This document shows positions 1-64,000 of a DNA stretch of 64,000 nucleotides, piece by piece. The notes under the pieces were generated by a model. That model was not told the DNA's origin and searched no databases. It saw nothing but the letters and a program-made list of their open reading frames with translations. Numbering within the stretch: the stretch's first letter is position 1; each line of letters starts with the position of its first letter. The stretch is taken from positions 3,286,001-3,350,000 of the forward strand of contig NZ_CP032382.1 of NCBI RefSeq assembly GCF_003589925.1, read 5' to 3'. This stretch comes from Chryseolinea soli (GTDB taxonomy: Bacteria; Bacteroidota; Bacteroidia; Cytophagales; Cyclobacteriaceae). The translations under genes and the position numbers were made by a program.

Positions 1-825
1 AATTTTCTCTTTGAAAACGCCGCGGCGCAAAGCAACACCACCTTTTTTTTAAACCATACCATCAGTGATGTAACGATCACCAGCGATGGGGTGACGGTCA
101 CGGCCGGCAACACAGAATTTAAAGGCAAAATGGTGATCGGCTGTGACGGTGCGCATTCTGTACTGAACAGAAAAGTAACCGGCACCAGACCGGATCCGGC
201 GCATCATTGTGGTGCGGTTCGCGCATACTACAGCAACGTGTCCGGCATCCCGGATCATACCTTTGAGATCCACCTCGTGAAAGATCTTCTGCCGGGATAT
301 TTTTGGATCTTTCCGGTTAAAAATAATTTGGCAAATGTCGGTCTGGGCGTTTTGTCGTCTGTGGTCTCGAAGCGAAGAATGGATTTGCGTGCTTCCCTTC
401 AACGGGTGGTGGATGAAATCCCCTACATCAGCGACCGGTTTAAAAATGCAGAACGCGTCGGGAAGGTCGAAGGATTTGGTCTGCCCTTGGGATCGAGGAA
501 GGTGCCCATGAGCGGCGATCGTTTTATGCTCTGCGGAGATGCGGCGTCGCTTATAGATCCTTTATCAGGCGAAGGCATCGGCCAGGCCATCGTGTCGGGG
601 CGTTATGCGGGGTGGCACGCAAAAACATGTTTTGATAAAAATGATTTTTCCGCTAGCCACATGAAACAGTACGATGCCCAGGTGTATCAGAAATTTTGGT
701 CGAGGCACCGTAAGAACTATTACATCCAACAATTGATGAACAACGAATGGCTCCTGAATGGCGTTTTTAATGCGGCGCTTAAAAGCAGCGTATTCAGGAA
801 TGTTGTGTCGAAAAGTTTTACCTGA
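1..825 (+). CDS. FAD-dependent oxidoreductase, geranylgeranyl reductase-like (5' end outside window)
   Basis: The frame is open from the first base, so only the C-terminal 274 residues are visible and the N-terminal GxGxxG dinucleotide motif lies outside the window. Two hallmarks of the PHBH-fold FAD monooxygenase/geranylgeranyl reductase group can be seen: GCDGAHS (the DG motif) and FMLCGDAASLIDPLSGEGI (the GD motif that binds FAD ribityl and phosphate). The family reduces isoprenoid chains or oxidises aromatic or lipid substrates with FAD. Members with GEGIGQAI after the GD motif are usually annotated as geranylgeranyl reductase family. The substrate cannot be told from the sequence. A short unknown membrane protein follows 60 bp downstream on the same strand. 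Confidence 0.85.
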   Translation, partial: NFLFENAAAQSNTTFFLNHTISDVTITSDGVTVTAGNTEFKGKMVIGCDGAHSVLNRKVTGTRPDPAHHCGAVRAYYSNVSGIPDHTFEIHLVKDLLPGYFWIFPVKNNLANVGLGVLSSVVSKRRMDLRASLQRVVDEIPYISDRFKNAERVGKVEGFGLPLGSRKVPMSGDRFMLCGDAASLIDPLSGEGIGQAIVSGRYAGWHAKTCFDKNDFSASHMKQYDAQVYQKFWSRHRKNYYIQQLMNNEWLLNGVFNAALKSSVFRNVVSKSFT

Positions 826-885
826 CCCTCGTATGAGAGAGATGATGTTTTTTAATTTTTACGTGAGAACAAATCGAAAAGCCTC

Positions 886-1551
886 TTGAGAATAGGAATC
901 CCCAATTTCATACCCCTTTTTGGATACTTTTTCTTCGGAGCGGGTGGTACAGTCATGGCGATTTCGTTTTTTAACAAAGTCGATTCTGCGACAACAGGAG
1001 CAACCATTTTCGTTGTCATCATCATTCTTTTATGTTATGCGATGCTCGGGATTATGAGTTATCGGTTCAAGATCATCGTCATGACAGGCCAGGAACTCAT
1101 TGCTATTATGCCTTTCAGACTTCAATACAAATGCCTCAAGCTGGATAGCATTAAAAGCCTGAAGTGGGAACTGTGGGAGATCCAGCGGCTGCCCGACTTT
1201 CGTAAGCTGAACATTTTGACGGCTTCGGGTTATCGGTTGAATATCTCCGACTTGGAGTTTGTCAACTACGATCGTCTGGAGAAATGGCTGATCGAAAATA
1301 CCAACGCAGAACGAAACTTAGACTGGAAACTAAATGTCGAGGTAAGACAGGCGAAATACAACCGGTGGGTCAACCTCGTGACCCTCGTGATCATGGTTGT
1401 CTTTTTCTTTGTAGTTCCTTTGTCAATAAGACGCGGCGAAAATGTTAAGCTGGTCATTCTCATCACACTATCGGTAATTATTTGGCGACTGGTTGCGCAG
1501 CTGATTCGCTATCAAGAGCGAATAGCCGCGGGCAGACGAAAAAGAAGATAG
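886..1551 (+). CDS. Hypothetical integral membrane protein
   Basis: A 221-residue protein I do not recognise. Two hydrophobic segments lie near the N-terminus (about residues 5-25 and 40-60) and two near the C-terminus (about 160-180 and 185-205). They enclose a soluble middle of about 90 residues rich in Lys, Trp and Asp. This layout resembles small Bacteroidota proteins with a PH-like domain between membrane pairs, but that is only a likeness. The start is TTG at 886, because the upstream frame is closed by a stop at 853; the first in-frame ATG, at 955, would remove the first membrane segment. The C-terminus is strongly basic (GRRKRR), consistent with the positive-inside rule. Confidence 0.6.
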   Translation: MRIGIPNFIPLFGYFFFGAGGTVMAISFFNKVDSATTGATIFVVIIILLCYAMLGIMSYRFKIIVMTGQELIAIMPFRLQYKCLKLDSIKSLKWELWEIQRLPDFRKLNILTASGYRLNISDLEFVNYDRLEKWLIENTNAERNLDWKLNVEVRQAKYNRWVNLVTLVIMVVFFFVVPLSIRRGENVKLVILITLSVIIWRLVAQLIRYQERIAAGRRKRR

Positions 1552-1554
1552 AGC

Positions 1555-1590
1555 CCAAGGGGCCACCGCTAACCGCCCGGTTTTTTTTTG
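1555..1590 (+). terminator. Possible intrinsic terminator between convergent genes
   Basis: A short GC-rich stretch able to form a weak stem (GGGC with GCCC, then a CCGG core) runs straight into nine T on the + strand, just past the stop of the membrane protein. The stem is short, so this is tentative. Confidence 0.3.
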
Positions 1591-1592
1591 CG

Positions 1593-1958
1593 TTAAGTCT
1601 TAGCGCCCTTTCGGAATTTTGCCATTTCAGCGATCAATTTTACAGGCACAGGCTTCTCATAGGGAAACTTGATGGCGCTTTTGGAAACTTCGAACGCCGA
1701 CAATTCATCTTTATATTTTTCAAAAACGGTGAAAGGCGGCGGACACGAGAGCGAGTAATGGTTGGTATAGGTCGAGTAGTAGAAGATCCATACACCATTG
1801 CGTTTAAACGCCGGGATTTGATAGCTGATCAATTCTTCCGCATCCGGCACGGCCTTCTGAATGGTTTTCTGAACCAGGCGAAGAATTTTCTGCACGTCCG
1901 CTGGAAAACTGGCGATGTAGTCGTCTACGTTTTCAAATTTCTTTTTCGGTGTGGCCAT
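1593..1958 (-). CDS. DUF1801 (YdhG/frataxin-like fold) protein
   Basis: A 121-residue cytoplasmic protein with the pattern of DUF1801/YdhG-like proteins: an N-terminal VDDYIASFPADVQKIL helix, then a conserved core (AEELISYQIPAFK) and a Tyr/His-rich strand region around residues 60-75. The length is normal for the family. The fold is related to frataxin-like iron chaperones, but no function is firmly established for most members. It is the last gene of a leftward three-gene unit with a DUF4199 protein (1 bp away) and a VOC protein, a grouping that suggests co-transcription rather than a specific pathway. Confidence 0.8.
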   Translation of the reverse strand: MATPKKKFENVDDYIASFPADVQKILRLVQKTIQKAVPDAEELISYQIPAFKRNGVWIFYYSTYTNHYSLSCPPPFTVFEKYKDELSAFEVSKSAIKFPYEKPVPVKLIAEMAKFRKGAKT

Positions 1959-1959
1959 T

Positions 1960-2454
1960 TTAAGTGTTGATTAATGTTTTTGGATTTTTTGATCTCAGGA
2001 AAATGGAAATGATGGCCGCATAGACTAAGCCAAAGACCAGGGCACCAAAAATTCCCTGGACAATAAAACTCGAGAGCGTGAACTGTTTTACCGCATCGGC
2101 TTCACTCATTTGGTTGGTTGCAACCACGAATCGGATGGAGTTGTCGAACAGATCCGGTGAGATCAGGTTCGTAAACAGGGGATAAATCGGGCCGAGAATT
2201 GTGACCAACAGGGTGAGGACAAGCCCGCTCATGAAAGCCTGTTTGTAGGTGATCTGACCGCCATAGTATCTGATCTTTTTTTCTCGCATCGAGAGCATAT
2301 AAAGGATCACCGAAGGAATAATGATCAGGGTGTTGAAGATCACACCCGCGGCCAGGTTGGCGTCATGAAACCCCAACCCTTTTCCAAGCAACGACCACAC
2401 CATCGTCATGACGACATAGACCACGGCCCATTTTAGTTCTGTTTTCATATTCAT
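1960..2454 (-). CDS. DUF4199-type membrane protein
   Basis: About 164 residues with four predicted membrane spans. The first is near residues 7-27, the second near 34-54, then a basic loop (REKKIRYYGG) followed by YKQAFMSGLVLTLL, the third at about 70-95 and the last at about 125-155. This four-helix plan with the GGxxxYKQAF block is the pattern of DUF4199, a Bacteroidota membrane family of unknown function. I place the start at 2454, where its ATG overlaps the stop of the upstream VOC gene in an ATGA. A second ATG two codons later (2448) is equally possible. A longer frame upstream would run inside the VOC gene and is unlikely. Confidence 0.75.
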   Translation of the reverse strand: MNMKTELKWAVVYVVMTMVWSLLGKGLGFHDANLAAGVIFNTLIIIPSVILYMLSMREKKIRYYGGQITYKQAFMSGLVLTLLVTILGPIYPLFTNLISPDLFDNSIRFVVATNQMSEADAVKQFTLSSFIVQGIFGALVFGLVYAAIISIFLRSKNPKTLINT

Positions 2455-2876
2455 TTTTGTTTTGGTCTGAAGTTGATCATCCATTGAATTCCGAACGGGT
2501 CTTTGCAAATACCGAAAAGGTCGCTCCAGAATTCCTTGCCCAAGGGCATAATGACATCGCCACGCTCCGATAGCGCATCGAAGATCCGGGTCGCTTCCGC
2601 TTCATCATCGAGCGTGATGCTGATACTAAAATTGTCGCCCGCCGAGATTTTTTGATTCATCGAGTCCAGTGCATCGGTTCCCATCAAAACATTGTCGCCC
2701 ACGGGCAGTGCCACATGGAGGATTTTCGTCCGGTCTCCCGGAGACATTTTTTCTCCGCCAGGCATATCGCCAAATCGCATGAGGCTGGTGAAATCGTTCT
2801 TGAACACTTTTTTGTAAAAGTTGAATACTTCCTCGGTATTCCCATTAAAATTCAGGTAGGGGTCTAATCGCATCAT
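2451..2876 (-). CDS. VOC-superfamily protein, PhnB/YjdN-like
   Basis: 141 residues. The N-terminal pattern LDPYLNFNGNTEEVFNFYK and the later FGDMPGGEKMSP are typical of PhnB/YjdN-like proteins, often labelled 3-demethylubiquinone methyltransferase-like. These are small members of the vicinal oxygen chelate fold. The C-terminal DLFGICKDPFGIQWMINF is the usual last strand. Many are metal-free or of unknown ligand, so no reaction is assigned. It is the first gene of the leftward unit, overlapping the DUF4199 gene by 4 bp. It is divergent from the GlxA-type regulator, 107 bp away, so regulation by that protein is possible but unproven. Confidence 0.85.
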   Translation of the reverse strand: MMRLDPYLNFNGNTEEVFNFYKKVFKNDFTSLMRFGDMPGGEKMSPGDRTKILHVALPVGDNVLMGTDALDSMNQKISAGDNFSISITLDDEAEATRIFDALSERGDVIMPLGKEFWSDLFGICKDPFGIQWMINFRPKQK

Positions 2877-2983
2877 TTTGGTTGATTTTTAAACAAAACT
2901 ATGTCTTTAAACCCCGAATCAGTATGGATATTTCGACATTTTGAGGGGGCTATTGCGACAATCAATTGTGTTATCTTCGCTGT

Positions 2984-3958
2984 ATGAAAACCATTGCCAT
3001 CGTGATCGCGGAAAACGCCGTAGCCTCCAGCATCACGGACACCGTGAGGCTTTTTGATAAGGCAAACGAACTCCTCCAGGCAGGTGGTAAAAAAAAGATG
3101 TTCGATGTCAGCCTCGTGGGTTTCTCAAAAGAGATCTTTATCGGCAACAAGCACTTGTTTTTCAAAGCCGACAAAACGCTGGAGGAGGTAGACCACGCCG
3201 ATCTGATCATTATCCCGGCACTCCTGGGCGACGTCATAAAATCTACGCAGCAAAACAGGCATTACTTTCCCTGGCTGATCAAGCAATACAAACAGGGAAC
3301 GGAGATTGCAAGCTATTGCGTCGGCGCATTCCTTCTGGCGGCGACCGGCCTTCTGAAAGGAAAGAAATGCGCGACACATTGGATGTATTCGAATGAATTT
3401 AATTTTTACTATCCGGACGTTACGTTGGTGGACGACAAGATCATCACGGAACAAAATGGCATTTACACCAGCGGAGGCGGCACATCCTATTGGAACCTGC
3501 TTTTGTTTCTGCTGGAGAAATATACGGACCGGGAAATTGTGATTGCCATCACGAAGTTTTTTCTGCTGGACATTCAACGCACCAGCCAGGCTTCGTTTAT
3601 GATGTTCCGGGGTCAGAAAGGACATGGCGACAAACTGATCGAAGCCGTGCAGGCGTACATTGAAAATAACTTTCATGAAAAATTCAATGTCACCGACATC
3701 GCTTCAAAGTTTTCAACCGTCAGGCGAACGCTGGAGCGCAGGTTCAAGAAGGCCACCAAGAATTCGATCGTTGAGTATATTCAGCGTATCAAGGTTGAGG
3801 CTGCGAAAAAGGAGTTGGAACTTGGGCGAAAGACCATCAATGAGATCATGTGGGAGATCGGCTATTCCGATATGAAGACGTTCAGAGATCTCTTTCTGAA
3901 GACCACAGCCTTAACGCCTGTAGAATACCGGAATCGGTATAACAAGAATGCGGAGTGA
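2984..3958 (+). CDS. GlxA-family transcriptional regulator (DJ-1/PfpI domain + AraC HTH)
   Basis: 325 residues in two parts. Residues 1-190 form a DJ-1/PfpI-like domain with Cys112 in the nucleophile-elbow context (IASYCVGAFLLAATG). Residues about 225-320 are a double helix-turn-helix AraC domain (FNVTDIASKFSTVRRTLERRF, then the second HTH with INEIMWEIGYSDMKTFRDLF). In GlxA/FtrA-type regulators the amidase-like domain senses a small ligand and is usually not a hydrolase. The start is the ATG at 2984; an upstream in-frame TTG at 2966 is less likely. The adjacent divergent VOC/DUF4199/DUF1801 operon is the natural candidate target, by inference from position. Confidence 0.9.
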   Translation: MKTIAIVIAENAVASSITDTVRLFDKANELLQAGGKKKMFDVSLVGFSKEIFIGNKHLFFKADKTLEEVDHADLIIIPALLGDVIKSTQQNRHYFPWLIKQYKQGTEIASYCVGAFLLAATGLLKGKKCATHWMYSNEFNFYYPDVTLVDDKIITEQNGIYTSGGGTSYWNLLLFLLEKYTDREIVIAITKFFLLDIQRTSQASFMMFRGQKGHGDKLIEAVQAYIENNFHEKFNVTDIASKFSTVRRTLERRFKKATKNSIVEYIQRIKVEAAKKELELGRKTINEIMWEIGYSDMKTFRDLFLKTTALTPVEYRNRYNKNAE

Positions 3959-3986
3959 CAATGGAGAATGCCGGGAAAGAGCCGCA

Positions 3987-5111
3987 TCAATAGAATTTTT
4001 TTCGCAGATTCAAAAAGTAAGATTCAATAAACCTGTAGCTGAGCATAGAAAGCGCCATAGACGCTATCAAGGCGATCAAGGCATACAACACCCCGTAGAA
4101 GAATCCAGCGAGGGGGTCCAATTTCGAGAATCGGAAGATCAAGATGCTTGCCTGGATCCCAATCGGGTGAAGCAAGTAGAGGGAATAGCTGTACTTGCCA
4201 AGGGATGATAAAAGTTTGTGGTCTCCGAATTTATAAAACGATCGTTTTGCAAAATTCTGGTCCACGATGACAAAGCCAAAAAATAAAGATACCACGGTGC
4301 TGTCCACCGTATGGGTACCGTACATCAACAGCAGAAAGCCGGACGCATAGATCACACAGACCACCCATCTTGGCATCTGCTCCATCCGGGTAACAAAGGT
4401 CTTGTTGTAATACGACAGATAGCCCAACAGTCCACCCACAGCCAAATCGGACATGCGCGAGAAGGTGTGATAGTATAATGCAGGACCCTGCAGAACAAAG
4501 GTCCTTAGAAAAAAACTGGATACGATGACGAGAGTGATGGCGATCCAAAATCTTCGTCCACGGAAAAGCAAAAAAAGCACCGGCCAAAAAATATAGAATT
4601 GCTCTTCTATGCCAATAGACCAGTTAATCCCAATCATCATGGGAGCGAGGCCGACCAAATCGAACTGGTGTACCTGGATACTATCGAAGTTTCCTAAAAA
4701 CAGCAGCTGGTATAAAAAATGGTATGGGTTTTCGTTTGGATAGCCCAGTTTAACTTTAATGATCGGGTAGATAAAGAATGTAAATAACAGCGTGGCATAA
4801 TACAACGGCCAGATCCGCAGCGCTCTGCGTATGTAGAAGTTCCGTATATGAAAAGCTCCCGAGGTTTCCTTTTCTTCGATGATCAAATAGGTGATCAGGT
4901 AGCCGCTGAGGGTAAAGAAAAATGAAACGCCGAGGCCGCCGTTTGAAAAAACGCTGACCAATCTTTTAACAAAGTCGAAGGGAATAACCGAGATCAACGT
5001 CACACCGAGACGTGAATGGGCAAAAAAGACGACCATCGCCAATACAAATCGAAGACCGTCTAAGTTTGAAAAGTACCGCTTTGGAGCAGTCAGGGAGTCT
5101 GTAGTGGTCAT
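3987..5111 (-). CDS. Acyltransferase 3 family membrane protein (OafA/YrhL-like)
   Basis: About 374 residues and around ten hydrophobic spans. The N-terminal signature YFSNLDGLRFVLAMVVFFAH carries the conserved His that ends the first span, and RRALRIWPLYY is the conserved basic block of acyltransferase-3 proteins. These inner-membrane enzymes move acyl groups (often acetyl) from the cytoplasm onto polysaccharide or lipid sugars. No SGNH domain is fused. The start is taken at 5111 (MTTTDSLTAPKRYFSN); a further upstream in-frame start adds 28 polar residues unlike the family. No glycan genes are adjacent, so the acceptor is unknown. Confidence 0.88.
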   Translation of the reverse strand: MTTTDSLTAPKRYFSNLDGLRFVLAMVVFFAHSRLGVTLISVIPFDFVKRLVSVFSNGGLGVSFFFTLSGYLITYLIIEEKETSGAFHIRNFYIRRALRIWPLYYATLLFTFFIYPIIKVKLGYPNENPYHFLYQLLFLGNFDSIQVHQFDLVGLAPMMIGINWSIGIEEQFYIFWPVLFLLFRGRRFWIAITLVIVSSFFLRTFVLQGPALYYHTFSRMSDLAVGGLLGYLSYYNKTFVTRMEQMPRWVVCVIYASGFLLLMYGTHTVDSTVVSLFFGFVIVDQNFAKRSFYKFGDHKLLSSLGKYSYSLYLLHPIGIQASILIFRFSKLDPLAGFFYGVLYALIALIASMALSMLSYRFIESYFLNLRKKFY

Positions 5112-5345
5112 GTAAAGTATTTTGTGCCGGCGGTCCGCCCTTTCTTTTTTATTTCTTGACGAGGTTTGATCCCGGCGGCACGTTGAAACGAGCACACGGG
5201 TTCAAAAATAGCAACTTAAAAGGAAAGCAAATCGTAGTTTTTTGCGAAATTCTTACGCATCCACCCGGATCGAATTCCATACTTAAGCCGTCGCTGAACT
5301 ATCGAAAGGGCGGTGACCCTACCTTTGATAGAAAAGCCTTGGACA

Positions 5346-6005
5346 ATGAAAAAATGCCTTCCTTCCGTCGCGTTTTTGTTTTTTATATTTCTGATCCCCT
5401 CGATCCGGGCCCAAGTCCCGGTAGAGGAGGATCCCTTCCATAAAATCGTATTCGAAAACAAATTTGTGCGCGTTCTGGACCTGACGATCAGGGGTTCGGA
5501 TACTACGACAATGCACGTTCATCGCGCTGCGTCCGTGGTAGTGTTCTTGACAAAGTCACCCTTGGTTATTCAAGCCCCCGGCGAAGCAGCGGTCGTCACG
5601 CCGGTTGACATTGGGAATATGCTATACCGGCCGTACGACGAGACCCCGACAACACACCGGGTCTGGAGTCAGGATGGGTCCACTATGCGGTGTATGGTGA
5701 TAGAGATAAAACACGACGCAACACAACGCGATGGTAAGCCCATCGTGGCGCCGGACGTGAACTTGTTGTCCAATCAAAAGCGGGTGAATGTATATGATCT
5801 GAAAGGGTCACAAGGCAAAGCATTATCGCTCAGTTCATCTCCGTGCCCGTATTTCTTACTGAATATTTCCGGGCCCCTAACGGCATCGGTATCGGGGGAG
5901 AAACATTTTCTGAATGCGGGCGACTTCATTTTTATTCCCGCCCAATCGCAGGCCACCCTGCTTGCAGCGAAGGACAACAAAAGCATTTTAATCCAACTAA
6001 AATAA
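5346..6005 (+). CDS. Secreted cupin-fold protein
   Basis: About 219 residues with a clear signal peptide (MKKCLPSVAFLFFIFLIPS, cleavage near RAQ). The mature part has two cupin-like halves: around residues 30-100 with TMHVHRAASVVVFLT, where the HxH could bind metal, and a C-terminal half ending GDFIFIPAQSQATLLA, a typical cupin second motif. Such double-barrel secreted cupins have no firm function. I chose the ATG at 5346 because it starts directly at the signal peptide; an upstream start at 5313 would put 11 extra residues in front. The gene stands between a leftward acyltransferase gene and a co-directional HTH gene 75 bp downstream. Confidence 0.65.
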   Translation: MKKCLPSVAFLFFIFLIPSIRAQVPVEEDPFHKIVFENKFVRVLDLTIRGSDTTTMHVHRAASVVVFLTKSPLVIQAPGEAAVVTPVDIGNMLYRPYDETPTTHRVWSQDGSTMRCMVIEIKHDATQRDGKPIVAPDVNLLSNQKRVNVYDLKGSQGKALSLSSSPCPYFLLNISGPLTASVSGEKHFLNAGDFIFIPAQSQATLLAAKDNKSILIQLK

Positions 6006-6079
6006 AACCTTTAAAAAATGATCGCCGTAGTTTTGAGGACAGGTCCGGCACCTGTCGGGCTCATTGATTACCTTGCTGT

Positions 6080-6766
6080 ATGGAAAAAGTAAGCCACTTT
6101 AGCACCATCGCGCTGCTCATCGGGGAGCCTGCACGCGCTACAATGCTCTGGAAGATCCTGGATGGACGCATGCATACCGCCACGGAACTTGCTATCGCCG
6201 CCGATCTGTCCGCGCAAAATGCCAGCATGCATCTGGCCAAACTTGTGAAAGCAGGACTTCTTTCGGTTGTGAAACGCGGCCGGCTCCGGTATTATCAATT
6301 TGCCAATCCGAACGTGGCTTACGTGATCGAGGCGATTGCCAACCTGGTGCCAAAAGAAAACCTGATGCCGCCCGATGACATTTCCAATAGCAGCCGCATC
6401 AAGTACTGCCGCACGTGCTACGACCACCTCGCCGGCAAAGTCGGGGTTGCCATCACTGAAAAACTTTTGTCCAGGAGGATCATCGAAGTGAACCAGCGAG
6501 ACTTCGTGATTTCAAGCAGCGGAATAAAATGGTTTGATCGCCTGGAGATCTCCATACCGGAACTGAAAGAGAGCAAGCGAGTCCTTGCCCGCCAATGTCT
6601 CGACTGGAGTGAAAAGCGCCCGCACATCTCGGGCGCTGTGGGTGCCGCGCTGGCCAATCGGCTCTTTGAATTGAAATGGCTGCAGCGGGTTAAAAATTCG
6701 AGGATCGTTTCCATTACGCCGCTGGGTCAGAAGAAAATTTATGACCTGCTTGGGTTGGTAGTGTGA
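6080..6766 (+). CDS. ArsR-like winged-helix transcriptional regulator
   Basis: 228 residues. The first 80 are a winged helix of ArsR type (ALLIGEPARATMLWKILDG, then the recognition helix region SAQNASMHLAKLVKAGLL and the wing VVKRGRLRYYQF). The extra C-terminal 140 residues contain CRTCYDHLAGKVGV, a conserved feature of this longer ArsR subgroup, in which the two Cys may bind metal or sense redox. A second helical region and a basic C-terminus follow. The effector is unknown. It follows the cupin gene in the same direction and may control it; a REP-like palindrome lies just downstream. Confidence 0.82.
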   Translation: MEKVSHFSTIALLIGEPARATMLWKILDGRMHTATELAIAADLSAQNASMHLAKLVKAGLLSVVKRGRLRYYQFANPNVAYVIEAIANLVPKENLMPPDDISNSSRIKYCRTCYDHLAGKVGVAITEKLLSRRIIEVNQRDFVISSSGIKWFDRLEISIPELKESKRVLARQCLDWSEKRPHISGAVGAALANRLFELKWLQRVKNSRIVSITPLGQKKIYDLLGLVV

Positions 6767-6805
6767 CGGACAATGTTCGTTTGCGCTCCAACTTCGAAGC
6801 AAATT

Positions 6806-6882
6806 TTTCACCGCGGAGACGCAAAGTCAACGCACAGCTTTTCTCTGCGCTAACTTTGCGCCGCTGCGTCTTTGCGGTTCAA
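6806..6882. repeat. Imperfect palindromic intergenic repeat (REP/MITE-like)
   Basis: The left arm (accgcggagacgcaaagt, from 6810) is the imperfect reverse complement of the right arm around 6855-6878 (actttgcg...ctttgcggt). It forms a long hairpin with an inner stem of about 16-18 bp and one 8-base insertion on the right side. The wording (CGCAGAGACGCAAAG-like) matches a class of intergenic palindromes seen in many environmental bacterial genomes. It lies between a rightward regulator and a leftward VOC gene, so it may also act in transcription termination. Only one clear copy is visible in this window. Confidence 0.55.
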
Positions 6883-6917
6883 TTTTGAGTTCCGCCCGGA
6901 GCACTCCAACCGATTCG

Positions 6918-7289
6918 TCATTTCCGTTGACGAAGCTCGATCCGATTTCCATCAGGATCAAGCGCCGCGATTCTCACACCAAAAGCATAATCTTCCGGTT
7001 CAGGCTGTAAAAATTTGACACCTTTCGAACGCAACACTTCAAAGTCCTTTCTTAGATCAACTGACTCGATGAAGATGGACCCGAGATTTAAGTCCTTGGA
7101 AGTCCCGGGCATCGCTGCTCCTTTCCAAAGCATTATCTCGACATCCTGTCCCTGGTAGCCCAGCGTTAGAAACCGACCTTCAGGACCGGGATAATCTACG
7201 CGCTTTTCAAAGCCGAGTTTTGTGTAAAAGTCAAGCGCTTTGTCCTGGTCGCTGACAAACTGTACGAAGTACATGATTTTGATAAACAT
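6918..7289 (-). CDS. VOC-superfamily protein (glyoxalase/bleomycin-resistance fold)
   Basis: About 123 residues with the two-module VOC pattern: YFVQFVSDQDKALDFYTKLG at the N-terminus, a central FLTLGYQGQDVEIML strand, and the C-terminal AALDPDGNRIEL that commonly carries the metal-ligand Glu. The length is normal. Start at 7289 (MFIKIMYFVQF); the frame extends 42 codons further upstream but that part does not look like protein of this family. The ligand is unknown. The hybrid two-component gene lies upstream on the same strand but is separated by a terminator, so this gene has its own promoter. Confidence 0.85.
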   Translation of the reverse strand: MFIKIMYFVQFVSDQDKALDFYTKLGFEKRVDYPGPEGRFLTLGYQGQDVEIMLWKGAAMPGTSKDLNLGSIFIESVDLRKDFEVLRSKGVKFLQPEPEDYAFGVRIAALDPDGNRIELRQRK

Positions 7290-7420
7290 AAAAGTATATT
7301 TTAGTTGTTGCCCTGGTAATGCTCGGAAGACGAGGGATTGGACAGGGAAATCAAAATAATTTGCCGCTGACCCAGGCCGCGCATTTATGCTTGACTGCTT
7401 CACCCGTCGATGCATAAAAC

Positions 7421-7454
7421 AAAACCCTCAAATCATTCGACTTGAGGGTTTTTT
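7421..7454 (-). terminator. Intrinsic terminator after the hybrid two-component gene
   Basis: A perfect 11-bp stem (AAAACCCTCAA / TTGAGGGTTTT) with a short AT-rich loop, A-rich on one side and T-rich on the other, so it can work in both directions. It lies 34 bp past the stop of the leftward regulator gene. Confidence 0.85.
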
Positions 7455-7487
7455 ACTTTCAGTGGATCCTGATAGGAATCGAGCCTC

Positions 7488-10400
7488 CTAAGCCCCTTTG
7501 GCGCGGTCGAAATCTTTCGGATGGCAGTGGAACATTTCATTAAAAGATTTATAGAAATAAGACCGGCTGTTGAAACCGGTTTCGTAGATCACTTCGGAGA
7601 CACTCAGGTTGGTGTTTCTTAACAGGTCGGCCGCTTTTTTCAGGCGGTATTGTTTTATTAAGCCGTGTGGCGTCATGCCGGTGATGGTCTTCACTTTTTT
7701 GTACAGCGAAGCTTTGCTCATGCTGACGTGTTCGGCAATGGTGTCGGCGTTGAATTCGGGTTCGCTCAGGTGAAGCTGGATGCATTCGGTTATTTTGGAA
7801 AAGAAGTCGTCGTCTTTTTCGCCGATGCCGGTGGAGAGGTGGGTGAGCTCGAGGTCGTCGAGGTTTTTGAATTTTTTGCGGATCAGCTCCATGCGTTCGA
7901 TCAGCTTTTCGATGCGGATAAAAAGATGTTCGGGGTGAAAAGGTTTGGGAATGTAAGAATCCGCGCCAACCTGGAGCCCTTCGATGCGGTTCTCGATCTC
8001 TCCTTTGGCCGTCAGCAGGATCACGGGGATGTGACTGCTTTGAATATCCTCCTTGATGTTCTTGCACAACGTGAGGCCATCCATGTCGGGCATGATCACG
8101 TCGCTGATCACCAGGTCGATGCGTTCTTCTTCGAGGATCTCCAGGGCCTTTTTTCCGTTACGGGCTTTATAGATCTTGTACTTATCGGAAAGCATGTTCT
8201 CGAGCAACGAGATGATATTGACATTGTCGTCCACCACCAGCAGCGAATAGGCATGCGCATTTGCAGCAGCGTTCAGGGCCTTTTCGGGTTGATCCGTCAC
8301 GTAGTGATTGGTGTCAAACTCAAGGGATATTTTCTCCACCAGGTTCGAAGAGGGGAGGATCATGGCATTTTCTTCCGGCAGATCAAGATAGTATTCGCGG
8401 GCGACCGGGATCATCACGGTGAAGGTGCTGCCTTTTCCGATCTTGCTTTCTACCTGTATTTCTCCCCGGTGTATTTGCACCATGCTTTTGGTGAGTGACA
8501 GCCCGATGCCGGTGCTTTTGGCAAAACCATTGGGGTCGAGCACTTCCGCCGGGTTGTGGTAGAAGCTTTCAAAGATCTTGTTCCGGTTCTCTTCGGCAAT
8601 GCCGATGCCTTCATCGCGGATGGTGAAAAACGCCCGGCCTTCCCGTTCCTTCAGCGACACGCTGATCATGCCTCCCTTTGTATTGTACTTGATGCCGTTG
8701 GAGATCAGGTTGATCAGGATCTTTTCTATTTTTTTATAGTCGACCCGCGCGGGCAGCGATTCCGGCTCCGGATAAAATTCAAGATGCACCTCATAGTCGG
8801 TCGCATGCTGCTGGAAGGACTCCACGATTTCCTGCGTGAAGGGTACGAGGTCGATCGTCGAGAGCGTCAGCATGTCCTTGCCGCTTTCTATTTTCCGGAA
8901 CTGGATGAGTTCGTCGATCAACTTCTGAAGCCGCAGCGAGTTGCTGTAGACCGTTTTCAGCTGCTGCTGGTCATTGACGTCCTTGTTCTTGTGCAACAGG
9001 GAGGCTACCGGGCCGAGGATCAAGGTTAGCGGAGTGCGGAACTCGTGGGCGACATTGGTGAAGAACTGCAGCTTGTAGTCGTTGAGCTCTTTTAACTGAA
9101 GGGCTTTAAATTTTTCAATCGCCAGCGCTTTCTTTGCCCGCGTTCTCCTCCGGATATACAGGATGATACCGAGTTGCAAGGCAATCGCCAGGAGGATATA
9201 GAACCCGTACGCCCAATACGTCTTCCAGAACGGTGGCGTCACGATGATGTTGATGGTTTTGGCTAGCGGAGCCCAATCGCCATTTTCATTGGTGTAGTTG
9301 ATGTTCAGCTTATATTGGCCCGGCGGAATGTTGGTCAGCGTCACGGCCTGCTGCTGACCGATGTAGTTCCAGTCTTTGTCAAAGTTCTCCAGGAAATAGG
9401 CGTATTCGCTTTTCTGTTTATTCCAGTAGTCCAGCGTCGTAAAGAAAAAGCTGATGAAGTTCTGATCATACTTCAGCGTCACGTTTTCGGTCCGGTCGAT
9501 ATTCTCGGTGAGGATCTGGCTGCCGTCGCGGGGCATGATCACGGCGTTCCGCACCTGAAATTCAGTGACCGTGAGGCGTGGGAAATAACTTTGTGTGTTC
9601 ACCTTGGTGGGGTAGACGACATCCAATCCTTCGATGCCGCCGAAGAAAAGTTTCTCAGAAGTCCTGGACCGGAATGCCGCGCCATCGGTGAACTCGTTGT
9701 TCTGCAAGCCGTCGTTCGTATCAAAATTCTTGAACGTATTTTTCGCGGCATCGTGCATGACCAGGCCGTGGTTCGTCGAGAGCCAGATGTTGCCCTTCGG
9801 ATCTTCGAGTATGCCGTGGATGGTGTTGTTGGGTAGCCCCTCGTGTTGTGTGAAGTGCTCCAGGCGATAGGGCCTGCTTTGAAGGAAGAGCCGGTTCAAT
9901 CCGCCGCTGGTGCCGATCCAGAGTTGTTCATGCTGATCCAGGTACAGGCTCAGCACATCGTTGTTGCTCAGCCTGTTTTTGTCGCGTGGATCGGCTTGAA
10001 TGTGATCTTCAATTTTCTTGGTCAACGCATTGTACCGGTAGACGCCTCCTCCGCGTGTGCCAAACCAGAGGGTGTTTGGTTTTTCTTCTACGATGGCGTA
10101 CACAATATTGCTCTTGATCCAGATCGGCCGGCCTTTGTCGGGGTGCGACAGCTGATCATATTCCTTGAGCCGGTATCCGCGCGGGGTCTTGATCACTTTC
10201 AGGTGAATGATGCCATACCCGCTCGTGCCGAGCCAGATGTCGTTGAACGCATCCACGCAGATGGCATAGACCGAGCTGAACGAAAGGTCGTTGTCGTTTT
10301 CAAAGTCTTCCGGGAAGTGAAATATTTTGTGCGTGCCCGCTTCGATCATATCGATGCCTTCGCCGTCGAGACCTACCCAGATATTCCCTTCATGGTCTTT

Positions 10401-11624
10401 GTTAATAGAGAGCACGGCGTTGTTGCTCAGGCCATTCGTGGTGTTGACGATCTTTGTTTTTGTCTGGCCGGGATTGATAATGTTCAGTCCGCCGCCGCGC
10501 GTCCCAATATAGAGTGTCCCGGCATTGTCTTCGTAAACCGAGCGGATGATGCTGTGCGAAAGCTGACCGTTTTCCGGCTGGCCTTTCGGGATGGAGTAGA
10601 AAGTTTTTGCCCGCGTCAGAAATTTATAAACGCCATCACCATCGGTGCCCACCCACACGATGTCCTGTTTGGTTTCCGTGATGGTCAGGATCTTTATATG
10701 CGCTTTTGAAAAAGCCGGGAAATAGGAATTCATGGACTTGACTGAGAGTCCTTCGGCGGCTTCTGTGATCTTGAAAATATCCCCGGCCTCGGTGCCCAGC
10801 CAAAGCGCGGTGTGGTCAAGGTTTTCCGATAGCGAGGAGACGGTGACGCTTCCCAGATCAATATGGTCCGGTCCTTTTTCAGCATCGGCCAGATCATATA
10901 AGAGCAGTTGACCATCGGTGGTGGCGATGGCCAGCAGGTAACGCGTTCCAAGACGAAGAAAGGTGTGGAAGGCGATCGGCTTTCGGTTTGCCAGCTGTTT
11001 GCTGAACACCAACCGGTTGTTGACCGTACACACCAGCTTGCCATCACTGCCAAGAAGATACAGCAGTCCTTCATGTTGTCCAAGGTTGATCACGGACCGA
11101 AGCCACGATGCATCAACGCCTTCAAAGTTCACCGGCATGAACGCATTCTTTTCTGCCGCATACCGGCTGATGCCTTTGCCGATGAGGCTGGTCCACACCG
11201 CGGAGTCTGCGCCGATGCAGGCGCGGATATTGTATTCCAGGAATGGAATGTCGTTCAGGCTGTCGAGGTAAGTTTGAAACGAGTCGGTGGTGCGGTTGTA
11301 TTTGTTGATACCCTGGTGGGTCACGATCCACAGGTTTCCTTTTCCGTCTTCCAGGAAATTTCGGATAATGTTGTTGCTGATCGTCCCTTTCAGGAAAGGA
11401 TCGGGCTTGTATACTTTAATAGAGCTGCCGTCATAGCGGTTCAGTCCGTCCCAGGTGCCCAGCCATACATAGTCATATTGATCCATGTAGACCGAAGTGA
11501 TCGCGCTGTTGGAGAGTTTTGCCCTTTTGTCGACATGCTGAAAGGGCCAGGGGGAAGCACTGTCGCCCTGTACCAGATTCGATAGCGCCGTAAGAAGCAG
11601 AACACCAAACATGATACCGGCCAT
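7488..11624 (-). CDS. Hybrid two-component system regulator (propeller sensor, histidine kinase, REC, AraC HTH)
   Basis: 1378 residues with the full HTCS plan. A signal peptide is followed by a periplasmic two-bladed propeller sensor built of repeated units such as YVWLGTWDGLNRYD and LWIGTSGGLNRLF (about 25-690). A Y_Y_Y domain (about 720-800) and one membrane span (about 805-828) come next. The kinase has its phospho-His in NVAHEFRTPLTLILGP (about 858), then a HATPase domain (DEGIGIAEENRNKIFESFY). The receiver domain has VVDDN near 1130 and phospho-Asp in VISDVIMPDMDG near 1173, and the C-terminal 100 residues are an AraC DNA-binding domain. HTCS proteins sense a glycan breakdown product in the periplasm and switch on the linked PUL. 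The divergent GH130-SusCD operon begins about 210 bp away and is its expected target. Confidence 0.97.
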   Translation of the reverse strand: MAGIMFGVLLLTALSNLVQGDSASPWPFQHVDKRAKLSNSAITSVYMDQYDYVWLGTWDGLNRYDGSSIKVYKPDPFLKGTISNNIIRNFLEDGKGNLWIVTHQGINKYNRTTDSFQTYLDSLNDIPFLEYNIRACIGADSAVWTSLIGKGISRYAAEKNAFMPVNFEGVDASWLRSVINLGQHEGLLYLLGSDGKLVCTVNNRLVFSKQLANRKPIAFHTFLRLGTRYLLAIATTDGQLLLYDLADAEKGPDHIDLGSVTVSSLSENLDHTALWLGTEAGDIFKITEAAEGLSVKSMNSYFPAFSKAHIKILTITETKQDIVWVGTDGDGVYKFLTRAKTFYSIPKGQPENGQLSHSIIRSVYEDNAGTLYIGTRGGGLNIINPGQTKTKIVNTTNGLSNNAVLSINKDHEGNIWVGLDGEGIDMIEAGTHKIFHFPEDFENDNDLSFSSVYAICVDAFNDIWLGTSGYGIIHLKVIKTPRGYRLKEYDQLSHPDKGRPIWIKSNIVYAIVEEKPNTLWFGTRGGGVYRYNALTKKIEDHIQADPRDKNRLSNNDVLSLYLDQHEQLWIGTSGGLNRLFLQSRPYRLEHFTQHEGLPNNTIHGILEDPKGNIWLSTNHGLVMHDAAKNTFKNFDTNDGLQNNEFTDGAAFRSRTSEKLFFGGIEGLDVVYPTKVNTQSYFPRLTVTEFQVRNAVIMPRDGSQILTENIDRTENVTLKYDQNFISFFFTTLDYWNKQKSEYAYFLENFDKDWNYIGQQQAVTLTNIPPGQYKLNINYTNENGDWAPLAKTINIIVTPPFWKTYWAYGFYILLAIALQLGIILYIRRRTRAKKALAIEKFKALQLKELNDYKLQFFTNVAHEFRTPLTLILGPVASLLHKNKDVNDQQQLKTVYSNSLRLQKLIDELIQFRKIESGKDMLTLSTIDLVPFTQEIVESFQQHATDYEVHLEFYPEPESLPARVDYKKIEKILINLISNGIKYNTKGGMISVSLKEREGRAFFTIRDEGIGIAEENRNKIFESFYHNPAEVLDPNGFAKSTGIGLSLTKSMVQIHRGEIQVESKIGKGSTFTVMIPVAREYYLDLPEENAMILPSSNLVEKISLEFDTNHYVTDQPEKALNAAANAHAYSLLVVDDNVNIISLLENMLSDKYKIYKARNGKKALEILEEERIDLVISDVIMPDMDGLTLCKNIKEDIQSSHIPVILLTAKGEIENRIEGLQVGADSYIPKPFHPEHLFIRIEKLIERMELIRKKFKNLDDLELTHLSTGIGEKDDDFFSKITECIQLHLSEPEFNADTIAEHVSMSKASLYKKVKTITGMTPHGLIKQYRLKKAADLLRNTNLSVSEVIYETGFNSRSYFYKSFNEMFHCHPKDFDRAKGA

Positions 11625-11831
11625 TCAAGGGGGCCTATACAAACCTAAAGATTCCGGCGCTGGCAAACTCCATTTATTTGTCCACCCGGGTGCTTTTGTG
11701 TCCAGCCGGTTCTCAATTTCCAAGGTTGATAACCGGGAGAACTTAATAAAAAGGATGGCGGACAGGTTGGGGGGCGATTTTGGTCACATTGCGCCATGCA
11801 ATCGAGTGCTATTTCGATTGCAACCCTAACC
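11625..11831. promoter_or_regulatory. Divergent control region between HTCS regulator and PUL operon
   Basis: 207 bp between divergent genes, so it must hold the PUL promoter and probably the HTCS binding site. A weak Bacteroidota-type promoter can be drawn as TTG at 11789-11791, 18 bp, then TATTTCG at 11810-11816. It would place transcription start just before the ATG at 11832 and after the ATG at 11796, favouring the later start for the GH130 gene. I see no clear long inverted repeat. Confidence 0.4.
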
Positions 11832-12899
11832 ATGGAGAATGCACTTGCGATCGATCTTGCCAAAAGATTCAAACAAAATCCCCTGCTCAAACCGGCGGAT
11901 CTGGAGCCCAGCCGGGCTGGGATGGTCATTGAATGCCTGCTGAACCCGGGCGTTTTCAGATTCCAGGACATGACCTGGTTGCTGGTCCGCGTGGCCGAGC
12001 GCCCCGTGCAGCAGGCAGGGCACATCAGTGTACCTATATATAATGACTACGGGGGAATCGAGATCCTCCACTTCCGGAAGACCGATCCCGACCTGGATGG
12101 TTCCGACCCACGGGTGATCCGCTACAAAGGAAAAGATTACCTCACCACCCTCTCGCATCTCCGGTTGGTTTGCAGCCCTGATGGGAAAGTATTTCACGAG
12201 CCGGAAGGCTATACTCCCATCTTCGGAAAGGACAAACTCGAAGCTTACGGCATCGAGGATTGCCGCGTCACCGAGATCGAAGGGACCTTCAACCTCACGT
12301 ATACGATGGTGTCGGCGTTGGGCGTGGGCGTTGGATTGATCCAGACGAAAGATTGGAACAGCTACGATCGCAGGGGCATGATCTTTCCGCCCCATAATAA
12401 AGACTGCGCCATTTTTGAAGAGAAGATCAACGGAAAATATTACGCACTGCACCGCCCCAGCAGCCCGCAGTTGGGTGGGAATTTTATCTGGCTGTCGGAG
12501 TCGCCCGACCTGATCCATTGGGGAAATCACAAATGCATTGCCACGACGCGCGCAAATATGTGGGACAGCGCGCGGATCGGGGCCGGTGCAGCACCCATCA
12601 AAACCTCCGAGGGCTGGCTGGAGATCTATCACGGCGCGGATGCCGATCACCGGTATTGTCTTGGCGCCTTACTGCTCGATCTGAACGACCCTTCCAACGT
12701 ACTGGCTAGAACCGAATTTCCCTTGATGGAACCCTCGGAGCCCTATGAATTAAAAGGATTCTTTGGCAACGTGGTCTTCACCAATGGCCACCTGGTGAAA
12801 GAGGATACCATCTCCCTATACTACGGCGCCAGCGACGAAGTGATCTGCGGCGCCGAATTGTCTGTCAAATCTATACTCCGGACGCTTTTAATAAAATAA
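11832..12899 (+). CDS. GH130 family beta-mannoside phosphorylase/hydrolase
   Basis: 355 residues with the five-bladed propeller pattern of GH130. Blocks visible are RFKQNPLLKP at the N-terminus, NPGVF, DPRVIRYKGKDYLTTLSHLR, the IEDCRVTEIEG block, RPSSPQLGG, and WDSARIGAGAAPIKTSEGWLEIYHG. GH130 enzymes phosphorolyse (some hydrolyse) beta-mannosidic links such as beta-1,4-mannosyl-glucose or mannosyl-GlcNAc. The family is cytoplasmic or periplasmic; no signal peptide is seen, so this one is probably cytoplasmic. It is the first gene of the PUL and sits 4 bp before an MFS transporter, a pair typical of uptake followed by phosphorolysis. Start at 11832; an upstream ATG at 11796 adds 12 residues unlike the family. 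Confidence 0.92.
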   Translation: MENALAIDLAKRFKQNPLLKPADLEPSRAGMVIECLLNPGVFRFQDMTWLLVRVAERPVQQAGHISVPIYNDYGGIEILHFRKTDPDLDGSDPRVIRYKGKDYLTTLSHLRLVCSPDGKVFHEPEGYTPIFGKDKLEAYGIEDCRVTEIEGTFNLTYTMVSALGVGVGLIQTKDWNSYDRRGMIFPPHNKDCAIFEEKINGKYYALHRPSSPQLGGNFIWLSESPDLIHWGNHKCIATTRANMWDSARIGAGAAPIKTSEGWLEIYHGADADHRYCLGALLLDLNDPSNVLARTEFPLMEPSEPYELKGFFGNVVFTNGHLVKEDTISLYYGASDEVICGAELSVKSILRTLLIK

Positions 12900-12903
12900 G
12901 CCC

Positions 12904-14169
12904 ATGACGTTAACTGCCCTATTAAAAAAGCCACAGGAAGAATATCAATACTTCCTGCACATGCCGAGAGAGATGCGTGTGCTGCTGGTGACCAACATGA
13001 TCTATGCGTTTGTGCTTCCGGTCATCGAGATATTTGTGGGCGCCTACATCATGCGCAGCTCGAATGATCCGAAAATTGTCGCCGTCTATCAGCTGACCGT
13101 ATACACGGGTATTCCGATAACCTTTTTGCTCAATGGTTTTTTGCTGAGCCGCATAAAAATTTCCACGCTGTACAGTTTCGGGATGCTATTGAGCGGCCTT
13201 TCCATGCTGGTGATGATGAGCCTCCAAAATCTTTCGGTGGCCGGCGTGGGAATAGCCGGGATCCTGATGGGATGCTCCTTTGGTTTCTTCTGGTCTAACC
13301 GCGACCTGTTGGCGTTGAACACAACGAATGATTCCAACCGGAACTACTACTACGGACTGGAGACTTTCTTTTATACCATCACTTTTATTCTGGTCCCCGT
13401 TGTCGTCGGTGCGTTTCTGGCCACGGCGGATTCGCGCAGATGGTTTGGTGGCAATATGAGCAGCGGCTATCAGATGGTGACGATCGTCGTGTTCCTGCTC
13501 ACGATACTTTCCAGCGTGGTGATCCACAAGGAGAAATTCAAAAATCCCGAAGAGAAAAAATTCCTCTACTTCAAATTTCACACGCTGTGGAGAAAAATGC
13601 TGACGCTGGCCGGGCTAAAAGGTTTGGCGCAAGGCTACCTGGTTACGGCGCCGGCGATCCTGATCATGCGCATGGTGGGTAACGAAGGTTCCCTGGGATT
13701 GGCCCAGGGTGTGAGTGGTGTAATAACGGCTTTGATGCTGTACCTCCTGGGGCGCACGACAAAACCCGAACATCGCATTTACATTTTCTCTGCCGGACTG
13801 GCCATCTTCTTGTTGGGCACGCTGGTCAACGGCATCCTCTTCTCGGCGTTTGGTGTGATGGTGTTTGTCCTGTGCAAAGTGCTGTTCCAGCCGCTGCACG
13901 ACATTGCGTACTTCCCCATCCAGATGCAGGTGATCGATGTGGTTTCCAAAATTGAAAAACGGAACAAGTTCACCTACATCTTCAACCATGAGTTCGGACT
14001 TTACGTCGGCAGGTTCCTGGGGCTGGGGCTTTTCATCGCCTTTGCCACCTACATCTCCGAGAGCTTTGCTTTAAAATATTCGCTGATCGTGATCGCCGTT
14101 GTTCAGCTGGCTTCCATACCGTTGGCGAGACATATTGTTCGGGAATCTTATAAACTACAAACGTCATGA
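12904..14169 (+). CDS. MFS transporter, probably for PUL-derived oligosaccharide
   Basis: 421 residues and about twelve hydrophobic spans, with an Arg/Lys-rich cytoplasmic linker near the middle (VIHKEKFKNPEEKKFLYF, about residues 200-217). This is the usual six plus six plan of the major facilitator superfamily. The pair of a GH130 enzyme and an MFS protein is common in Bacteroidota mannoside loci, where the transporter carries a disaccharide over the inner membrane for cytoplasmic phosphorolysis. Direct coupling to neighbours is visible: 4 bp behind the GH130 stop and an ATGA overlap with the next gene. Substrate identity is inferred from context only. Confidence 0.9.
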   Translation: MTLTALLKKPQEEYQYFLHMPREMRVLLVTNMIYAFVLPVIEIFVGAYIMRSSNDPKIVAVYQLTVYTGIPITFLLNGFLLSRIKISTLYSFGMLLSGLSMLVMMSLQNLSVAGVGIAGILMGCSFGFFWSNRDLLALNTTNDSNRNYYYGLETFFYTITFILVPVVVGAFLATADSRRWFGGNMSSGYQMVTIVVFLLTILSSVVIHKEKFKNPEEKKFLYFKFHTLWRKMLTLAGLKGLAQGYLVTAPAILIMRMVGNEGSLGLAQGVSGVITALMLYLLGRTTKPEHRIYIFSAGLAIFLLGTLVNGILFSAFGVMVFVLCKVLFQPLHDIAYFPIQMQVIDVVSKIEKRNKFTYIFNHEFGLYVGRFLGLGLFIAFATYISESFALKYSLIVIAVVQLASIPLARHIVRESYKLQTS

Positions 14170-15938
14170 TCTTACTGAAGAAGATACGGAATGAGAAGCG
14201 GATCGGAGCCCGGGGACAGGTATACTTCCTGCTTGCTTTACTATTCGTTACCGCCTGTCATCCGAAACCTGAAAAAGTCCAGCAAGTCGTCATCGACCGC
14301 ATCGCGATGATGCCGGACGAGCCCTCACCTTTTAAGATGACGGATTGGTACGAGAAGGCGCACCACTTTGATCAGTATGTATTCAACCTCGAGCTGAAAG
14401 GCCAGTATCTTCCATTCATCTGGATCGACAGTGCAAAGCGGAACATGCCGCAAAACACCTTTGGTATGTTCACCGTCATCGGCGACACACGACAAGGACC
14501 TGCCGGGAACAAAGAGTATCACGAAGCCCTATGCGCCATGGGTTCCTTACTGGGTGCGGGACTGGTGGGGATCGATAAAACGCATCAGAATGGATTCAAC
14601 TATGTGAAGATGACGCAGAATTATTTCAATTCTGCCAACGGCTGGAACATCATGATGAACAACACCAATCCCGCCGTCGCTTCGTTGGGGGGTGGCTATG
14701 GCCGCGACTGGTGGTATGATGTGTTCCCGAATGTTTTATACTACGGCCTCTGCGAGTTGTTTCCCAACGTACCCCAGGCCGATAGCCTCCAGCACATCAT
14801 CGCCGAGCAATTCTTTAAAGCGGACTCGGTGTTGAAAGGAAATTATGATTACTCCTACTTCGACTACAGCCAGATGAAGGGTGTGTCCAACAACATCCCG
14901 CATCAGCAGGATGTTGCTGCCGGTCATGCGTATGTATTGCTCTGTGCCTATGAGAAATTCGGTGACGAACGTTACCTGCGTGGCGCCAAGTCGGCGATGG
15001 ATGCGTTTGTGAATCAGAAAGAAAGTCGCTTCTATGAAGTGCTCATGCCGTTTGGCGCGTTGGTGGCCGCGCGACTGAATGCGGAACACGGCACAAATTA
15101 TCCCGTGAAAAAGATCCTCGACTGGACCTTCGAAGGCTGCAAGGCAAAAGACGGCAGGACCGGCTGGGGCGTGATCGCCGAACGCTGGAACGAATATGAT
15201 GTGCACGGTTTGCAGGGAAGCATTACCGATGGCGGCGGCTACGCATTTCTGATGAACTCCTTTGATATGTCGTGGCCCTTGGTGCCGATGGTGAAGTACG
15301 ACAGCCGCTACGCCGAAGCGATCGGCAAATGGATGCTGAACGTGAGCAACGCCGCCCGGTTATTTTATCCCTACGATATCGACGACCAGCATCAATGGCT
15401 GCCCGAGAAAAAGGAGATCACCAAGAATGTCATTGCCTATGAAGGACTTCGCAAGGAAGACTATATATATAAGAAAGCATCCTTAAAGGGAACCAGTCCC
15501 GTTGCCCTGGGCGATGGCCCGCAGTGGGTGAAGGGCCAGCCGGAAACGTCCATGTTCAGTTTGTACAGTTCTGCCCAGGTGGGGATCTTCGGCGCGATCG
15601 TCAAAAAAACGAACGTTGAGAAAATACTCCAGCTTAACTGCACCGCCACAGACTTCTACCAGAAGAATTCACTGCCGACGTACTTGTATTATAACCCATA
15701 CGATACGCTGAAGTCGGTTTGCTTTTACAACACCGGCAAAGAAAAAGTAGACCTCTACGACGCGCTCACCCACGAGTATGTCAGCCGGGACGTAACGGAA
15801 GAAAACTGCTTTGAGATCCCGTCGAAGAAAGCGCGGCTCATTGTGGTGTTGCCTTCCGGAAGTAAAATGGAGATCCACGATGGAAAGTATACCATCGGCT
15901 CCAAGATCGTCGCCTATATCCCCTCACTAGCCCGATAA
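14166..15938 (+). CDS. Lipoprotein of an unassigned toroid-like carbohydrate-locus family
   Basis: 590 residues. The signal peptide ends in a lipobox (LLFVTAC, lipidated Cys about residue 31), so it is a lipoprotein. The body is helix-rich with conserved acidic and aromatic motifs: GAGLVGIDKTHQNGFNY, GRDWWYDVFPNV, TGWGVIAERWNEYDVHG, DGGGYAFLMNSFDMSWPLVP. A C-terminal beta-sandwich-like part (about 490-590) carries YNPYDTLKSVCFYNTG. I cannot place it in a numbered glycoside hydrolase family; the layout suggests an alpha/alpha toroid plus a beta domain, as in many glycosidases and lyases. A second member is encoded at 21757-24864. Position between transporter and SusC fits glycan cleavage at the outer membrane or in the periplasm. 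Confidence 0.75.
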   Translation: MILLKKIRNEKRIGARGQVYFLLALLFVTACHPKPEKVQQVVIDRIAMMPDEPSPFKMTDWYEKAHHFDQYVFNLELKGQYLPFIWIDSAKRNMPQNTFGMFTVIGDTRQGPAGNKEYHEALCAMGSLLGAGLVGIDKTHQNGFNYVKMTQNYFNSANGWNIMMNNTNPAVASLGGGYGRDWWYDVFPNVLYYGLCELFPNVPQADSLQHIIAEQFFKADSVLKGNYDYSYFDYSQMKGVSNNIPHQQDVAAGHAYVLLCAYEKFGDERYLRGAKSAMDAFVNQKESRFYEVLMPFGALVAARLNAEHGTNYPVKKILDWTFEGCKAKDGRTGWGVIAERWNEYDVHGLQGSITDGGGYAFLMNSFDMSWPLVPMVKYDSRYAEAIGKWMLNVSNAARLFYPYDIDDQHQWLPEKKEITKNVIAYEGLRKEDYIYKKASLKGTSPVALGDGPQWVKGQPETSMFSLYSSAQVGIFGAIVKKTNVEKILQLNCTATDFYQKNSLPTYLYYNPYDTLKSVCFYNTGKEKVDLYDALTHEYVSRDVTEENCFEIPSKKARLIVVLPSGSKMEIHDGKYTIGSKIVAYIPSLAR

Positions 15939-15949
15939 AGTTCAAGTCT

Positions 15950-18900
15950 ATGAAAAAATGTATACATCTTTTTTTGTTCACACTGGCAACGATTGCTGTA
16001 TCCGTGCAAGCCTCCGCGCAAACCATCGTGACGGGGACGGTCAAATCGCAATCCCAGGAAGCGCTCCCCGGCGTGAATGTGGTCATTAAGAACACGACCT
16101 CTGGTGCCATCACCGACCCCAACGGAGTTTTCAACCTCCAGATCCCCGAAGGCCTCAACAACGCTACGCTGATATTCTCACTGATCGGATATATCAGCCA
16201 GGAGATACCGGTCGGAGGACAGAAAAATTTCTCCGTGATCCTCGCGGAAGATTCCAAGCTCCTGACGGAAGTCGTTGTGACGGGCTATACGGCACAGGAA
16301 AAGCAAAAGATCACCGGCGCCGTCAATACGGTGAGTGCAGAGACCCTGAACAAAGTGCCGGTAGGTTCTATCGATCAGGCCTTGCAGGGCCGGGCACCGG
16401 GGGTGGTCGTTTCACAAAACACGGGTGCTCCGGGCGAAGGAGTTTCCGTCCGGATCCGCGGTGTCGGTTCGATCAACAGCGGGAACAGTCCGCTGTACAT
16501 TGTGGATGGTGTGCCAACACTGGATATCACCTCTGTATCGATGCAGGATGTTGAGAACATCAGTGTGCTGAAAGATGCCAGCGCTGCGGCGGTTTATGGC
16601 GCCCGGGCGGCCAACGGTATTGTGATCGTCACGACAAAATCCGGAAGCAGTGGTGCTCCGAAGATCCAGTTCAACAGCCAGGTGGGCATTCAGCGGCCGA
16701 GCCGTCTGATCAAAATGGCGAACACGGCACAGTATGCGGAGATCTACAATGAAGCAGCCAACACAGACAACGCCACGAAAACCAACCCGTTGTTTTTCCG
16801 CAAGCTGATCACCGACGACATGCTCGCGACACTGCCGGACGTAAACTACGTCGACGAGATCATGCGGCAGGATGCCGTTTTGCAAACCCATAGCATTTCC
16901 GTATCGGGTGGGGACAGTAAAACAAGATACTTTGTAGCCGGCAATTACTTCGGACAGCAGGGCATCATCAAGAACAGCGACTATTCGCGGGTGACGGGCC
17001 GCGTGAACGTGGATTCGCAAATAAAAAAATGGTTAAAGGCCGGTGTCAACCTGAACGTAGCCAAGGCAACGACCGATCTGGTCGGCAGCTCCGGTGATGG
17101 CGCCGGTGGTAATGGCGGCAGTGTTGTGCGCTATGCTTTCTTCCGCACACCCGCCATTCCCATATACGATGGCCAGGGCAATTTTACGGATTTGCCGCAA
17201 CGGTATGATCTATTCGGCGATGGTTATAATCCCGTGGGCATGCTGGCCTACAATAACAACAAACTGGTGAGCAACCGGTTGTTTGGAAAATTCTTTATTG
17301 TCCTTGAGCCTATGGAAGGGCTTAAGTTCACATCGAATGTCGGCATCGACTTTACCAGCCAGAACCAACGAAGGTTCGACCGGATGTGGGGGACCAACAA
17401 CCGGATCAACAACATAAACCGTCTCGACGTGACGGACGCAAGATTCCAAACCATCACGTTCAGTAATTTTCTAACCTACACGAAGAACTTTAATGATCAC
17501 CACTTTGCATTCCTGCTCGGCACCGAATCGGTTAAAGTAGACAATTATATACTCAACCCCAGTCAAAAGAATTTTCCGGACCAGGAATCAAACCTGGTCT
17601 ATCTCGGCAAAGGACTAGGCCTCATTGAAACAAATGAGTCCAAGACCGGCAATGCGCTGCTTTCATTTTTTGGAAAAGTAGATTATGACTTCAAAGAAAA
17701 ATACGTTGCCTCGGTCACGCTGCGGAGGGATGGCTCTTCCCGGTTTGGGCCGGACAACCGCTGGGGGAATTTTTACGCCGGATCTTTGGGATGGCGACTT
17801 GATAAAGAATCATTTCTCGTCGACAACGAGACGATCGACATGTTGAAGCTGCGCGCGGGCTACGGTTCGATCGGTAACCAGGAGATCGGTAACTATGCTT
17901 TCACCGACCAGATCAACACCGGCTATAATTATCCATTCGGTGCGGTGAAGGGCGTGGGGTATGCTGTGACCGATCTTGGCAACAGCCGCGTACATTGGGA
18001 AACCAGCAACCAGCTTAATGTCGGCGCAGACATCGCGATCCTCAACGGAAAGTTCACGGCCTCGCTGGATTATTTTTATAAAGTAACCACAGACCTGCTG
18101 GTAAGACGGCCCTTGCCGTCATCTTCCGGAACAGCAAGTGCGCCCTGGGTAAACGATGGCGAAGTATTGAACCGCGGCGTGGAACTTGCCGTGAGCTACT
18201 CCAATGCGATCGGAGCTTTCCGGTATACCATCAGTGGTAACGCGGCGACGTTGCATAACGAAGTGGTGGATATAAGCGCTCCGTTAAGAGCAGGAACTTA
18301 TGGATCCGATTTCCTAACGCTCACCGAAAAAGGCCATCCCATCGGATCGTTCTACCTCTATGAGACCGAAGGGATCTTTCAGGATGCGGGCGAAGTCTTC
18401 ACGCACGCTTTACCGGTAAGTGGTGTAAAGCCGGGAGACGTCAAATACAAAGACCAGAACCAGGACGGCGTCATCGATGCCGATCACGACCGGAAACACG
18501 TAGGCAGCGCCATTCCCAAAGTTACGGGTGGGCTTACGATCAACCTGGGATTTAAGAACTGGGACTTTTCTGTATTCTTTCAGGGAGCTTACGGCCAAAA
18601 AATATTCTCCGTCCTGAATCGTGATATTGAAGGATTCTACCGGCCGTTCAATGTTACGGAACGCTACTACCAAAATCGCTGGACAGGTCAGGGTACGTCG
18701 AATGAAATTCCGCGCGCGTCCTGGGACGCATCGGGTAACAACAACATTGTCTACTCCAGCAGATTTCTGGAAAGCGGATCCTATACACGCCTGAAGAACC
18801 TCCAGCTTGGCTATACACTTCCTGCGTCTTTACTGGCGAACTATGGATTCTCATCTGTCCGCATTTATTTCTCCGGAACAAACCTGCTCACCTTTACAAA

Positions 18901-19033
18901 GTACTCGGGGCTTGATCCTGAAATGACGGTAAGCAACAATGCTTTGGGTGAGGGTGACCGCGCCTCCGGAATGGATTGGGGTACATATCCTTCCGCAAAA
19001 TCATTCAACCTCGGTGTCAGTGCTACTTTCTAA
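15950..19033 (+). CDS. SusC/RagA-type TonB-dependent outer membrane transporter
   Basis: 1027 residues. A signal peptide (cleavage near ASAQ) precedes a carboxypeptidase-regulatory-like beta-sandwich (VTGTVKSQSQEALPGVNVVI, about 25-105). A TonB box-like segment TEVVVTGY follows, then the plug (about 115-230, with IRGVGSINSGNSPLYIVDGV) and a long beta-barrel. This is the normal length for SusC. With SusD, 11 bp downstream, it forms the glycan-importing pedal-bin complex of the outer membrane, powered by TonB. There is no extra N-terminal signal-transduction domain, so it is not itself a sigma/anti-sigma sensor; control is expected from the HTCS at the other end of the locus. Confidence 0.97.
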   Translation: MKKCIHLFLFTLATIAVSVQASAQTIVTGTVKSQSQEALPGVNVVIKNTTSGAITDPNGVFNLQIPEGLNNATLIFSLIGYISQEIPVGGQKNFSVILAEDSKLLTEVVVTGYTAQEKQKITGAVNTVSAETLNKVPVGSIDQALQGRAPGVVVSQNTGAPGEGVSVRIRGVGSINSGNSPLYIVDGVPTLDITSVSMQDVENISVLKDASAAAVYGARAANGIVIVTTKSGSSGAPKIQFNSQVGIQRPSRLIKMANTAQYAEIYNEAANTDNATKTNPLFFRKLITDDMLATLPDVNYVDEIMRQDAVLQTHSISVSGGDSKTRYFVAGNYFGQQGIIKNSDYSRVTGRVNVDSQIKKWLKAGVNLNVAKATTDLVGSSGDGAGGNGGSVVRYAFFRTPAIPIYDGQGNFTDLPQRYDLFGDGYNPVGMLAYNNNKLVSNRLFGKFFIVLEPMEGLKFTSNVGIDFTSQNQRRFDRMWGTNNRINNINRLDVTDARFQTITFSNFLTYTKNFNDHHFAFLLGTESVKVDNYILNPSQKNFPDQESNLVYLGKGLGLIETNESKTGNALLSFFGKVDYDFKEKYVASVTLRRDGSSRFGPDNRWGNFYAGSLGWRLDKESFLVDNETIDMLKLRAGYGSIGNQEIGNYAFTDQINTGYNYPFGAVKGVGYAVTDLGNSRVHWETSNQLNVGADIAILNGKFTASLDYFYKVTTDLLVRRPLPSSSGTASAPWVNDGEVLNRGVELAVSYSNAIGAFRYTISGNAATLHNEVVDISAPLRAGTYGSDFLTLTEKGHPIGSFYLYETEGIFQDAGEVFTHALPVSGVKPGDVKYKDQNQDGVIDADHDRKHVGSAIPKVTGGLTINLGFKNWDFSVFFQGAYGQKIFSVLNRDIEGFYRPFNVTERYYQNRWTGQGTSNEIPRASWDASGNNNIVYSSRFLESGSYTRLKNLQLGYTLPASLLANYGFSSVRIYFSGTNLLTFTKYSGLDPEMTVSNNALGEGDRASGMDWGTYPSAKSFNLGVSATF

Positions 19034-19044
19034 AACAGACAACT

Positions 19045-20532
19045 ATGAAAAAGATCAATACACTCTTTCTGACAGGCTTCATACTCGCGGTAAGCGCCTG
19101 CTCTGATTTTTTAAAGGAAGACCTCCAGGGTGCCTACTCGAGTGCCACCTTTTATAAAACAGAATCACAAGCCACCCTGGCGCTGACAGGCATTTACAAC
19201 GCCGCTTCGTTTACGACGACCGACAATGCCTTGTGGGTATTCGGAGATGTAGCATCCGACGATGCCGTGCGCGGCGGCAAGCCCGGTGACCTGATCGACA
19301 TTCAGTACATCGACGACTTTAACTACTCCCGCAACAACGGCATCCTCGACAGAATGTGGAAGCGGTTTTATGAAGGCATATCCCGTGCGAACTATTTGCT
19401 GTATTACGGTAGCGGAATCGACATGGATGTGACGCGGCGCGAACGCCTGCTGGGTGAAGCAAAATTCCTGCGAGCGTACTTTTATTTTAGCCTCGTCAAT
19501 ATTTTTGGGGAGATCCCTTTAAAGCTGAACCCACCGCTCAACGACAGCGAACTTTACAAACCCAAAGTATCGGTAAGCGACGTTTATGAACAGATCGAAA
19601 AAGACCTGAACGAAGCCGCCGCGGTACTGGACGAGTCCTATACCGGTGCCGACATCGGCAGGGCCACAAAAGGTGCGGCCTGGGGCATGCTGGCGAAAGT
19701 TTATCTCTACCAGGAGAAATGGACGGAAGCTTTGAACGCCACGGCAGAAGTCGAAGCGATCGGGATCTACCAGCTGGTGCCGGTGTATAAAAATAACTTC
19801 ATCGACTCCACACAGAACAATGTCGAATCGATTTTTGAGATCCAGCATCTCGCCGGACAATCACCGCTGCTGGGCAGTTACCTCAATCAATATTTTAGTC
19901 CGGTGATCTACAATGGATACGTGGTGAATGTGCCCGTGCAAAATTTTATCGACGAGTTTGAAGTAACGGACGCAGCCGTGGTTGATCCGCGACTTGATTA
20001 CACCGTGGGGAGGGAAGGCCAACTTTGGGTGAACAGTGAAGCATACGTCCCGGCGTGGTCTCCGACCGGGTATCTGCAGAAAAAACATATCCAGCCTTTG
20101 CGCGAAGGTCCGGTCAACAATGATGGTGCGCTGAACTACGTCTATATGCGCTACGCCGATATCCTGCTGATAAAAGCAGAAGCGCTCAACGAATTGAATC
20201 GCACCAATGAGGCTTTGACCCCTTTGAACGCCGTGCGAAAACGCGCTCGGGAAAGTTATTTATACGATGTGGATCTTCCCGGCGCGGGCGCAGTGCCGAC
20301 CGACCTCTTGCCCGATATAGCCAACACGGGGCAGCAAGGCGTTCGCACAGCCATCCGTCACGAACGAAGAGTGGAGCTCGGCTTTGAGTTTCACCGCTTC
20401 TTCGACCTGATGCGCTACGGCAAAGTCGTCGCCGAAGCCGCGCTGGAAGGAACCGGTTTTTCCTATGACAAGAACCGGTATTTTCTCATACCACAGTCCG
20501 AACTCGATACGAATCCTGCCATTGATCAATAG
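19045..20532 (+). CDS. SusD/RagB-type surface glycan-binding lipoprotein
   Basis: 495 residues. The signal peptide has a lipobox (LAVSAC, Cys19) followed by SDFLKEDLQG, the usual SusD start. Visible family features are the N-terminal repeat-like helical region with ERLLGEAKFLRAYFYFSLVN, TPLNAVRKRARESY, and the C-terminal RTAIRHERRVELGFEFHRF and FDLMRYGK blocks. SusD caps the SusC barrel from outside and helps select the glycan. The ATG at 19045 is taken because it begins the signal peptide; a longer frame overlapping the end of SusC (from 18976) is not credible. Confidence 0.97.
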   Translation: MKKINTLFLTGFILAVSACSDFLKEDLQGAYSSATFYKTESQATLALTGIYNAASFTTTDNALWVFGDVASDDAVRGGKPGDLIDIQYIDDFNYSRNNGILDRMWKRFYEGISRANYLLYYGSGIDMDVTRRERLLGEAKFLRAYFYFSLVNIFGEIPLKLNPPLNDSELYKPKVSVSDVYEQIEKDLNEAAAVLDESYTGADIGRATKGAAWGMLAKVYLYQEKWTEALNATAEVEAIGIYQLVPVYKNNFIDSTQNNVESIFEIQHLAGQSPLLGSYLNQYFSPVIYNGYVVNVPVQNFIDEFEVTDAAVVDPRLDYTVGREGQLWVNSEAYVPAWSPTGYLQKKHIQPLREGPVNNDGALNYVYMRYADILLIKAEALNELNRTNEALTPLNAVRKRARESYLYDVDLPGAGAVPTDLLPDIANTGQQGVRTAIRHERRVELGFEFHRFFDLMRYGKVVAEAALEGTGFSYDKNRYFLIPQSELDTNPAIDQ

Positions 20533-20577
20533 CCCAGTCCAACATGTCGAATTTAAATTTTTAACAACTTAAACTTT

Positions 20578-21636
20578 ATGAAAATGAAACCAGTAAAATT
20601 AATGCTCATGGGGATAACACTGCTTTCGGCAATGTTCATTGCCTCCTGCTCCAGTGATGACGGCCCGGTAGAAGGTGATAAGACCGCGCTTAGCGCAGCC
20701 ATTACAGAGATTGAAGATGCTCTTAGCAGCGCAGAAGAAGGAACACTCGAAGGTCAGTATCAGTCAGGCTCCAAAGCCACACTACAGGCTGCCGTTGACG
20801 CTGCTAAAGCAGTCGTCGCCGACAAAGGTGCCGAACAAGCTAAAGTCAACAGTGCGCTGGCCAATTTGCAGGCCGCATTGGTGGCCTTCGAGGCCAAAGT
20901 AGTGGAGCCGATTGACCTTGCCAATTTAGTGGCTCGCTGGAAGTTTGACGAAGGTACCGGAACTACCGCAAACGATGAATCGACGAATAATTTTGATGGC
21001 GCGTTCAAAACCGGTCCTGCCGGCTGGGGTGCAGGTGTTCCTACATGGTCTACCGATCGTTTTGGCGCAGCAAACAAAGCGCTTCACTTTGACAAAGGTG
21101 CCAATATTGAAGTTCCCTATAACACCGCGTTGAATCCGACCAAGATCTCGATTTCCATTTGGGTAAAGGCAGACGAGATCAAACCCGGAAACCGTTTCAT
21201 CGGTTTACAGTCCTGGATCGGTTATAAATTCGAACTGCAGGAAGCTAACCGTCCTTTCCTGAGCATTGGCAAACCCGATGGTGGAACCTACGATAGAGAT
21301 TCCCAACAGAATCTTCCGATCAATGAATGGCATCACCTGATTGCCACCTTCGGCGGTGGTAACATGGTCTTCTATGTCGATGGAGAATTGGTGTTGGCAT
21401 GGGACAATACGCCCGGCGATGCGCGGTCAATCTCCGGTACGCCGTATAATTTTGTGATCGGTCAGGATTTCCCGACGGACAAATACGCTGCTACCGATAC
21501 GAACTTCGACAACGATCACATTATTCCCTTGGCATGGGGTGGATTCTTCCACGGTTCACTCGATGACATTAGAATTTACAAATCCGTTCTCACGGCTTCG
21601 CAAGTGGCCAGCATCTACGCTTCTGAAAAACCGTAA
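20578..21636 (+). CDS. Surface lipoprotein with FIVAR-like helical and LamG domains
   Basis: 352 residues. Lipobox MFIASC (Cys24) followed by SSDDG, an acidic tail after the lipidated Cys of the type linked to surface export in Bacteroidota. Residues about 35-105 are an Ala-rich helical bundle (TLQAAVDAAKAVVADKGAEQ) resembling FIVAR-type spacers. Residues about 115-350 form a LamG/concanavalin-like sandwich with LVARWKFDEGTGT at the start and LDDIRIYKSVLTASQVASIY at the end, the usual last strand. It sits where SusE/SGBP genes lie, 45 bp after SusD, so it is probably an additional glycan-binding protein. A strong terminator follows 16 bp past its stop. Confidence 0.85.
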   Translation: MKMKPVKLMLMGITLLSAMFIASCSSDDGPVEGDKTALSAAITEIEDALSSAEEGTLEGQYQSGSKATLQAAVDAAKAVVADKGAEQAKVNSALANLQAALVAFEAKVVEPIDLANLVARWKFDEGTGTTANDESTNNFDGAFKTGPAGWGAGVPTWSTDRFGAANKALHFDKGANIEVPYNTALNPTKISISIWVKADEIKPGNRFIGLQSWIGYKFELQEANRPFLSIGKPDGGTYDRDSQQNLPINEWHHLIATFGGGNMVFYVDGELVLAWDNTPGDARSISGTPYNFVIGQDFPTDKYAATDTNFDNDHIIPLAWGGFFHGSLDDIRIYKSVLTASQVASIYASEKP

Positions 21637-21652
21637 TCCACCGTGTTGATAG

Positions 21653-21691
21653 AAAAAAGGAACAGTGAAAATTTTACTGTTCCTTTTTTTA
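21653..21691 (+). terminator. Strong intrinsic terminator closing the SusCD operon
   Basis: A perfect stem of about 14 bp (AAAAAAGGAACAGT / ACTGTTCCTTTTTT) around a 9-base AT-rich loop, ending in a run of T on the + strand. It separates the PUL operon from the T9SS-secreted homologue gene, which must then have its own promoter or depend on readthrough. Confidence 0.92.
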
Positions 21692-21756
21692 ATTCCATTG
21701 CACAAAGGCCACAGACGAAGACACAGGTTCAACCGGGAACTTTAACCAAACTGAAA

Positions 21757-24700
21757 ATGATAAAGGCATGCGCTAGAAAGATAATTTGGTTGAATTTGTT
21801 ATGGATCAATTTGATCAATGGCTACGCACAACCCGGGCAAATTGACATAGCCCGTGTTCAGCAGATGCCCAATCTTCCTTCGCCCTACCTGATGCGCGAT
21901 TGGAAAGATGTCGCCGTGAAGTACGATGAATTTATTTTTTCTACCGGTGCCACCGGCGAATTTTTGCCCGTGATCAGTTTGAAATCAAGCGGCACGAATT
22001 ATCCTGCATTGCAACCTATCCTTCTCGATACCTATGTAGGTTCTCCCGGCAACCCGGCCGAAGCGATCAATATCATTCCGTCTATTGTGGGCGCGACGCT
22101 TGTCGGAATTGATAAATCAAATCAGAATGGCGTCAACTGGGCGATCAAAGTCAAAGATTTTTTTAACAAGGCAAACGGACAAAATGTATACCTCAATGGC
22201 TACGCCACGACCAGCGGCAGCGATTGGTGGTATGACGTGATGCCGAATGTTTATTTCTACCAGTTGTATTCACAATATCCAACCCTGACCGATTTTAATG
22301 AACAACTCACCACGATCGCAGACCGCTGGCTCGACGCGGTGAAAACAATGGGTGGCACCACCACGCCCTGGGCAGCTCCTCAAATGAACTACCGTGGCTT
22401 TAACCTGCTCACCATGACACCGAACGGCAACGGTGTGATAGAACCTGAATCGGCCGGAACCATTGCCTGGCTGCTATACCATGCCTATGGAAAAACCGGC
22501 GATAAAAAATATTTAGAGGGCGCTCAAATGGCGCTCGAGTTTTTGTCAACACTAACCGCCAATCCGTCGTATGAGCTCCAGCTTCCGTATGGCACTTTCA
22601 TGGCGGCAAAAATGAATGCGGAAACGGGGACAGCCTATGATGTGGAAAAGATGGTCAACTGGAGTTTTAACCGCGGTCCACTCAGAGGCTGGGGGACCAT
22701 TGTCGGCAACTGGAATGGGGCCGATGTTTCGGGTCTCATCGGGGAGGCAAATGATGGAGGAAGCGATTATGCGTTTGTCATGAATGGATTTCAGCAGGCG
22801 GCGGCGCTTGTGCCCATGGTGAAATACGATAAACGTTTCGCACGCGCCATAGCGAAATGGACGCTCAACCTGGCGAACGCCAGTCGTTTGTTTTATTCCC
22901 AATACCTGCCACAAACCAGCCAGGATGATTTTGACTGGAGCTCGGCGCACGATCCGCAGTCGGTCATTGCCTACGAAGCTTTGAAAGAAGACAAAGACGG
23001 AAAAAAATTATATGCTACCGGCGATGCCGTAAATGGGGGATGGGCAGAAACGAACTTGAGTTTGTACAGCTCATCGAGTGTGGGATATCTTGCGGCAGTT
23101 GTCGATCCGACCGATGTTGATGGTATTTTATTGCTCGATGTTAATAAAACAGATTTCTTTGGTCAGCATAAATTTCCTTCGTTCCTGGCCTATAATCCTT
23201 ACGGCGTACCCAAAGTAGTAACGCTTCCATTAGGAGCCCAAACGTATGACATCTACAACGCTATTTCAGAGACTGTAATAAAGACCTCCGTTACCGGAAA
23301 TACCACCCTTACCATACCAGCCGATGAAGCTGTGTTGTTGGTATATCTTCCTCAAAACGCAACAACGGTTGCAAAGGCTGGAAAACTATACGTCGGCAAC
23401 GACGTGGTGGACTATCATTATGGATATGATTTCACAGGCAAGCTCCGGATCAAATCCCTTGATACCAAAGAGGAGCGCGCTGAATTTAATCAGGTGGTAG
23501 ATGTTTACGGCGCGGCGGAAAATGCGACGGGGGCGACCACATACAGCTGGTATGTTAACGATATTTTAAAAGAATCGTCTTCATCAGGTATCTTTCATTG
23601 GACTGTTCCGGAAGTGGAGGGAACGTATAAGATTTTGCTTAAGATAACTTCAGGTGCAGCTTCCGCAAAAGATAGTATCAACCTCACCGTCGTAGAAAGA
23701 ATTCCGGTCCCGCCGGTCATTGCTGGGTTTACTGCCGATAAGAAATGGTTTGTTACCGGCAGTGAATCATCCATCATCTGCAATGCCACCAACAGTCACG
23801 GAGGTCCGTTACAATACACCTGGAGTTTTTCCGGCGGCGTCCTCGTCAATCAAAACGATTCGCTGATCCGTTGGAGTGCTCCACAAAATGAAGGGTTGTA
23901 CACGATTACATGCGAGGTTTCCAACGAAGATGACCTGAAGGCGACAGGGCAACAGCAAGTCCTCGTGAAGAAATTAAGTGATGGCACGACGGCCTCGTTT
24001 GCCTACTATCCCCTGGACGGCGATGTCAAAGACTACAGCGGCAACGGCCGCAACGCGCACAGAGAGGGCACACAGCAAACAAACGACGCGCGCGGCGAGC
24101 CGGATAAAGCCTATAAATTTTCATCCGGAAGTGATATTATTTATGTCGACAATTCGACAGGCCTGAATTTTCAAAACGAGATAACTCTTTCCTTCTGGGT
24201 AAAGCTCGATGCCGTGACAGAGGAATCCTTCATACTATCGCACGGCAGTTGGGAAGAACGATGGAAAGTATCCGTCACCCCCACAAAGAGGTTGCGCTGG
24301 ACCGTGAAATCGGCGTCCGGCACAAAAGACCTGGACAGCTCTTTTCCATTGGAGCTAGATCGCTTTTATCATTTCACCGTCGTATACACGCCCTATTCCA
24401 TGGAACTTTATAGCGACGGAACCCTGGATACTTTTTCCGCCGCTTCCGGCTTGATGTCGACAACGGCAAAAGCCATTACCTTTGGCCGGAAGGCCGTAGA
24501 CGAAGCCGCCTACTATTTAAAAGGCACGCTCGACGAAGTGCGTATCTACGATAAAGCGTTGGCTCCTGACGAAATTGAAACTTTGAAATCATTGTGGAAT
24601 GAAATCACCGCTGTCCCAGCCGAAACCGACCATCAGCTCACCCTATATCCAAATCCGTCGCATGGCGTTGTCATCATCGAACGCGTTCAAGACGTGAAGC

Positions 24701-24864
24701 GCATAGACCTCATGACAATAACCGGAGCGAGAATTAACGCATCCTATTCGTACGATGAAGCGAGAGACAACTACCACCTTGAATTCAACACGCATCCTGG
24801 AATGATCATCCTCCGGGTCGAAACTTCAACTGGAGTTTTTTATAAGAAGGTTTCCGTTGAGTAA
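21757..24864 (+). CDS. T9SS-secreted multidomain protein: toroid-like domain, Ig-like modules, LamG, sorting domain
   Basis: About 1035 residues. Signal peptide (ends near NGYAQ). Residues about 25-560 are homologous to the lipoprotein at 14166-15938, sharing LVGIDKSNQNGVNW, GSDWWYDVMPNV, RGWGTIVGNWNGADVSG, DGGSDYAFVMNGF and YNPYG. Two Ig/PKD-like modules follow (about 600-780; TYSWYVNDI and QYTWSFSGG). A LamG domain lies at about 790-950 (YYPLDGDVKDYSGNGRNAH ... LDEVRIYDKALAPDEIETL), then a type A T9SS C-terminal sorting domain (LTLYPNPSHGVVIIER ... GVFYKKVSVE). It is expected to be exported and surface-attached or released. Start at 21757 opens directly on the signal peptide; an earlier in-frame start would run through the terminator. 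Confidence 0.85.
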   Translation: MIKACARKIIWLNLLWINLINGYAQPGQIDIARVQQMPNLPSPYLMRDWKDVAVKYDEFIFSTGATGEFLPVISLKSSGTNYPALQPILLDTYVGSPGNPAEAINIIPSIVGATLVGIDKSNQNGVNWAIKVKDFFNKANGQNVYLNGYATTSGSDWWYDVMPNVYFYQLYSQYPTLTDFNEQLTTIADRWLDAVKTMGGTTTPWAAPQMNYRGFNLLTMTPNGNGVIEPESAGTIAWLLYHAYGKTGDKKYLEGAQMALEFLSTLTANPSYELQLPYGTFMAAKMNAETGTAYDVEKMVNWSFNRGPLRGWGTIVGNWNGADVSGLIGEANDGGSDYAFVMNGFQQAAALVPMVKYDKRFARAIAKWTLNLANASRLFYSQYLPQTSQDDFDWSSAHDPQSVIAYEALKEDKDGKKLYATGDAVNGGWAETNLSLYSSSSVGYLAAVVDPTDVDGILLLDVNKTDFFGQHKFPSFLAYNPYGVPKVVTLPLGAQTYDIYNAISETVIKTSVTGNTTLTIPADEAVLLVYLPQNATTVAKAGKLYVGNDVVDYHYGYDFTGKLRIKSLDTKEERAEFNQVVDVYGAAENATGATTYSWYVNDILKESSSSGIFHWTVPEVEGTYKILLKITSGAASAKDSINLTVVERIPVPPVIAGFTADKKWFVTGSESSIICNATNSHGGPLQYTWSFSGGVLVNQNDSLIRWSAPQNEGLYTITCEVSNEDDLKATGQQQVLVKKLSDGTTASFAYYPLDGDVKDYSGNGRNAHREGTQQTNDARGEPDKAYKFSSGSDIIYVDNSTGLNFQNEITLSFWVKLDAVTEESFILSHGSWEERWKVSVTPTKRLRWTVKSASGTKDLDSSFPLELDRFYHFTVVYTPYSMELYSDGTLDTFSAASGLMSTTAKAITFGRKAVDEAAYYLKGTLDEVRIYDKALAPDEIETLKSLWNEITAVPAETDHQLTLYPNPSHGVVIIERVQDVKRIDLMTITGARINASYSYDEARDNYHLEFNTHPGMIILRVETSTGVFYKKVSVE

Positions 24865-24892
24865 GGAGTCACTCCAAGCAGTGAGCGCATGC

Positions 24893-25648
24893 TTAATAAA
24901 AAGCAATAAGAGCGCTTTGATTATCCTGAAAGCTCCCATACGTGTAGACAGTGTTGTTCCCCTTCACCACAAGCGTCTCAGAGCCGCCGCCGGCAAGATT
25001 TAAAACTTCTTTTGACTTTAGATCTGTGTTGCTGGTTCCACTCAGAAAGGTAGCCATCTGTAACAAGGTAACAGGCTCTGTAGTTACGGCCACAACGACT
25101 TTGTTATTGGTATTTATCGCGACGATTGCCCGGTTATAGGCCCTGTATGATGCCTCTGAACTTGGCCTAAAGACAACGGAACCACCCTGGACGAGAAAGG
25201 GACCCGTCTGAAATCCTTCATAGACTTTGTCAATGGACTCGTTACTACATCTCAATAACGAAAGTTTGCCACCATTAACGCCAGCGACACCGTTATAACC
25301 GCCTGCCCTTAACGCACTGATCGTTGCACCATCGATCTTCAAAAAACCGTTTGGGATCAGGGGATAAAAACTTGACACAAAACCTCCCCCCAGCACTACC
25401 TTCGCACCGGTCCTGACAACTTCAACAGCTGTTCTGCCGTTGGAATGACGTTGCGTCAAGCCTTGGATCTTAGCCTTAAGATGTTTCGGTTCAATGATGA
25501 CAACAAATAGGGTAGTGCTAAACTCACGCGTTCGAATAACATATTTCTTGAGCACATAATCCGGGTGCTTAAAAATGACGGTTTCACCGGAATCCTGCAA
25601 AATGAAGCCTAAACTTAAAAAAGCGAAGAAAAGCACGATGGTTCTCAT
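24893..25648 (-). CDS. NAGPA-domain (phosphodiester glycosidase family) protein
   Basis: 251 residues with an N-terminal signal peptide. The body follows the NAGPA domain layout: VVLGGGFVSSFYPLIPNGF (family NGGFF-like strand), GPFLVQGG, RAIVAINTNNKVVVAVT, and LNLAGGGSETLVVKGNNTV near the C-terminus. In most members the last block reads LDGGGS, where the Asp is thought to be catalytic; here an Ala stands at that place. The protein may therefore be a binding protein or use a different residue. Family members cleave phosphodiester-linked sugars, e.g. uncovering enzyme in animals and autolysin-related exoglycosidases in bacteria. It overlaps the upstream membrane-protein gene by 4 bp. Confidence 0.75.
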   Translation of the reverse strand: MRTIVLFFAFLSLGFILQDSGETVIFKHPDYVLKKYVIRTREFSTTLFVVIIEPKHLKAKIQGLTQRHSNGRTAVEVVRTGAKVVLGGGFVSSFYPLIPNGFLKIDGATISALRAGGYNGVAGVNGGKLSLLRCSNESIDKVYEGFQTGPFLVQGGSVVFRPSSEASYRAYNRAIVAINTNNKVVVAVTTEPVTLLQMATFLSGTSNTDLKSKEVLNLAGGGSETLVVKGNNTVYTYGSFQDNQSALIAFY

Positions 25649-26253
25649 AGCATGTATTGTTTCCCAAATACTAAAATTATACAGCTGATGAAAATTTCGT
25701 CCCTGGAATCGTAGCCTTGCTGCTCTAAGTCTAGTCGAAACCCAAACGTATGAAGATTCAACTCCATGTCGGGTGACGACGTTTTGTGCAAGACAATTTC
25801 GCGCAAACCACCACCATGCTCGAAGATTGATTTTCCTTCATATTGCTTTATGCCATCGATTTCCAGATAAAATTTTCGCCGCCGGGATTCCTTAGAAAAG
25901 AATCTGTGCTGTGCACTGATCAAGTAGCGAACTTTTTGACCTGGTTCCGCATAAAACTTAAGATATCCTGACTCGTTGATCGCGGGGTCGCCTTTTCTTA
26001 GAATAAAGTCTTTGCTGTAGGCGGTGATGAGGACCGTGTCGGGCTGGATCCTAAAATTGCTCGGAAACATTTGGCTATGCACGTTGCGATAGATGGTCAT
26101 GCCATCCACAAAGTACCAGAGCGGGATGGCAATCGCCACCAGAATACCAATAGACCATAAAGTAAATTTCAAAACAATCCGGGCTGTTTTGATTTTGTCA
26201 TCTATAACTTCGTTACAGACCTTTTTTATTTCCTCAAGTTCTCTGTTGGTCAT
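25645..26253 (-). CDS. Hypothetical single-span membrane protein
   Basis: 202 residues, no family recognised. A short polar N-terminus with a helix (MTNRELEEIKKVCNEVIDDK) is followed by one membrane span (about 27-50, FTLWSIGILVAIAIPLWYFV). The 150-residue exterior part is rich in beta-prone segments, including a lipid- or ligand-facing pattern YLKFYAEPGQKVRYLI. It probably anchors in the inner membrane with the bulk in the periplasm. It is the first gene of a two-gene leftward unit with the NAGPA-domain protein (ATGA overlap), so the two likely act together. Confidence 0.6.
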   Translation of the reverse strand: MTNRELEEIKKVCNEVIDDKIKTARIVLKFTLWSIGILVAIAIPLWYFVDGMTIYRNVHSQMFPSNFRIQPDTVLITAYSKDFILRKGDPAINESGYLKFYAEPGQKVRYLISAQHRFFSKESRRRKFYLEIDGIKQYEGKSIFEHGGGLREIVLHKTSSPDMELNLHTFGFRLDLEQQGYDSRDEIFISCIILVFGKQYML

Positions 26254-26727
26254 ACACCGAAGGGTTAAAAAAGTTTCAAATTGTTGTTTAATTCTTTGTC
26301 AACCGATGGACATTGGATTCCGCGATAAAGCGCAGACAGGTAAGTGCCTTTTGTAGTTAGTTGCTGCATGCAAGTCGCTTGATGTTTCAACATGCTTACG
26401 CCCCTCCGAAATGCTTGAGGCGATTCAGTTGATTCCGGTGCTGTGAAAACACGGCAACACCTATCGGGTTGTGAGTTTTAGAGCCCGGTAAACACAAAGC
26501 CCATCCAATACCGCGATTGGACGCAGTCACTGGATGGGCTCCCTTTAGTGAATATACAATATTGTGCATCACTTTCTACGCTCCAAACAATCCTTTTTTG
26601 GATGAGGTGGTTGTCTATCACCTTGCCTCGCGCGAACATCGCGGCCCAGTTTGAATATTTTTTCGCGGTAGCCTGTAACTATTCATTATATCGCGAGTTT
26701 CCCCCGGAAACCAACACCTGCCGCTCC
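26254..26727. other. Intergenic region with a 10-bp stem-loop
   Basis: 474 bp between divergent genes. At 26498-26540 there is a perfect 10-bp inverted repeat (AGCCCATCCA / TGGATGGGCT) around 23 bases. It lacks a T-run, so a simple terminator is unlikely; a leader structure or binding site is possible. The + frame upstream of 26728 is open but its translation looks non-coding. I see nothing else of note. Confidence 0.4.
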
Positions 26728-29133
26728 ATGATCAAAAGCTACCTCACCATCGCCTGGAGAAATCTCGTCAAGAACAAAGGCTACGCCATCATCAATATCG
26801 GCGGTCTTGCCACCGGTATGGCCATCGCCATCCTCATCGGACTCTATATTTTTGATGAACTCTCCTGGAACAAGAATTTCAAAAACTACGCCCGCATCGC
26901 CCGCGTTCTCGTCAACAACGAAAATTCCTCCGGTTGGTATCAGCAATGGGGGACGGCAACGCCGCTCGCCGCCGAGATCCGCGCAGCCTACGGTGGTGAC
27001 TTTGATCAGGTGCTCCTCTCTTCGCAGGGAATGACGGCCGTGCTGTCTACAGGTGATACAAAGATCAGTCAGGATGGTTACTATTTTGAGCCGGGTGTAG
27101 CCGACATGCTTTCGTTCGAGATGGTTCGCGGCTCGCGCGACGGGCTCCGGAATCCGGAGTCCATTATGCTTTCGGAATCTGCGGCGAAGTCTCTTTTTGG
27201 AAGCGACGACGCGCTGAACAAAAGCGTCAGGATAGACGGTCAGACGGAACTGATGGTTACGGGCGTCTACAAGGACATCCCGGCCAATGCTGATTTCAAT
27301 GACATGCGCTTTGTTCTGCCCTGGCAACTGGCCGTCCAAAAAAACTTCAACAACAACAATGGCAACCAATGGGATCACAACGGTTTCATCACGTGGGTGC
27401 AGATCACAGGCAAGACCGATATGGCCACCGTTACCCATCGCATCAAGGACGTGATGCTCAAACGCGTCGACGCCGAGTTTGCTCAACACAAGCCCCAACT
27501 TTATCTTCATCCCATGAGCCGTTGGCGGCTTTATTCGGAGTTTGAAAGTCCCCAACACGCCGGTGGCCGCATCCGGTTTATCTGGCTGTATGGAAGCATC
27601 GGCTGCTTTGTGTTGCTGCTGGCTTGCATAAACTTCATGAACCTCGCGACGGCACGTTCCGAAAAGCGCGCGAAAGAGGTGGGCATCCGCAAGTCCGTTG
27701 GCTCGGCGCGAAAACAACTGATCAGCCAGTTCTTCAGCGAGTCATTGCTGGTCACCTTGCTGGCGTTTTGTTTTTCCCTGGTGTTGTCGCAGATAGCCAT
27801 TCCGTTGTTTAACAGCGTGGCAGAAAAGCAAATGCACATTCCATGGGACAACGCGATGTTCTGGTTATCGGGGCTGACCTTTGTTGTGTTTACCGGACTG
27901 TGTGCCGGCAGTTACCCGGCGCTGTACCTTTCTTCGTTTCAACCCGCGAAGGTGTTGAAGGGCGGCTCCGGTTCATCCCGTTCAGGCGCCTTACCAAGGA
28001 AGGTGCTCGTGGTATTGCAGTTTTCGGTTTCCATTACGCTCATCATTGGTGTGATCGTGGTGTTCCGGCAAATCGAGTTTGGAAAGAGCCGGTCGTTGGG
28101 ATACAACCAGGACGGCCTCATCTACACCTGGACACCCACCCGCGAGATCCATGACCACTACGATGTGCTCCGCCACGAACTGCTGGGCTCGGGCGTGGTC
28201 ACCAGCATGGCCGAATCCGTAAACACCCCGACAAACGTCGGCTTCCACATCGGTGGATATGACTGGACCGGAACCGGTATTGGCGATGGTGGTTTCGGCA
28301 CAGCGTGGGTATCCCCGGATTTTGGAAAGACGATGGGATGGGATTTCATTGCGGGGCGTGACTTCTCCTATGAGTTTGCCAGCGACTCGAATGCCATAAT
28401 CCTGAATGAATCGGCCGTAAAGTTTATGCACCTCGAAAACCCGGTGGGCCAAACAATAAAGTCCACCATCTTTGATAAGACCACCACCTACACCGTGATC
28501 GGCGTGATCCGCGACATGCTCCAAGAGTCGCCGTTCGAACCTGTGGGCAAAACCATTTACATGTTCGACAAGGGTATGTGGAGCAAGAACGGTGGGACCT
28601 TGGTCAATCTCCGGATCAACCCCGGCATGAACACGCGGGAGGCGCTCATAGAAATTGAACGCGCCTGGAAAAAATACGATCCTTCAAGTCCGTTCCAATA
28701 CACCTTTGTGGATGCCGACTACGCCAGGAAATTCAGTGAAGAAGAAAGGATCGCCAAATTAGCCTTTGTTTTTGCGGCAATGGCCATTGGCATCAGTTGC
28801 CTCGGGATCCTGGGACTTGCCTCGTACATGGCCGAACAGCGAACGCGTGAGATCGGTATCCGGAAAGTATTGGGCGCGACGGTGACAAATCTCTGGGCGC
28901 TGCTTTCGAAAGATTTTGTCGTGCTGGTCCTGGTTTCGTGCGCGATCGCAATACCGGTTGCATGGTATTTCATGAACGGTTGGTTGCAGAACTACAGCTA
29001 CCGGACAGATCTGTCGTGGTATATTTTCGTCGCTGCCGCGATCGGTTCGTTGATCATCACGCTGCTAACCGTTAGTTACCAGGCCATCAAGGCAGCGATG
29101 GCAAATCCGGTGCGAAGTCTGAGGTCGGAATGA
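26728..29133 (+). CDS. FtsX/MacB-type ABC transporter permease
   Basis: About 801 residues. The start is a classic MacB permease N-terminus (MIKSYLTIAWRNLVKNKGY) with the first span at about 22-42. A large periplasmic MacB-like domain follows, then three spans around 290-420 (ACINFMNLATARSEKRAKEVGIRKSVGSARKQL). A second periplasmic domain and three C-terminal spans (about 680-790, EQRTREIGIRKVLGATVTNLW) complete it. The two IRKxxGA blocks are the FtsX coupling motifs, showing an internal duplication. Such double-length permeases are widespread in Bacteroidota and need a separate MacB/LolD-like ATPase, which is not encoded nearby. Possible roles are lipoprotein or peptide efflux or mechanotransmission. 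Start 26728; the upstream open frame is not protein-like. Confidence 0.92.
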   Translation: MIKSYLTIAWRNLVKNKGYAIINIGGLATGMAIAILIGLYIFDELSWNKNFKNYARIARVLVNNENSSGWYQQWGTATPLAAEIRAAYGGDFDQVLLSSQGMTAVLSTGDTKISQDGYYFEPGVADMLSFEMVRGSRDGLRNPESIMLSESAAKSLFGSDDALNKSVRIDGQTELMVTGVYKDIPANADFNDMRFVLPWQLAVQKNFNNNNGNQWDHNGFITWVQITGKTDMATVTHRIKDVMLKRVDAEFAQHKPQLYLHPMSRWRLYSEFESPQHAGGRIRFIWLYGSIGCFVLLLACINFMNLATARSEKRAKEVGIRKSVGSARKQLISQFFSESLLVTLLAFCFSLVLSQIAIPLFNSVAEKQMHIPWDNAMFWLSGLTFVVFTGLCAGSYPALYLSSFQPAKVLKGGSGSSRSGALPRKVLVVLQFSVSITLIIGVIVVFRQIEFGKSRSLGYNQDGLIYTWTPTREIHDHYDVLRHELLGSGVVTSMAESVNTPTNVGFHIGGYDWTGTGIGDGGFGTAWVSPDFGKTMGWDFIAGRDFSYEFASDSNAIILNESAVKFMHLENPVGQTIKSTIFDKTTTYTVIGVIRDMLQESPFEPVGKTIYMFDKGMWSKNGGTLVNLRINPGMNTREALIEIERAWKKYDPSSPFQYTFVDADYARKFSEEERIAKLAFVFAAMAIGISCLGILGLASYMAEQRTREIGIRKVLGATVTNLWALLSKDFVVLVLVSCAIAIPVAWYFMNGWLQNYSYRTDLSWYIFVAAAIGSLIITLLTVSYQAIKAAMANPVRSLRSE

Positions 29134-29221
29134 TCGATCCAGCAGCGATCACCAAAATTAGTTCCTCGCCGGTTTGAGTTTGATGATAGTCCTATCCGGA
29201 CAATTTGCTGCGTGCAACGAA

Positions 29222-29701
29222 TTAGTGCAGGCTGATCACCCTCGTTATTCTCCATTTGTTGTTTTCCCTTTTCCAGACGTGAACAAATTTTGAATAATGA
29301 AGCTGCTCCGGGACCGGACCCTTGCTCGGATAAAATCCATGCAGACCCATTTCAACTGCGCCATATCCTTTGATCGGGTATACTTCAAGACTGCCGTTCT
29401 TCAGTGCTCTCTTTACTTTGCCACAGATATTAGCTTTCAGCGCCTCGTTCAATTTTTGTTTTGACGTCATCAAGCCTCCCTGGTCATGATAAAATTCGAG
29501 ATCTTCGCTTATGACTTCCTCCATGACTTCGAGCTTACAGTTATTGTAAGCATCCTCCCATCGGGCGTCCATCGCTGCAATGCTGTCGTATAGGGACATG
29601 GTTTCTGGCTCCAGGTGTGCAGTAATGGGCCTCGTCGTAAAACCCATAAAGATGAGTGCAAGGAGGACGGACAGTGAAAGAAAGCTTGAGATATTCTTCA
29701 T
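29222..29701 (-). CDS. Secreted DUF4440/SnoaL-like protein (NTF2 fold)
   Basis: 159 residues with a signal peptide (MKNISSFLSLSVLLALIFMG). The mature part follows the DUF4440 pattern: MDARWEDAYNNCKLEVMEEVISEDLEFYHDQGG at the N-terminus, MTSKQKLNEALKANI in the middle, and the final strands FVHVWKRENNKWRITRVIS. The NTF2-like cone fold binds small ligands or acts as an isomerase/hydratase in some relatives; no reaction can be named here. The gene is isolated, convergent with the permease gene. Confidence 0.85.
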   Translation of the reverse strand: MKNISSFLSLSVLLALIFMGFTTRPITAHLEPETMSLYDSIAAMDARWEDAYNNCKLEVMEEVISEDLEFYHDQGGLMTSKQKLNEALKANICGKVKRALKNGSLEVYPIKGYGAVEMGLHGFYPSKGPVPEQLHYSKFVHVWKRENNKWRITRVISLH

Positions 29702-29869
29702 GGTAGAATGTTTAGCGTCGGTTAAGTCAACTTCTATGCCAACGCAAATTCAGGGCAATTCATGATGATCTTCCTGGATCTGCGTTCACAAATGAACAGC
29801 CAGGTGTTCAGTTACTTCATGAAAATGATCGGCGAACCACGCTGCAGAAGGAAAAACCTGCGAGCTTTT

Positions 29870-30799
29870 TCAAATCAAACCGTTCTCTTTTAGAAATGGC
29901 GTAATAACCTGTTTTGCCAAGGCAGAATAGCTACTTTTGTCGTTCTCGTATTTTTGTAAAAAGGCAATCTTTCTCTTCATCCTGCCCTCCAGCTTATTCA
30001 ATCTGGCCATATCATTTTTCTCAGTCGCTTCGATCATGTCGTCGAATATTTCCTTCATCTCTGAGATCTGAAATTTGATTGCCTGAAATAATTCTAACCG
30101 ATCGTCTACCAGCGGCTTTCGGTACAAAGCATAAACTTGTATTGACGATTCTGCCTTCTTGCTCACTTCTCCTGTTTTCAAAACTTTCGCCTGGATGGCT
30201 CCGTTTTCGAGATACAACAAATGTTCTTCCGGGTGGTCGATACAAGGATTTAATAAAAGCCTGCCTTCCTCTTCTAACGCCGTTACGTCTTTGGTGTCAT
30301 CAAGACATCGATACTTGTGCTCCAATAAGGGAAACTGATTACCCTTTCCCATTCCCTCTTCATTTCCGTTAGCGGTTTCTTGTGTTGTTTTCCGATTACA
30401 ATTATTGCAGGAAAGCAATAGATTATTCCAATCGTAAGCTAACCAGTAGTAGCCCGGAATTAGCTTCTTTTTTTGCTCATCAATGATTTCTCCTTTTGGA
30501 CGGAAATGTTCAATGTCGCCAACGGTAACAGTCGTTATCTTGGTCTCGCAATAAGCACATTTGCCGTAGAACAAGTCTTTCAAGGCACGTTTTATGTCTT
30601 TGCTATTGTACGCTTTAAACTCAAAAGTAGTTTTTGGCTTTGATGCAGGCGTTTTTTTCTTGACGGGTGGGATCGGCGCTTTGCCTTTTTTTATTGCCGT
30701 AAACCAGGCAATAGCTTCGGCTTTTTCTTTCTGGGCTGTTCCTTGCGGATCAGTTAGTTCCTGTGGAACAGGGATCCTATTTCGATCGATAAAAATCAT
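29870..30799 (-). CDS. PtuB-like HNH endonuclease of a Septu-like defence unit
   Basis: 309 residues. The HNH domain lies at about 60-195. The zinc-type pairs are Cys81/Cys84 (KCAYCE) and Cys131/Cys134 (LSCNNCNRKT). The catalytic-type His98 sits in GDIEHFRPKG, Asn125/126 in YDWNNLLLSC, and the final block is NPCIDHPEEHLLY (His193). This order is that of the TIGR02646/PtuB family HNH nucleases. The C-terminal 110 residues are helical (RKPLVDDRLELFQAIKFQISEM). It is the second gene of the pair, 4 bp overlapping the ATPase gene. In Septu, PtuB supplies DNA or tRNA cleavage and PtuA the ATPase control. Its residues 60-240 are clearly related to the N-terminus of its partner. Confidence 0.85.
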   Translation of the reverse strand: MIFIDRNRIPVPQELTDPQGTAQKEKAEAIAWFTAIKKGKAPIPPVKKKTPASKPKTTFEFKAYNSKDIKRALKDLFYGKCAYCETKITTVTVGDIEHFRPKGEIIDEQKKKLIPGYYWLAYDWNNLLLSCNNCNRKTTQETANGNEEGMGKGNQFPLLEHKYRCLDDTKDVTALEEEGRLLLNPCIDHPEEHLLYLENGAIQAKVLKTGEVSKKAESSIQVYALYRKPLVDDRLELFQAIKFQISEMKEIFDDMIEATEKNDMARLNKLEGRMKRKIAFLQKYENDKSSYSALAKQVITPFLKENGLI

Positions 30800-33135
30800 G
30801 TCGATTCTTTCTTATTCCACAATGCACGAATTCTTGTTCTTACATCGTCCTCTGCTTTTCTTCTGATTTCATTTGCAGATTTAGCGATTCCCGTTGGTCC
30901 TTGTTCCTTGTTCGTTCCTTGGTTCGAGTTTATGGCAAATTGGTCGGGAGTTTTGATGTCACTTTTGGCAATTACCTCATCGACTGCTTTATAGATCAAT
31001 TCTTCTCTCCAGGTGCTACCCAAGTGCATCCTCGGGGTTAGTTTGGCTTCAAGGACTTCCATCCTCGTTTTCTCGTCCGGTGATGGTTCTGCCTTGCGAA
31101 GCAATAAATAGTATTCGTTAAATTCTTTTTCCAGTGCGGGATCAACCACGCTGCTCAACCCAAAGAAGGGAGAAGTCAGCAACTGATCAACCCGGTATTC
31201 ACTCGAATCCGGCAAATCATCAATAGCGAATACCCGTCTATTTTCATCTTTATCAAAAACCACGATCTCTCCCTTTTTTAGTCCGCGCAGACATAGCGGA
31301 TCATGGGTAGTGACAATAAATTGGAGACCTGGAAATACATTTCTGAATTTTTTAACCACTTGCATCCGCCACCTCGGATGAAGGTGAGTGCCTATTTCAT
31401 CAAGCAGGACGATACCCTGCGCCGTGTCGAAGACCACATTATCCTTCCACAAGGCCTTTATGATATCCACCGTGACGGCCACTACCGATTTATACCCGTC
31501 ACTGAGCTCATCCAATGTATCGCGTTTCTTATTTCCGTAGTCGATATACACTTCGCCTCTTATGACCACGAGCTCCTCTGGTCCTTTGAGCAACAACAAA
31601 TCCCTTATGGCGCGACCAATGTTGTGAAACAAATCTTCGTATTTTTTATTCGTCTTTGATTTTTTATACACCTCCAATATAAACCCCCTGGAATCTGCCA
31701 GTGCCACGTCATAACTGAACATGTTCTTTACTTTGATCTTTCCGGTTGCCTTTTCTTCCCGTAATAAACGGGTTGGAAAAAGTCGGGTCGATCCATATCC
31801 CAGTAGATAGGAAATGGGCTCTGTATAATCCGAACGAATACCTCCTCCTTTAGAGAATTTAATAGAAATTGGTTTAATACTTTCCTGATGATAGATCTTT
31901 ACAAATCCACTGCCGGCTCCATGTCGCAAAATGTGATTTGCTTTTATTCCATGTTTCGATAGATATTTTTTACCCATTAATGTGAGCGCTATGGCCTGGA
32001 GAAAGGAGCTTTTACCCACACCATTTTCACCTAATAACATTAGCCACGGCTCATACTTATCATGCGTCTCATTGACGTCCTGTCCCATTTCATTGACCAC
32101 ATCATAGGAGGGAAAATTGACAGTAATGTTTTCAATTGATTTAAAGTTATAGATTTCGATCTTTTCGAGGAAAAGTTTTTGAGTCCTGATGCTTTTTATT
32201 TTCGGGAGACCTTTTTTAGACACAAGGGTAGTAACCCGTTGTTCTTCGGTTTTTACTTTAGTGGATGCAGGCTTTTTGATCGGTTTGCCTTTTTCAATAA
32301 GTTTTTCTAGGAACTTTTCGTTCAATTCCAGAATGGTGGTGTCGAATTTTGATTTTAGCCATTTTTGAATGATAACCTTTTTTTGTGCGATATAGGGTTC
32401 AGTTGGCGATATGTGTGCCATTAAACTATGCATTCTATCGTCAAGTGACTTCTGTAGTGCCGTTCCAACCTTTGCATTTTTCTTGTCCAGCGACTTAATC
32501 AATTCCAACGTAGATTCAATTTCACTCATTTGAAATTGCAATGTCTTGATAGCCATCAGTCTCTGTTCAACGAGAGGTTTACGATTCAACAGAAATATTT
32601 CAATGGTCGCTTCCCCTTTGCGCGAAAGCGAAATGGCAAGGCCTGTTTCATCAAAGGTGATGTGTTCTTCCGGTAAATCATGGCAGGGATCGACTAACAA
32701 TGACTTTTCTCTCAGCACTTCTTCATAGGCAGCCAGGAGGTTGGCCCTCTTGCCTTCAACCGGGAAAATATTTCTCTTCGCGCGGCCACATATGCTGCAA
32801 CTTAGGTAAAGGTTTCTCCATTCATAACAAAGCCACCAGTAATGGTCAGGATCTAATGTCTTACTTAATGAAACTGCCCCACCTTTTGGTCTGAAATTCT
32901 CGATTTCACCCGGAGAAGTTGCTACAACACTAGACTCGCAGAAGGCACATTTCCCATTAAAGGTTCTTGAAATCGCTTCCCTGATTTCCTTGCTACTATA
33001 GATTCTGAATTCAAATCGTTGCTGTCTTCGCTTCCCAATTGGTGCGTTGTAGAATTCCCTTGCAGCATTAAACTCTGCCATCATTCTATCGGACTTGAAA
33101 ATACCGGGTTCGGCGCCTCGATTGATATAGATCAT
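30796..33135 (-). CDS. HNH-ATPase fusion protein (PtuB-like domain fused to PtuA-like ABC/RecF-type ATPase)
   Basis: 779 residues in two parts. Residues 40-215 are an HNH-like domain: Cys63/Cys66, EIENFRPKG with Asn80 where the partner protein has His, WRNLYLSCSIC with Asn108, Cys113/Cys116, and DPCHDLPEEH. After a basic linker (about 280-320), residues 320-690 are an RecF/SMC-like ABC ATPase. It has FLEKIEIYNFKSIENI, Walker A GENGVGKSS (369-377), GYGSTRLFPTR, a signature-like LSDGYKS (544-550), Walker B IVLLDEIGTHLHP (575-587), and the H-loop His611 in VTTHDP. Such overcoming-lysogenization-defect/RecF-type ATPases act in anti-phage systems as sensors that release nuclease activity. ATPase and HNH are normally separate PtuA and PtuB; here they are joined and a further HNH follows. 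Confidence 0.85.
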   Translation of the reverse strand: MIYINRGAEPGIFKSDRMMAEFNAAREFYNAPIGKRRQQRFEFRIYSSKEIREAISRTFNGKCAFCESSVVATSPGEIENFRPKGGAVSLSKTLDPDHYWWLCYEWRNLYLSCSICGRAKRNIFPVEGKRANLLAAYEEVLREKSLLVDPCHDLPEEHITFDETGLAISLSRKGEATIEIFLLNRKPLVEQRLMAIKTLQFQMSEIESTLELIKSLDKKNAKVGTALQKSLDDRMHSLMAHISPTEPYIAQKKVIIQKWLKSKFDTTILELNEKFLEKLIEKGKPIKKPASTKVKTEEQRVTTLVSKKGLPKIKSIRTQKLFLEKIEIYNFKSIENITVNFPSYDVVNEMGQDVNETHDKYEPWLMLLGENGVGKSSFLQAIALTLMGKKYLSKHGIKANHILRHGAGSGFVKIYHQESIKPISIKFSKGGGIRSDYTEPISYLLGYGSTRLFPTRLLREEKATGKIKVKNMFSYDVALADSRGFILEVYKKSKTNKKYEDLFHNIGRAIRDLLLLKGPEELVVIRGEVYIDYGNKKRDTLDELSDGYKSVVAVTVDIIKALWKDNVVFDTAQGIVLLDEIGTHLHPRWRMQVVKKFRNVFPGLQFIVTTHDPLCLRGLKKGEIVVFDKDENRRVFAIDDLPDSSEYRVDQLLTSPFFGLSSVVDPALEKEFNEYYLLLRKAEPSPDEKTRMEVLEAKLTPRMHLGSTWREELIYKAVDEVIAKSDIKTPDQFAINSNQGTNKEQGPTGIAKSANEIRRKAEDDVRTRIRALWNKKEST

Positions 33136-33543
33136 TGCACAAAGTTGTTGATAACGAGTAACTAAAGTTCGGTAAACTTTTTGATCATATCAATACCGGT
33201 GAAACGAAGTTTCGAAGGTGGCAACATGGATGTAGTCACGGTCTACCCATTGAATGTTGGGGCCTGTTTTTCGTTTTGGACTGGGTAGACCCTGGCAATG
33301 AATCTGTATAACTAGCTGATGCATTAGCCATCAACATACTTTTTATAGTTGAAATGCGCGAAATCAAATCTCAAATTTCTATATTCATATCTATCAAAGT
33401 TAAACTATATCTATATGACCTGCTTCTTTCAAGCATAAGCTATCCTATCCAGCCACCACTACCACCTCAGCGCAAACGATAGCTTCGCATAATTCACCCG
33501 ACGTGACAAGAAATGGTTATCAACTTAAAACCCCCCAATAACT
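33136..33543. other. Intergenic region upstream of the Septu-like unit
   Basis: 408 bp, AT-rich, between the leftward HNH-ATPase gene and a rightward hydrolase gene. It must hold the promoter of the defence-like unit, but I find no convincing TTG/TAnnTTTG pair next to its start. I looked for a reverse transcriptase or msr/msd-like hairpins, as in Septu-containing retrons, and see none. There are no direct repeats that would mark a mobile element end. Confidence 0.4.
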
Positions 33544-34314
33544 ATGTCAAAATCAAAAACAATCGTACTCATTCATGGAAATTTCGTGAACAACACCAGT
33601 TGGACAGAATGGAAGCGTTACTATGAACAAAAAGGCTATAAGGTTTATTCACCCGCAAACCCCGGACACGAAGGCAATCCCGCAGCGTTGCGGGCAAACG
33701 TTCATCCTGACCTTACGAAAACAGGTTTTATCGACGTTGTGAATAACCTGGATAAGCTAATAAGCACCTTACCTGAAAAGCCATTAGTCATTGGTCATTC
33801 CATGGCAGGAATGGCAACATTGAAATTGGTCGAAATGGGGAAAGCGGCAGCGGGCGTGAGCATTGATGGAGCTCCGCCGAAAAATGTTTTCCCGCCATTT
33901 CAAACGCTGAAGACGGTGTTGCCGGCCTTTGGATTTTTTTCCTTTGATAAATATTTTATGGGTAGTCGAAAATGGTACGATTATTCATTTTTCAATACCC
34001 TGCCGGAAGCAGAGCGGGAAAAAGCGTTTGAAAAAATTGCGGTACCCGAAAGTTACAAGGTCAGTCGTCAATTGGTTTTAAATTCTTTTTCAAATATAGA
34101 TTTTAAGAAACCACATGTGCCGATTTTATTTGTAGGCGGCGGCAGCGACCATATTTTCCCGCCCAATCTTACGCAGACAATAGCGGGAAGTTATAAGGAC
34201 AAAAATAGCAGCGTGGATATAAAAATATTTGAAGGCAAAAGTCACTTCATCTGTGGGGAACCGGGTTGGGAAAAGGTGGCCGATTATATTTTGGATTGGT
34301 ACGAAAATAAGTAA
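33544..34314 (+). CDS. Alpha/beta hydrolase
   Basis: 256 residues, cytoplasmic, with the full alpha/beta hydrolase layout. The oxyanion segment is VLIHGNFVN near the start, the nucleophile elbow is GHSMAG with Ser86, the acid is likely Asp in GGGSDHIFPP (about 200), and the His is in GKSHFICG (about 235). It resembles the small esterase/haloalkane dehalogenase-like hydrolases often annotated simply as alpha/beta hydrolase. The substrate is unknown. It stands alone, rightward, between the defence-like pair and a leftward permease gene, and looks unconnected to either. Confidence 0.9.
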   Translation: MSKSKTIVLIHGNFVNNTSWTEWKRYYEQKGYKVYSPANPGHEGNPAALRANVHPDLTKTGFIDVVNNLDKLISTLPEKPLVIGHSMAGMATLKLVEMGKAAAGVSIDGAPPKNVFPPFQTLKTVLPAFGFFSFDKYFMGSRKWYDYSFFNTLPEAEREKAFEKIAVPESYKVSRQLVLNSFSNIDFKKPHVPILFVGGGSDHIFPPNLTQTIAGSYKDKNSSVDIKIFEGKSHFICGEPGWEKVADYILDWYENK

Positions 34315-34400
34315 TACCGAATGCAACAGGGGCACATGGTTTTTTTGGAGTCATGAGAGAATGGGTTATCCATGGGCCCTTGTTGAATACAGTCTTAAGG

Positions 34401-37046
34401 CTACTCCTCCCTTAGCCCACGCAGCACGCTAACCCTCGCGGCTTTTATGGTCTTCAAGGCTACTGCTAACCATGAGACAACCAGTGCGACGATGGCGGCA
34501 AGCGCAAAATGCCACCAGGCGAGGTCAATCCGCTCGGCAAATCCAGACAACCATTCCTTGGCCAGGTAGAAGCTGATGGGCAACCCGAGGACGATGGCGA
34601 CCAGTACCGGAACCGTGAACTCCCGCGACAAGACGCGCACAATGTCCGTCGGCGTTGAGCCGAATACTTTTCGTATGCTGATCTCCTTCATCCGCCGGTC
34701 TGCAGCAAATGCCGCGAGCCCAAAAAGTCCCAGGCATGAAATGATGATGGCCACCATGGAAAGATACTTGGAGAGGGAAGCCATGGAAGTCTCCGGGGCA
34801 TAGAGCGCCAGGTATTCATCGTCCATGAATGTGGCATCAAAGGTGTAGCCGGGCAAAAAGGTGGCGTATACTTTATGTAGTTCGTTGATCGCCTGCTGTT
34901 CCTGGCCGGGGCGAATTTTAACCATCACCGTCCGGCCATTGGGATCGCACCGGAAGATCAACGGCTGCACGGTCTCGTGAAGGGAGCCGTAATGAAAATC
35001 GCGCACAACGCCAACGACTTCGCTACCCCCATTCAGATCGATCGTTTTGCCAACCGGGTTCCGAAGCCCCATGAGCTTCACGGCCGACTCATTCAGGATG
35101 ACCTTCGAATAGTCGTCATGGCGCTCCTTGGCGAACGTGCGGCCTTCACGCATTTCAATTCCCAACGTTTCTATGAAATCGAATCCCACTACGGGCGATT
35201 GAAATACATAGTTCCGCTCGCTTTCCTGGCCGCTCCAGGTGATGCCACTTTGCCCGGGAATATTATCCAGAATATTACCCGACAGGTTGGTGGCATGAAG
35301 CACGGGAGGTAAATCCCTGATCCGGGCCATGAACGATTCAAACTCCTGATTGGTTTTTCCTTCCCCGAGCCCGTTCCACATATTATACAGCTTTCCCTTC
35401 CATGGAAAGCTGATGATATTATAGCGGTTATAGCCCAGGTCTTTCGTCTGCGTGAATTCAATTTGCTGATGGATCACTTGTACGGCGACGAGGAATACAA
35501 CGACGAGGGCAAATTGAAAAACAACCAGACTCCTCCTGAAAGTCCATTGGCCACGGGATTCCGCCAGCTTTCCCTTCAACACGGCCACCGGCTTGAAGCG
35601 GGAAAGATGGGTCGCGGGGTATGCGCCCGCAATGATCGCCGTGAGCAACACAATTCCTCCCAATCCAACGATGTGCCGGGGTTCGATCTCCGACAAGAGA
35701 TCCCGGCCCACCAGATCATTCAGATGGGGCGTGATGAGCACCACCAGGATCACGGCAACAACGGCAGAGATAAGCGTCATGACCAGCGACTCGACAAAAA
35801 ATCGATGTACCATCAACCACTGACTCGCTCCCATCGTTTTCTTGACACCGATCTCTTTCATCCTTAAAGATCCCTCGGCAGTGGAAAGATTGATGAAGTT
35901 GACACAAGCAATCAACAAGATGAACAACGCCAACGCCGAGAAGAGCCTGACGTTGTCGATGCGTCCACCCGAGGGTATGCCGTTCACATAGTTGCCATGA
36001 AGATAGCGTTCACTGTACCGCTGGCTGAAGAGCGAAAACTTATCCAGGCCCGGGTCTTTCGATTTCAGAAATCCTTTCAGCTTTGCGTCAAACTGATTAA
36101 CATCGGCGCCTTCCTTCAGCAACACAAAGGTCTGGGCATAGTCGCCGGTCCACTTTGCGGCATAACGATCGTTATCCAGTAACACCTCCATGCTGAGCAG
36201 GAAATCAAACTGGGCCGACGAAGTCGCGGGAAGGTTTTCAAAGACTCCGGAAACGAGAAATGTACCCTCGAACAAAGGATGCTTCCATTGAACACTCTTG
36301 CCGATCGCATCGCTGCTATTCGGGAAGAGCCGCCGGGCAGTCTCTTCCGAAATGACGATGCTGTTTTTGTCCGTGAGCACACGGTTCACGTCGCCCTGAA
36401 GTAACCGGAAAGAGAATACTTTAAAAAAATCAGGGCCCGCATGCCAGCCGGTTCCCTGAATGCTTTTGTCCCCCGCCGATAAAATTCCGTCCCTCGTTTC
36501 CCAGGAGAAAAAATTATTGGTGGCGACGGCGCGCTCAACTTCGGGAAATTCGGCGACCAGCGCAGACGCCAGCGGTACCGGTGTTATATCCAGTGTAAGG
36601 GTATTTTGAAATTGAAGGTTGTTCATGACCTGATAAAGCCGTGAATCATGCTCATGAAATCGATCGACAGCGAGCTCATGTTGAACCCAAAGCCCGATCA
36701 GCAATACGCACATTAAACCGCTCGAAAGACCGATCACATTGATGGCAAATGTAGTTTTGTGACGGGCAAAACTTCTGAAGGATACCGTTAGATTGTGTGT
36801 TAGCATAGCGGTAATGTTTTTGTTTCGACGGAAGAGATCAGAACTCCTGACAAGCCCCGGACGGCACAGAAGAAGTACATCCCGGATCAGCAAAAGATGC
36901 GCGCGACGGCGCCCAACACTTTCGGCCCGGCGATAGTAGAGCTGGACCAGATCACCCTCGATGTCTGGAAGGTATTCAGGCTTGCAGAACCATCTGAGGA
37001 GTTTCAGGGGGAAGCCGGGCACCGATGTGTTTTCTTTCTTATTCAA
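34401..37046 (-). CDS. FtsX/MacB-type permease with N-terminal permease-prefix domain
   Basis: 881 residues. Residues 1-85 are the permease prefix (PLKLLRWFCKPEYLPDIEGD ... YRRAESVGRRRAHLLLIRDV), a cytoplasmic helical module found on permeases whose gene follows a PadR regulator. From about residue 82 the protein repeats the double FtsX plan: LTVSFRSFARHKTTFAINVI, the first coupling block MKEIGVKKTMGASQWLM, and the second MKEISIRKVFGSTPTDIV. No ATPase is encoded nearby. It is joined to the PadR gene by an 8-bp overlap, so expression is under PadR control. A role in exporting a toxic compound or peptide is plausible but not shown. Confidence 0.93.
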   Translation of the reverse strand: MNKKENTSVPGFPLKLLRWFCKPEYLPDIEGDLVQLYYRRAESVGRRRAHLLLIRDVLLLCRPGLVRSSDLFRRNKNITAMLTHNLTVSFRSFARHKTTFAINVIGLSSGLMCVLLIGLWVQHELAVDRFHEHDSRLYQVMNNLQFQNTLTLDITPVPLASALVAEFPEVERAVATNNFFSWETRDGILSAGDKSIQGTGWHAGPDFFKVFSFRLLQGDVNRVLTDKNSIVISEETARRLFPNSSDAIGKSVQWKHPLFEGTFLVSGVFENLPATSSAQFDFLLSMEVLLDNDRYAAKWTGDYAQTFVLLKEGADVNQFDAKLKGFLKSKDPGLDKFSLFSQRYSERYLHGNYVNGIPSGGRIDNVRLFSALALFILLIACVNFINLSTAEGSLRMKEIGVKKTMGASQWLMVHRFFVESLVMTLISAVVAVILVVLITPHLNDLVGRDLLSEIEPRHIVGLGGIVLLTAIIAGAYPATHLSRFKPVAVLKGKLAESRGQWTFRRSLVVFQFALVVVFLVAVQVIHQQIEFTQTKDLGYNRYNIISFPWKGKLYNMWNGLGEGKTNQEFESFMARIRDLPPVLHATNLSGNILDNIPGQSGITWSGQESERNYVFQSPVVGFDFIETLGIEMREGRTFAKERHDDYSKVILNESAVKLMGLRNPVGKTIDLNGGSEVVGVVRDFHYGSLHETVQPLIFRCDPNGRTVMVKIRPGQEQQAINELHKVYATFLPGYTFDATFMDDEYLALYAPETSMASLSKYLSMVAIIISCLGLFGLAAFAADRRMKEISIRKVFGSTPTDIVRVLSREFTVPVLVAIVLGLPISFYLAKEWLSGFAERIDLAWWHFALAAIVALVVSWLAVALKTIKAARVSVLRGLREE

Positions 37047-37371
37047 GCTTGAAGGTCAGTTGTGGTAAAGCACTCCATAATTCATCGCGTGTACTGCGCG
37101 TATGCAAAAGCGCCCGCTTTCCGCCGGCCGTTAAGACAAAGTAAAGTTTTGGACGGCCTCCGCGGTTTTTCTCGGTCCCACCAGGTTTCGATTTCAAATG
37201 TCCCTTGTCCTCTAACCGTCGGAGGGTGACCTGGAGTGCGCCAACACTGACCTCGCGTTTCAGGCGATTCTCTATTTCGTCCTTGATCGTCACGCCGTAG
37301 GCATCTCCGTCGAGTATCCCCACCGTCAGCAGTACAATTTCCTCAAATTCTCCGAGCTGATATTTCTTCAT
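37039..37371 (-). CDS. PadR-family transcriptional repressor
   Basis: 110 residues: a PadR winged helix (LGEFEEIVLLTVGILDGDAYG at 6-26, the recognition region SVGALQVTLRRLEDKGHL, the wing SKPGGTEKNRGGRPKLYFVLT) with the short C-terminal dimer helix of the PadR-s1 type. PadR proteins repress a neighbouring transport gene until a ligand or stress relieves them. The next gene on the same strand, overlapped by 8 bp, is the prefix-domain permease. A near-ideal palindrome lies 44 bp upstream of the start and is the probable autoregulatory operator. Confidence 0.93.
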   Translation of the reverse strand: MKKYQLGEFEEIVLLTVGILDGDAYGVTIKDEIENRLKREVSVGALQVTLRRLEDKGHLKSKPGGTEKNRGGRPKLYFVLTAGGKRALLHTRSTRDELWSALPQLTFKLE

Positions 37372-37414
37372 AACCAGGGCATTGCATGATCAATAGTACA
37401 AATATTTTTGTTCA

Positions 37415-37433
37415 ATTACTACTTTGTAGTAAT
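37415..37433. promoter_or_regulatory. Probable PadR operator palindrome
   Basis: A perfect 8-bp inverted repeat with a 3-bp centre, ATTACTAC-TTT-GTAGTAAT, 44 bp upstream of the padR-like start. Size, symmetry and AT-rich TACTAC/GTAGTA content fit a PadR dimer site. On the leftward strand it lies around where an upstream promoter element would be, so occupancy could block transcription of the padR-permease pair. Confidence 0.65.
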
Positions 37434-37784
37434 AATGTGGGCAAGTTGTGTTTTTCGAATACGACGAAGTAAGGGAGGCTTTTTATTCCACTTTCGAAAA
37501 AAACTGTTCGCAGGCGGACTATTCATTAAAGAACCGGGTCTTTATTCGTTGTTGTTTCGCTGGTTATTTCTGGCACCATTCTTTCTGAACATGGAGCGGT
37601 CATTTGTGATGAAAAGTTGAGCGGATTGAATCTCCTCATCCTAACCCAACGCCTATGAGCATGACTGCGTGTTGCTGCCGGTACAAATTCCTTGCGCAAA
37701 TAATTATGAATGGAAAGGCAGAAACCGTTCGGGTTTTACTGAAATTGTCAACGCGATGAAATTTTGTTTCGGAAATAACTTTTA
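37434..37784. other. Intergenic region, no supported gene
   Basis: 351 bp between the padR operator and a rightward FG-GAP gene. A 70-codon rightward frame (37408-37620) translates to a Phe/Arg-rich string without domain or signal and starts inside the operator; I do not accept it. The last 60 bp before 37785 probably hold the promoter of the next gene. Confidence 0.4.
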
Positions 37785-38990
37785 ATGAATCTCATGAGAA
37801 TTTACCTCTTTATTGTGTGTCTTGCAGGTACTATGACGCAGAACATTCTTGCTCAAAAGAACAGTCATGCTTCTGATCACAAGCAGGAAAAAAAGGAAAA
37901 GTACAGTCATGATCTTCCCGACTTCGATCGTTATGTAGAACTGGAAACCAAAGTGGATACAACGGGGAGTGTAAGTTGCGCCGATTTCGATGGCGATGGT
38001 CATCTTGACATTCTCCTGGTGAAAGGACGACATTGGCCTATTGTCGACCGGGTCCTTCTCGGTGATGGGTTAGGCGGGATCCGAAAGGCTTATGACCTCG
38101 GGAAGGTAGCAGACCGCTCATACACCGGCGGTGTAGCTGATTTGAACGGCGATGGTTCCCCTGACATTGCGGTTAGCAATGATGACCCGGATCGGAAACT
38201 GATTTATTTTAATGACGGGAAAGGTAATTTTAAAATGGAGTCTGAATTCGGGAGCCCTGAGTGGTCGACCCGGAATTTGTCCATTGCGGATATCAATGGT
38301 GATCGATGGCCGGATCTCATTTTGGCGAACCGCGGTGATTTGGGAAGAACATCAAATGATATCTGCTTAAACAATGGGAAAGGACAGTTTGCCAAATGCA
38401 TCTCATTTGCCCCATATCCTGCCACGGCAATCTATCCTGTGGACATTAACAAAGATGGTTTCGTAGACCTTGTTGTGCCGCATCGCGACGGTGGCCAGAG
38501 TTACGTATACCTCGGCAGTTCAAATGCAACCTTCCCGGACACGCATCGCATTCCCTTCGGGCCACCGAACGCTACGATTCGTATTGCAGCGGCAGCAGAT
38601 TTCAATGGAGATAGTATACTTGACATTGTAGCGATAGACCAAAACAAAGGGGTAGATCTTTATTTTGGACAAGAAGATCAGACTTTTTCCGAAGGCATTT
38701 CCTTAGCAGGCCCAAAGATCGTCCCCTATGCACTGGAAATAGCGGATCTGGATAATGACAAAAAGATTGATATTATCGTAGGCTATGTAGAAGCGCCATC
38801 AACGGTATTTTTTAATGACGGTACAGGCCGCAACTTTAAATCGATTTCTTTCGGCGATGCGAAGGGCACAGCGTATGGTTTTGGAGTTGGCGATTTCAAT
38901 GAAGACGGAGTGCTTGACATCGCGGCTGCCCGCTCAGACGCTACGAATGTTTTGTACTTTGGCAATAGCAAAGCAAAAAAAAGTAAATGA
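37785..38990 (+). CDS. Secreted FG-GAP/VCBS repeat protein
   Basis: About 401 residues with a signal peptide (LFIVCLAGTMTQNILAQ). After a Lys/His/Asp-rich spacer come seven FG-GAP-type units, each with a calcium-binding DxDxDG-like loop: DFDGDGHLDI, DLNGDGSPDI, DINGDRWPDL, DINKDGFVDL, DFNGDSILDI, DLDNDKKIDI and DFNEDGVLDI. Seven units are enough for a complete integrin-like beta-propeller. No enzyme domain and no T9SS sorting domain are present, so it is a free periplasmic or secreted propeller, probably for binding. Start 37785 or, three codons later, 37794 (MRIYLF). Confidence 0.88.
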   Translation: MNLMRIYLFIVCLAGTMTQNILAQKNSHASDHKQEKKEKYSHDLPDFDRYVELETKVDTTGSVSCADFDGDGHLDILLVKGRHWPIVDRVLLGDGLGGIRKAYDLGKVADRSYTGGVADLNGDGSPDIAVSNDDPDRKLIYFNDGKGNFKMESEFGSPEWSTRNLSIADINGDRWPDLILANRGDLGRTSNDICLNNGKGQFAKCISFAPYPATAIYPVDINKDGFVDLVVPHRDGGQSYVYLGSSNATFPDTHRIPFGPPNATIRIAAAADFNGDSILDIVAIDQNKGVDLYFGQEDQTFSEGISLAGPKIVPYALEIADLDNDKKIDIIVGYVEAPSTVFFNDGTGRNFKSISFGDAKGTAYGFGVGDFNEDGVLDIAAARSDATNVLYFGNSKAKKSK

Positions 38991-39154
38991 ACAATGTTAA
39001 GGGCGACAGAAGAGAAGGTCACTCAGCCAAAGTAAAATGGGAGTGACGCGATAACACCTGACAAAGTCGCAAATACCCTTCATGAGTTATAATCCCACGT
39101 CTTAAATTTGCTTGATCACAAAATGAATGGTCACAGCTTAAAATTCAAAGACAC

Positions 39155-39676
39155 ATGAGAAAATTAAAAGTGCAAATGAACATTTCCCTCGACAACAAAT
39201 GGGACAGTGGAATGTCAAATTTTAGTTTGGACAATCTTAAGGACGTGGACTGTCTTTTACACGGACGAAAGACCGGCGAGGGTTTTATTCCTTACTGGGC
39301 GGAAGTAGCAAACAATGCAAACGACACCGAGCATAAACTGGGAAAACGATTCTCAGAGATCCCGAATGTTGTTTTTTCAAATACACTCACGGAAAGCAAG
39401 TGGGAGAACACAACTCTTATAAAAGGTGATCTCCAACGGGAGATAGAAGTCTTAAAAAACAAAAACGGCAAAACGATCATGGTTTACGGCGGAGATTCAT
39501 TTGTGGCATCGCTGATCGAACATGACCTGATTGACGAGCTCTATTTACTGATAAACCCTGCAACGATTGGGAACGGACAACAAACCTTCAATCCTTTAAA
39601 AAAGGATCTAAAGCTGAAGCTTGTGAAATGTAGCCCTTTCGATTCGGGTACCGTTGTGCTGTGTTATACAAGATGA
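39155..39676 (+). CDS. Dihydrofolate reductase-like (RibD C-terminal fold) protein
   Basis: 173 residues with the DHFR/RibD-C pattern: MRKLKVQMNISLDN at the start, DCLLHGRKTGEGF, FSNTLTESKWENTTLI, the dinucleotide block IMVYGGDSFVASLIEHDLIDEL, and LLINPATIGNGQQTF. This is the YyaP/YwjB type seen widely as a dihydrofolate reductase family protein; true DHFR activity is not established for most. The gene stands alone. Confidence 0.88.
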   Translation: MRKLKVQMNISLDNKWDSGMSNFSLDNLKDVDCLLHGRKTGEGFIPYWAEVANNANDTEHKLGKRFSEIPNVVFSNTLTESKWENTTLIKGDLQREIEVLKNKNGKTIMVYGGDSFVASLIEHDLIDELYLLINPATIGNGQQTFNPLKKDLKLKLVKCSPFDSGTVVLCYTR

Positions 39677-39741
39677 AAGCCAGATGAGATCGATGTAAAA
39701 AAATACCTACAAAGTCATGGTATTTTGGCGAAATTGGGGGA

Positions 39742-41397
39742 ATGAAGCATCTTATTACCCTCTCAGCGCTATGGCTCTTTCTCTACTCTACCGCGCCTGC
39801 TCAAAAGCGTTTGGTATTCAGCCCCGGCAAACGGGTGTCCACAACGGTCTATCAACCCGTGGATATTGTATTCGATGCCGGAAAGCTTCCTTCGACCAAT
39901 CCATTTGACATCACGTTTGGGGCGACGGTCACCAATAGCTCCAACCAGTCCGATACCATTTATGGATTTTACAATGGCGGCAAGGAGTTTGTTCTGAGAT
40001 TTAACCCTACAAAACAAGGAGATCATCCGTTTCAAACCTTCTCCACGGTCAAAAAGCTTTCCGCATTGAAAGGCGTGATCAGGGCAGAAGCAAACACGGA
40101 TTCGGACATACACGGTAGGGTTAAAGTCTCTGCCAGCGCTCCACAAAAATTTGAATACCAGGATGGCACACCCTACTTTGCGCTCCCATTCGAGCTCGAT
40201 TGGCTATTTGCTTTGGATATCGACAACCCGTCGGCTTTACCCAAAACAACGGAGATCGTGCAGGCCGTAAAGGAAAACGGTTTCAATCAAATTGTGATGA
40301 ATGTTTATGCCTACGAAACATCATGGAAAACGGATGCCACCACGCCTCGGCAGTACAGTTATAAAGATCCGCCCTACACCGTGTTTGGCGGAACCAATGA
40401 AAAGCCTGATTTCACCAGCCTGAATGTTTCATTTTTTAAACATTTCGATCGCGTCATTCAATACGTACATGAACGCGGCATTGTAGCGCACGTCATGATC
40501 TACGTTTGGAATAAGAAAGTGAACTGGCCCGCGATGTACAGCGCAGAAGACAATCGATATTATGATTACATCATCAAACGATATCAAGCGTACCCCAACG
40601 TGATTTGGGACGTTTCCAAAGAAGCGCTGGACTATGGTCGTTGTGACATTCCTTACATCAACGAACGCATTGAACGGACCCGGAAACTGGACGCCTATCA
40701 CCACCTCGTAACCGTTCATGACTATGAATATTGTTCGCGCGAACCGGACAGGGTTGACTTCATCTCCATCCAGAATTGGAGACCCGATCTGTATTCCTTG
40801 AGTCTGGAAGCGTATCTCAAACATTCTAATAAGCCGGTAATGAATATTGAACATGGTGGATATGAAGAAGGACCCTTTTCAACCTTTACCGGTAACTATA
40901 CCAATGCGGAAGTGTGCCTGGAGCGAACCTATGCTTGCGTTTTTGCAGGTGTCTACGGATCCTATTACTGGCAAAACACTTCGTGGGATATCGTGATTCA
41001 TGATATTATGAATCCAAATCAAACCGCGTTTCGCAAGCCGCGATTTGATTACTACAAGCACCTTCAACAACTTTTTTCAACATATGAATTTGCGAAGTTG
41101 AGCCCCCACAAGCCGAAGCTCACGACCAACTCAAAGGAAGGCTTTGACAATCTTGCCTTCAGCGGATATGCCCTCACCGACAACAAAGCACTGTACCTCT
41201 ACTATGTTCCCAAAGACAACTATAGTATTTGGACAAATATTCCCAAGCCGCCGTCAGGGGAGGTAACGTCTTCATGGTTCAACATCTTCACTGGCGAAAC
41301 CACCCCGGAGGTTAAAGCGAAGAGTGGTGGCTTCGGGATGTATCAGTCACCGTGGAAAGGTCAGTCAGCGGTTCTGATATTGAAAGCTGGTCAATGA
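39742..41397 (+). CDS. Secreted glycosidase with DUF5060 and DUF4038-like (GH140-type) domains
   Basis: 551 residues. Signal peptide (ends near TAPAQ). Residues about 25-125 form the DUF5060 beta-sandwich (FDITFGATVTNSSNQSDTIYGFYNGG ... EFVLRFNPTKQGDHPF, read as two blocks). Residues about 140-450 are a TIM-barrel-like region (FEYQDGTPYFALPFELDWLF, IVQAVKENGFNQIVMNVYA, HVMIYVW, YPNVIWDVSKEA, NKPVMNIEHGGYEEG). The two Glu residues in VSKEA and NIEHGG are placed like acid/base and nucleophile in clan A barrels. A C-terminal beta domain (about 470-551) ends the protein. DUF4038 includes GH140 apiosidase-like enzymes; the actual substrate is open. Confidence 0.85.
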   Translation: MKHLITLSALWLFLYSTAPAQKRLVFSPGKRVSTTVYQPVDIVFDAGKLPSTNPFDITFGATVTNSSNQSDTIYGFYNGGKEFVLRFNPTKQGDHPFQTFSTVKKLSALKGVIRAEANTDSDIHGRVKVSASAPQKFEYQDGTPYFALPFELDWLFALDIDNPSALPKTTEIVQAVKENGFNQIVMNVYAYETSWKTDATTPRQYSYKDPPYTVFGGTNEKPDFTSLNVSFFKHFDRVIQYVHERGIVAHVMIYVWNKKVNWPAMYSAEDNRYYDYIIKRYQAYPNVIWDVSKEALDYGRCDIPYINERIERTRKLDAYHHLVTVHDYEYCSREPDRVDFISIQNWRPDLYSLSLEAYLKHSNKPVMNIEHGGYEEGPFSTFTGNYTNAEVCLERTYACVFAGVYGSYYWQNTSWDIVIHDIMNPNQTAFRKPRFDYYKHLQQLFSTYEFAKLSPHKPKLTTNSKEGFDNLAFSGYALTDNKALYLYYVPKDNYSIWTNIPKPPSGEVTSSWFNIFTGETTPEVKAKSGGFGMYQSPWKGQSAVLILKAGQ

Positions 41398-41429
41398 AGA
41401 TCTTCGCTTCGCCATGCGACCCGGTCCGG

Positions 41430-41474
41430 AAATGAAAAACCCAAATGAGCCACACCGTGACTTCACTTGGGTTC
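41430..41474 (-). terminator. Terminator between convergent genes
   Basis: An 11-bp stem with one mismatch (AACCCAAaTGA / TCAcTTGGGTT) at 41438-41473. Read leftward it is followed by GGGTTTTTCATTT, so it serves best for the leftward esterase genes and may also stop the rightward glycosidase transcript. Confidence 0.7.
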
Positions 41475-41528
41475 CCATTCTGTAAATTTCCTTTTAAGGT
41501 TTACAAGACCTTTGGCTTCCTCATCACG

Positions 41529-42422
41529 CTAATGTTTTCCCTTGGTGTATTGATTCATCCAGGTATAGATGTCCATCGAGAAGGGATCGTAAGCCGGATC
41601 TTCGTGGCCCATGCCGGTAGCGGTATAGGTCATTTCCCCGCATAAATGACCCACCCCAGGGTATAAGGTCAGCTTCGCGCGGACCTCGGGGTTCAAGGCG
41701 TTGATGGCAGACACCAGTTGCTTCGGGAAATCCGGGGAAGCGACCTCATCGGCCTCGCCATGGAAGATCCACACAGGCACCTTGGCCGTGCGCTGGGTAA
41801 ACAAGTCGTTCATGACACCGGTGGCACCGATCGGTACGGCGGCGGCGATCTGGTTGTCGTCGAACGAGTTCAATTGATCGAGTGTTGCGTTGCCACCCAT
41901 GCTGATGCCGGTGAGGTAAATGCGCGTGGTATCGATGCGATACGTGGTGCTCACAAAGCGGATGAACGCACGAAGGTGTTCGCGCTCCCACCATCCTTCG
42001 TGACACTGCGGCGAGATGACGACCATCGGGTGCGAAGGTGCCCAGTGTTTTTCGGCAATCATTCTTGACGGACCGAAAGCCAACACCTTGTCGAGGTCAG
42101 ATGGCGACACCTGGCTGTTGCCGACTTCGCCGGAGCCATGCAAATAAATTAGCAGCGGGTATCGCAACGTATCGGTCGCGTAAGCTTCGGGTGTATACAA
42201 CCAGTATCCGAACGGCGCGGCGTCTGTGCCCAGCGGCACAGGTCTTTGTGTACCTTTATCGTCGGTTACCGGAAGCGTGGTGTCTCCGGGGATATTCGTT
42301 GTGTCGCCCGGTGTGTTTGGATTGGACGGATCCGGATTGGGATTTACAGGCTGCACAGGGTCCTTCGAGCATCCCAAAGCGATCAGCCAAGTCGCCAACA
42401 AAATGAAGAGTTTGTTTTTCAT
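41529..42422 (-). CDS. Lipoprotein alpha/beta-hydrolase esterase, copy 1
   Basis: 297 residues. Lipobox LIALGC (Cys18), then a Pro/Asp/Thr-rich linker to about residue 65. The catalytic domain is of the dienelactone hydrolase/PHB-depolymerase-like type: GYWLYTPEAYATD, LLIYLHGSGEVGNSQ (oxyanion hole), nucleophile elbow LTGISMGGNATLDQL, acid Asp in FHGEADEVASPDF, and His in YPGVGHLCGE. Such surface esterases often remove acetyl, feruloyl or other esters from plant glycans. It is the downstream member of a tandem pair with the gene at 42719-43591; the two proteins are near-identical over the catalytic domain and differ mostly in the linker. Confidence 0.88.
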   Translation of the reverse strand: MKNKLFILLATWLIALGCSKDPVQPVNPNPDPSNPNTPGDTTNIPGDTTLPVTDDKGTQRPVPLGTDAAPFGYWLYTPEAYATDTLRYPLLIYLHGSGEVGNSQVSPSDLDKVLAFGPSRMIAEKHWAPSHPMVVISPQCHEGWWEREHLRAFIRFVSTTYRIDTTRIYLTGISMGGNATLDQLNSFDDNQIAAAVPIGATGVMNDLFTQRTAKVPVWIFHGEADEVASPDFPKQLVSAINALNPEVRAKLTLYPGVGHLCGEMTYTATGMGHEDPAYDPFSMDIYTWMNQYTKGKH

Positions 42423-42718
42423 AGCGAAGGGTCATTAGGGTCATTGATCTAACGGGGAGCTGCAAACAATATACCGCCGTGTATGCCGGCAGTGAGGCAT
42501 AAGGATGACCTTCTAAATTTGGCTGAAAATGGTCTTTTTCAAATGGCGTGGGTAAAAAATTACACGGTTCTCGCAACAGGCAGTGCGGAAAAAAAAGCCA
42601 CATAGAACGAAATATTCCACAACTCCCCAACCCTGGCTATGGGTTTTTTGCGTCTATTTTTTCCGAAGACAACGTTGTTGGTTAACACAGATCACCCCAT
42701 GGTCATCACGCCGGTGTT

Positions 42719-43591
42719 TTACTTTGTGTATTGATACATCCAGGTATAGATGTCCATCGTGAAAGGATCGAAAGCGGGATTTTCGTGGCCCATACCTGAA
42801 CCCGTATAGGTCATTTCCCCGCATAAATGACTCACCCCAGGGTATAAGGTCAGTTTCGCCCGAACCTCGGGGTTCAATGCGTTGATGGCGGACACGAGTT
42901 GCATCGGAAATTCCGGCGAAGCGACCTCGTCTGCCTCGCCATGGAACATCCACAGCGGCACTTTGGCGGTGCGCTGGGTAAACAAGTCGTTCATTGTACC
43001 GGCAGCTCCAATCGGTATGGCGGCGGCAATCTGGATGTTGTCGAATGAGTTCAATTGATCGAGTGTCGCGTTGCCACCCATGCTGATACCGGTGAGGTAG
43101 ATGCGCGTGGTGTCGATACGATACGTTTTGCTAACGAAGCGAATGAACGCGCGAACGTGTTCGCGATCCCACCACACTTCGTGACACTGTGGCGAAACCA
43201 CTACCATGGGGTGCGAAGGGGCCCACTGCTTTTCGGCAATCATTTTTGACGGACCGAACGCCAACACTTTGTTGAGCTCGGTTGGCGACGACTGGCTGTT
43301 GCCGACTTCGCCGGAGCCATGCAAATAGATCAGCAGCGGATATTTCAATGTATTGGTTGCATAACCTTCCGGCGTGTACACCCAGTATCCGAAAGGTGCG
43401 GCGTCAGTGCCAAGCGGCATGGGCGTTTGTGTGCCTTTATCGTGGGTTGTCGGATGTTGCGTAGTGTCTCCGGGCGTATGCGTAGTGTCACCTGGTGGGT
43501 TTGGATTGGGATTTACGGGCTGCACGGGATCCTTGGAACATCCCAAAGCGATCAGCCCAATCGTCAACAAAATGAAGAGATTCTTTTTCAT
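42719..43591 (-). CDS. Lipoprotein alpha/beta-hydrolase esterase, copy 2
   Basis: About 290 residues, same plan as copy 1: lipobox LIALGC, a shorter Pro/Thr/His-rich linker (NPPGDTTHTPGDTTQHP), then YLHGSGEVGNSQSSP, LTGISMGGNATLDQL, FHGEADEVASPEF and YPGVSHLCGE. The His of the triad is kept although GVGH has become GVSH. Start 43591 (MKKNLFILL); a start four codons earlier is possible. There are about 300 bp between the two copies, and that spacer carries the duplicated upstream DNA, so each copy should have its own promoter. Confidence 0.88.
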   Translation of the reverse strand: MKKNLFILLTIGLIALGCSKDPVQPVNPNPNPPGDTTHTPGDTTQHPTTHDKGTQTPMPLGTDAAPFGYWVYTPEGYATNTLKYPLLIYLHGSGEVGNSQSSPTELNKVLAFGPSKMIAEKQWAPSHPMVVVSPQCHEVWWDREHVRAFIRFVSKTYRIDTTRIYLTGISMGGNATLDQLNSFDNIQIAAAIPIGAAGTMNDLFTQRTAKVPLWMFHGEADEVASPEFPMQLVSAINALNPEVRAKLTLYPGVSHLCGEMTYTGSGMGHENPAFDPFTMDIYTWMYQYTK

Positions 43592-43932
43592 AGTGAAGGT
43601 CAATTAGGGGCAGTCAATCTTGACTAATGGGGAGCCGCAAACAATATACCGCCGAATGCGCCGCCGGGGGAGTGTAGGCGACCTTCTCAATTTAACAAAA
43701 AAAAAGCCTTTTTCAGTTGGCGTGGGTAAAAAACTACACGGTTCCCCAACAGGCAGTGCGGAAAAAAGGCCAAGTCAAACCAAATATTCCACAAATCCCC
43801 AGCGCCTGGCTTTGGGATTTCCAGGGTATTTGTGATACGCTTTACTTCTATTTGAGGCCAGAAGCCATTAAGAGATGAACGATTATCAATCCGTGGGAGC
43901 ATGGAAAGCCCCCAGGGTAAGGCACTCCATGA

Positions 43933-44718
43933 TCATAATTTTTCGGCTACTGTTAATGACATTGAAAAGTGCTTATCTATTTTGCCTTGAAACTTATCAT
44001 GAATTAAGTTTTCTATTTCCTCGAAAAAAGCGTGTTGAACTTCTTTCGTCGCAGCAAGATGGTTGGAGAATGTGCCTAATAACTGCACGAAACTTTTCGC
44101 GCTATAGGTAATGACTACCGGAAAGCGTTTAAAATTTATTAATCGAAATAGCCTTTCATCAATAGCGTCAGCTTGGAGGTCTTTGCTTTTTGGCAATTCA
44201 GGTTTTCGATGTTTGTCCGTAAAATCATAGCGGTCGAAAATCGGTTGGGAGACCTTAAAAAAACGATCGCCACGTTCATCTGAAATATGATGGGTATGGA
44301 TAATTGCCAAATGTCCCTTAGGCTTTAGCACTTCATGGGTTTTTATAAATTTTAATGAGGGATCAATCCAGTGAAAAGAAGTTGCTGCAAAAACTAAATC
44401 AAAGGATGCTGCGGGCAGTGGTATTTCTTCAAAGGCGCCTTTTATTATCTGAATGTTTTCATAGTCGCGCAGCTCATATTTTGCTATTTCCGCCAAAGCT
44501 TCACCCAATTCGATTGCCGTAATGTCAAATCCTTTTTCTGCTAGCGGCTTTGTCGCTTGCCCTGTTCCTGGGCCGATTTCGAGAAGCTTTGCACCTCCGG
44601 ATATTTCTGTGGAGTCAATTAGGGCAGAAAACAAATCATCCGGGTAACGAGGTCTGGCTTCATGGTATAAAGAGGCCGCCTCATTAAAAGTATGTCTAAG
44701 GGAGTGATGGTCAGTCAT
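43933..44718 (-). CDS. SAM-dependent methyltransferase (class I)
   Basis: About 261 residues. SAM-binding motif I is LLEIGPGTGQATKPLA, motif II the acidic end ITAIELG, and motif IV FDLVFAATSFHWIDPS, the last typical of the UbiE/Trans-aconitate methyltransferase-like group (Methyltransf_11). The C-terminal half is variable (AKSFVQLLGTFSNHL), as in small-molecule methyltransferases. Start 44718 (MTDHHSLRHTFNEAASLYHE, cut to 20 residues); the further upstream start adds 15 residues outside the family pattern. The substrate is unknown and the gene is alone. Confidence 0.9.
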   Translation of the reverse strand: MTDHHSLRHTFNEAASLYHEARPRYPDDLFSALIDSTEISGGAKLLEIGPGTGQATKPLAEKGFDITAIELGEALAEIAKYELRDYENIQIIKGAFEEIPLPAASFDLVFAATSFHWIDPSLKFIKTHEVLKPKGHLAIIHTHHISDERGDRFFKVSQPIFDRYDFTDKHRKPELPKSKDLQADAIDERLFRLINFKRFPVVITYSAKSFVQLLGTFSNHLAATKEVQHAFFEEIENLIHDKFQGKIDKHFSMSLTVAEKL

Positions 44719-44887
44719 AAATTTCAGGAAGGTGGGAACCGGTCTAAAAATCCCATGTGGCAATTTAATACGATGAAATGAGAAAAGTCATAAATAAAAC
44801 TCCCTCCAACTAAGCTTCGGTGTGTGATGTAGCCCCAAGGTTACGGGTTAAAATGAGGTTATTGAAAACTTAAAGAAATTCAATGAT

Positions 44888-44917
44888 TTGCAGCTTAAAA
44901 CTATTTTATTAGTTTTA
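44888..44917 (+). promoter_or_regulatory. Bacteroidota-type promoter
   Basis: TTG at 44888-44890, exactly 19 bp, then TAGTTTTA at 44910-44917, one base from the TAnnTTTG consensus of the primary sigma factor of this phylum. Transcription would begin near 44925, giving a leader of about 67 bases to the ATG at 44992 or about 13 to the ATG at 44938. Confidence 0.6.
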
Positions 44918-44991
44918 TACCTAAATAATTAGTTATTATGACAGGCCGAACGACATTTTATCGATTTGGTAGAAACCAACATCTATTTAAT

Positions 44992-45810
44992 ATGACCAGA
45001 CTCAACTTGGTTTTCGTGGGCTGCCTGTTAATTTTCTTGCCAAAACCGCTATCGGGTCAAACCAAAAAAGTCCACGAAAATCCAATTACAATTGGACAGA
45101 TTATTACCCTGAAATCTGCGGTGCTAAAAGAAGAAAGGCAGATTTACGTATCCTTACCTGACGGCTACGATACGTTGACCTCCAACCTTCCTGTTATGTA
45201 TGTGTTAGATGCCGAATATCGGTTCGGGATTGCTCAAAGTATCCGATCCTATTTTAATATAACCACAAAAATTCCTCAGACAATTTTAATAGGTATCGCC
45301 AACCCCACAAAAGAAACACGTCAAAGAGATTATTTGCCAAAGGCCTATGGAGGTGAAGCGGAGAAATTTTCAGAATTCTTGTCCGAAGAGGTTTTTGAAT
45401 TTGTCCAACAAAAGTATAAAGCCAGTAAGAAAAGATATTTAGCCGGACACTCTCATGGAGGCGTCTTTGTGGTCTACACGCTGTTAAATAAGCCGGATTT
45501 TTTTGAAGGCTACATCGCTATAGATCCTAGTCTAAAATATATTTACAGTGAAGGCGACACACTACTGAATAGGGAGTTAAAGGATAAGAGACTGTATTTG
45601 GCTTCAAGTGATGTAGCCTATGGATATTTAGAAGATGTAGCGGCTGACATGCAGGCTGATTTTGCCGTCTTCAAAAACCGTTTATATCAAACTCGTGAAA
45701 AGAATAACCTGAGTTTTAAAATTGATCATATTGATGACGACCATGGCAATTCATACATTCACGGCTTCAGTAGAGGCCTGAGGTACATATTCAATTGGCG
45801 ATTCGAATAA
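44992..45810 (+). CDS. Secreted esterase, enterochelin-esterase/esterase D-like
   Basis: About 272 residues with a signal peptide (LNLVFVGCLLIFLPKPLSGQ). The domain starts with LKEERQIYVSLPDGYD and VMYVLDAEYRFG. It has LIGIANPTKETRQRDYLP (the conserved RxRDYxP of this family), nucleophile elbow LAGHSHGGVFVVY, and a C-terminal DDDHGNSYIHG for the His. These esterases (DUF3327-less Fes/IroE group and esterase D relatives) hydrolyse siderophore trilactones or acyl esters in the periplasm. No siderophore genes are nearby. I chose 44992 because it opens on the signal peptide; 44938 is an alternative that adds 18 residues. Confidence 0.87.
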   Translation: MTRLNLVFVGCLLIFLPKPLSGQTKKVHENPITIGQIITLKSAVLKEERQIYVSLPDGYDTLTSNLPVMYVLDAEYRFGIAQSIRSYFNITTKIPQTILIGIANPTKETRQRDYLPKAYGGEAEKFSEFLSEEVFEFVQQKYKASKKRYLAGHSHGGVFVVYTLLNKPDFFEGYIAIDPSLKYIYSEGDTLLNRELKDKRLYLASSDVAYGYLEDVAADMQADFAVFKNRLYQTREKNNLSFKIDHIDDDHGNSYIHGFSRGLRYIFNWRFE

Positions 45811-45911
45811 GAAATGGTAACGATTGTTTTCTATCTACCGTAGTTTGACAGTCGATTTACCGATATTTTCACACCCGCACTCTGGTTTTTATTTGTACCT
45901 TTGCGGCCGTT

Positions 45912-46367
45912 ATGAAAAGAATAATCGCAGCCCGAAAACTGTTAGCTGTAGAGAAAGGGGCAACTTTACAGGAATTGAAGGCCATTTACAGGAATTTTAT
46001 GAAGGAATGGCATCCGGACAAAATCCAGGATAGCCCTGCAGCCAAACAGGAAGCCGAAGAGCGAAGCGCAGCATTTATTGATGCCTACCATCTTCTGGTG
46101 AGTGTTGCCCCCGAAACACACGAGACGCAGCGCGACCAGTACGAGCAGACGATGAATACCTCACGTCTGATCGACTTCCAATATAAGGGCACAACGCTGC
46201 TCATCAACTTTGCTGACGGAAGCAGCTACGAATACTTTGGAATACCCAAAAGTGTGTACAACAACCTCATCAATTCAACCACGCCCGACCGTTTTGCGCG
46301 CAGGAATATTTACCACAGCTATGTTTATCGGAAGGCAAGCAAGGCGATGGAGGTTGCGGCGGTGTAA
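45912..46367 (+). CDS. J-domain protein with C-terminal KTSC domain
   Basis: 151 residues. Residues 3-65 are a J-domain with the HPD motif (KEWHPDKIQ) between helices II and III, so it should stimulate an Hsp70 ATPase. Residues about 83-148 form a KTSC domain (MNTSRLIDFQYKGTTLLINF, then SSYEYFGIPKSVYNNLINS and FARRNIY). KTSC is a small fold found alone or next to phage, nuclease and lysyl-tRNA synthetase-related proteins, of unknown function. The combination in one small protein is uncommon to my knowledge. The gene is alone, about 100 bp after the esterase gene. Confidence 0.85.
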   Translation: MKRIIAARKLLAVEKGATLQELKAIYRNFMKEWHPDKIQDSPAAKQEAEERSAAFIDAYHLLVSVAPETHETQRDQYEQTMNTSRLIDFQYKGTTLLINFADGSSYEYFGIPKSVYNNLINSTTPDRFARRNIYHSYVYRKASKAMEVAAV

Positions 46368-46796
46368 GCGTGAATGTAAAAAAGCCAGTAGCCTTTCGCC
46401 CTCGCTCTGACATTCACTCTGTTTTTTTCAAGACTATTTTCGAAGGCAAGTCGCTCGGTGCACGGTTTGAGTTGGAGTGTGAGCGCGAAGAAAAAAAGAG
46501 TGAACTTGTGTCATCCTCGCTTTCACACTCACCCTTATCAGAGACTTGAAGAACTTCAGCGAATTTGAAGGCCAAATAATTCAACATCATCCAAAATCCT
46601 TCACCACCTGTTGCATTTCCCAAAAGCCGACACCAGGTGACGAAGACGAATTTGTCGACATACCTCATGAGGACCAATGGATTTAAAAGAATATAAATCG
46701 ATCAGCCTCATGGTTCAAGAAAGCCACGACAAAAAAAGAGAAAGTGAAAATTAAACTTTCGTTACCCTGCTCAAAACAAACTGCTTACATTGCACA
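46368..46796. other. Intergenic region with an imperfect inverted repeat
   Basis: 429 bp without a credible gene. An inverted repeat pairs 46475-46488 with 46517-46530 (GAGTGTGAgcGCGA against the reverse complement GAGTGTGAaaGCGA, 12 of 14 matching). Related GTGAATGT/ACATTCAC words flank 46370-46425, giving a second nested pairing. An 87-codon leftward frame runs through this repeat but has a low-complexity Ser/Asn/Arg tail, so I treat it as non-coding. Confidence 0.4.
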
Positions 46797-47456
46797 ATGG
46801 GTTTTACAATTGCCAGTAACCGTATTGAAAGAGTCTTGACGATCGGCTTCCTGTTGGTTTCCATTTCGTTAACAGGTCAATCCTGGGAGCTTAAGAATGA
46901 AGAAGAAGGAATAAAGGTGTACACACGCACGGTCGAAAACTCAGACATAAAAGCCGTTAAAGTAGAATGCACGATTGAAGCCACACTTTCGCAGCTGACC
47001 GCCGTGTTACTTGATATTCCTGCCAGCAGCGAGTGGATCTATGCCACGAAATTCTGTCGAGTACAAGAAAACATTTCTTCTTCGGAATTAATCTATCATT
47101 CTGAAATTGATGTACCCTGGCCGGCTAGCAACCGCGATTTTATCGTGCGCGTGAAATTTGAACAGGACAGTATCACCAAAAAGCTGACGATAGACGGAGA
47201 AAATCTACCCCATTACCTAAAGGAGCAAGAAGATGTAGTGCGCATTATGCACACCGAGAGCAACTGGACTGTAACGCCAAGGAATAAATACCTCGATATT
47301 GTCTTTACACTTCACGTGCATCCGGGTGGTTCAATTCCGGCATGGCTTATTAACCTGTTTGCCACCCGCGGTCCACTGGAGACCTTTCGTAATTTAAGAA
47401 GGCAGGTAAACAAGCCGGAATATAAAGAGGCGAGCTTCTTGTTCCTGGTGGATTAG
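46797..47456 (+). CDS. Secreted START-domain protein
   Basis: 219 residues with a signal peptide (VLTIGFLLVSISLTGQ). The mature protein is one START domain of the SRPBCC fold: SWELKNEEEGIKVYTRTVE, LLDIPASSEWIYATKFC, YHSEIDVPWPASNRDFIVR (the conserved PWP..RD of bacterial START proteins) and the C-terminal helix RGPLETFRNLRRQVN. START domains bind lipid or sterol-like ligands in a deep pocket. With the signal peptide it would act in the periplasm. Convergent with the permease gene that follows. Confidence 0.9.
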   Translation: MGFTIASNRIERVLTIGFLLVSISLTGQSWELKNEEEGIKVYTRTVENSDIKAVKVECTIEATLSQLTAVLLDIPASSEWIYATKFCRVQENISSSELIYHSEIDVPWPASNRDFIVRVKFEQDSITKKLTIDGENLPHYLKEQEDVVRIMHTESNWTVTPRNKYLDIVFTLHVHPGGSIPAWLINLFATRGPLETFRNLRRQVNKPEYKEASFLFLVD

Positions 47457-47653
47457 TTCTATTGAACAGGGTAAGGCTGGCGGATGTTACGCACTTGCTG
47501 GCACGTGGATCATTGAGACAACTGTTTACGGCCCTTGTTTTCTTCGGACCGGTGACGCGGAGTTAGCGAAGCATTTTTAATGATGCTGGGGAGCAGGCGA
47601 AAGGGATCCGATTCTCCATATATTTCTTAAAAGATACTCCCGGACAAAAGTGG

Positions 47654-50158
47654 TCACTCCGTCCGGAGTGTTTCGACAGGATTTGTCGTAGCGGCCCGCA
47701 TACTGATCGCAACGATCGTCAAGGTTGAAATGATCAACAGCATCACCGGAGGGACCACAAATATGATCCATTCCAATCCAATGTGGAAGGCAAAGTTGTT
47801 GAGCCACGACTGAACACCCAACCAAACAACAGGAAGCGCAATCGAACAGGATCCGGCCAGCAGGTAGAGCGAATCTTTGCAGAAGAGCAAGAGGATCGAT
47901 GAAACAGGAGCACCCAATACTTTGCGGATCCCGATCTCACGAATACGTTGCGCAACATTGTAAATGCCGAGACCCAGCAATCCCAGGCAAGAGATGAAGA
48001 TGGCAACCACCGTTAACACCGTGAAGACGTGCTCGAACTTCTGCTCCACGTTGTATTGCTCATTGAAATACTCGTCCACAAAATAATATTCAAAGGGATT
48101 GCCCGGAAAAGCGGCTGCATAGTTCTTGCGGATCTTTTCAATTGTTCCAGGAAGATCAGTGGTCGTCAAGCGAATGGAAATGCTTGGCCATTGTTCGAAG
48201 TCGCCAAAGAAATAGAAAATGGGTTCATAGTTCTTGTGCAGCGACTGCTGGTGGTAGTTCTTGACAACGCCGGCAATCTCACCCGTAAATTCATCCCAAA
48301 GGCGAAAACGTACTTTCTGATGGATGGCTTCTTGTGGATCTTTGAAGCCCAGCTTTTTACTCAGTTCTTCGTTGATGATGATCTTATTCCGTTCAGGGTG
48401 GAAGGTTCTGTCATGTGGAAGGATCAAAGTCGGAATATCCGGATAGTTGGGAAACGAAAACCGGTCATCTTCTGAGAAATCAGCTCCGGCAATCAATGGT
48501 ATTTCAAAAGTCGAGAAAAACTGGTCGTCAATACTCATCTCGTAGGCGGCCACGTTTTCGCTTACAGGCGTTCCGAACGGCCGAATTTCGTTGACAAAGA
48601 GCATCATCCGGCCGGGCACGTCGAGCGACCTGCCCATCTTTATGATCTCGGGCAATTTCATCTGCTCATTCCGGAAATATTGAAAGCGCGTACCGCTCGT
48701 GGAGTCGACGGCGGAGGGGCCTTTGACCACCAGGACCTGCTCTTGAGTATACCCGAGATCCTGTGCCTGCATAAAACTGACCTGGCGGGAGATGGTGATG
48801 GTGCCGGCGATCAGGATCACAGACAAAACGTATTGAAAGCCGACGAGGCCCTTGCGCAGAAGGGCGCCGGTAGAAGACTTTACAAATTTTCCCTTCAGTA
48901 CCGACAAGGGTTTAAAGGACGACAACAGCAGCGCGGGATAAACGCCAACCACCAGGATCCCGGCAATCAGCACCATCACCGGAATGATCCAAAAAGAGAA
49001 TGTCGCCCATACTCCTGTGCCCGTAAGAATGGCTGAAATCGGAGAACCAGCCAGCCGTTCAAAGGCAGGGAGAAAGGCCGTCGTAAGCACTACGGTCAAC
49101 AGGACGGCGAGGCAATTGATGAGCGAGGCATCGAGGAGAAATTGTGTGACGAGTTGCTTTCGCGTAGCACCGGAAACCTTTCGCATGCCTACTTCCTTGG
49201 CGCGTTCCATCGCGCGCGCAGTGGATATGTTGATATAGTTGATCCAGGCGATCGCCAGGATCATCACGCCCAGCATCCCAATGAAATAGACGGTGCGCTC
49301 GTCTCCGTTGTCTTTCATTTCGCGGTCAAAGTGCGACTTCAGGTGGATTTCGGAAATGGGCTGCAAGTGGATGGCTGTTTTATATCCCAGTCCTGCTTCC
49401 CGGGTGCGGACATATTTGTCAAGCAGCGCGGGGAATTTTGCTTCAAGGGCAGCAACATCCGTCTGCGGTTTGACCTTTATGTAGGTTAGGAATTGCGTCC
49501 ACCCCCAGTCACTCACTCCAAAATCTTTGTGCGGATAGGAGGACAGTAACTCAAAATCCAGATGTGTATAAGGTGGCAAATCGGCCATTACGCCGGTGAC
49601 TTTGTAATCTTCATTATTCACACGAATAGATCTTCCCAACGCGGATTCATCGCCAAAATATTTCACGGCAGCCTTTTTGGTTAAGACCAGCGATCTCGGT
49701 TCTTCAAGACTGGTGGCCGGATCGCCCTCCAGCATTTTGAAACCAAACAACGGAATGAAGGTCGGATCGGCAAAATAGAGTTTGGTTTCGTTAAACTGGA
49801 TTGACTTGTGCTGATCTTCGTAGCTGACGACGGTGGCAGCAACCCAGGTAGTCGAAGGGTTGATGTGGGCGGAAATTTCTACTTCGGGATAATTTGCTTT
49901 TAAGGCCGACGCAAGCCCTGCATGGTTGGCGGCGTCGACATCGGGAATGCTGCTGCCATTGTAGTAGTACGACAACGGAACGCGATAGATCCGATCGCTG
50001 TCCGGGCTAAACCTGTCAAAACTTCGCTCGGATTGAACATAAAAGTAGATGAGCATCACGGCGGTCATTCCGATCGACAACCCGGAGATATTGATCAGTG
50101 AGAACACCTTGTGGCGGAGCACATTGCGCCAGGCGACCAGCAAGTAGGATATTAGCAT
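47654..50158 (-). CDS. FtsX/MacB-type ABC transporter permease
   Basis: 834 residues: N-terminus MLISYLLVAWRNVLRHKVFS, first span at about 20-42, periplasmic MacB-like domain, and first coupling block MERAKEVGMRKVSGATRKQL near 325. Central spans, a second periplasmic domain, and the second block QRIREIGIRKVLGAPVSSIL near 715 complete it, followed by two last spans and a final NPVETLRTE. No prefix domain and no regulator or ATPase nearby, unlike the permease at 34401-37046. It is the third protein of this family in the window; the one at 26728-29133 is the closer relative in layout. Confidence 0.93.
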   Translation of the reverse strand: MLISYLLVAWRNVLRHKVFSLINISGLSIGMTAVMLIYFYVQSERSFDRFSPDSDRIYRVPLSYYYNGSSIPDVDAANHAGLASALKANYPEVEISAHINPSTTWVAATVVSYEDQHKSIQFNETKLYFADPTFIPLFGFKMLEGDPATSLEEPRSLVLTKKAAVKYFGDESALGRSIRVNNEDYKVTGVMADLPPYTHLDFELLSSYPHKDFGVSDWGWTQFLTYIKVKPQTDVAALEAKFPALLDKYVRTREAGLGYKTAIHLQPISEIHLKSHFDREMKDNGDERTVYFIGMLGVMILAIAWINYINISTARAMERAKEVGMRKVSGATRKQLVTQFLLDASLINCLAVLLTVVLTTAFLPAFERLAGSPISAILTGTGVWATFSFWIIPVMVLIAGILVVGVYPALLLSSFKPLSVLKGKFVKSSTGALLRKGLVGFQYVLSVILIAGTITISRQVSFMQAQDLGYTQEQVLVVKGPSAVDSTSGTRFQYFRNEQMKLPEIIKMGRSLDVPGRMMLFVNEIRPFGTPVSENVAAYEMSIDDQFFSTFEIPLIAGADFSEDDRFSFPNYPDIPTLILPHDRTFHPERNKIIINEELSKKLGFKDPQEAIHQKVRFRLWDEFTGEIAGVVKNYHQQSLHKNYEPIFYFFGDFEQWPSISIRLTTTDLPGTIEKIRKNYAAAFPGNPFEYYFVDEYFNEQYNVEQKFEHVFTVLTVVAIFISCLGLLGLGIYNVAQRIREIGIRKVLGAPVSSILLLFCKDSLYLLAGSCSIALPVVWLGVQSWLNNFAFHIGLEWIIFVVPPVMLLIISTLTIVAISMRAATTNPVETLRTE

Positions 50159-50375
50159 AAGGTCAGGTTTGGCGAATGATATCCCAATTTCCTGCCAAAA
50201 ACGAAAACCACACCTCGCACTTTAATTTGGCAGCAGACCTGCAGTGCAAATGGTCGGATCTGGGACGAACAGCCCGTCTACGGGCACTTCACTTTATCCG
50301 TGAGCGCCAGATGTTCTTTGTACTTCCTAAATAAGTGAGCAATTCGGGAGCCCGCTTCAAAACTGGGTGCCTCGG

Positions 50376-50516
50376 TCACCAACCGACGTACTGAAACGTT
50401 CTTTGCGCGAAGGCAATTCCACAGTATAAGTTCACTATGATCAGAAGGAAGTACCACAAAGCCATGGCGATGTTGGCAAGGGTCTTCGGAAGAAAGGTCG
50501 TTAAGAATTTATACAT
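50376..50516 (-). CDS. DltX-like membrane microprotein
   Basis: 46 residues, too short for usual gene calling. It begins 2 bp after the stop of the MBOAT gene, so it is tightly coupled to it. Residues 1-13 are polar and basic (MYKFLTTFLPKT), residues 14-37 form one membrane span (LANIAMALWYFLLIIVNLYC), and the last residues RTFQYVGW face outward if the Lys-rich end stays inside. DltX of Gram-positive dlt operons is also about 45-50 residues, with one span and a conserved C-terminal FxYxxF motif whose Tyr is proposed to carry the acyl group across to the MBOAT product. FQYVGW matches the aromatic-x-Tyr-x-x-aromatic form. Function by analogy and position. Confidence 0.7.
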   Translation of the reverse strand: MYKFLTTFLPKTLANIAMALWYFLLIIVNLYCGIAFAQRTFQYVGW

Positions 50517-50518
50517 GA

Positions 50519-51616
50519 TCAGTTAATAAAGAACAAGGTTTTATAAACATTAAGCGCTTTTACGAATTCATAGTCGATGATCACACAACTCAGGCAGAAG
50601 TAATTGAATACAAAAACTCTTCCCAGGTTCTTGCTAACCAATGAAGTTGGCGTATCCTTAAAAAGGAACGCCAGATAGATTCCGAAAGCTTGCAACGATC
50701 CCCAGATCAAAAAAGGTAAGGTGATTTCGTGCCATAGCGCGATGATGATCATCGTGATAATAACCCCTAACATTGGTTTCCTGAAGTAAGAAGCAAGAGG
50801 AGTATAAATATAGTCGCGGCAAAATGAGGTAAGCGACATGTGATATTTTGACCAAAACTCCTGCATATTACTGGCCAGGAACGGAAAATTGAAGTTTTCC
50901 ATTACACGGAAACCAAGCAACAGTGAAATACCAATGGCGATGTCAGAGTAGCCAGCAAACTGGAAGTATGCTTTCAGTACTACGGTGATTGTCTCCAGGT
51001 ATACCTTGAGCCAATGTTTGCTTTCGTCTATGTTGGAAATGAGGGTAGAAAATTTTAAGCTGAGGATGTAGCTTCCGATAATCATGATCTTCGAAAAGCC
51101 ATATAAAATGCGCTGAAAGCCCAATGAGAAATATGCACTGTTTACTCGTCTTCTTTGCCAATCCCTTATGAACTCTGGATAACGATTGATTGGACCAATG
51201 ATCAGCACAGGTAGAAAAAAGTTATAAGCGAGGTAGAACAGCAGACTCTCATTTTGAATCCTGCCATGGTAGCTCTCAATTGTATAATGGATGTTTCGGA
51301 AAATGTAATAGGACATCCCAAGGGGGATTATCCAATGGTCATGAATGGTAAATAGAATTTTGGCTGACACAATAAGCAACACCAAAATCCCCAAGCTGAT
51401 CACAATCTTTATAGACTGTCGCAAAACCGCTTTGTGCAATAAATAGTAATTGCCGAACGTGATCGTGCCAAGAATGGCAAAAGATAAAGGTGATTGATAC
51501 GCGATGAAAAGTGCAGTGATAATGATCTGGGAAAGCAATACATATTTTTTTGGCAACGTCCATGCCAATAGGATCATGGGCATTGCGAACAATATGACTT
51601 CAATGAGTAGCCTCAT
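50519..51616 (-). CDS. MBOAT-family acyltransferase, DltB-like
   Basis: About 365 residues and around ten spans. MBOAT hallmarks: LGMSYYIFRNIHYTIESY (about 99-116), AYFQFAGYSDIAIGISLLLG (about 216-235), EFWSKYHMSLTSFCRDYIYT (about 253-272), and the catalytic His296 in ALWHEITLPFLIWG. The layout fits the DltB/AlgI branch, which moves acyl groups across or at the outer face of the inner membrane to an extracytoplasmic polymer. Start 51616 (MRLLIEVILF), overlapping the end of the SGNH gene by 17 bp; a longer frame to 51670 is less likely. It is the third gene of the Dlt-like cassette. Confidence 0.92.
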   Translation of the reverse strand: MRLLIEVILFAMPMILLAWTLPKKYVLLSQIIITALFIAYQSPLSFAILGTITFGNYYLLHKAVLRQSIKIVISLGILVLLIVSAKILFTIHDHWIIPLGMSYYIFRNIHYTIESYHGRIQNESLLFYLAYNFFLPVLIIGPINRYPEFIRDWQRRRVNSAYFSLGFQRILYGFSKIMIIGSYILSLKFSTLISNIDESKHWLKVYLETITVVLKAYFQFAGYSDIAIGISLLLGFRVMENFNFPFLASNMQEFWSKYHMSLTSFCRDYIYTPLASYFRKPMLGVIITMIIIALWHEITLPFLIWGSLQAFGIYLAFLFKDTPTSLVSKNLGRVFVFNYFCLSCVIIDYEFVKALNVYKTLFFIN

Positions 51617-52541
51617 AACATTTTTTTGACGCAATTTCAGACACGAACCATTTTTGATATTGCATTCCACCCTTTGAGTTCAAGTGAGCGCCGTCGGTGA
51701 AAAATGAATTATCCATAACGTAGGGGAAGCGCCAATAATCAACATGATATTGAGTTTTATAGACTGTCAAGAGCTTGTTGAGCTCAGACGCTGTTTGTTG
51801 ATCCATGAAATTATGGGGAAACAATTTATTCAAGGGTATGTCCAGGAGAACCACTCTTGTGTTGTTTTTCGCTAACGCATCGAATGCGGTGTTGATGACA
51901 TTGTTTTGCCACATTTTTCTAACCGAAGACTTTGAATGAAGGAGTTTTTTGAACATCACACTGTCAAACTCGTGCGTGTAGTAGATATCATCGGGTTGTG
52001 GTTTTCCGTCGAAGGTATACCACTTGACGTAGTAATTATCATGTGCGGGCTCCCCAATTGCATTCCGAATAATATTCCGGACGTTCAGTAGGGCCATATT
52101 GATGGGGTCAGGCGTCAGGGCGGTCGTATCGCCATGAGTCAGATTGAAACTGAAATTTTCAACGAACAAATAATTGGGGGGATATTTGACGATATAGTCA
52201 AAAAAGTCAATGTCTTGAGCAACCGTGGGGGTAAGATAATTCAACGCCACACGAAGCACTTTCGCTTTTCTGTTTGTTAGCTTGTAAATACTGTCTTCAA
52301 GCGCGCGAGGATCCACCAGAGCGTGTTCGGTCAAAGAAGAGCCAAAGATGACGATCGATAACGCGGATGTATCGCGGGTATTTTCAATTAGTGCGCTTTC
52401 GAGATTCTTATTCGAGAGCGCTACCGTTTTGGCATAAGGTCCGTTATTCGAATAACTGTAATAAAGAAATGAAAGTACAATAGCAAGACTTGCAAGGATA
52501 GGGAAGACCCATGTTCGTAACGGAGGTGCATCGTCAGTCAT
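51600..52541 (-). CDS. DltD-like SGNH-fold protein, membrane anchored
   Basis: 313 residues. One N-terminal span (about 10-28) places the rest in the periplasm. The SGNH-type blocks are VIFGSSLTEHAL with Ser68 as likely nucleophile, and FTDGAHLNSKGG with Asp283 and His286 at the far end, the usual DxxH. DltD has the same plan (span, GSS block, late D-H) and helps move the D-alanyl group onto teichoic acid. The gene starts directly after the stop of the adenylation gene (TAGATG) and overlaps the MBOAT gene, so all three are co-translated. The acceptor polymer here cannot be teichoic acid in a Gram-negative. Confidence 0.82.
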   Translation of the reverse strand: MTDDAPPLRTWVFPILASLAIVLSFLYYSYSNNGPYAKTVALSNKNLESALIENTRDTSALSIVIFGSSLTEHALVDPRALEDSIYKLTNRKAKVLRVALNYLTPTVAQDIDFFDYIVKYPPNYLFVENFSFNLTHGDTTALTPDPINMALLNVRNIIRNAIGEPAHDNYYVKWYTFDGKPQPDDIYYTHEFDSVMFKKLLHSKSSVRKMWQNNVINTAFDALAKNNTRVVLLDIPLNKLFPHNFMDQQTASELNKLLTVYKTQYHVDYWRFPYVMDNSFFTDGAHLNSKGGMQYQKWFVSEIASKKCYEATH

Positions 52542-54377
52542 CTATTGTAGCTTTTTTTGAATGACATTTCGAATAGCACGTATGGACGTCATCACCATAG
52601 CATCAGAAGTTGAAAACTTGATGTCAAATACTTGTTCGAGTCGGGTTATCAGGGCCAGATGATTCAGCGAATCCCACCCGGAAACGGTTCGTGTTGAACT
52701 CATTTCGGTGATGTCAGTGTGCTTGACCTTGAAAATAGTTGCGGCATTCTTGACTATTGTTTCCAGAACTCCTTCGCTTTTTGCAATAGGCGCGGCGTGT
52801 TTTTTAATCACGATCTTTTTTAATTCCTCTATCTGGATCTTGCCGCTGATTCCACGAGGAAATGAATCGATGACAAACATATCCTGAGGTACTTTTTCGG
52901 GTTCAAGATTTTCGCGCAAAAACTTATAGATCACCAGTTCATCTACTACGACATTGTCCTTTGGCTTTATACACGCGATCATTTTTTCCGTCAGGATAGG
53001 GTCCGTTAGCCCAATAACTTTACATTCATCTACTTCGTTAAGTTTGAGAAGGAGCTCTTCTATTTCTTCTGGTTGAACTCGGAATCCCCCGGAATTGATC
53101 ATACTCTTTTTTCGGCCAACGATTTTAATAAATCCTCCCTCGTCTTCACGTGCGATATCTCCGGAATAGAGCCACCCGTCGATCAACACCTTGTTAGTAG
53201 CCTCGGGGTTATTAAAGTAACCGACCATCACGTGATCGCCTTTCAATAGAAGTTCACCTTTTTCACCTTTCTTGACTTCCTGCCCTTCTTCATTAATGAT
53301 TTTGATGCTGCAGTCGGCGGGTTTACCTACTGTGCCTATCTTAAAGGTGTCTGCGCTGGGTCCGCAATAGACACTTCCCGTTACCGTTTCGGTGAGACCA
53401 TAAATGTTTGCGACCTGAATCTTAAATATAGAGGAAACCGAATGCCATAATCGTTCTTCCAACAATGCTGCTACAGAGACAGCGAATTTAAAGTCAGGTG
53501 TCTTGAAACTATCCTCAAAACCTTCATGATATTTTTCAAAGAAGGCTAGTAACGTAGGCACAACGAACAGGTGTGTGACCTCATATTTGTAAATGCCATC
53601 GTAGATAAGGTCCAATCTGGAGGTGTCCAGCCTAAACGGACTTATCCATGTACCTCCGCAATAGAAAGCTAACAAAGGTCCCTGGTTGATCCCGTCCGTA
53701 TGATATAAATTCAGGACGTTCAGGATCCTGACTTTGTCATCCATTCCATAAACATTCTTAAGCGTTTCCAGGTGTGAGAACAAATTCTTATGGGATATCA
53801 CCACACCTTTGGGATCAGAGGTGGATCCGGACGTGTACATCATGTATGCAACACATGACGAGTCAATGAATGGTGGGTATGTTGGTGGTGTGTTTTCGAG
53901 GCCTTTCAAACAAGCTGGATATGTGCGATCAGACTGAAGATCGCTACCGTTCGTGTTCCGTGAAAAGATGCTTTTGAAAACATTCTTTTTTTCTTCGCGA
54001 ATATTGTTGATCTCAACGGTATTTGTTCCCTCCATTCTCCACGCCGAAACCAGGTCATGGTCAATGAAGAATGCAACGGGACTAGCTTGGTCGATGATGG
54101 AATGTATCCTGTCAGCCTTAGCGTTGGGATCCGTTAATATGACAGTTAACCCAAACCTGTATGCAGCAATTGTAATTTCGGCAAGCGCTCTTTTGTCATT
54201 TGTCGATAATACGATCTTATCTCCTTGCTTAAGATTTAGTCGCTGAAAAATTACGCTTAGCTTGTCTACCGTAGCAAGTAGATTACCGTAGGTGACGGCC
54301 TCCCCATCGTGCAGCACGGCAAACACTTTTTTAGGATAGAGTTTTGCACGGCCCACTAACTCAACGATACTTTTCAT
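52542..54377 (-). CDS. Adenylation enzyme fused to acyl/peptidyl carrier protein (DltA-DltC-like)
   Basis: 611 residues. Residues 1-530 are an ANL-superfamily adenylating enzyme: A3 YTSGSTSDPKGVV, A5 NIYGLTET, A7 LYSGDIA, A8 GRKKSMINSGGFRVQPEEIE, A10 GISGK with catalytic Lys513. Residues about 540-611 are a carrier-protein domain with the phosphopantetheine Ser570 in GWDSLNHLAL. In dlt operons DltA charges D-Ala onto a separate DltC; here carrier and enzyme are one chain. The activated acid is not known: it could be an amino acid or another acid. It begins the leftward cassette; AAAGGAT about 6 bp before ATG is an acceptable ribosome site. Needs a phosphopantetheinyl transferase, not seen in the window. 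Confidence 0.9.
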   Translation of the reverse strand: MKSIVELVGRAKLYPKKVFAVLHDGEAVTYGNLLATVDKLSVIFQRLNLKQGDKIVLSTNDKRALAEITIAAYRFGLTVILTDPNAKADRIHSIIDQASPVAFFIDHDLVSAWRMEGTNTVEINNIREEKKNVFKSIFSRNTNGSDLQSDRTYPACLKGLENTPPTYPPFIDSSCVAYMMYTSGSTSDPKGVVISHKNLFSHLETLKNVYGMDDKVRILNVLNLYHTDGINQGPLLAFYCGGTWISPFRLDTSRLDLIYDGIYKYEVTHLFVVPTLLAFFEKYHEGFEDSFKTPDFKFAVSVAALLEERLWHSVSSIFKIQVANIYGLTETVTGSVYCGPSADTFKIGTVGKPADCSIKIINEEGQEVKKGEKGELLLKGDHVMVGYFNNPEATNKVLIDGWLYSGDIAREDEGGFIKIVGRKKSMINSGGFRVQPEEIEELLLKLNEVDECKVIGLTDPILTEKMIACIKPKDNVVVDELVIYKFLRENLEPEKVPQDMFVIDSFPRGISGKIQIEELKKIVIKKHAAPIAKSEGVLETIVKNAATIFKVKHTDITEMSSTRTVSGWDSLNHLALITRLEQVFDIKFSTSDAMVMTSIRAIRNVIQKKLQ

Positions 54378-54916
54378 TATATCCTTTTTCGAATTATTAA
54401 ATGCCGGTCAATGCCTACCGCAAGGCTGTGCATGCCGGTGTAAAAACTTGGGAGATTTAAGTCACCGGTGTTTCCAGTGGACCGCTTAACTCGACCAAAA
54501 ACCATCTGTCCCCTCTAATCAGAAAACCGAATCGCAAAAAATCAAATTACCAATAGTAGATGCGCTGAATAACAACTTAGTAAATGTAATGAATAAAATC
54601 AGCAAAGAAAACACGTGTTTCGGCAGTATAGCACGTTTACCAGCCTACCCATAAGCGCCATCTTTGGATGTTCGAAACATGCAGTGTTTAGCCGTGTGTT
54701 ATTCTACACCCCATGTACACTACGAAATAATTAAGCGCTAGACCAAACGGGCTCTGCCGACAGTTGTTTCATATTTCATTAAAAATAATTATGAGCAGGC
54801 AAAAAGTGGTTTGTCACCGGAGCATTCAGAGGCATGGGCCTGAGAGCCTTTCTCTGCCAGCAGTAGCTAGTGGCGCGGGCTACTCGATTTGTGGCAGTGT
54901 TTTTTTTTATCGTCTT
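54378..54916. other. Intergenic region upstream of the Dlt-like cassette
   Basis: 539 bp with no credible gene on either strand; the two short frames in it translate to low-quality sequence. It must hold the cassette promoter close to 54377 and the 3' end of the AraC gene transcript near 54917. I see no clear hairpin with a T-run and no repeat. Confidence 0.4.
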
Positions 54917-55831
54917 TTAGTTGAACGACTGTCTGAACTCCAAAGGCGAAACATTTGTCTTTATCTTGAAAAGTTTGCTGAACGATTGTGAATGTTCAAA
55001 GCCCAATTCGTAAGCAATTTCTGAAACGGAAAGATTTGTTGTTGATAGTTTTTCTTTGGCTTTTTCTATGATTGCGTTCTGAATGTATTGCTGTGTGTTC
55101 AGTCCTGTCAAAGAACGCAGCATATCGCTTAGATAGCGTTGTGATAGCTTTAATTCTGTACTGACGTATTTCACGGACGGCAAGCCGTTTTTCAAACTGG
55201 TTTCTTCTTCAAAATAGTTGTTTAAAAGTTTGTCCAAAGAAGTTATGATGTCGTGGTTGATCGCTTTCCTCGTAATAAATTGTCTGTTGTAAAAACGATT
55301 GCTGTAATTCAATAACAATTCAATTTGCGACACCAAAACATCCTGGCTGAAACCGTCAATATTGTTATCTAATTCATTGGCTATTGAAGCAAATAAATTG
55401 GCGATAATTTCTTTTTCTTTCGCCGATAAAAACAGGGCTTCTGAAACACCGTAAGAGAAAAAGCCATATTGATTTATTGTTTTTCCTAATGGATAATTTC
55501 GGATAAAGTCCGAATGGAAATATAAAGCAATACCCTCATAGCTTTCTATGTCTACGGGTGAAAAAACGATTTGTTTAGGCTTCAAAAATGCTAATCCGCC
55601 TTCTTCAAAATCGTAATATCCTTGTCCGTATTTTATTTGTCCTGTGAATGTAGGCTTAAAGGAAATTTTGTAAAAATCAAGACTTATCTTTTGCCCTTTT
55701 GGAAACATCTCAATCGAAACATTATTATAATCAACCAATGCGATCAAGGGGTGCAATGGTGCAGAACCTCCCAAGATACGCACAAGTTGCGATATGCTTT
55801 CAATGTGATTTATGTTAGATTGTTGTTGCAT
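54917..55831 (-). CDS. AraC-family transcriptional regulator
   Basis: 304 residues. The N-terminal half (about 20-170) is the ligand-binding cupin-like domain of this group (ISFKPTFTGQIKYGQGYYDF, then GGLAFLKPKQIVFSP). The C-terminal 100 residues carry two HTH motifs: TELKLSQRYLSDMLRSLTG, and the conserved second one NLSVSEIAYELGFEHSQSF with SKLFKIKTNVSPLEFRQSF. It is the last gene of the leftward unit with a short-chain dehydrogenase and an aldo/keto reductase, a common cassette in Bacteroidota. It probably activates the two promoters described at 57596 and 58497. Confidence 0.93.
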   Translation of the reverse strand: MQQQSNINHIESISQLVRILGGSAPLHPLIALVDYNNVSIEMFPKGQKISLDFYKISFKPTFTGQIKYGQGYYDFEEGGLAFLKPKQIVFSPVDIESYEGIALYFHSDFIRNYPLGKTINQYGFFSYGVSEALFLSAKEKEIIANLFASIANELDNNIDGFSQDVLVSQIELLLNYSNRFYNRQFITRKAINHDIITSLDKLLNNYFEEETSLKNGLPSVKYVSTELKLSQRYLSDMLRSLTGLNTQQYIQNAIIEKAKEKLSTTNLSVSEIAYELGFEHSQSFSKLFKIKTNVSPLEFRQSFN

Positions 55832-55850
55832 TTTTTGTTTGCGAATTTAA

Positions 55851-56588
55851 TCAATTTTGTTTTGACGGACGAATAACAATGTCGCCAATTTCAACATCGT
55901 TAGGTTGGCTTATTGCATAAATTACAGCGTTAGCAATGGCTAAGGGATCTATGGCAATTTGTTCCATTCCTTTTTGAATAGTTGTTTTTATTTCTTCGTT
56001 TTTTATGTTGTTCGCAAAATCTGTTTTCACAAATCCTGGCGAAATGCCTGTAATGCGAATGTTTCCGTTTGACTCTTGACGAAACGCTTCTGCAATAGTG
56101 CGAATGGCATTTTTAGTTCCTGCATAAACGCCTTGCATTGGCACAATCTTTATTCCTGCCGTTGAAATGATATTGATGATATGTCCCGATTGTTGTTGTT
56201 TAAAAACGTGAACTGCAGCCGCCATCCCATACAAAACACCTTTGAGGTTAATGTCAATCATTTCTTCCCAACCGTCAATATCCAATTCGTCAATACGGCT
56301 TAATTGACTGACACCCGCGTTGTTTACAATGACATCTAATTTTCCGTATCGCTCAACGGCTGTATTTACCAACCGAACTAGATCGGCTTTATTCTTCACA
56401 TCAATTTTAGTAAAAGTGGCTTCGCCACCTTTACCTTTTATTTCTTCAACAAGTTGTTGCAATCGTTCTGTTCGTCTTGCACCCAAAACAACCTTTGCAC
56501 CGTTTTTTGCTAATTCTATTGCAATGGCTTTACCCATTCCACTACTTGCACCAGTAATAGCAACTACTTTTCCTTTAATATTTTGCAT
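55851..56588 (-). CDS. Short-chain dehydrogenase/reductase (classical SDR)
   Basis: 245 residues. Rossmann motif TGASSGMGKAIA, the adenine-binding ARRTER for NADP(H) preference, NNAG, catalytic Ser in NIISTAG and catalytic Tyr-Lys in YAGTKNAIR. All key residues of a classical SDR are present and the length is normal. Substrate unknown. It sits between an aldo/keto reductase gene (12 bp) and the AraC gene (19 bp), so the three are one transcript. Confidence 0.95.
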   Translation of the reverse strand: MQNIKGKVVAITGASSGMGKAIAIELAKNGAKVVLGARRTERLQQLVEEIKGKGGEATFTKIDVKNKADLVRLVNTAVERYGKLDVIVNNAGVSQLSRIDELDIDGWEEMIDINLKGVLYGMAAAVHVFKQQQSGHIINIISTAGIKIVPMQGVYAGTKNAIRTIAEAFRQESNGNIRITGISPGFVKTDFANNIKNEEIKTTIQKGMEQIAIDPLAIANAVIYAISQPNDVEIGDIVIRPSKQN

Positions 56589-56600
56589 TGCTGTTAGTTT

Positions 56601-57587
<987 letters not shown>

Positions 57588-57595
57588 TTAAATTA

Positions 57596-57670
57596 AATTT
57601 CGAGTACAAAATTCTTGATTGTCGTTCTATAAAAAGTAGTCCAATTGGTAATTGTTGTAGTCGAATTTTC
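57596..57670 (-). promoter_or_regulatory. Upstream control region 1 of the redox cassette (shared 75-bp element)
   Basis: About 75 bp upstream of the AKR-SDR-AraC unit that match, with scattered changes, the region upstream of the second AKR gene at 58497-58571. Leftward it reads GACTACAACAATTACCAATT followed by a second GACTAC 21 bp after the first, a two-helical-turn direct repeat fitting an AraC dimer. Close to the start codon both share AAGAATTT. Confidence 0.65.
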
Positions 57671-57678
57671 AAACGGTT

Positions 57679-58482
57679 TTAAACACTATAAATTAGTCCG
57701 CTACCTTTATCTAACGATTTGATGGTTTCCATATCATCAGCAGACAACTCATAGTCAAATACATTGAAATTTTCATTCATCCTTTTCACATTTTCTGATT
57801 TCGGAATAACAACTACTTCTCTTTGAATTAACCATCGTAGAACCACTTGGGCAATACTCTTATGATACTTGCTTGAAAGCACTTTTAAAAGTTCATTATT
57901 AAAAAGATTATTTTTACCCTGGACAAAGGGTGCCCAAGACTCCAACTGTATGCCTTGAGATTTCAGAGCTTTCTGCATTTCTGTTTTTTGGGAAAATGGA
58001 TGTGTTTCCACTTGATTGACTGCTGGTATCACACTATGCTGTTTATGTAAGTTCTGAATCTGAGTGATATGAAAATTACTTACGCCTATCGCCCTTACTT
58101 TACCTTCCCGGTAAAATTCTTCCATTGCTCTCCAGGAAGAATTTACGTCTCCTTGCGGGATATGAATCAAGTATAAATCGATATAGTCAAGACCCAATTT
58201 GTTTAGTGATGTTTCAAAGGCACGCTTTGCTTTTTCATACCCGATATCCGCTGGCAAAAATTTCGTGGTCACAAAAATTTCTTCTCGTTTGACATTACTT
58301 TTTTTAATAGCGCTGCCCACCGATTCCTCATTTTGGTATGCTGCAGCTGTGTCTATCAGTCTGTAACCAATATTTAAAGCATTTAGTACGGCCTGTTCAC
58401 ACGCTAAACCGCCTTGAAGCAAGTAAGTGCCAAAACCAAGCAGCGGCATCTTTACTCCATTGTTTAATGTTGCATTTTCCAT
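57679..58482 (-). CDS. Aldo/keto reductase (DkgA/2,5-diketo-gluconate reductase-like, 267 residues)
   Basis: A second aldo/keto reductase, shorter and of the DkgA type: PLLGFGTYLLQ at the start, Asp/Tyr in RLIDTAAAYQNEESVGSAI, Lys in IFVTTKFLP, His in DLYLIHIPQGD, then the typical IGVSNFHI and NQVETHPF. The C-terminal VVIPKSENVKRMNEN is the NADPH block of this branch. It forms its own leftward unit with a promoter region homologous to that of the neighbouring AKR-SDR-AraC unit, so both are probably induced together. Such cassettes are often linked to aldehyde or oxidative stress. Confidence 0.95.
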   Translation of the reverse strand: MENATLNNGVKMPLLGFGTYLLQGGLACEQAVLNALNIGYRLIDTAAAYQNEESVGSAIKKSNVKREEIFVTTKFLPADIGYEKAKRAFETSLNKLGLDYIDLYLIHIPQGDVNSSWRAMEEFYREGKVRAIGVSNFHITQIQNLHKQHSVIPAVNQVETHPFSQKTEMQKALKSQGIQLESWAPFVQGKNNLFNNELLKVLSSKYHKSIAQVVLRWLIQREVVVIPKSENVKRMNENFNVFDYELSADDMETIKSLDKGSGLIYSV

Positions 58483-58496
58483 TTTACACTAACTTA

Positions 58497-58571
58497 AATT
58501 TCAAGCGCTAAATTCTTAATCGTCATCCGATGAAATGTGTCTGAATTGGTATTTGTTGTAGTCAAAATTAT
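58497..58571 (-). promoter_or_regulatory. Upstream control region 2 of the redox cassette (shared 75-bp element)
   Basis: Homologous to the element at 57596-57670 over its whole length. The core GACTACAACAAATACCAATT is almost identical; the second half-site has drifted to GACACA. It lies 14 bp upstream of the start of the second AKR gene. Confidence 0.62.
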
Positions 58572-58753
58572 ATAGGGTGAGCTTGGCTCTCGATTTGTCT
58601 TGTCAGTTGGGTGGCGCGCTGCCATTGCCACTAACGTCCGGTTGTGAGTTGTTGCTTTGGCCCAGTAGCGATTTCTCTATGCATTGATGTTTTTAAATGC
58701 TGCGTTAAAGTATCACTCGTGGAAGTAGATGTTTAATGCCCGGACTTGATAAA

Positions 58754-58787
58754 ATAAAAAAGGCCCGCCAGCGCAAAAGCTCCGGCG
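58754..58787 (-). terminator. Intrinsic terminator of the tRNA-Arg transcript
   Basis: Leftward reading gives CGCCGGAGC-TTTT-GCGCTGGCG, a 9-bp stem with one or two mismatches and a tetraloop, then GGGCC and a T-run (58755-58761). It begins about 8 bases after the tRNA 3' end. Confidence 0.8.
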
Positions 58788-58794
58788 AGCGCAG

Positions 58795-58866
58795 TAGCCC
58801 CGACAGGAATCGAACCTGCATCAAAAGTTTAGGAAACTCCTATTCTATCCATTGAACTACGGGGCC
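58795..58866 (-). tRNA. tRNA-Arg(CCT)
   Basis: The leftward strand folds into a full cloverleaf. The acceptor is GGCCCCG/CGGGGCU with a G-U first pair, the D stem GUUC/GAAU, the anticodon stem GGAGU/ACUUU with loop UUCCUAA (anticodon CCU, reads AGG), and the T stem GCAGG/CCUGU with loop UUCGAUU. The discriminator is A. CCA is not encoded. A terminator follows at once. No duplicated 3' end was seen nearby, so there is no sign of an element integrated at this tRNA within the window. Confidence 0.95.
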
Positions 58867-59265
58867 GGGAAAAAGAACGGTCGCAAAGATATAAATATTG
58901 AGGGTATCAAAAAGGCGCTTTTTGAGCCATTTTCGGGTGATTGCGGGTGATTTTTAGCTTTCAGGGAATCCGATTCCGAAAATAGGAGTATCCAGGCGCA
59001 GGAGCAAGGTACCCTACCTCCCACAGGGGAGATTTGCATTCACATTTTGGTAATCGCTTTCCGTACGGGAGATTTGAAGCTTGTCCTTAATTTTATCCGC
59101 AACAAAGAGGCATGAGCCTTCATATTTTCGGCGCATCAGGCTCGGGAGTAACAACCGTTGGGCAGGCACACGCTGATTTGCAAAAAGCTGGCTGAGATAA
59201 ACCCTGCGCGGTTCAATAACATATCGAACTGCGCGGGGATGAATGATTGAATGATTTGTTCGTGT
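58867..59265. other. Intergenic region, no supported gene
   Basis: 399 bp between the tRNA 5' end and the end of paaN, both leftward. The part next to 58866 must hold the tRNA promoter. The rest shows no credible coding frame, repeat or terminator that I can support. Confidence 0.4.
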
Positions 59266-60933
59266 CTACAATTTCACCGGCTCCCGGTGCCCCACCCATG
59301 TAAACCGCTTCGTCACATAGTCAGGGTTAGTGAACGACGCATTGCCCGCAGGATTACCACCCGTAACATGGAAATCCGAGAAAGCCGCATTCTGATTCAT
59401 ATAAATACCCCCCGTAAGATTGAACGACACCGGCGTAGCTGCCAGCGACATTTCATCGGCGATCTTTTCGCGCACCACCGCATCCGTTGTGTAAGCGCCA
59501 CAGGAAATGGCCCCATGGCGGAGGGCCATCTCCTGGGCCAGGGCGATGGACTGATTCGTGTCTTTGGTTTTGATCAGCAGCACGATGGGGCCAAACAGTT
59601 CCTTGCTGAAAATATCTTTCTTGCCTGCGTCCACTTCCACTACCACGGGCGTGGCCACGCGGGCATTTTTGAACATGGGATTTTCGAACGACCGCGACTT
59701 GAGCCACACTTTGCCGGGCAGCTTCTCGGCTTCCAACACGCGCTCGCTGGTCTTCTGATTTTGCACGGCACCCAGCACATAAGGTCCTGCTTTTGGATTG
59801 TCGACAAGGCTTGAAATGTTGTCTGCAAATTTTTGGGCGAAGTCGTCGAAGCTTAAGGTTCCGGATGGGGTTTTGATGCCGGCCGCGGGGATATAAAAAT
59901 TCTGCGGGGCGGTGCACATCTGGCCGCTGTAGAGATTGACGGAGAACGCCAGGTTGGCGGCCACTTTATCGGCATCGTCCACCGAATCGAGGATCACGGA
60001 ATTGACGCCGGTCTTTTCGGTGAACACGGTCTTGCCTTGCAGTGTTTCCAGGTAGCTGCCGAACACGGAGTTGCCCGTGAAATCGATCAGCTTCACCGAG
60101 GGATGTTCGGCCAGCACTTTGGCGATGGGTTGTTCGATGGTGTCCACAGCCAGTTGGCAAATGTTGGGGTCGAGGTTGTTTGCCTTGAGCACGTGCTGGA
60201 TCTCCGAAACAAAAATGGCGATGGGCAACACGGCGCCGGGGTGTGGCTTCACAATGACCGGGTTACCGGTGATGAGACTTCCATAAATGCCCGTCACAGA
60301 ATTCCACGTGGGGAACGTAGAGCAACCGATCACTACGGAAATACCTTTCGGCACGGCCCGCCATTCTTTATTCAGTTGGATATTAAATTTCCCCATGGGC
60401 TTATCCCACAACGCCGCGGAGGGATAGCGTTGCAATTCCTCATAGCCTGCAGCGATAGCTTCCAATGCGCGGTCAGCAGCATGCGGACCCGACGCTTGAA
60501 AAGCCATCATGTAGCCTTGACCGGTGGTGTGCATGGTGGCGTAGGCGATCTCAAAGAAGCGCTCTTTGATCCGCGCCAGCGACTCCAGCAAAATTCCCGT
60601 GCGATCTGTTACACTCACTTTGCGCCAAACATGAAAGGCGGCCGTGGCGCGCTCTACCAACACGTCGGGAGTGAAGACCGGATAAGTGATGCCTAGTGCA
60701 TCTTGTGTATAGGGTGACTCTTCACGACCGATCCATCCGGTAGGATTAGGTTGGAGCAACTCATCAAACTTTTTACCGAGGGCGTTCTGAAATTTTTCCT
60801 TGCCGTTGCTGTCGGCCGATTCGCCATACACGGCAGGGGCCGGGGCTTCGGGAAAGGCGGCGTAGAAGGTGCGTGCGTGCAAGGCGTCGATGGCTTGCTC
60901 CAGCAGAGGTTTGTGTTTTTCAAAAAGGCTCAT
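59266..60933 (-). CDS. paaN: PaaN-type aldehyde dehydrogenase of phenylacetate degradation
   Basis: 555 residues, the length and pattern of PaaN (TIGR02288 type). The N-terminal HKPLLEQAIDALHARTFYA is special to this branch. The aldehyde dehydrogenase core has GCSTFPTWNSVTGIYGSL and NPVIVKPHPGAVLP for NAD(P) binding, FTGNSVFGSYLE, the catalytic Glu in EKTGVNSVI, and catalytic Cys in YSGQMCTAPQN. There is no C-terminal MaoC hydratase half, unlike the bifunctional PaaZ. In the pathway the enzyme oxidises the open-chain aldehyde after ring cleavage of epoxyphenylacetyl-CoA. The other paa genes are not in the window, so it may be separate from the main cluster here. Confidence 0.9.
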   Translation of the reverse strand: MSLFEKHKPLLEQAIDALHARTFYAAFPEAPAPAVYGESADSNGKEKFQNALGKKFDELLQPNPTGWIGREESPYTQDALGITYPVFTPDVLVERATAAFHVWRKVSVTDRTGILLESLARIKERFFEIAYATMHTTGQGYMMAFQASGPHAADRALEAIAAGYEELQRYPSAALWDKPMGKFNIQLNKEWRAVPKGISVVIGCSTFPTWNSVTGIYGSLITGNPVIVKPHPGAVLPIAIFVSEIQHVLKANNLDPNICQLAVDTIEQPIAKVLAEHPSVKLIDFTGNSVFGSYLETLQGKTVFTEKTGVNSVILDSVDDADKVAANLAFSVNLYSGQMCTAPQNFYIPAAGIKTPSGTLSFDDFAQKFADNISSLVDNPKAGPYVLGAVQNQKTSERVLEAEKLPGKVWLKSRSFENPMFKNARVATPVVVEVDAGKKDIFSKELFGPIVLLIKTKDTNQSIALAQEMALRHGAISCGAYTTDAVVREKIADEMSLAATPVSFNLTGGIYMNQNAAFSDFHVTGGNPAGNASFTNPDYVTKRFTWVGHREPVKL

Positions 60934-60989
60934 GATAAAAAGGGTTGTGTTAAAAACAAATCCTAAGTCAATCCAAACGCAGCAAGGGC

Positions 60990-61715
60990 TTACGGTTGCT
61001 GTGCGCCGAAAACTTTTTTCAGCAGGTCCGTTGTACGGGCCACGGGGTCCTGGCGGATATTTTTTTCTTCTTTCGCGATCATGGTGAACAAACCTTCGAT
61101 GGCGCGATCGGTAGCATAGTCGTCCAGGTTGGGGTTCACGTCGTCGGTGAAAGGAATTTTGTTGTACTGCGTTACGATGTCGCCGTAGTATTTAGTGGCG
61201 TTCACTTTGTTGAGTGAATTTTGAATGACGGGTTTGAATTTTTCTTTCAGCTGCGCCGACGTCGTGCGTTTCAGATATTGGGTAGCGGCATCGGGTTGTC
61301 CCCTCAGAATGCCCCACGCGTCTTGAATGGTCATCGATTTGATGGCGGTGATAAAGATGGGCTTGGCTTCTTTGGCAGCGTCTTCGGCCCCGCGGTTCAG
61401 GGTGAGCACAAATTTATCTACTTCATTGCCCAACCCTACCTGGCGAAGTTTGTCTTCTACTTTCTTTACTTCCGGGGGGAACGGGATTTTTATTTCAGGA
61501 TTTTTAAAGTAGCCATCCAACTGCGACACGAGATCCGAGCCGTTGCTGATCCCTTTGATCAGGGCTTCTTTCAAACCGTCGGCTACTTCGGCCGTGGTGA
61601 GCGCCTGTTGCTGCGAGCCCGCCACTTTGTTCACTTCGCTCAATGCGCTGTTGATCTGTGCTGATGTACATCCGAGACACATGCCGATACATACTACGAA
61701 AACCACTCTTTTCAT
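60990..61715 (-). CDS. DUF4197 lipoprotein
   Basis: 241 residues. The signal peptide has a lipobox-like GMCLGC (Cys16). The mature helical domain matches DUF4197: LTTAEVADGLKEALIKGISN, IKIPFPPEVKKVEDKLRQVG, MTIQDAWGILRG, ATQYLKRTTSAQL, and the final FTMIAKEEKNIRQDPVARTT. The function is unknown; members are usually exported. It lies 56 bp upstream of paaN on the same strand and may share its transcript, though no functional link is known. Confidence 0.92.
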   Translation of the reverse strand: MKRVVFVVCIGMCLGCTSAQINSALSEVNKVAGSQQQALTTAEVADGLKEALIKGISNGSDLVSQLDGYFKNPEIKIPFPPEVKKVEDKLRQVGLGNEVDKFVLTLNRGAEDAAKEAKPIFITAIKSMTIQDAWGILRGQPDAATQYLKRTTSAQLKEKFKPVIQNSLNKVNATKYYGDIVTQYNKIPFTDDVNPNLDDYATDRAIEGLFTMIAKEEKNIRQDPVARTTDLLKKVFGAQQP

Positions 61716-61904
61716 TCTTCTGGAGTTTAAAAAAAATTAAATGCTTAGTAAAGAATACAAACGACAACCGTGCCGGTATTTTTCAGATCACGGGAGACCG
61801 GCACATCGCCTCCCGTCGTCCTCGTGCAAGGTAGAAAAGTCCTTTGCTAATCGGCAATAGGGCCTGTCGCCTAAAACGCAACGAAGTGATTTACAACGAC
61901 TAAT

Positions 61905-63182
61905 TTAGGTAACCAGGTTTTGCGCCGATAGCTCCGCAACAGACCGGCAACCCGATAGCCCCAGCGTCAGATCGAAGTCGGCCATGAAATTGTTCAGCAC
62001 CTCCGTCACGCCTTCCTCGCCAGCCAGCGCCAGGCCATAAACATAGGGCCGGCCGATGCAAACCGCCGTGGCTCCCAGGGCCAGCGCCTTGAATGCATCG
62101 GCGCCACCGCGGATGCCGCTGTCGAGCAGGATGGGAATTTTTTTGTTGACCACGGCCGCGATCGCCGGCAAGGCCTGCAGTGTTCCGATGGCGCCATCTA
62201 CCTGGCGTCCGCCGTGGTTGGAGATCAGGATGCCGTCCATGCCGTGATCGATGGCTTTCAGGGCATCGTCGGGATGGAGAATGCCTTTCAGTACGATCGG
62301 GAGTTTTGTGCAGGAGCGAAGAAAGGCCAGGTCTTCCCAGGTGGTACACGGGTTGGAATAGGTTGAGACAAACGTGCGCACGGCCTTCACCGGTTTGCCG
62401 GACAAGAGCTTTTTGAGAAAGCCGCTTCCGGGATAGTGGTTCACCATCGAGACCAAACCCTGCAGCGTTCGAAGCGTGACGTGCCGTTTCATGTCGGGCG
62501 CATCGTCGGGCAGGTCCAGCATTTTTTGAAAGACAGGATCGCTGGTGTATTGGGCAATGCCTTTGCCTTCCAGAAAGGGGAGATAGGCCAGCTCCAGGTC
62601 GCGCGTGCGCCAACCCAGAAGGGTTGTGTCTAGCGTGACCACAATGGCGGAACAGCCACACTGTTCGGCGCGTCGCACAAAACTGGCGACAAGTTCATTC
62701 GACTTACTCCAGTAAAGCTGAAACCAACGGGGTGACTGGTGCATGACTTCGGCGCAGGCCTCCATAGGCCGCGAGGCCTGATTGGAGAAAATGTAAGGCA
62801 CACCAAACTGCGCGGCTACCCGGGCCACCGCGACGTCGGCTTCTTTGTGCACCATTTCCAAGACGCCGATGGGAGAGAGCAGAAAAGGGGTCGGAAGTTT
62901 CCGGCCGAAGAGTGTGATGGAGGTGTCGCGCTCACCCACATCGCGCAACATGCGCGGCACAATCTTGTATTTCTCAAAAGCGTCGCGGTTGTTGCGCATC
63001 GTGCTTTCCCGGCCTGCGCCCCCGGCCACGTAGGCAAACGCTTCGGGGCGCATCACGCCGGCAGCGGCCTCTTCCAGTCGCGCAAAATCAATGTTCACTT
63101 TGGGGCTTATCCCGGCAAAGCCTTTCAGATAAATTTCTTTTTGCCACATAGCATCAGCGGATGTGAGCAGGGAAGATAACAT
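61905..63182 (-). CDS. FMN-dependent 2-hydroxy acid oxidase, lactate 2-monooxygenase-like
   Basis: 425 residues, TIM barrel. The catalytic His-Arg pair is in ISNHGGRQVDGAIGTL, and FMN phosphate binding is in DSGIRGGADAFKALALGA followed by CIGRPYVYGLA. The N-terminal AFAYVAGGAGRESTMRNN carries the substrate Tyr. VTLDTTLLGWRTRDL holds the other FMN contacts and a loop-4 region longer than in glycolate oxidase. Length and the LGWRxRDL block fit lactate 2-monooxygenase or a near relative, which turns lactate and O2 to acetate and CO2. Start 63182, with 63149 (MWQKEIYLKG) as a shorter option. Single gene, leftward. Confidence 0.9.
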   Translation of the reverse strand: MLSSLLTSADAMWQKEIYLKGFAGISPKVNIDFARLEEAAAGVMRPEAFAYVAGGAGRESTMRNNRDAFEKYKIVPRMLRDVGERDTSITLFGRKLPTPFLLSPIGVLEMVHKEADVAVARVAAQFGVPYIFSNQASRPMEACAEVMHQSPRWFQLYWSKSNELVASFVRRAEQCGCSAIVVTLDTTLLGWRTRDLELAYLPFLEGKGIAQYTSDPVFQKMLDLPDDAPDMKRHVTLRTLQGLVSMVNHYPGSGFLKKLLSGKPVKAVRTFVSTYSNPCTTWEDLAFLRSCTKLPIVLKGILHPDDALKAIDHGMDGILISNHGGRQVDGAIGTLQALPAIAAVVNKKIPILLDSGIRGGADAFKALALGATAVCIGRPYVYGLALAGEEGVTEVLNNFMADFDLTLGLSGCRSVAELSAQNLVT

Positions 63183-63244
63183 TTATTGGCCGCACTTCGA
63201 CAACGGCTGGGCCAATTCTAAAAGATGGATCGGGAGAAAAAATG

Positions 63245-64000
63245 TTATCGCATGAGTCTGTACGAAAGACCAACACTGACGCCCGGCCGGTACTGTTTCA
63301 GCGTGAAAGGAACATGAAGCGTCTCATTCACCAGCCAAGTGCGCGTAACCGAAGGCTGCACGATGAACGTAAGGCGACCATTCAGCGCCAGCTCGGCACG
63401 ATACAATATCTGGTAGTTCAAATAGCTGGACGAAGAGTTGTCATAGGGCTCACTGGACGAAGCATGGGCCAGCCCCTTTTGATATTGAAGACCCAGTCCG
63501 ATCTTATGCGAAAGCCGGTTTTCCGTCAGTGTATACAAAACGCCGGCCTGTGCGCCGATGTTCAGCATGCTGTAGGAAACCGAACGCTCTGCCGTGGTGG
63601 GTTTGACGGTATAGGAAAGATCGTCCCCACCATTTTCGATCACAAAGCTGCCCGAGCTTTGATAGGTGTATTGCAGGGTTTGCGACTGGTGATAGACCGA
63701 CAAGCCTGCGAAGTACTCAAACTTCTTCGACAACCGACCCTGCACGCCAGCCTCCAACCCAATTCCAAGCCGGTCGCCCGAAAGGATGGAAGGCTTGTTG
63801 AATTTCTGAATGATCACCCCGTCGCGAGCCGAGGGCGTGGCGGTTTGAAAGGAGAGGGTAGGACTGAACAACGCATAAAATGAAATGCCTGCCCGTTTCT
63901 TTTTGGGGCGGTTATAGGGGACCGTTTGCCCATCCGTCACGGCCGAGTCTGCAGGGGACAGATTAATCAAAACCCCGTTCAGTTGGGATGAGTCGCTAGC
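63245..64000 (-). CDS. Outer-membrane beta-barrel protein (5' end outside window)
   Basis: The frame is open to the last base, so the N-terminus is missing; about 251 residues are visible. After a Lys-rich turn (NRPKKKRAGISFYALFSPTL) comes a chain of amphipathic strands with aromatic edges, ending in QYRPGVSVGLSYRL, as in eight-stranded or porin-like barrels of Bacteroidota (OMP_b-brl type). In many such genes a cytoplasmic/anti-sigma-like N-terminal part and one span precede the barrel; this would lie outside the window and cannot be checked. Confidence 0.75.
   Translation of the reverse strand, partial: ASDSSQLNGVLINLSPADSAVTDGQTVPYNRPKKKRAGISFYALFSPTLSFQTATPSARDGVIIQKFNKPSILSGDRLGIGLEAGVQGRLSKKFEYFAGLSVYHQSQTLQYTYQSSGSFVIENGGDDLSYTVKPTTAERSVSYSMLNIGAQAGVLYTLTENRLSHKIGLGLQYQKGLAHASSSEPYDNSSSSYLNYQILYRAELALNGRLTFIVQPSVTRTWLVNETLHVPFTLKQYRPGVSVGLSYRLMR

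Follow-up and report, generated by a model that had tools for sequence, protein, structure and literature searches.

A four-gene, probable acylation cassette in Chryseolinea soli

In a 64,000-nucleotide stretch of the Chryseolinea soli genome (8.24 Mb, single contig), hereafter the window, we identified a cassette that probably encodes a Dlt-type system for transmembrane acylation, one that depends on a carrier protein and belongs to a family of its own. The window ORFs and their translations gave four minus-strand genes in the order adenylation-carrier protein (A-CP), SGNH-type protein, MBOAT acyltransferase and membrane microprotein, with junctions of 0 bp (A-CP/SGNH), a 17-bp overlap (SGNH/MBOAT) and 2 bp (MBOAT/microprotein). 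A preliminary description of this DNA had reported four coupled leftward genes with these junctions, which the translations and junction coordinates confirmed. It had also read them as a Dlt-like function set; such a set is supported in this Bacteroidota genome, including a DltX-type microprotein, but the parts do not belong to the Dlt families proper. The features are as follows:

50311..54598, no strand: block alignable with the sister-genome locus L041 at 97% (blastn)
50376..50516, minus strand: DltX-type membrane microprotein, 46 aa, C-terminus FQYVGW
50379..50396, minus strand: FQYVGW, acyl-shuttle-type hexapeptide of the microprotein (compared with FXYXXF, PMC12148441, and with DltX ending FIYNEF)
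50388-50390, minus strand: Tyr43 of the microprotein (residue check)
50519..51616, minus strand: compact MBOAT acyltransferase, 365 aa, without a C-terminal Tyr hexapeptide
50729..50731, minus strand: MBOAT His296 (WHE), presumed catalytic histidine, invariant in 35 aligned sequences (residue check)
50840-50842, minus strand: MBOAT His259, likewise invariant in the 35 sequences
51600..52541, minus strand: SGNH-type protein, 313 aa, presumed acyltransferase, with N-terminal helix 9-30 as presumed membrane anchor (alignment, model, structure matches)
52335..52337, minus strand: Ser69 of the SGNH protein, presumed catalytic serine (alignment, residue check)
52542..54377, minus strand: A-CP, 611 aa, acyl-CoA-ligase-type adenylation domain fused to a C-terminal carrier domain (Pfam)
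52668..52670, minus strand: Ser570 in GWDSL, presumed phosphopantetheine attachment site (translation, motif check)
53694..53702, minus strand: H226-T-D228 of the A-domain signature H-x-D-G (alignment of 121 rows)

The tyrosine hexapeptide is carried by the microprotein

A Tyr hexapeptide (x-x-Y-x-x-F) ends 42 of the 46 other MBOATs that we collected, including all three other MBOATs of the window's genome; the four non-compact MBOATs without it are L019, L027 (cut by a contig end), L137 and L159. It was found at the C-terminus of none of the 22 compact MBOATs and none of three DltB proteins. In the window, the hexapeptide is absent from the MBOAT and is carried by the microprotein as FQYVGW, that is, a C-terminal shuttle motif of the F-x-Y-x-x-F type with W rather than F as its last residue. 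In the Dlt system, DltX likewise bears the motif for DltB; in L157 and L158, the proteins annotated as DltX have FIYNEF at their C-terminus.

A microprotein counterpart lies beside the compact MBOAT in all 17 loci read, 15 of them from Bacteroidota and two on proteobacterial contigs (the window, L041-L047, L050, L052-L054, L169-L171, L176 and L177; L051 repeats L045 and L175 repeats L050, and each pair was counted once). When 1473 ORFs of 35-60 aa in 18 loci were scanned, 18 ended in F-x-Y-x-x-hydrophobic, and 15 of those were the cassette microproteins. Reading all frames of two proteobacterial loci outside the matches of that scan revealed microproteins ending in FRYQDI (Halioglobus, L052) and IIYLDMP (Paracoccaceae, L053). 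The Tyr is fourth from the end in 16 of the 17 loci and fifth in L053, while the last motif residue is mostly W or L, not F. Compared with two close relatives, the microprotein showed a dN/dS of about 0.14. It had no Pfam match in the family scan, and the Pfam DltX model (PF12459) matched neither it nor two other cassette microproteins at E up to 10, with the controls P0288 and P0289 scoring 57.6 and 57.9 bits.

The compact MBOAT forms a clade of its own

The MBOAT matches Pfam PF03062 (1.1e-17, 64.8 bits) and an MBOAT fold match was found, in addition to the two invariant histidines listed above. The NCBIfam DltB model TIGR04091 gave a sub-threshold match of 137 bits (cut-off 375), which we rejected as a sign of DltB kinship because AlgI-size MBOATs of other genomes also score 128-181 bits on this model. 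The only solved structures reached in the sequence search were DltB (E 2.1e-19 and 3.5e-19), and DltB is the nearest solved structure, with PORCN and MBOAT7 almost equally close structurally.

In an unrooted tree of 70 rows (L027, whose ORF is cut by a contig end, was left out), a branch with 99/99 support sets off the 22 compact MBOATs, the three DltB proteins group at 100/100, and the AlgI-like MBOATs lie elsewhere. The preliminary description had held that firm branching with alginate acetylases, together with a carrier fusion from an unrelated NRPS/PKS family that uses no surface acceptor, would speak against its reading; as to the first point, the compact clade was found apart from the alginate-type MBOATs. 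As the tree is unrooted and L053, L137, L159, L047 and L019 form long branches, a closer kinship of the compact family with DltB than with AlgI is not claimed.

The adenylation-carrier protein and its pocket

The A-CP matches Pfam AMP-binding (5.1e-62), AMP-binding_C (8.6e-10) and, below the cut-off, PP-binding (0.016). Among the best 25 of 116 NCBIfam models, most were CoA-ligase models and DltA was not present; the top scores were 283 bits for CoA ligases versus 168 for the amino-acid adenylation model. Ser570 is present in 117 of 121 A-CP rows (three gaps and one Lys) and invariant in a seven-sequence alignment, and H226, D228 and G229 are kept in 120 of the 121 rows, the remaining one having a gap. 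In a quick A-domain tree (58 rows with three DltA, no NRPS domains sampled), A-CP and DltA form separate clades, each at 100. A third clade at 100 holds MT-A, the product of a fifth gene described below, and it joins A-CP at 90 SH-aLRT, under the 95 mark.

The Asp of the DltA SFD motif is a ligand of the substrate's amino group. A plain alignment (L176 row not counted) put Asp228 in the column of this Asp, which is present in 3/3 DltA and absent in 7/7 acyl-CoA ligases, although the column placement is ambiguous from loop length. Going by DhbE/PheA numbering, the loop of acyl and aryl ligases is presumably two residues longer, and His226, not Asp228, would then occupy the DltA position. We had considered that the pocket excludes amino acids, with His for DltA's Asp; this was dropped given the plain alignment and the ambiguous loop length. 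With separate MBOAT and A-domain clades and no PF12459 match, the reading of the corresponding cassette parts as relatives proper of DltA, DltB and DltX is not supported.

The SGNH protein

Pfam gave only a sub-threshold GDSL match for the SGNH protein. Residues G67, S68, S69, D283 and H286 are invariant in an alignment of 24 sequences, and the predicted structure has a pLDDT of 85. The Pfam DltD model (PF04914) matched neither the window protein (E up to 1) nor two distant cassette SGNH proteins (E up to 0.1), with the control DltD scoring 419 bits. A Foldseek search with the model placed DltD (6o93) at rank 4 (E 8.4e-5) among other SGNH-type chains, and PatB at ranks 33 and 43. Since it matches no DltD family model and DltD is one of several near-equal SGNH structures, the proposal that the protein is DltD-like is not supported in the family sense. 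DltD was absent among the 50 entries listed by VIA-align for the same model, which excludes nothing. The organism-named relatives of the SGNH protein are from Chryseolinea.

A fifth gene in most loci

Upstream of the A-CP, 11 of the 17 loci (L043, L045, L047, L050, L052, L054, L169, L170, L171, L176 and L177) have an ORF, MT-A, whose N-terminal part resembles a methyltransferase and whose C-terminus holds an AMP-binding domain. It encodes 888-999 aa, or 861 aa in L052, where it is cut by the contig end. Recognition was by Pfam in three of the eleven and by profile match or alignment in the others. The Pfam methyltransferase match was weak in two of those three and lacking in the third, NCBIfam gave a weak BioC match in one of the three, and a PDB search reached a methyltransferase only weakly (E 0.13). 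In place of a glycine-rich loop, motif I has W-x-R-[ST]-G-[WF] in 9 of the 11 rows, and all 11 share FPHV. Judging from these sequences, the N-terminal part is methyltransferase-like, with putative activity.

No MT-A adjoins the A-CP in the window, L041, L042, L044 or L053; L046 is set aside here, as its contig ends. Cytophaga aurantiaca DSM 3654 (L045, repeated as L051) has the full set of five genes. Within the genus, MT-A was found only in G005. The intergenic stretch upstream of the window A-CP held no MT-A remnant (best tblastn E 0.64), and the best match to MT-A in the window's genome was the A-CP itself (28%), the remainder being other AMP ligases that matched the C-terminal part only.

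Distribution, mobility and neighbourhood

The cassette is present in five of six genus genomes, G003 being the one without it. Compact MBOATs were detected in 3 of 395 phylum genomes (the window's own, G059 and G069), 5 of 390 order genomes and 4 of 395 class genomes, the own genome included each time; these counts are lower bounds because scoring was confined to some five first-look candidates in each genome. Three further genomes of the order set gave 207-212 bits with frames of 430-533 aa. Of 321 genomes in the class to which the Halioglobus genome belongs, two passed 1e-70, namely the Halioglobus genome itself and, with a weaker match, G1395. A profile search of a large protein set returned 366 MBOATs, and the names among the 120 listed include Flavobacterium, Pedobacter, Saprospiraceae, Flavilitoribacter, Imperialibacter, Niabella and Arenicella. 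The same search for A-CP gave 5135 proteins over the threshold, of which 120 were listed and many of the rest may be ordinary ligases.

Linkage of the two genes was read from either side. Every locus found via the MBOAT alone has an A-CP, except L046, where the contig ends, and 5 of the 80 loci found via the A-CP carry a compact MBOAT, these being the five best-scoring. The Halioglobus contig L052 (7,950 bases) yielded no SGNH gene. In L047, a class III aminotransferase is encoded upstream of the cassette.

Comparison by blastn with two sister genomes delimited a block of about 4.2 kb, aligning at 50311-54598 with L041 (97%) and at 50370-54519 with L042 (94%). The sequence adjoining the block had no alignment in L041 or in L042, the latter being short (14,617 bases), and there were a few matches elsewhere in L041, e.g., 37909-38991 at 78%. 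In G003, the right flank, up to 54908, is present at 89% and the cassette is absent. This was considered as an exact empty site, but the left flank was not found beside the right flank, and the site is hence unproven. No transposase was seen in the block besides the four genes. From these alignments, the block appears to behave as a movable module.

According to the preliminary description, the system would change the charge of, or mask, a surface or periplasmic polymer. The neighbourhood did not bear this out, as glycan-assembly genes were found neither among 10 flanking genes at five relatives' loci (Pfam; two of the 10 without a match) nor among the four window neighbours scanned, which are an FtsX-type permease, an AraC regulator, a short-chain dehydrogenase and an aldo-keto reductase. 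One of the 10 flanking genes is of the ThuA family, 'Trehalose utilisation' by name. The flanks of the remaining loci were read by eye only.

Proposed mechanism and alternatives

The cassette would work like Dlt without being Dlt by sequence, with every chemical step modelled on Dlt and PatAB. In the cytoplasm, the A-CP would activate a carboxylic acid with ATP and load it onto its own phosphopantetheine arm. From the carrier, the acyl group would be taken by the compact MBOAT and passed across the membrane to the microprotein's Tyr43, from which it would move to Ser69 of the membrane-anchored SGNH protein. The latter would esterify a hydroxyl group outside the cytoplasm, most likely on a glycan or glycolipid of the periplasm or surface. 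MT-A may make or activate the acid where it is present, and the window's genome does without it. Several observations count against this reading: the PP-binding match under the cut-off, the L052 contig on which no SGNH gene was found, the deviating Paracoccaceae microprotein (IIYLDMP), a final motif residue that is mostly W or L, a DltB-model score that AlgI-size MBOATs reach too, and PORCN and MBOAT7 as near-equals of DltB in structure. More broadly, we lean towards a horizontally spread, undescribed family of carrier-dependent, microprotein-shuttled transmembrane acylation machines in Gram-negatives, with Bacteroidota and proteobacterial members, that loads an acid other than D-alanine and at which the DltX-type split goes with an acyl carrier instead of acyl-CoA.

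Perhaps, instead, the locus tailors or exports a small secreted metabolite or lipid, with MT-A and A-CP as a mini assembly line whose product is released outside by the MBOAT and SGNH proteins. The joining of the two adenylation proteins in the A-domain tree (90 SH-aLRT), the methyltransferase-like domain, the flanking genes devoid of glycan assembly and the mobile behaviour of the block are all consistent with this. We nevertheless regard it as rather unlikely, as no condensation, reductase or transport gene recurs in the loci read by eye and the MBOAT/SGNH pairs covered in the accessible part of PMC12148441 act on envelope polymers.

A true Dlt system, which D-alanylates or otherwise aminoacylates a surface polymer and changes its charge, is unlikely. 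It would account for the identical function set, for the Asp228 of the invariant H-x-D-G in the DltA SFD column of the plain alignment (3/3 DltA, 0/7 acyl-CoA ligases) and for the aminotransferase upstream in L047. On the other hand, the A domain lies apart from DltA, on the acyl-CoA-ligase side of a tree with three DltA and no NRPS domains sampled, the NCBIfam scores favour CoA ligases, the presumed longer loop would bring His226 to the DltA position, and neither DltX nor DltD was matched in Pfam. Very improbable, in our view, is that the MBOAT is an ordinary acetyl-CoA O-acetyltransferase of the alginate type (AlgI/PatA-like) whose adenylation-carrier neighbour is unrelated, even though several relatives are named 'alginate O-acetyltransferase complex protein AlgI' in their sources and an AlgI-size MBOAT encoded in the same genome shares 32% identity over residues 96-342. 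Such an enzyme is disfavoured by the compact clade (99/99, with AlgI-like MBOATs across the branch), by the MBOAT lacking the Tyr hexapeptide, and by the A-CP and microprotein that recur beside it.

If the carrier-dependent, microprotein-shuttled reading is true, the split between MBOAT and shuttle peptide would be a general signature of carrier-fed MBOATs, and the family would allow one to ask independently why a carrier-protein donor goes with a detached shuttle peptide. It would also point to acylation, probably of the surface, in environmental Bacteroidota. A gene of only 46 aa easily escapes annotation.

Comparison with known systems

No published description of the cassette family was recognised in a literature search, a weak absence as most subscription papers lie outside its coverage. 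Among the nearest known systems is the teichoic acid D-alanylation machinery DltABCD-DltX of Bacillota, which also comprises an adenylation enzyme, a carrier, a hexapeptide-less MBOAT, an SGNH protein and a membrane microprotein of about 45 aa ending in F-x-Y-x-x-aromatic. Unlike there, the adenylation enzyme and carrier are fused in the cassette, and the gene order is A-CP, SGNH, MBOAT, microprotein; in L157 and L158, by contrast, dltX stands ahead of dltA (L156 has no annotated dltX). The cassette proteins also have no Pfam DltX or DltD match, its MBOAT and A domain fall outside the DltB and DltA clades, and it has MT-A in 11/17 loci and Gram-negative hosts.

Dlt-like logic has precedents in Gram-negatives, as far as the accessible parts of the sources describe them. 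The Bordetella dra locus, likened here by description only, is credited in a review with the addition of D-alanine to the outer membrane (PMC4448142), and in AlmEFG, which glycylates the LPS of Vibrio cholerae, an adenylation enzyme and a carrier feed a surface modification (PMC3783018), although its transferase AlmG is an LPLAT-domain protein and not an MBOAT/SGNH/microprotein set. Gram-negative D-alanylation as such is thus not new.

PatA/PatB peptidoglycan and AlgI-type alginate O-acetylation share with the cassette an MBOAT, an SGNH partner and a Tyr hexapeptide as the presumed shuttle. There, according to the accessible part of PMC12148441 (2025), the hexapeptide ends the MBOAT and PatA uses acetyl-CoA, whereas in the cassette the motif is on the microprotein and a carrier fusion is present. 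The same part of that paper describes MBOAT/SGNH pathways other than Dlt as having neither a carrier protein nor a DltX-like microprotein; contrary to this, the cassette family appears to have both, and it lies apart from DltB.

Compact-MBOAT loci

At the locus L046 (genome G069; 134-2584), a compact MBOAT and its microprotein were identified close to the contig edge, and at its 5′ end the MBOAT frame is overlapped by an ORF that looks, by eye, like a transposase. Besides the MBOAT and the microprotein, the 12 kb fetched yielded no gene of the cassette. In L177 (9234-11811), the gene order differs from that of the cassette, as the complete SGNH gene follows the MBOAT, which is preceded by a 103-aa fragment of the SGNH C-terminus. 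At L047, a class III aminotransferase (8324-9700) overlaps the start of the ORF encoding the methyltransferase-like/AMP-ligase fusion; it possibly hints at an amino group on the acid in this lineage.

Other MBOAT loci

The 372-aa MBOAT of L048 (genome G240; 8317-10521) lacks the hexapeptide (x-x-Y-x-x-F) and was placed outside the compact clade; a 58-aa ORF ending in FFYSDF is located ~0.9 kb downstream of it. On a plasmid of Leptolinea sp. HRD-7 (Chloroflexota; L159, 4280-5879), a 47-aa ORF with the C-terminus WIYQGF lies directly upstream of a 483-aa MBOAT without the hexapeptide, and the two may represent another split MBOAT/shuttle pair. No adenylation gene is annotated at this locus in the 10.7 kb fetched.

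A split gene set was detected in L194 (5318-9365) of genome G1395, from the same class as the Halioglobus genome:

AMP-ligase, 499 aa, fused carrier not evident
SGNH-like protein
small ORF, C-terminus TAFRYQNF
MBOAT, 413 aa, without the hexapeptide

Ahead of the set, there is an ORF of sulfotransferase-like appearance, as judged by eye. The set itself is akin to the cassette, yet different from it.
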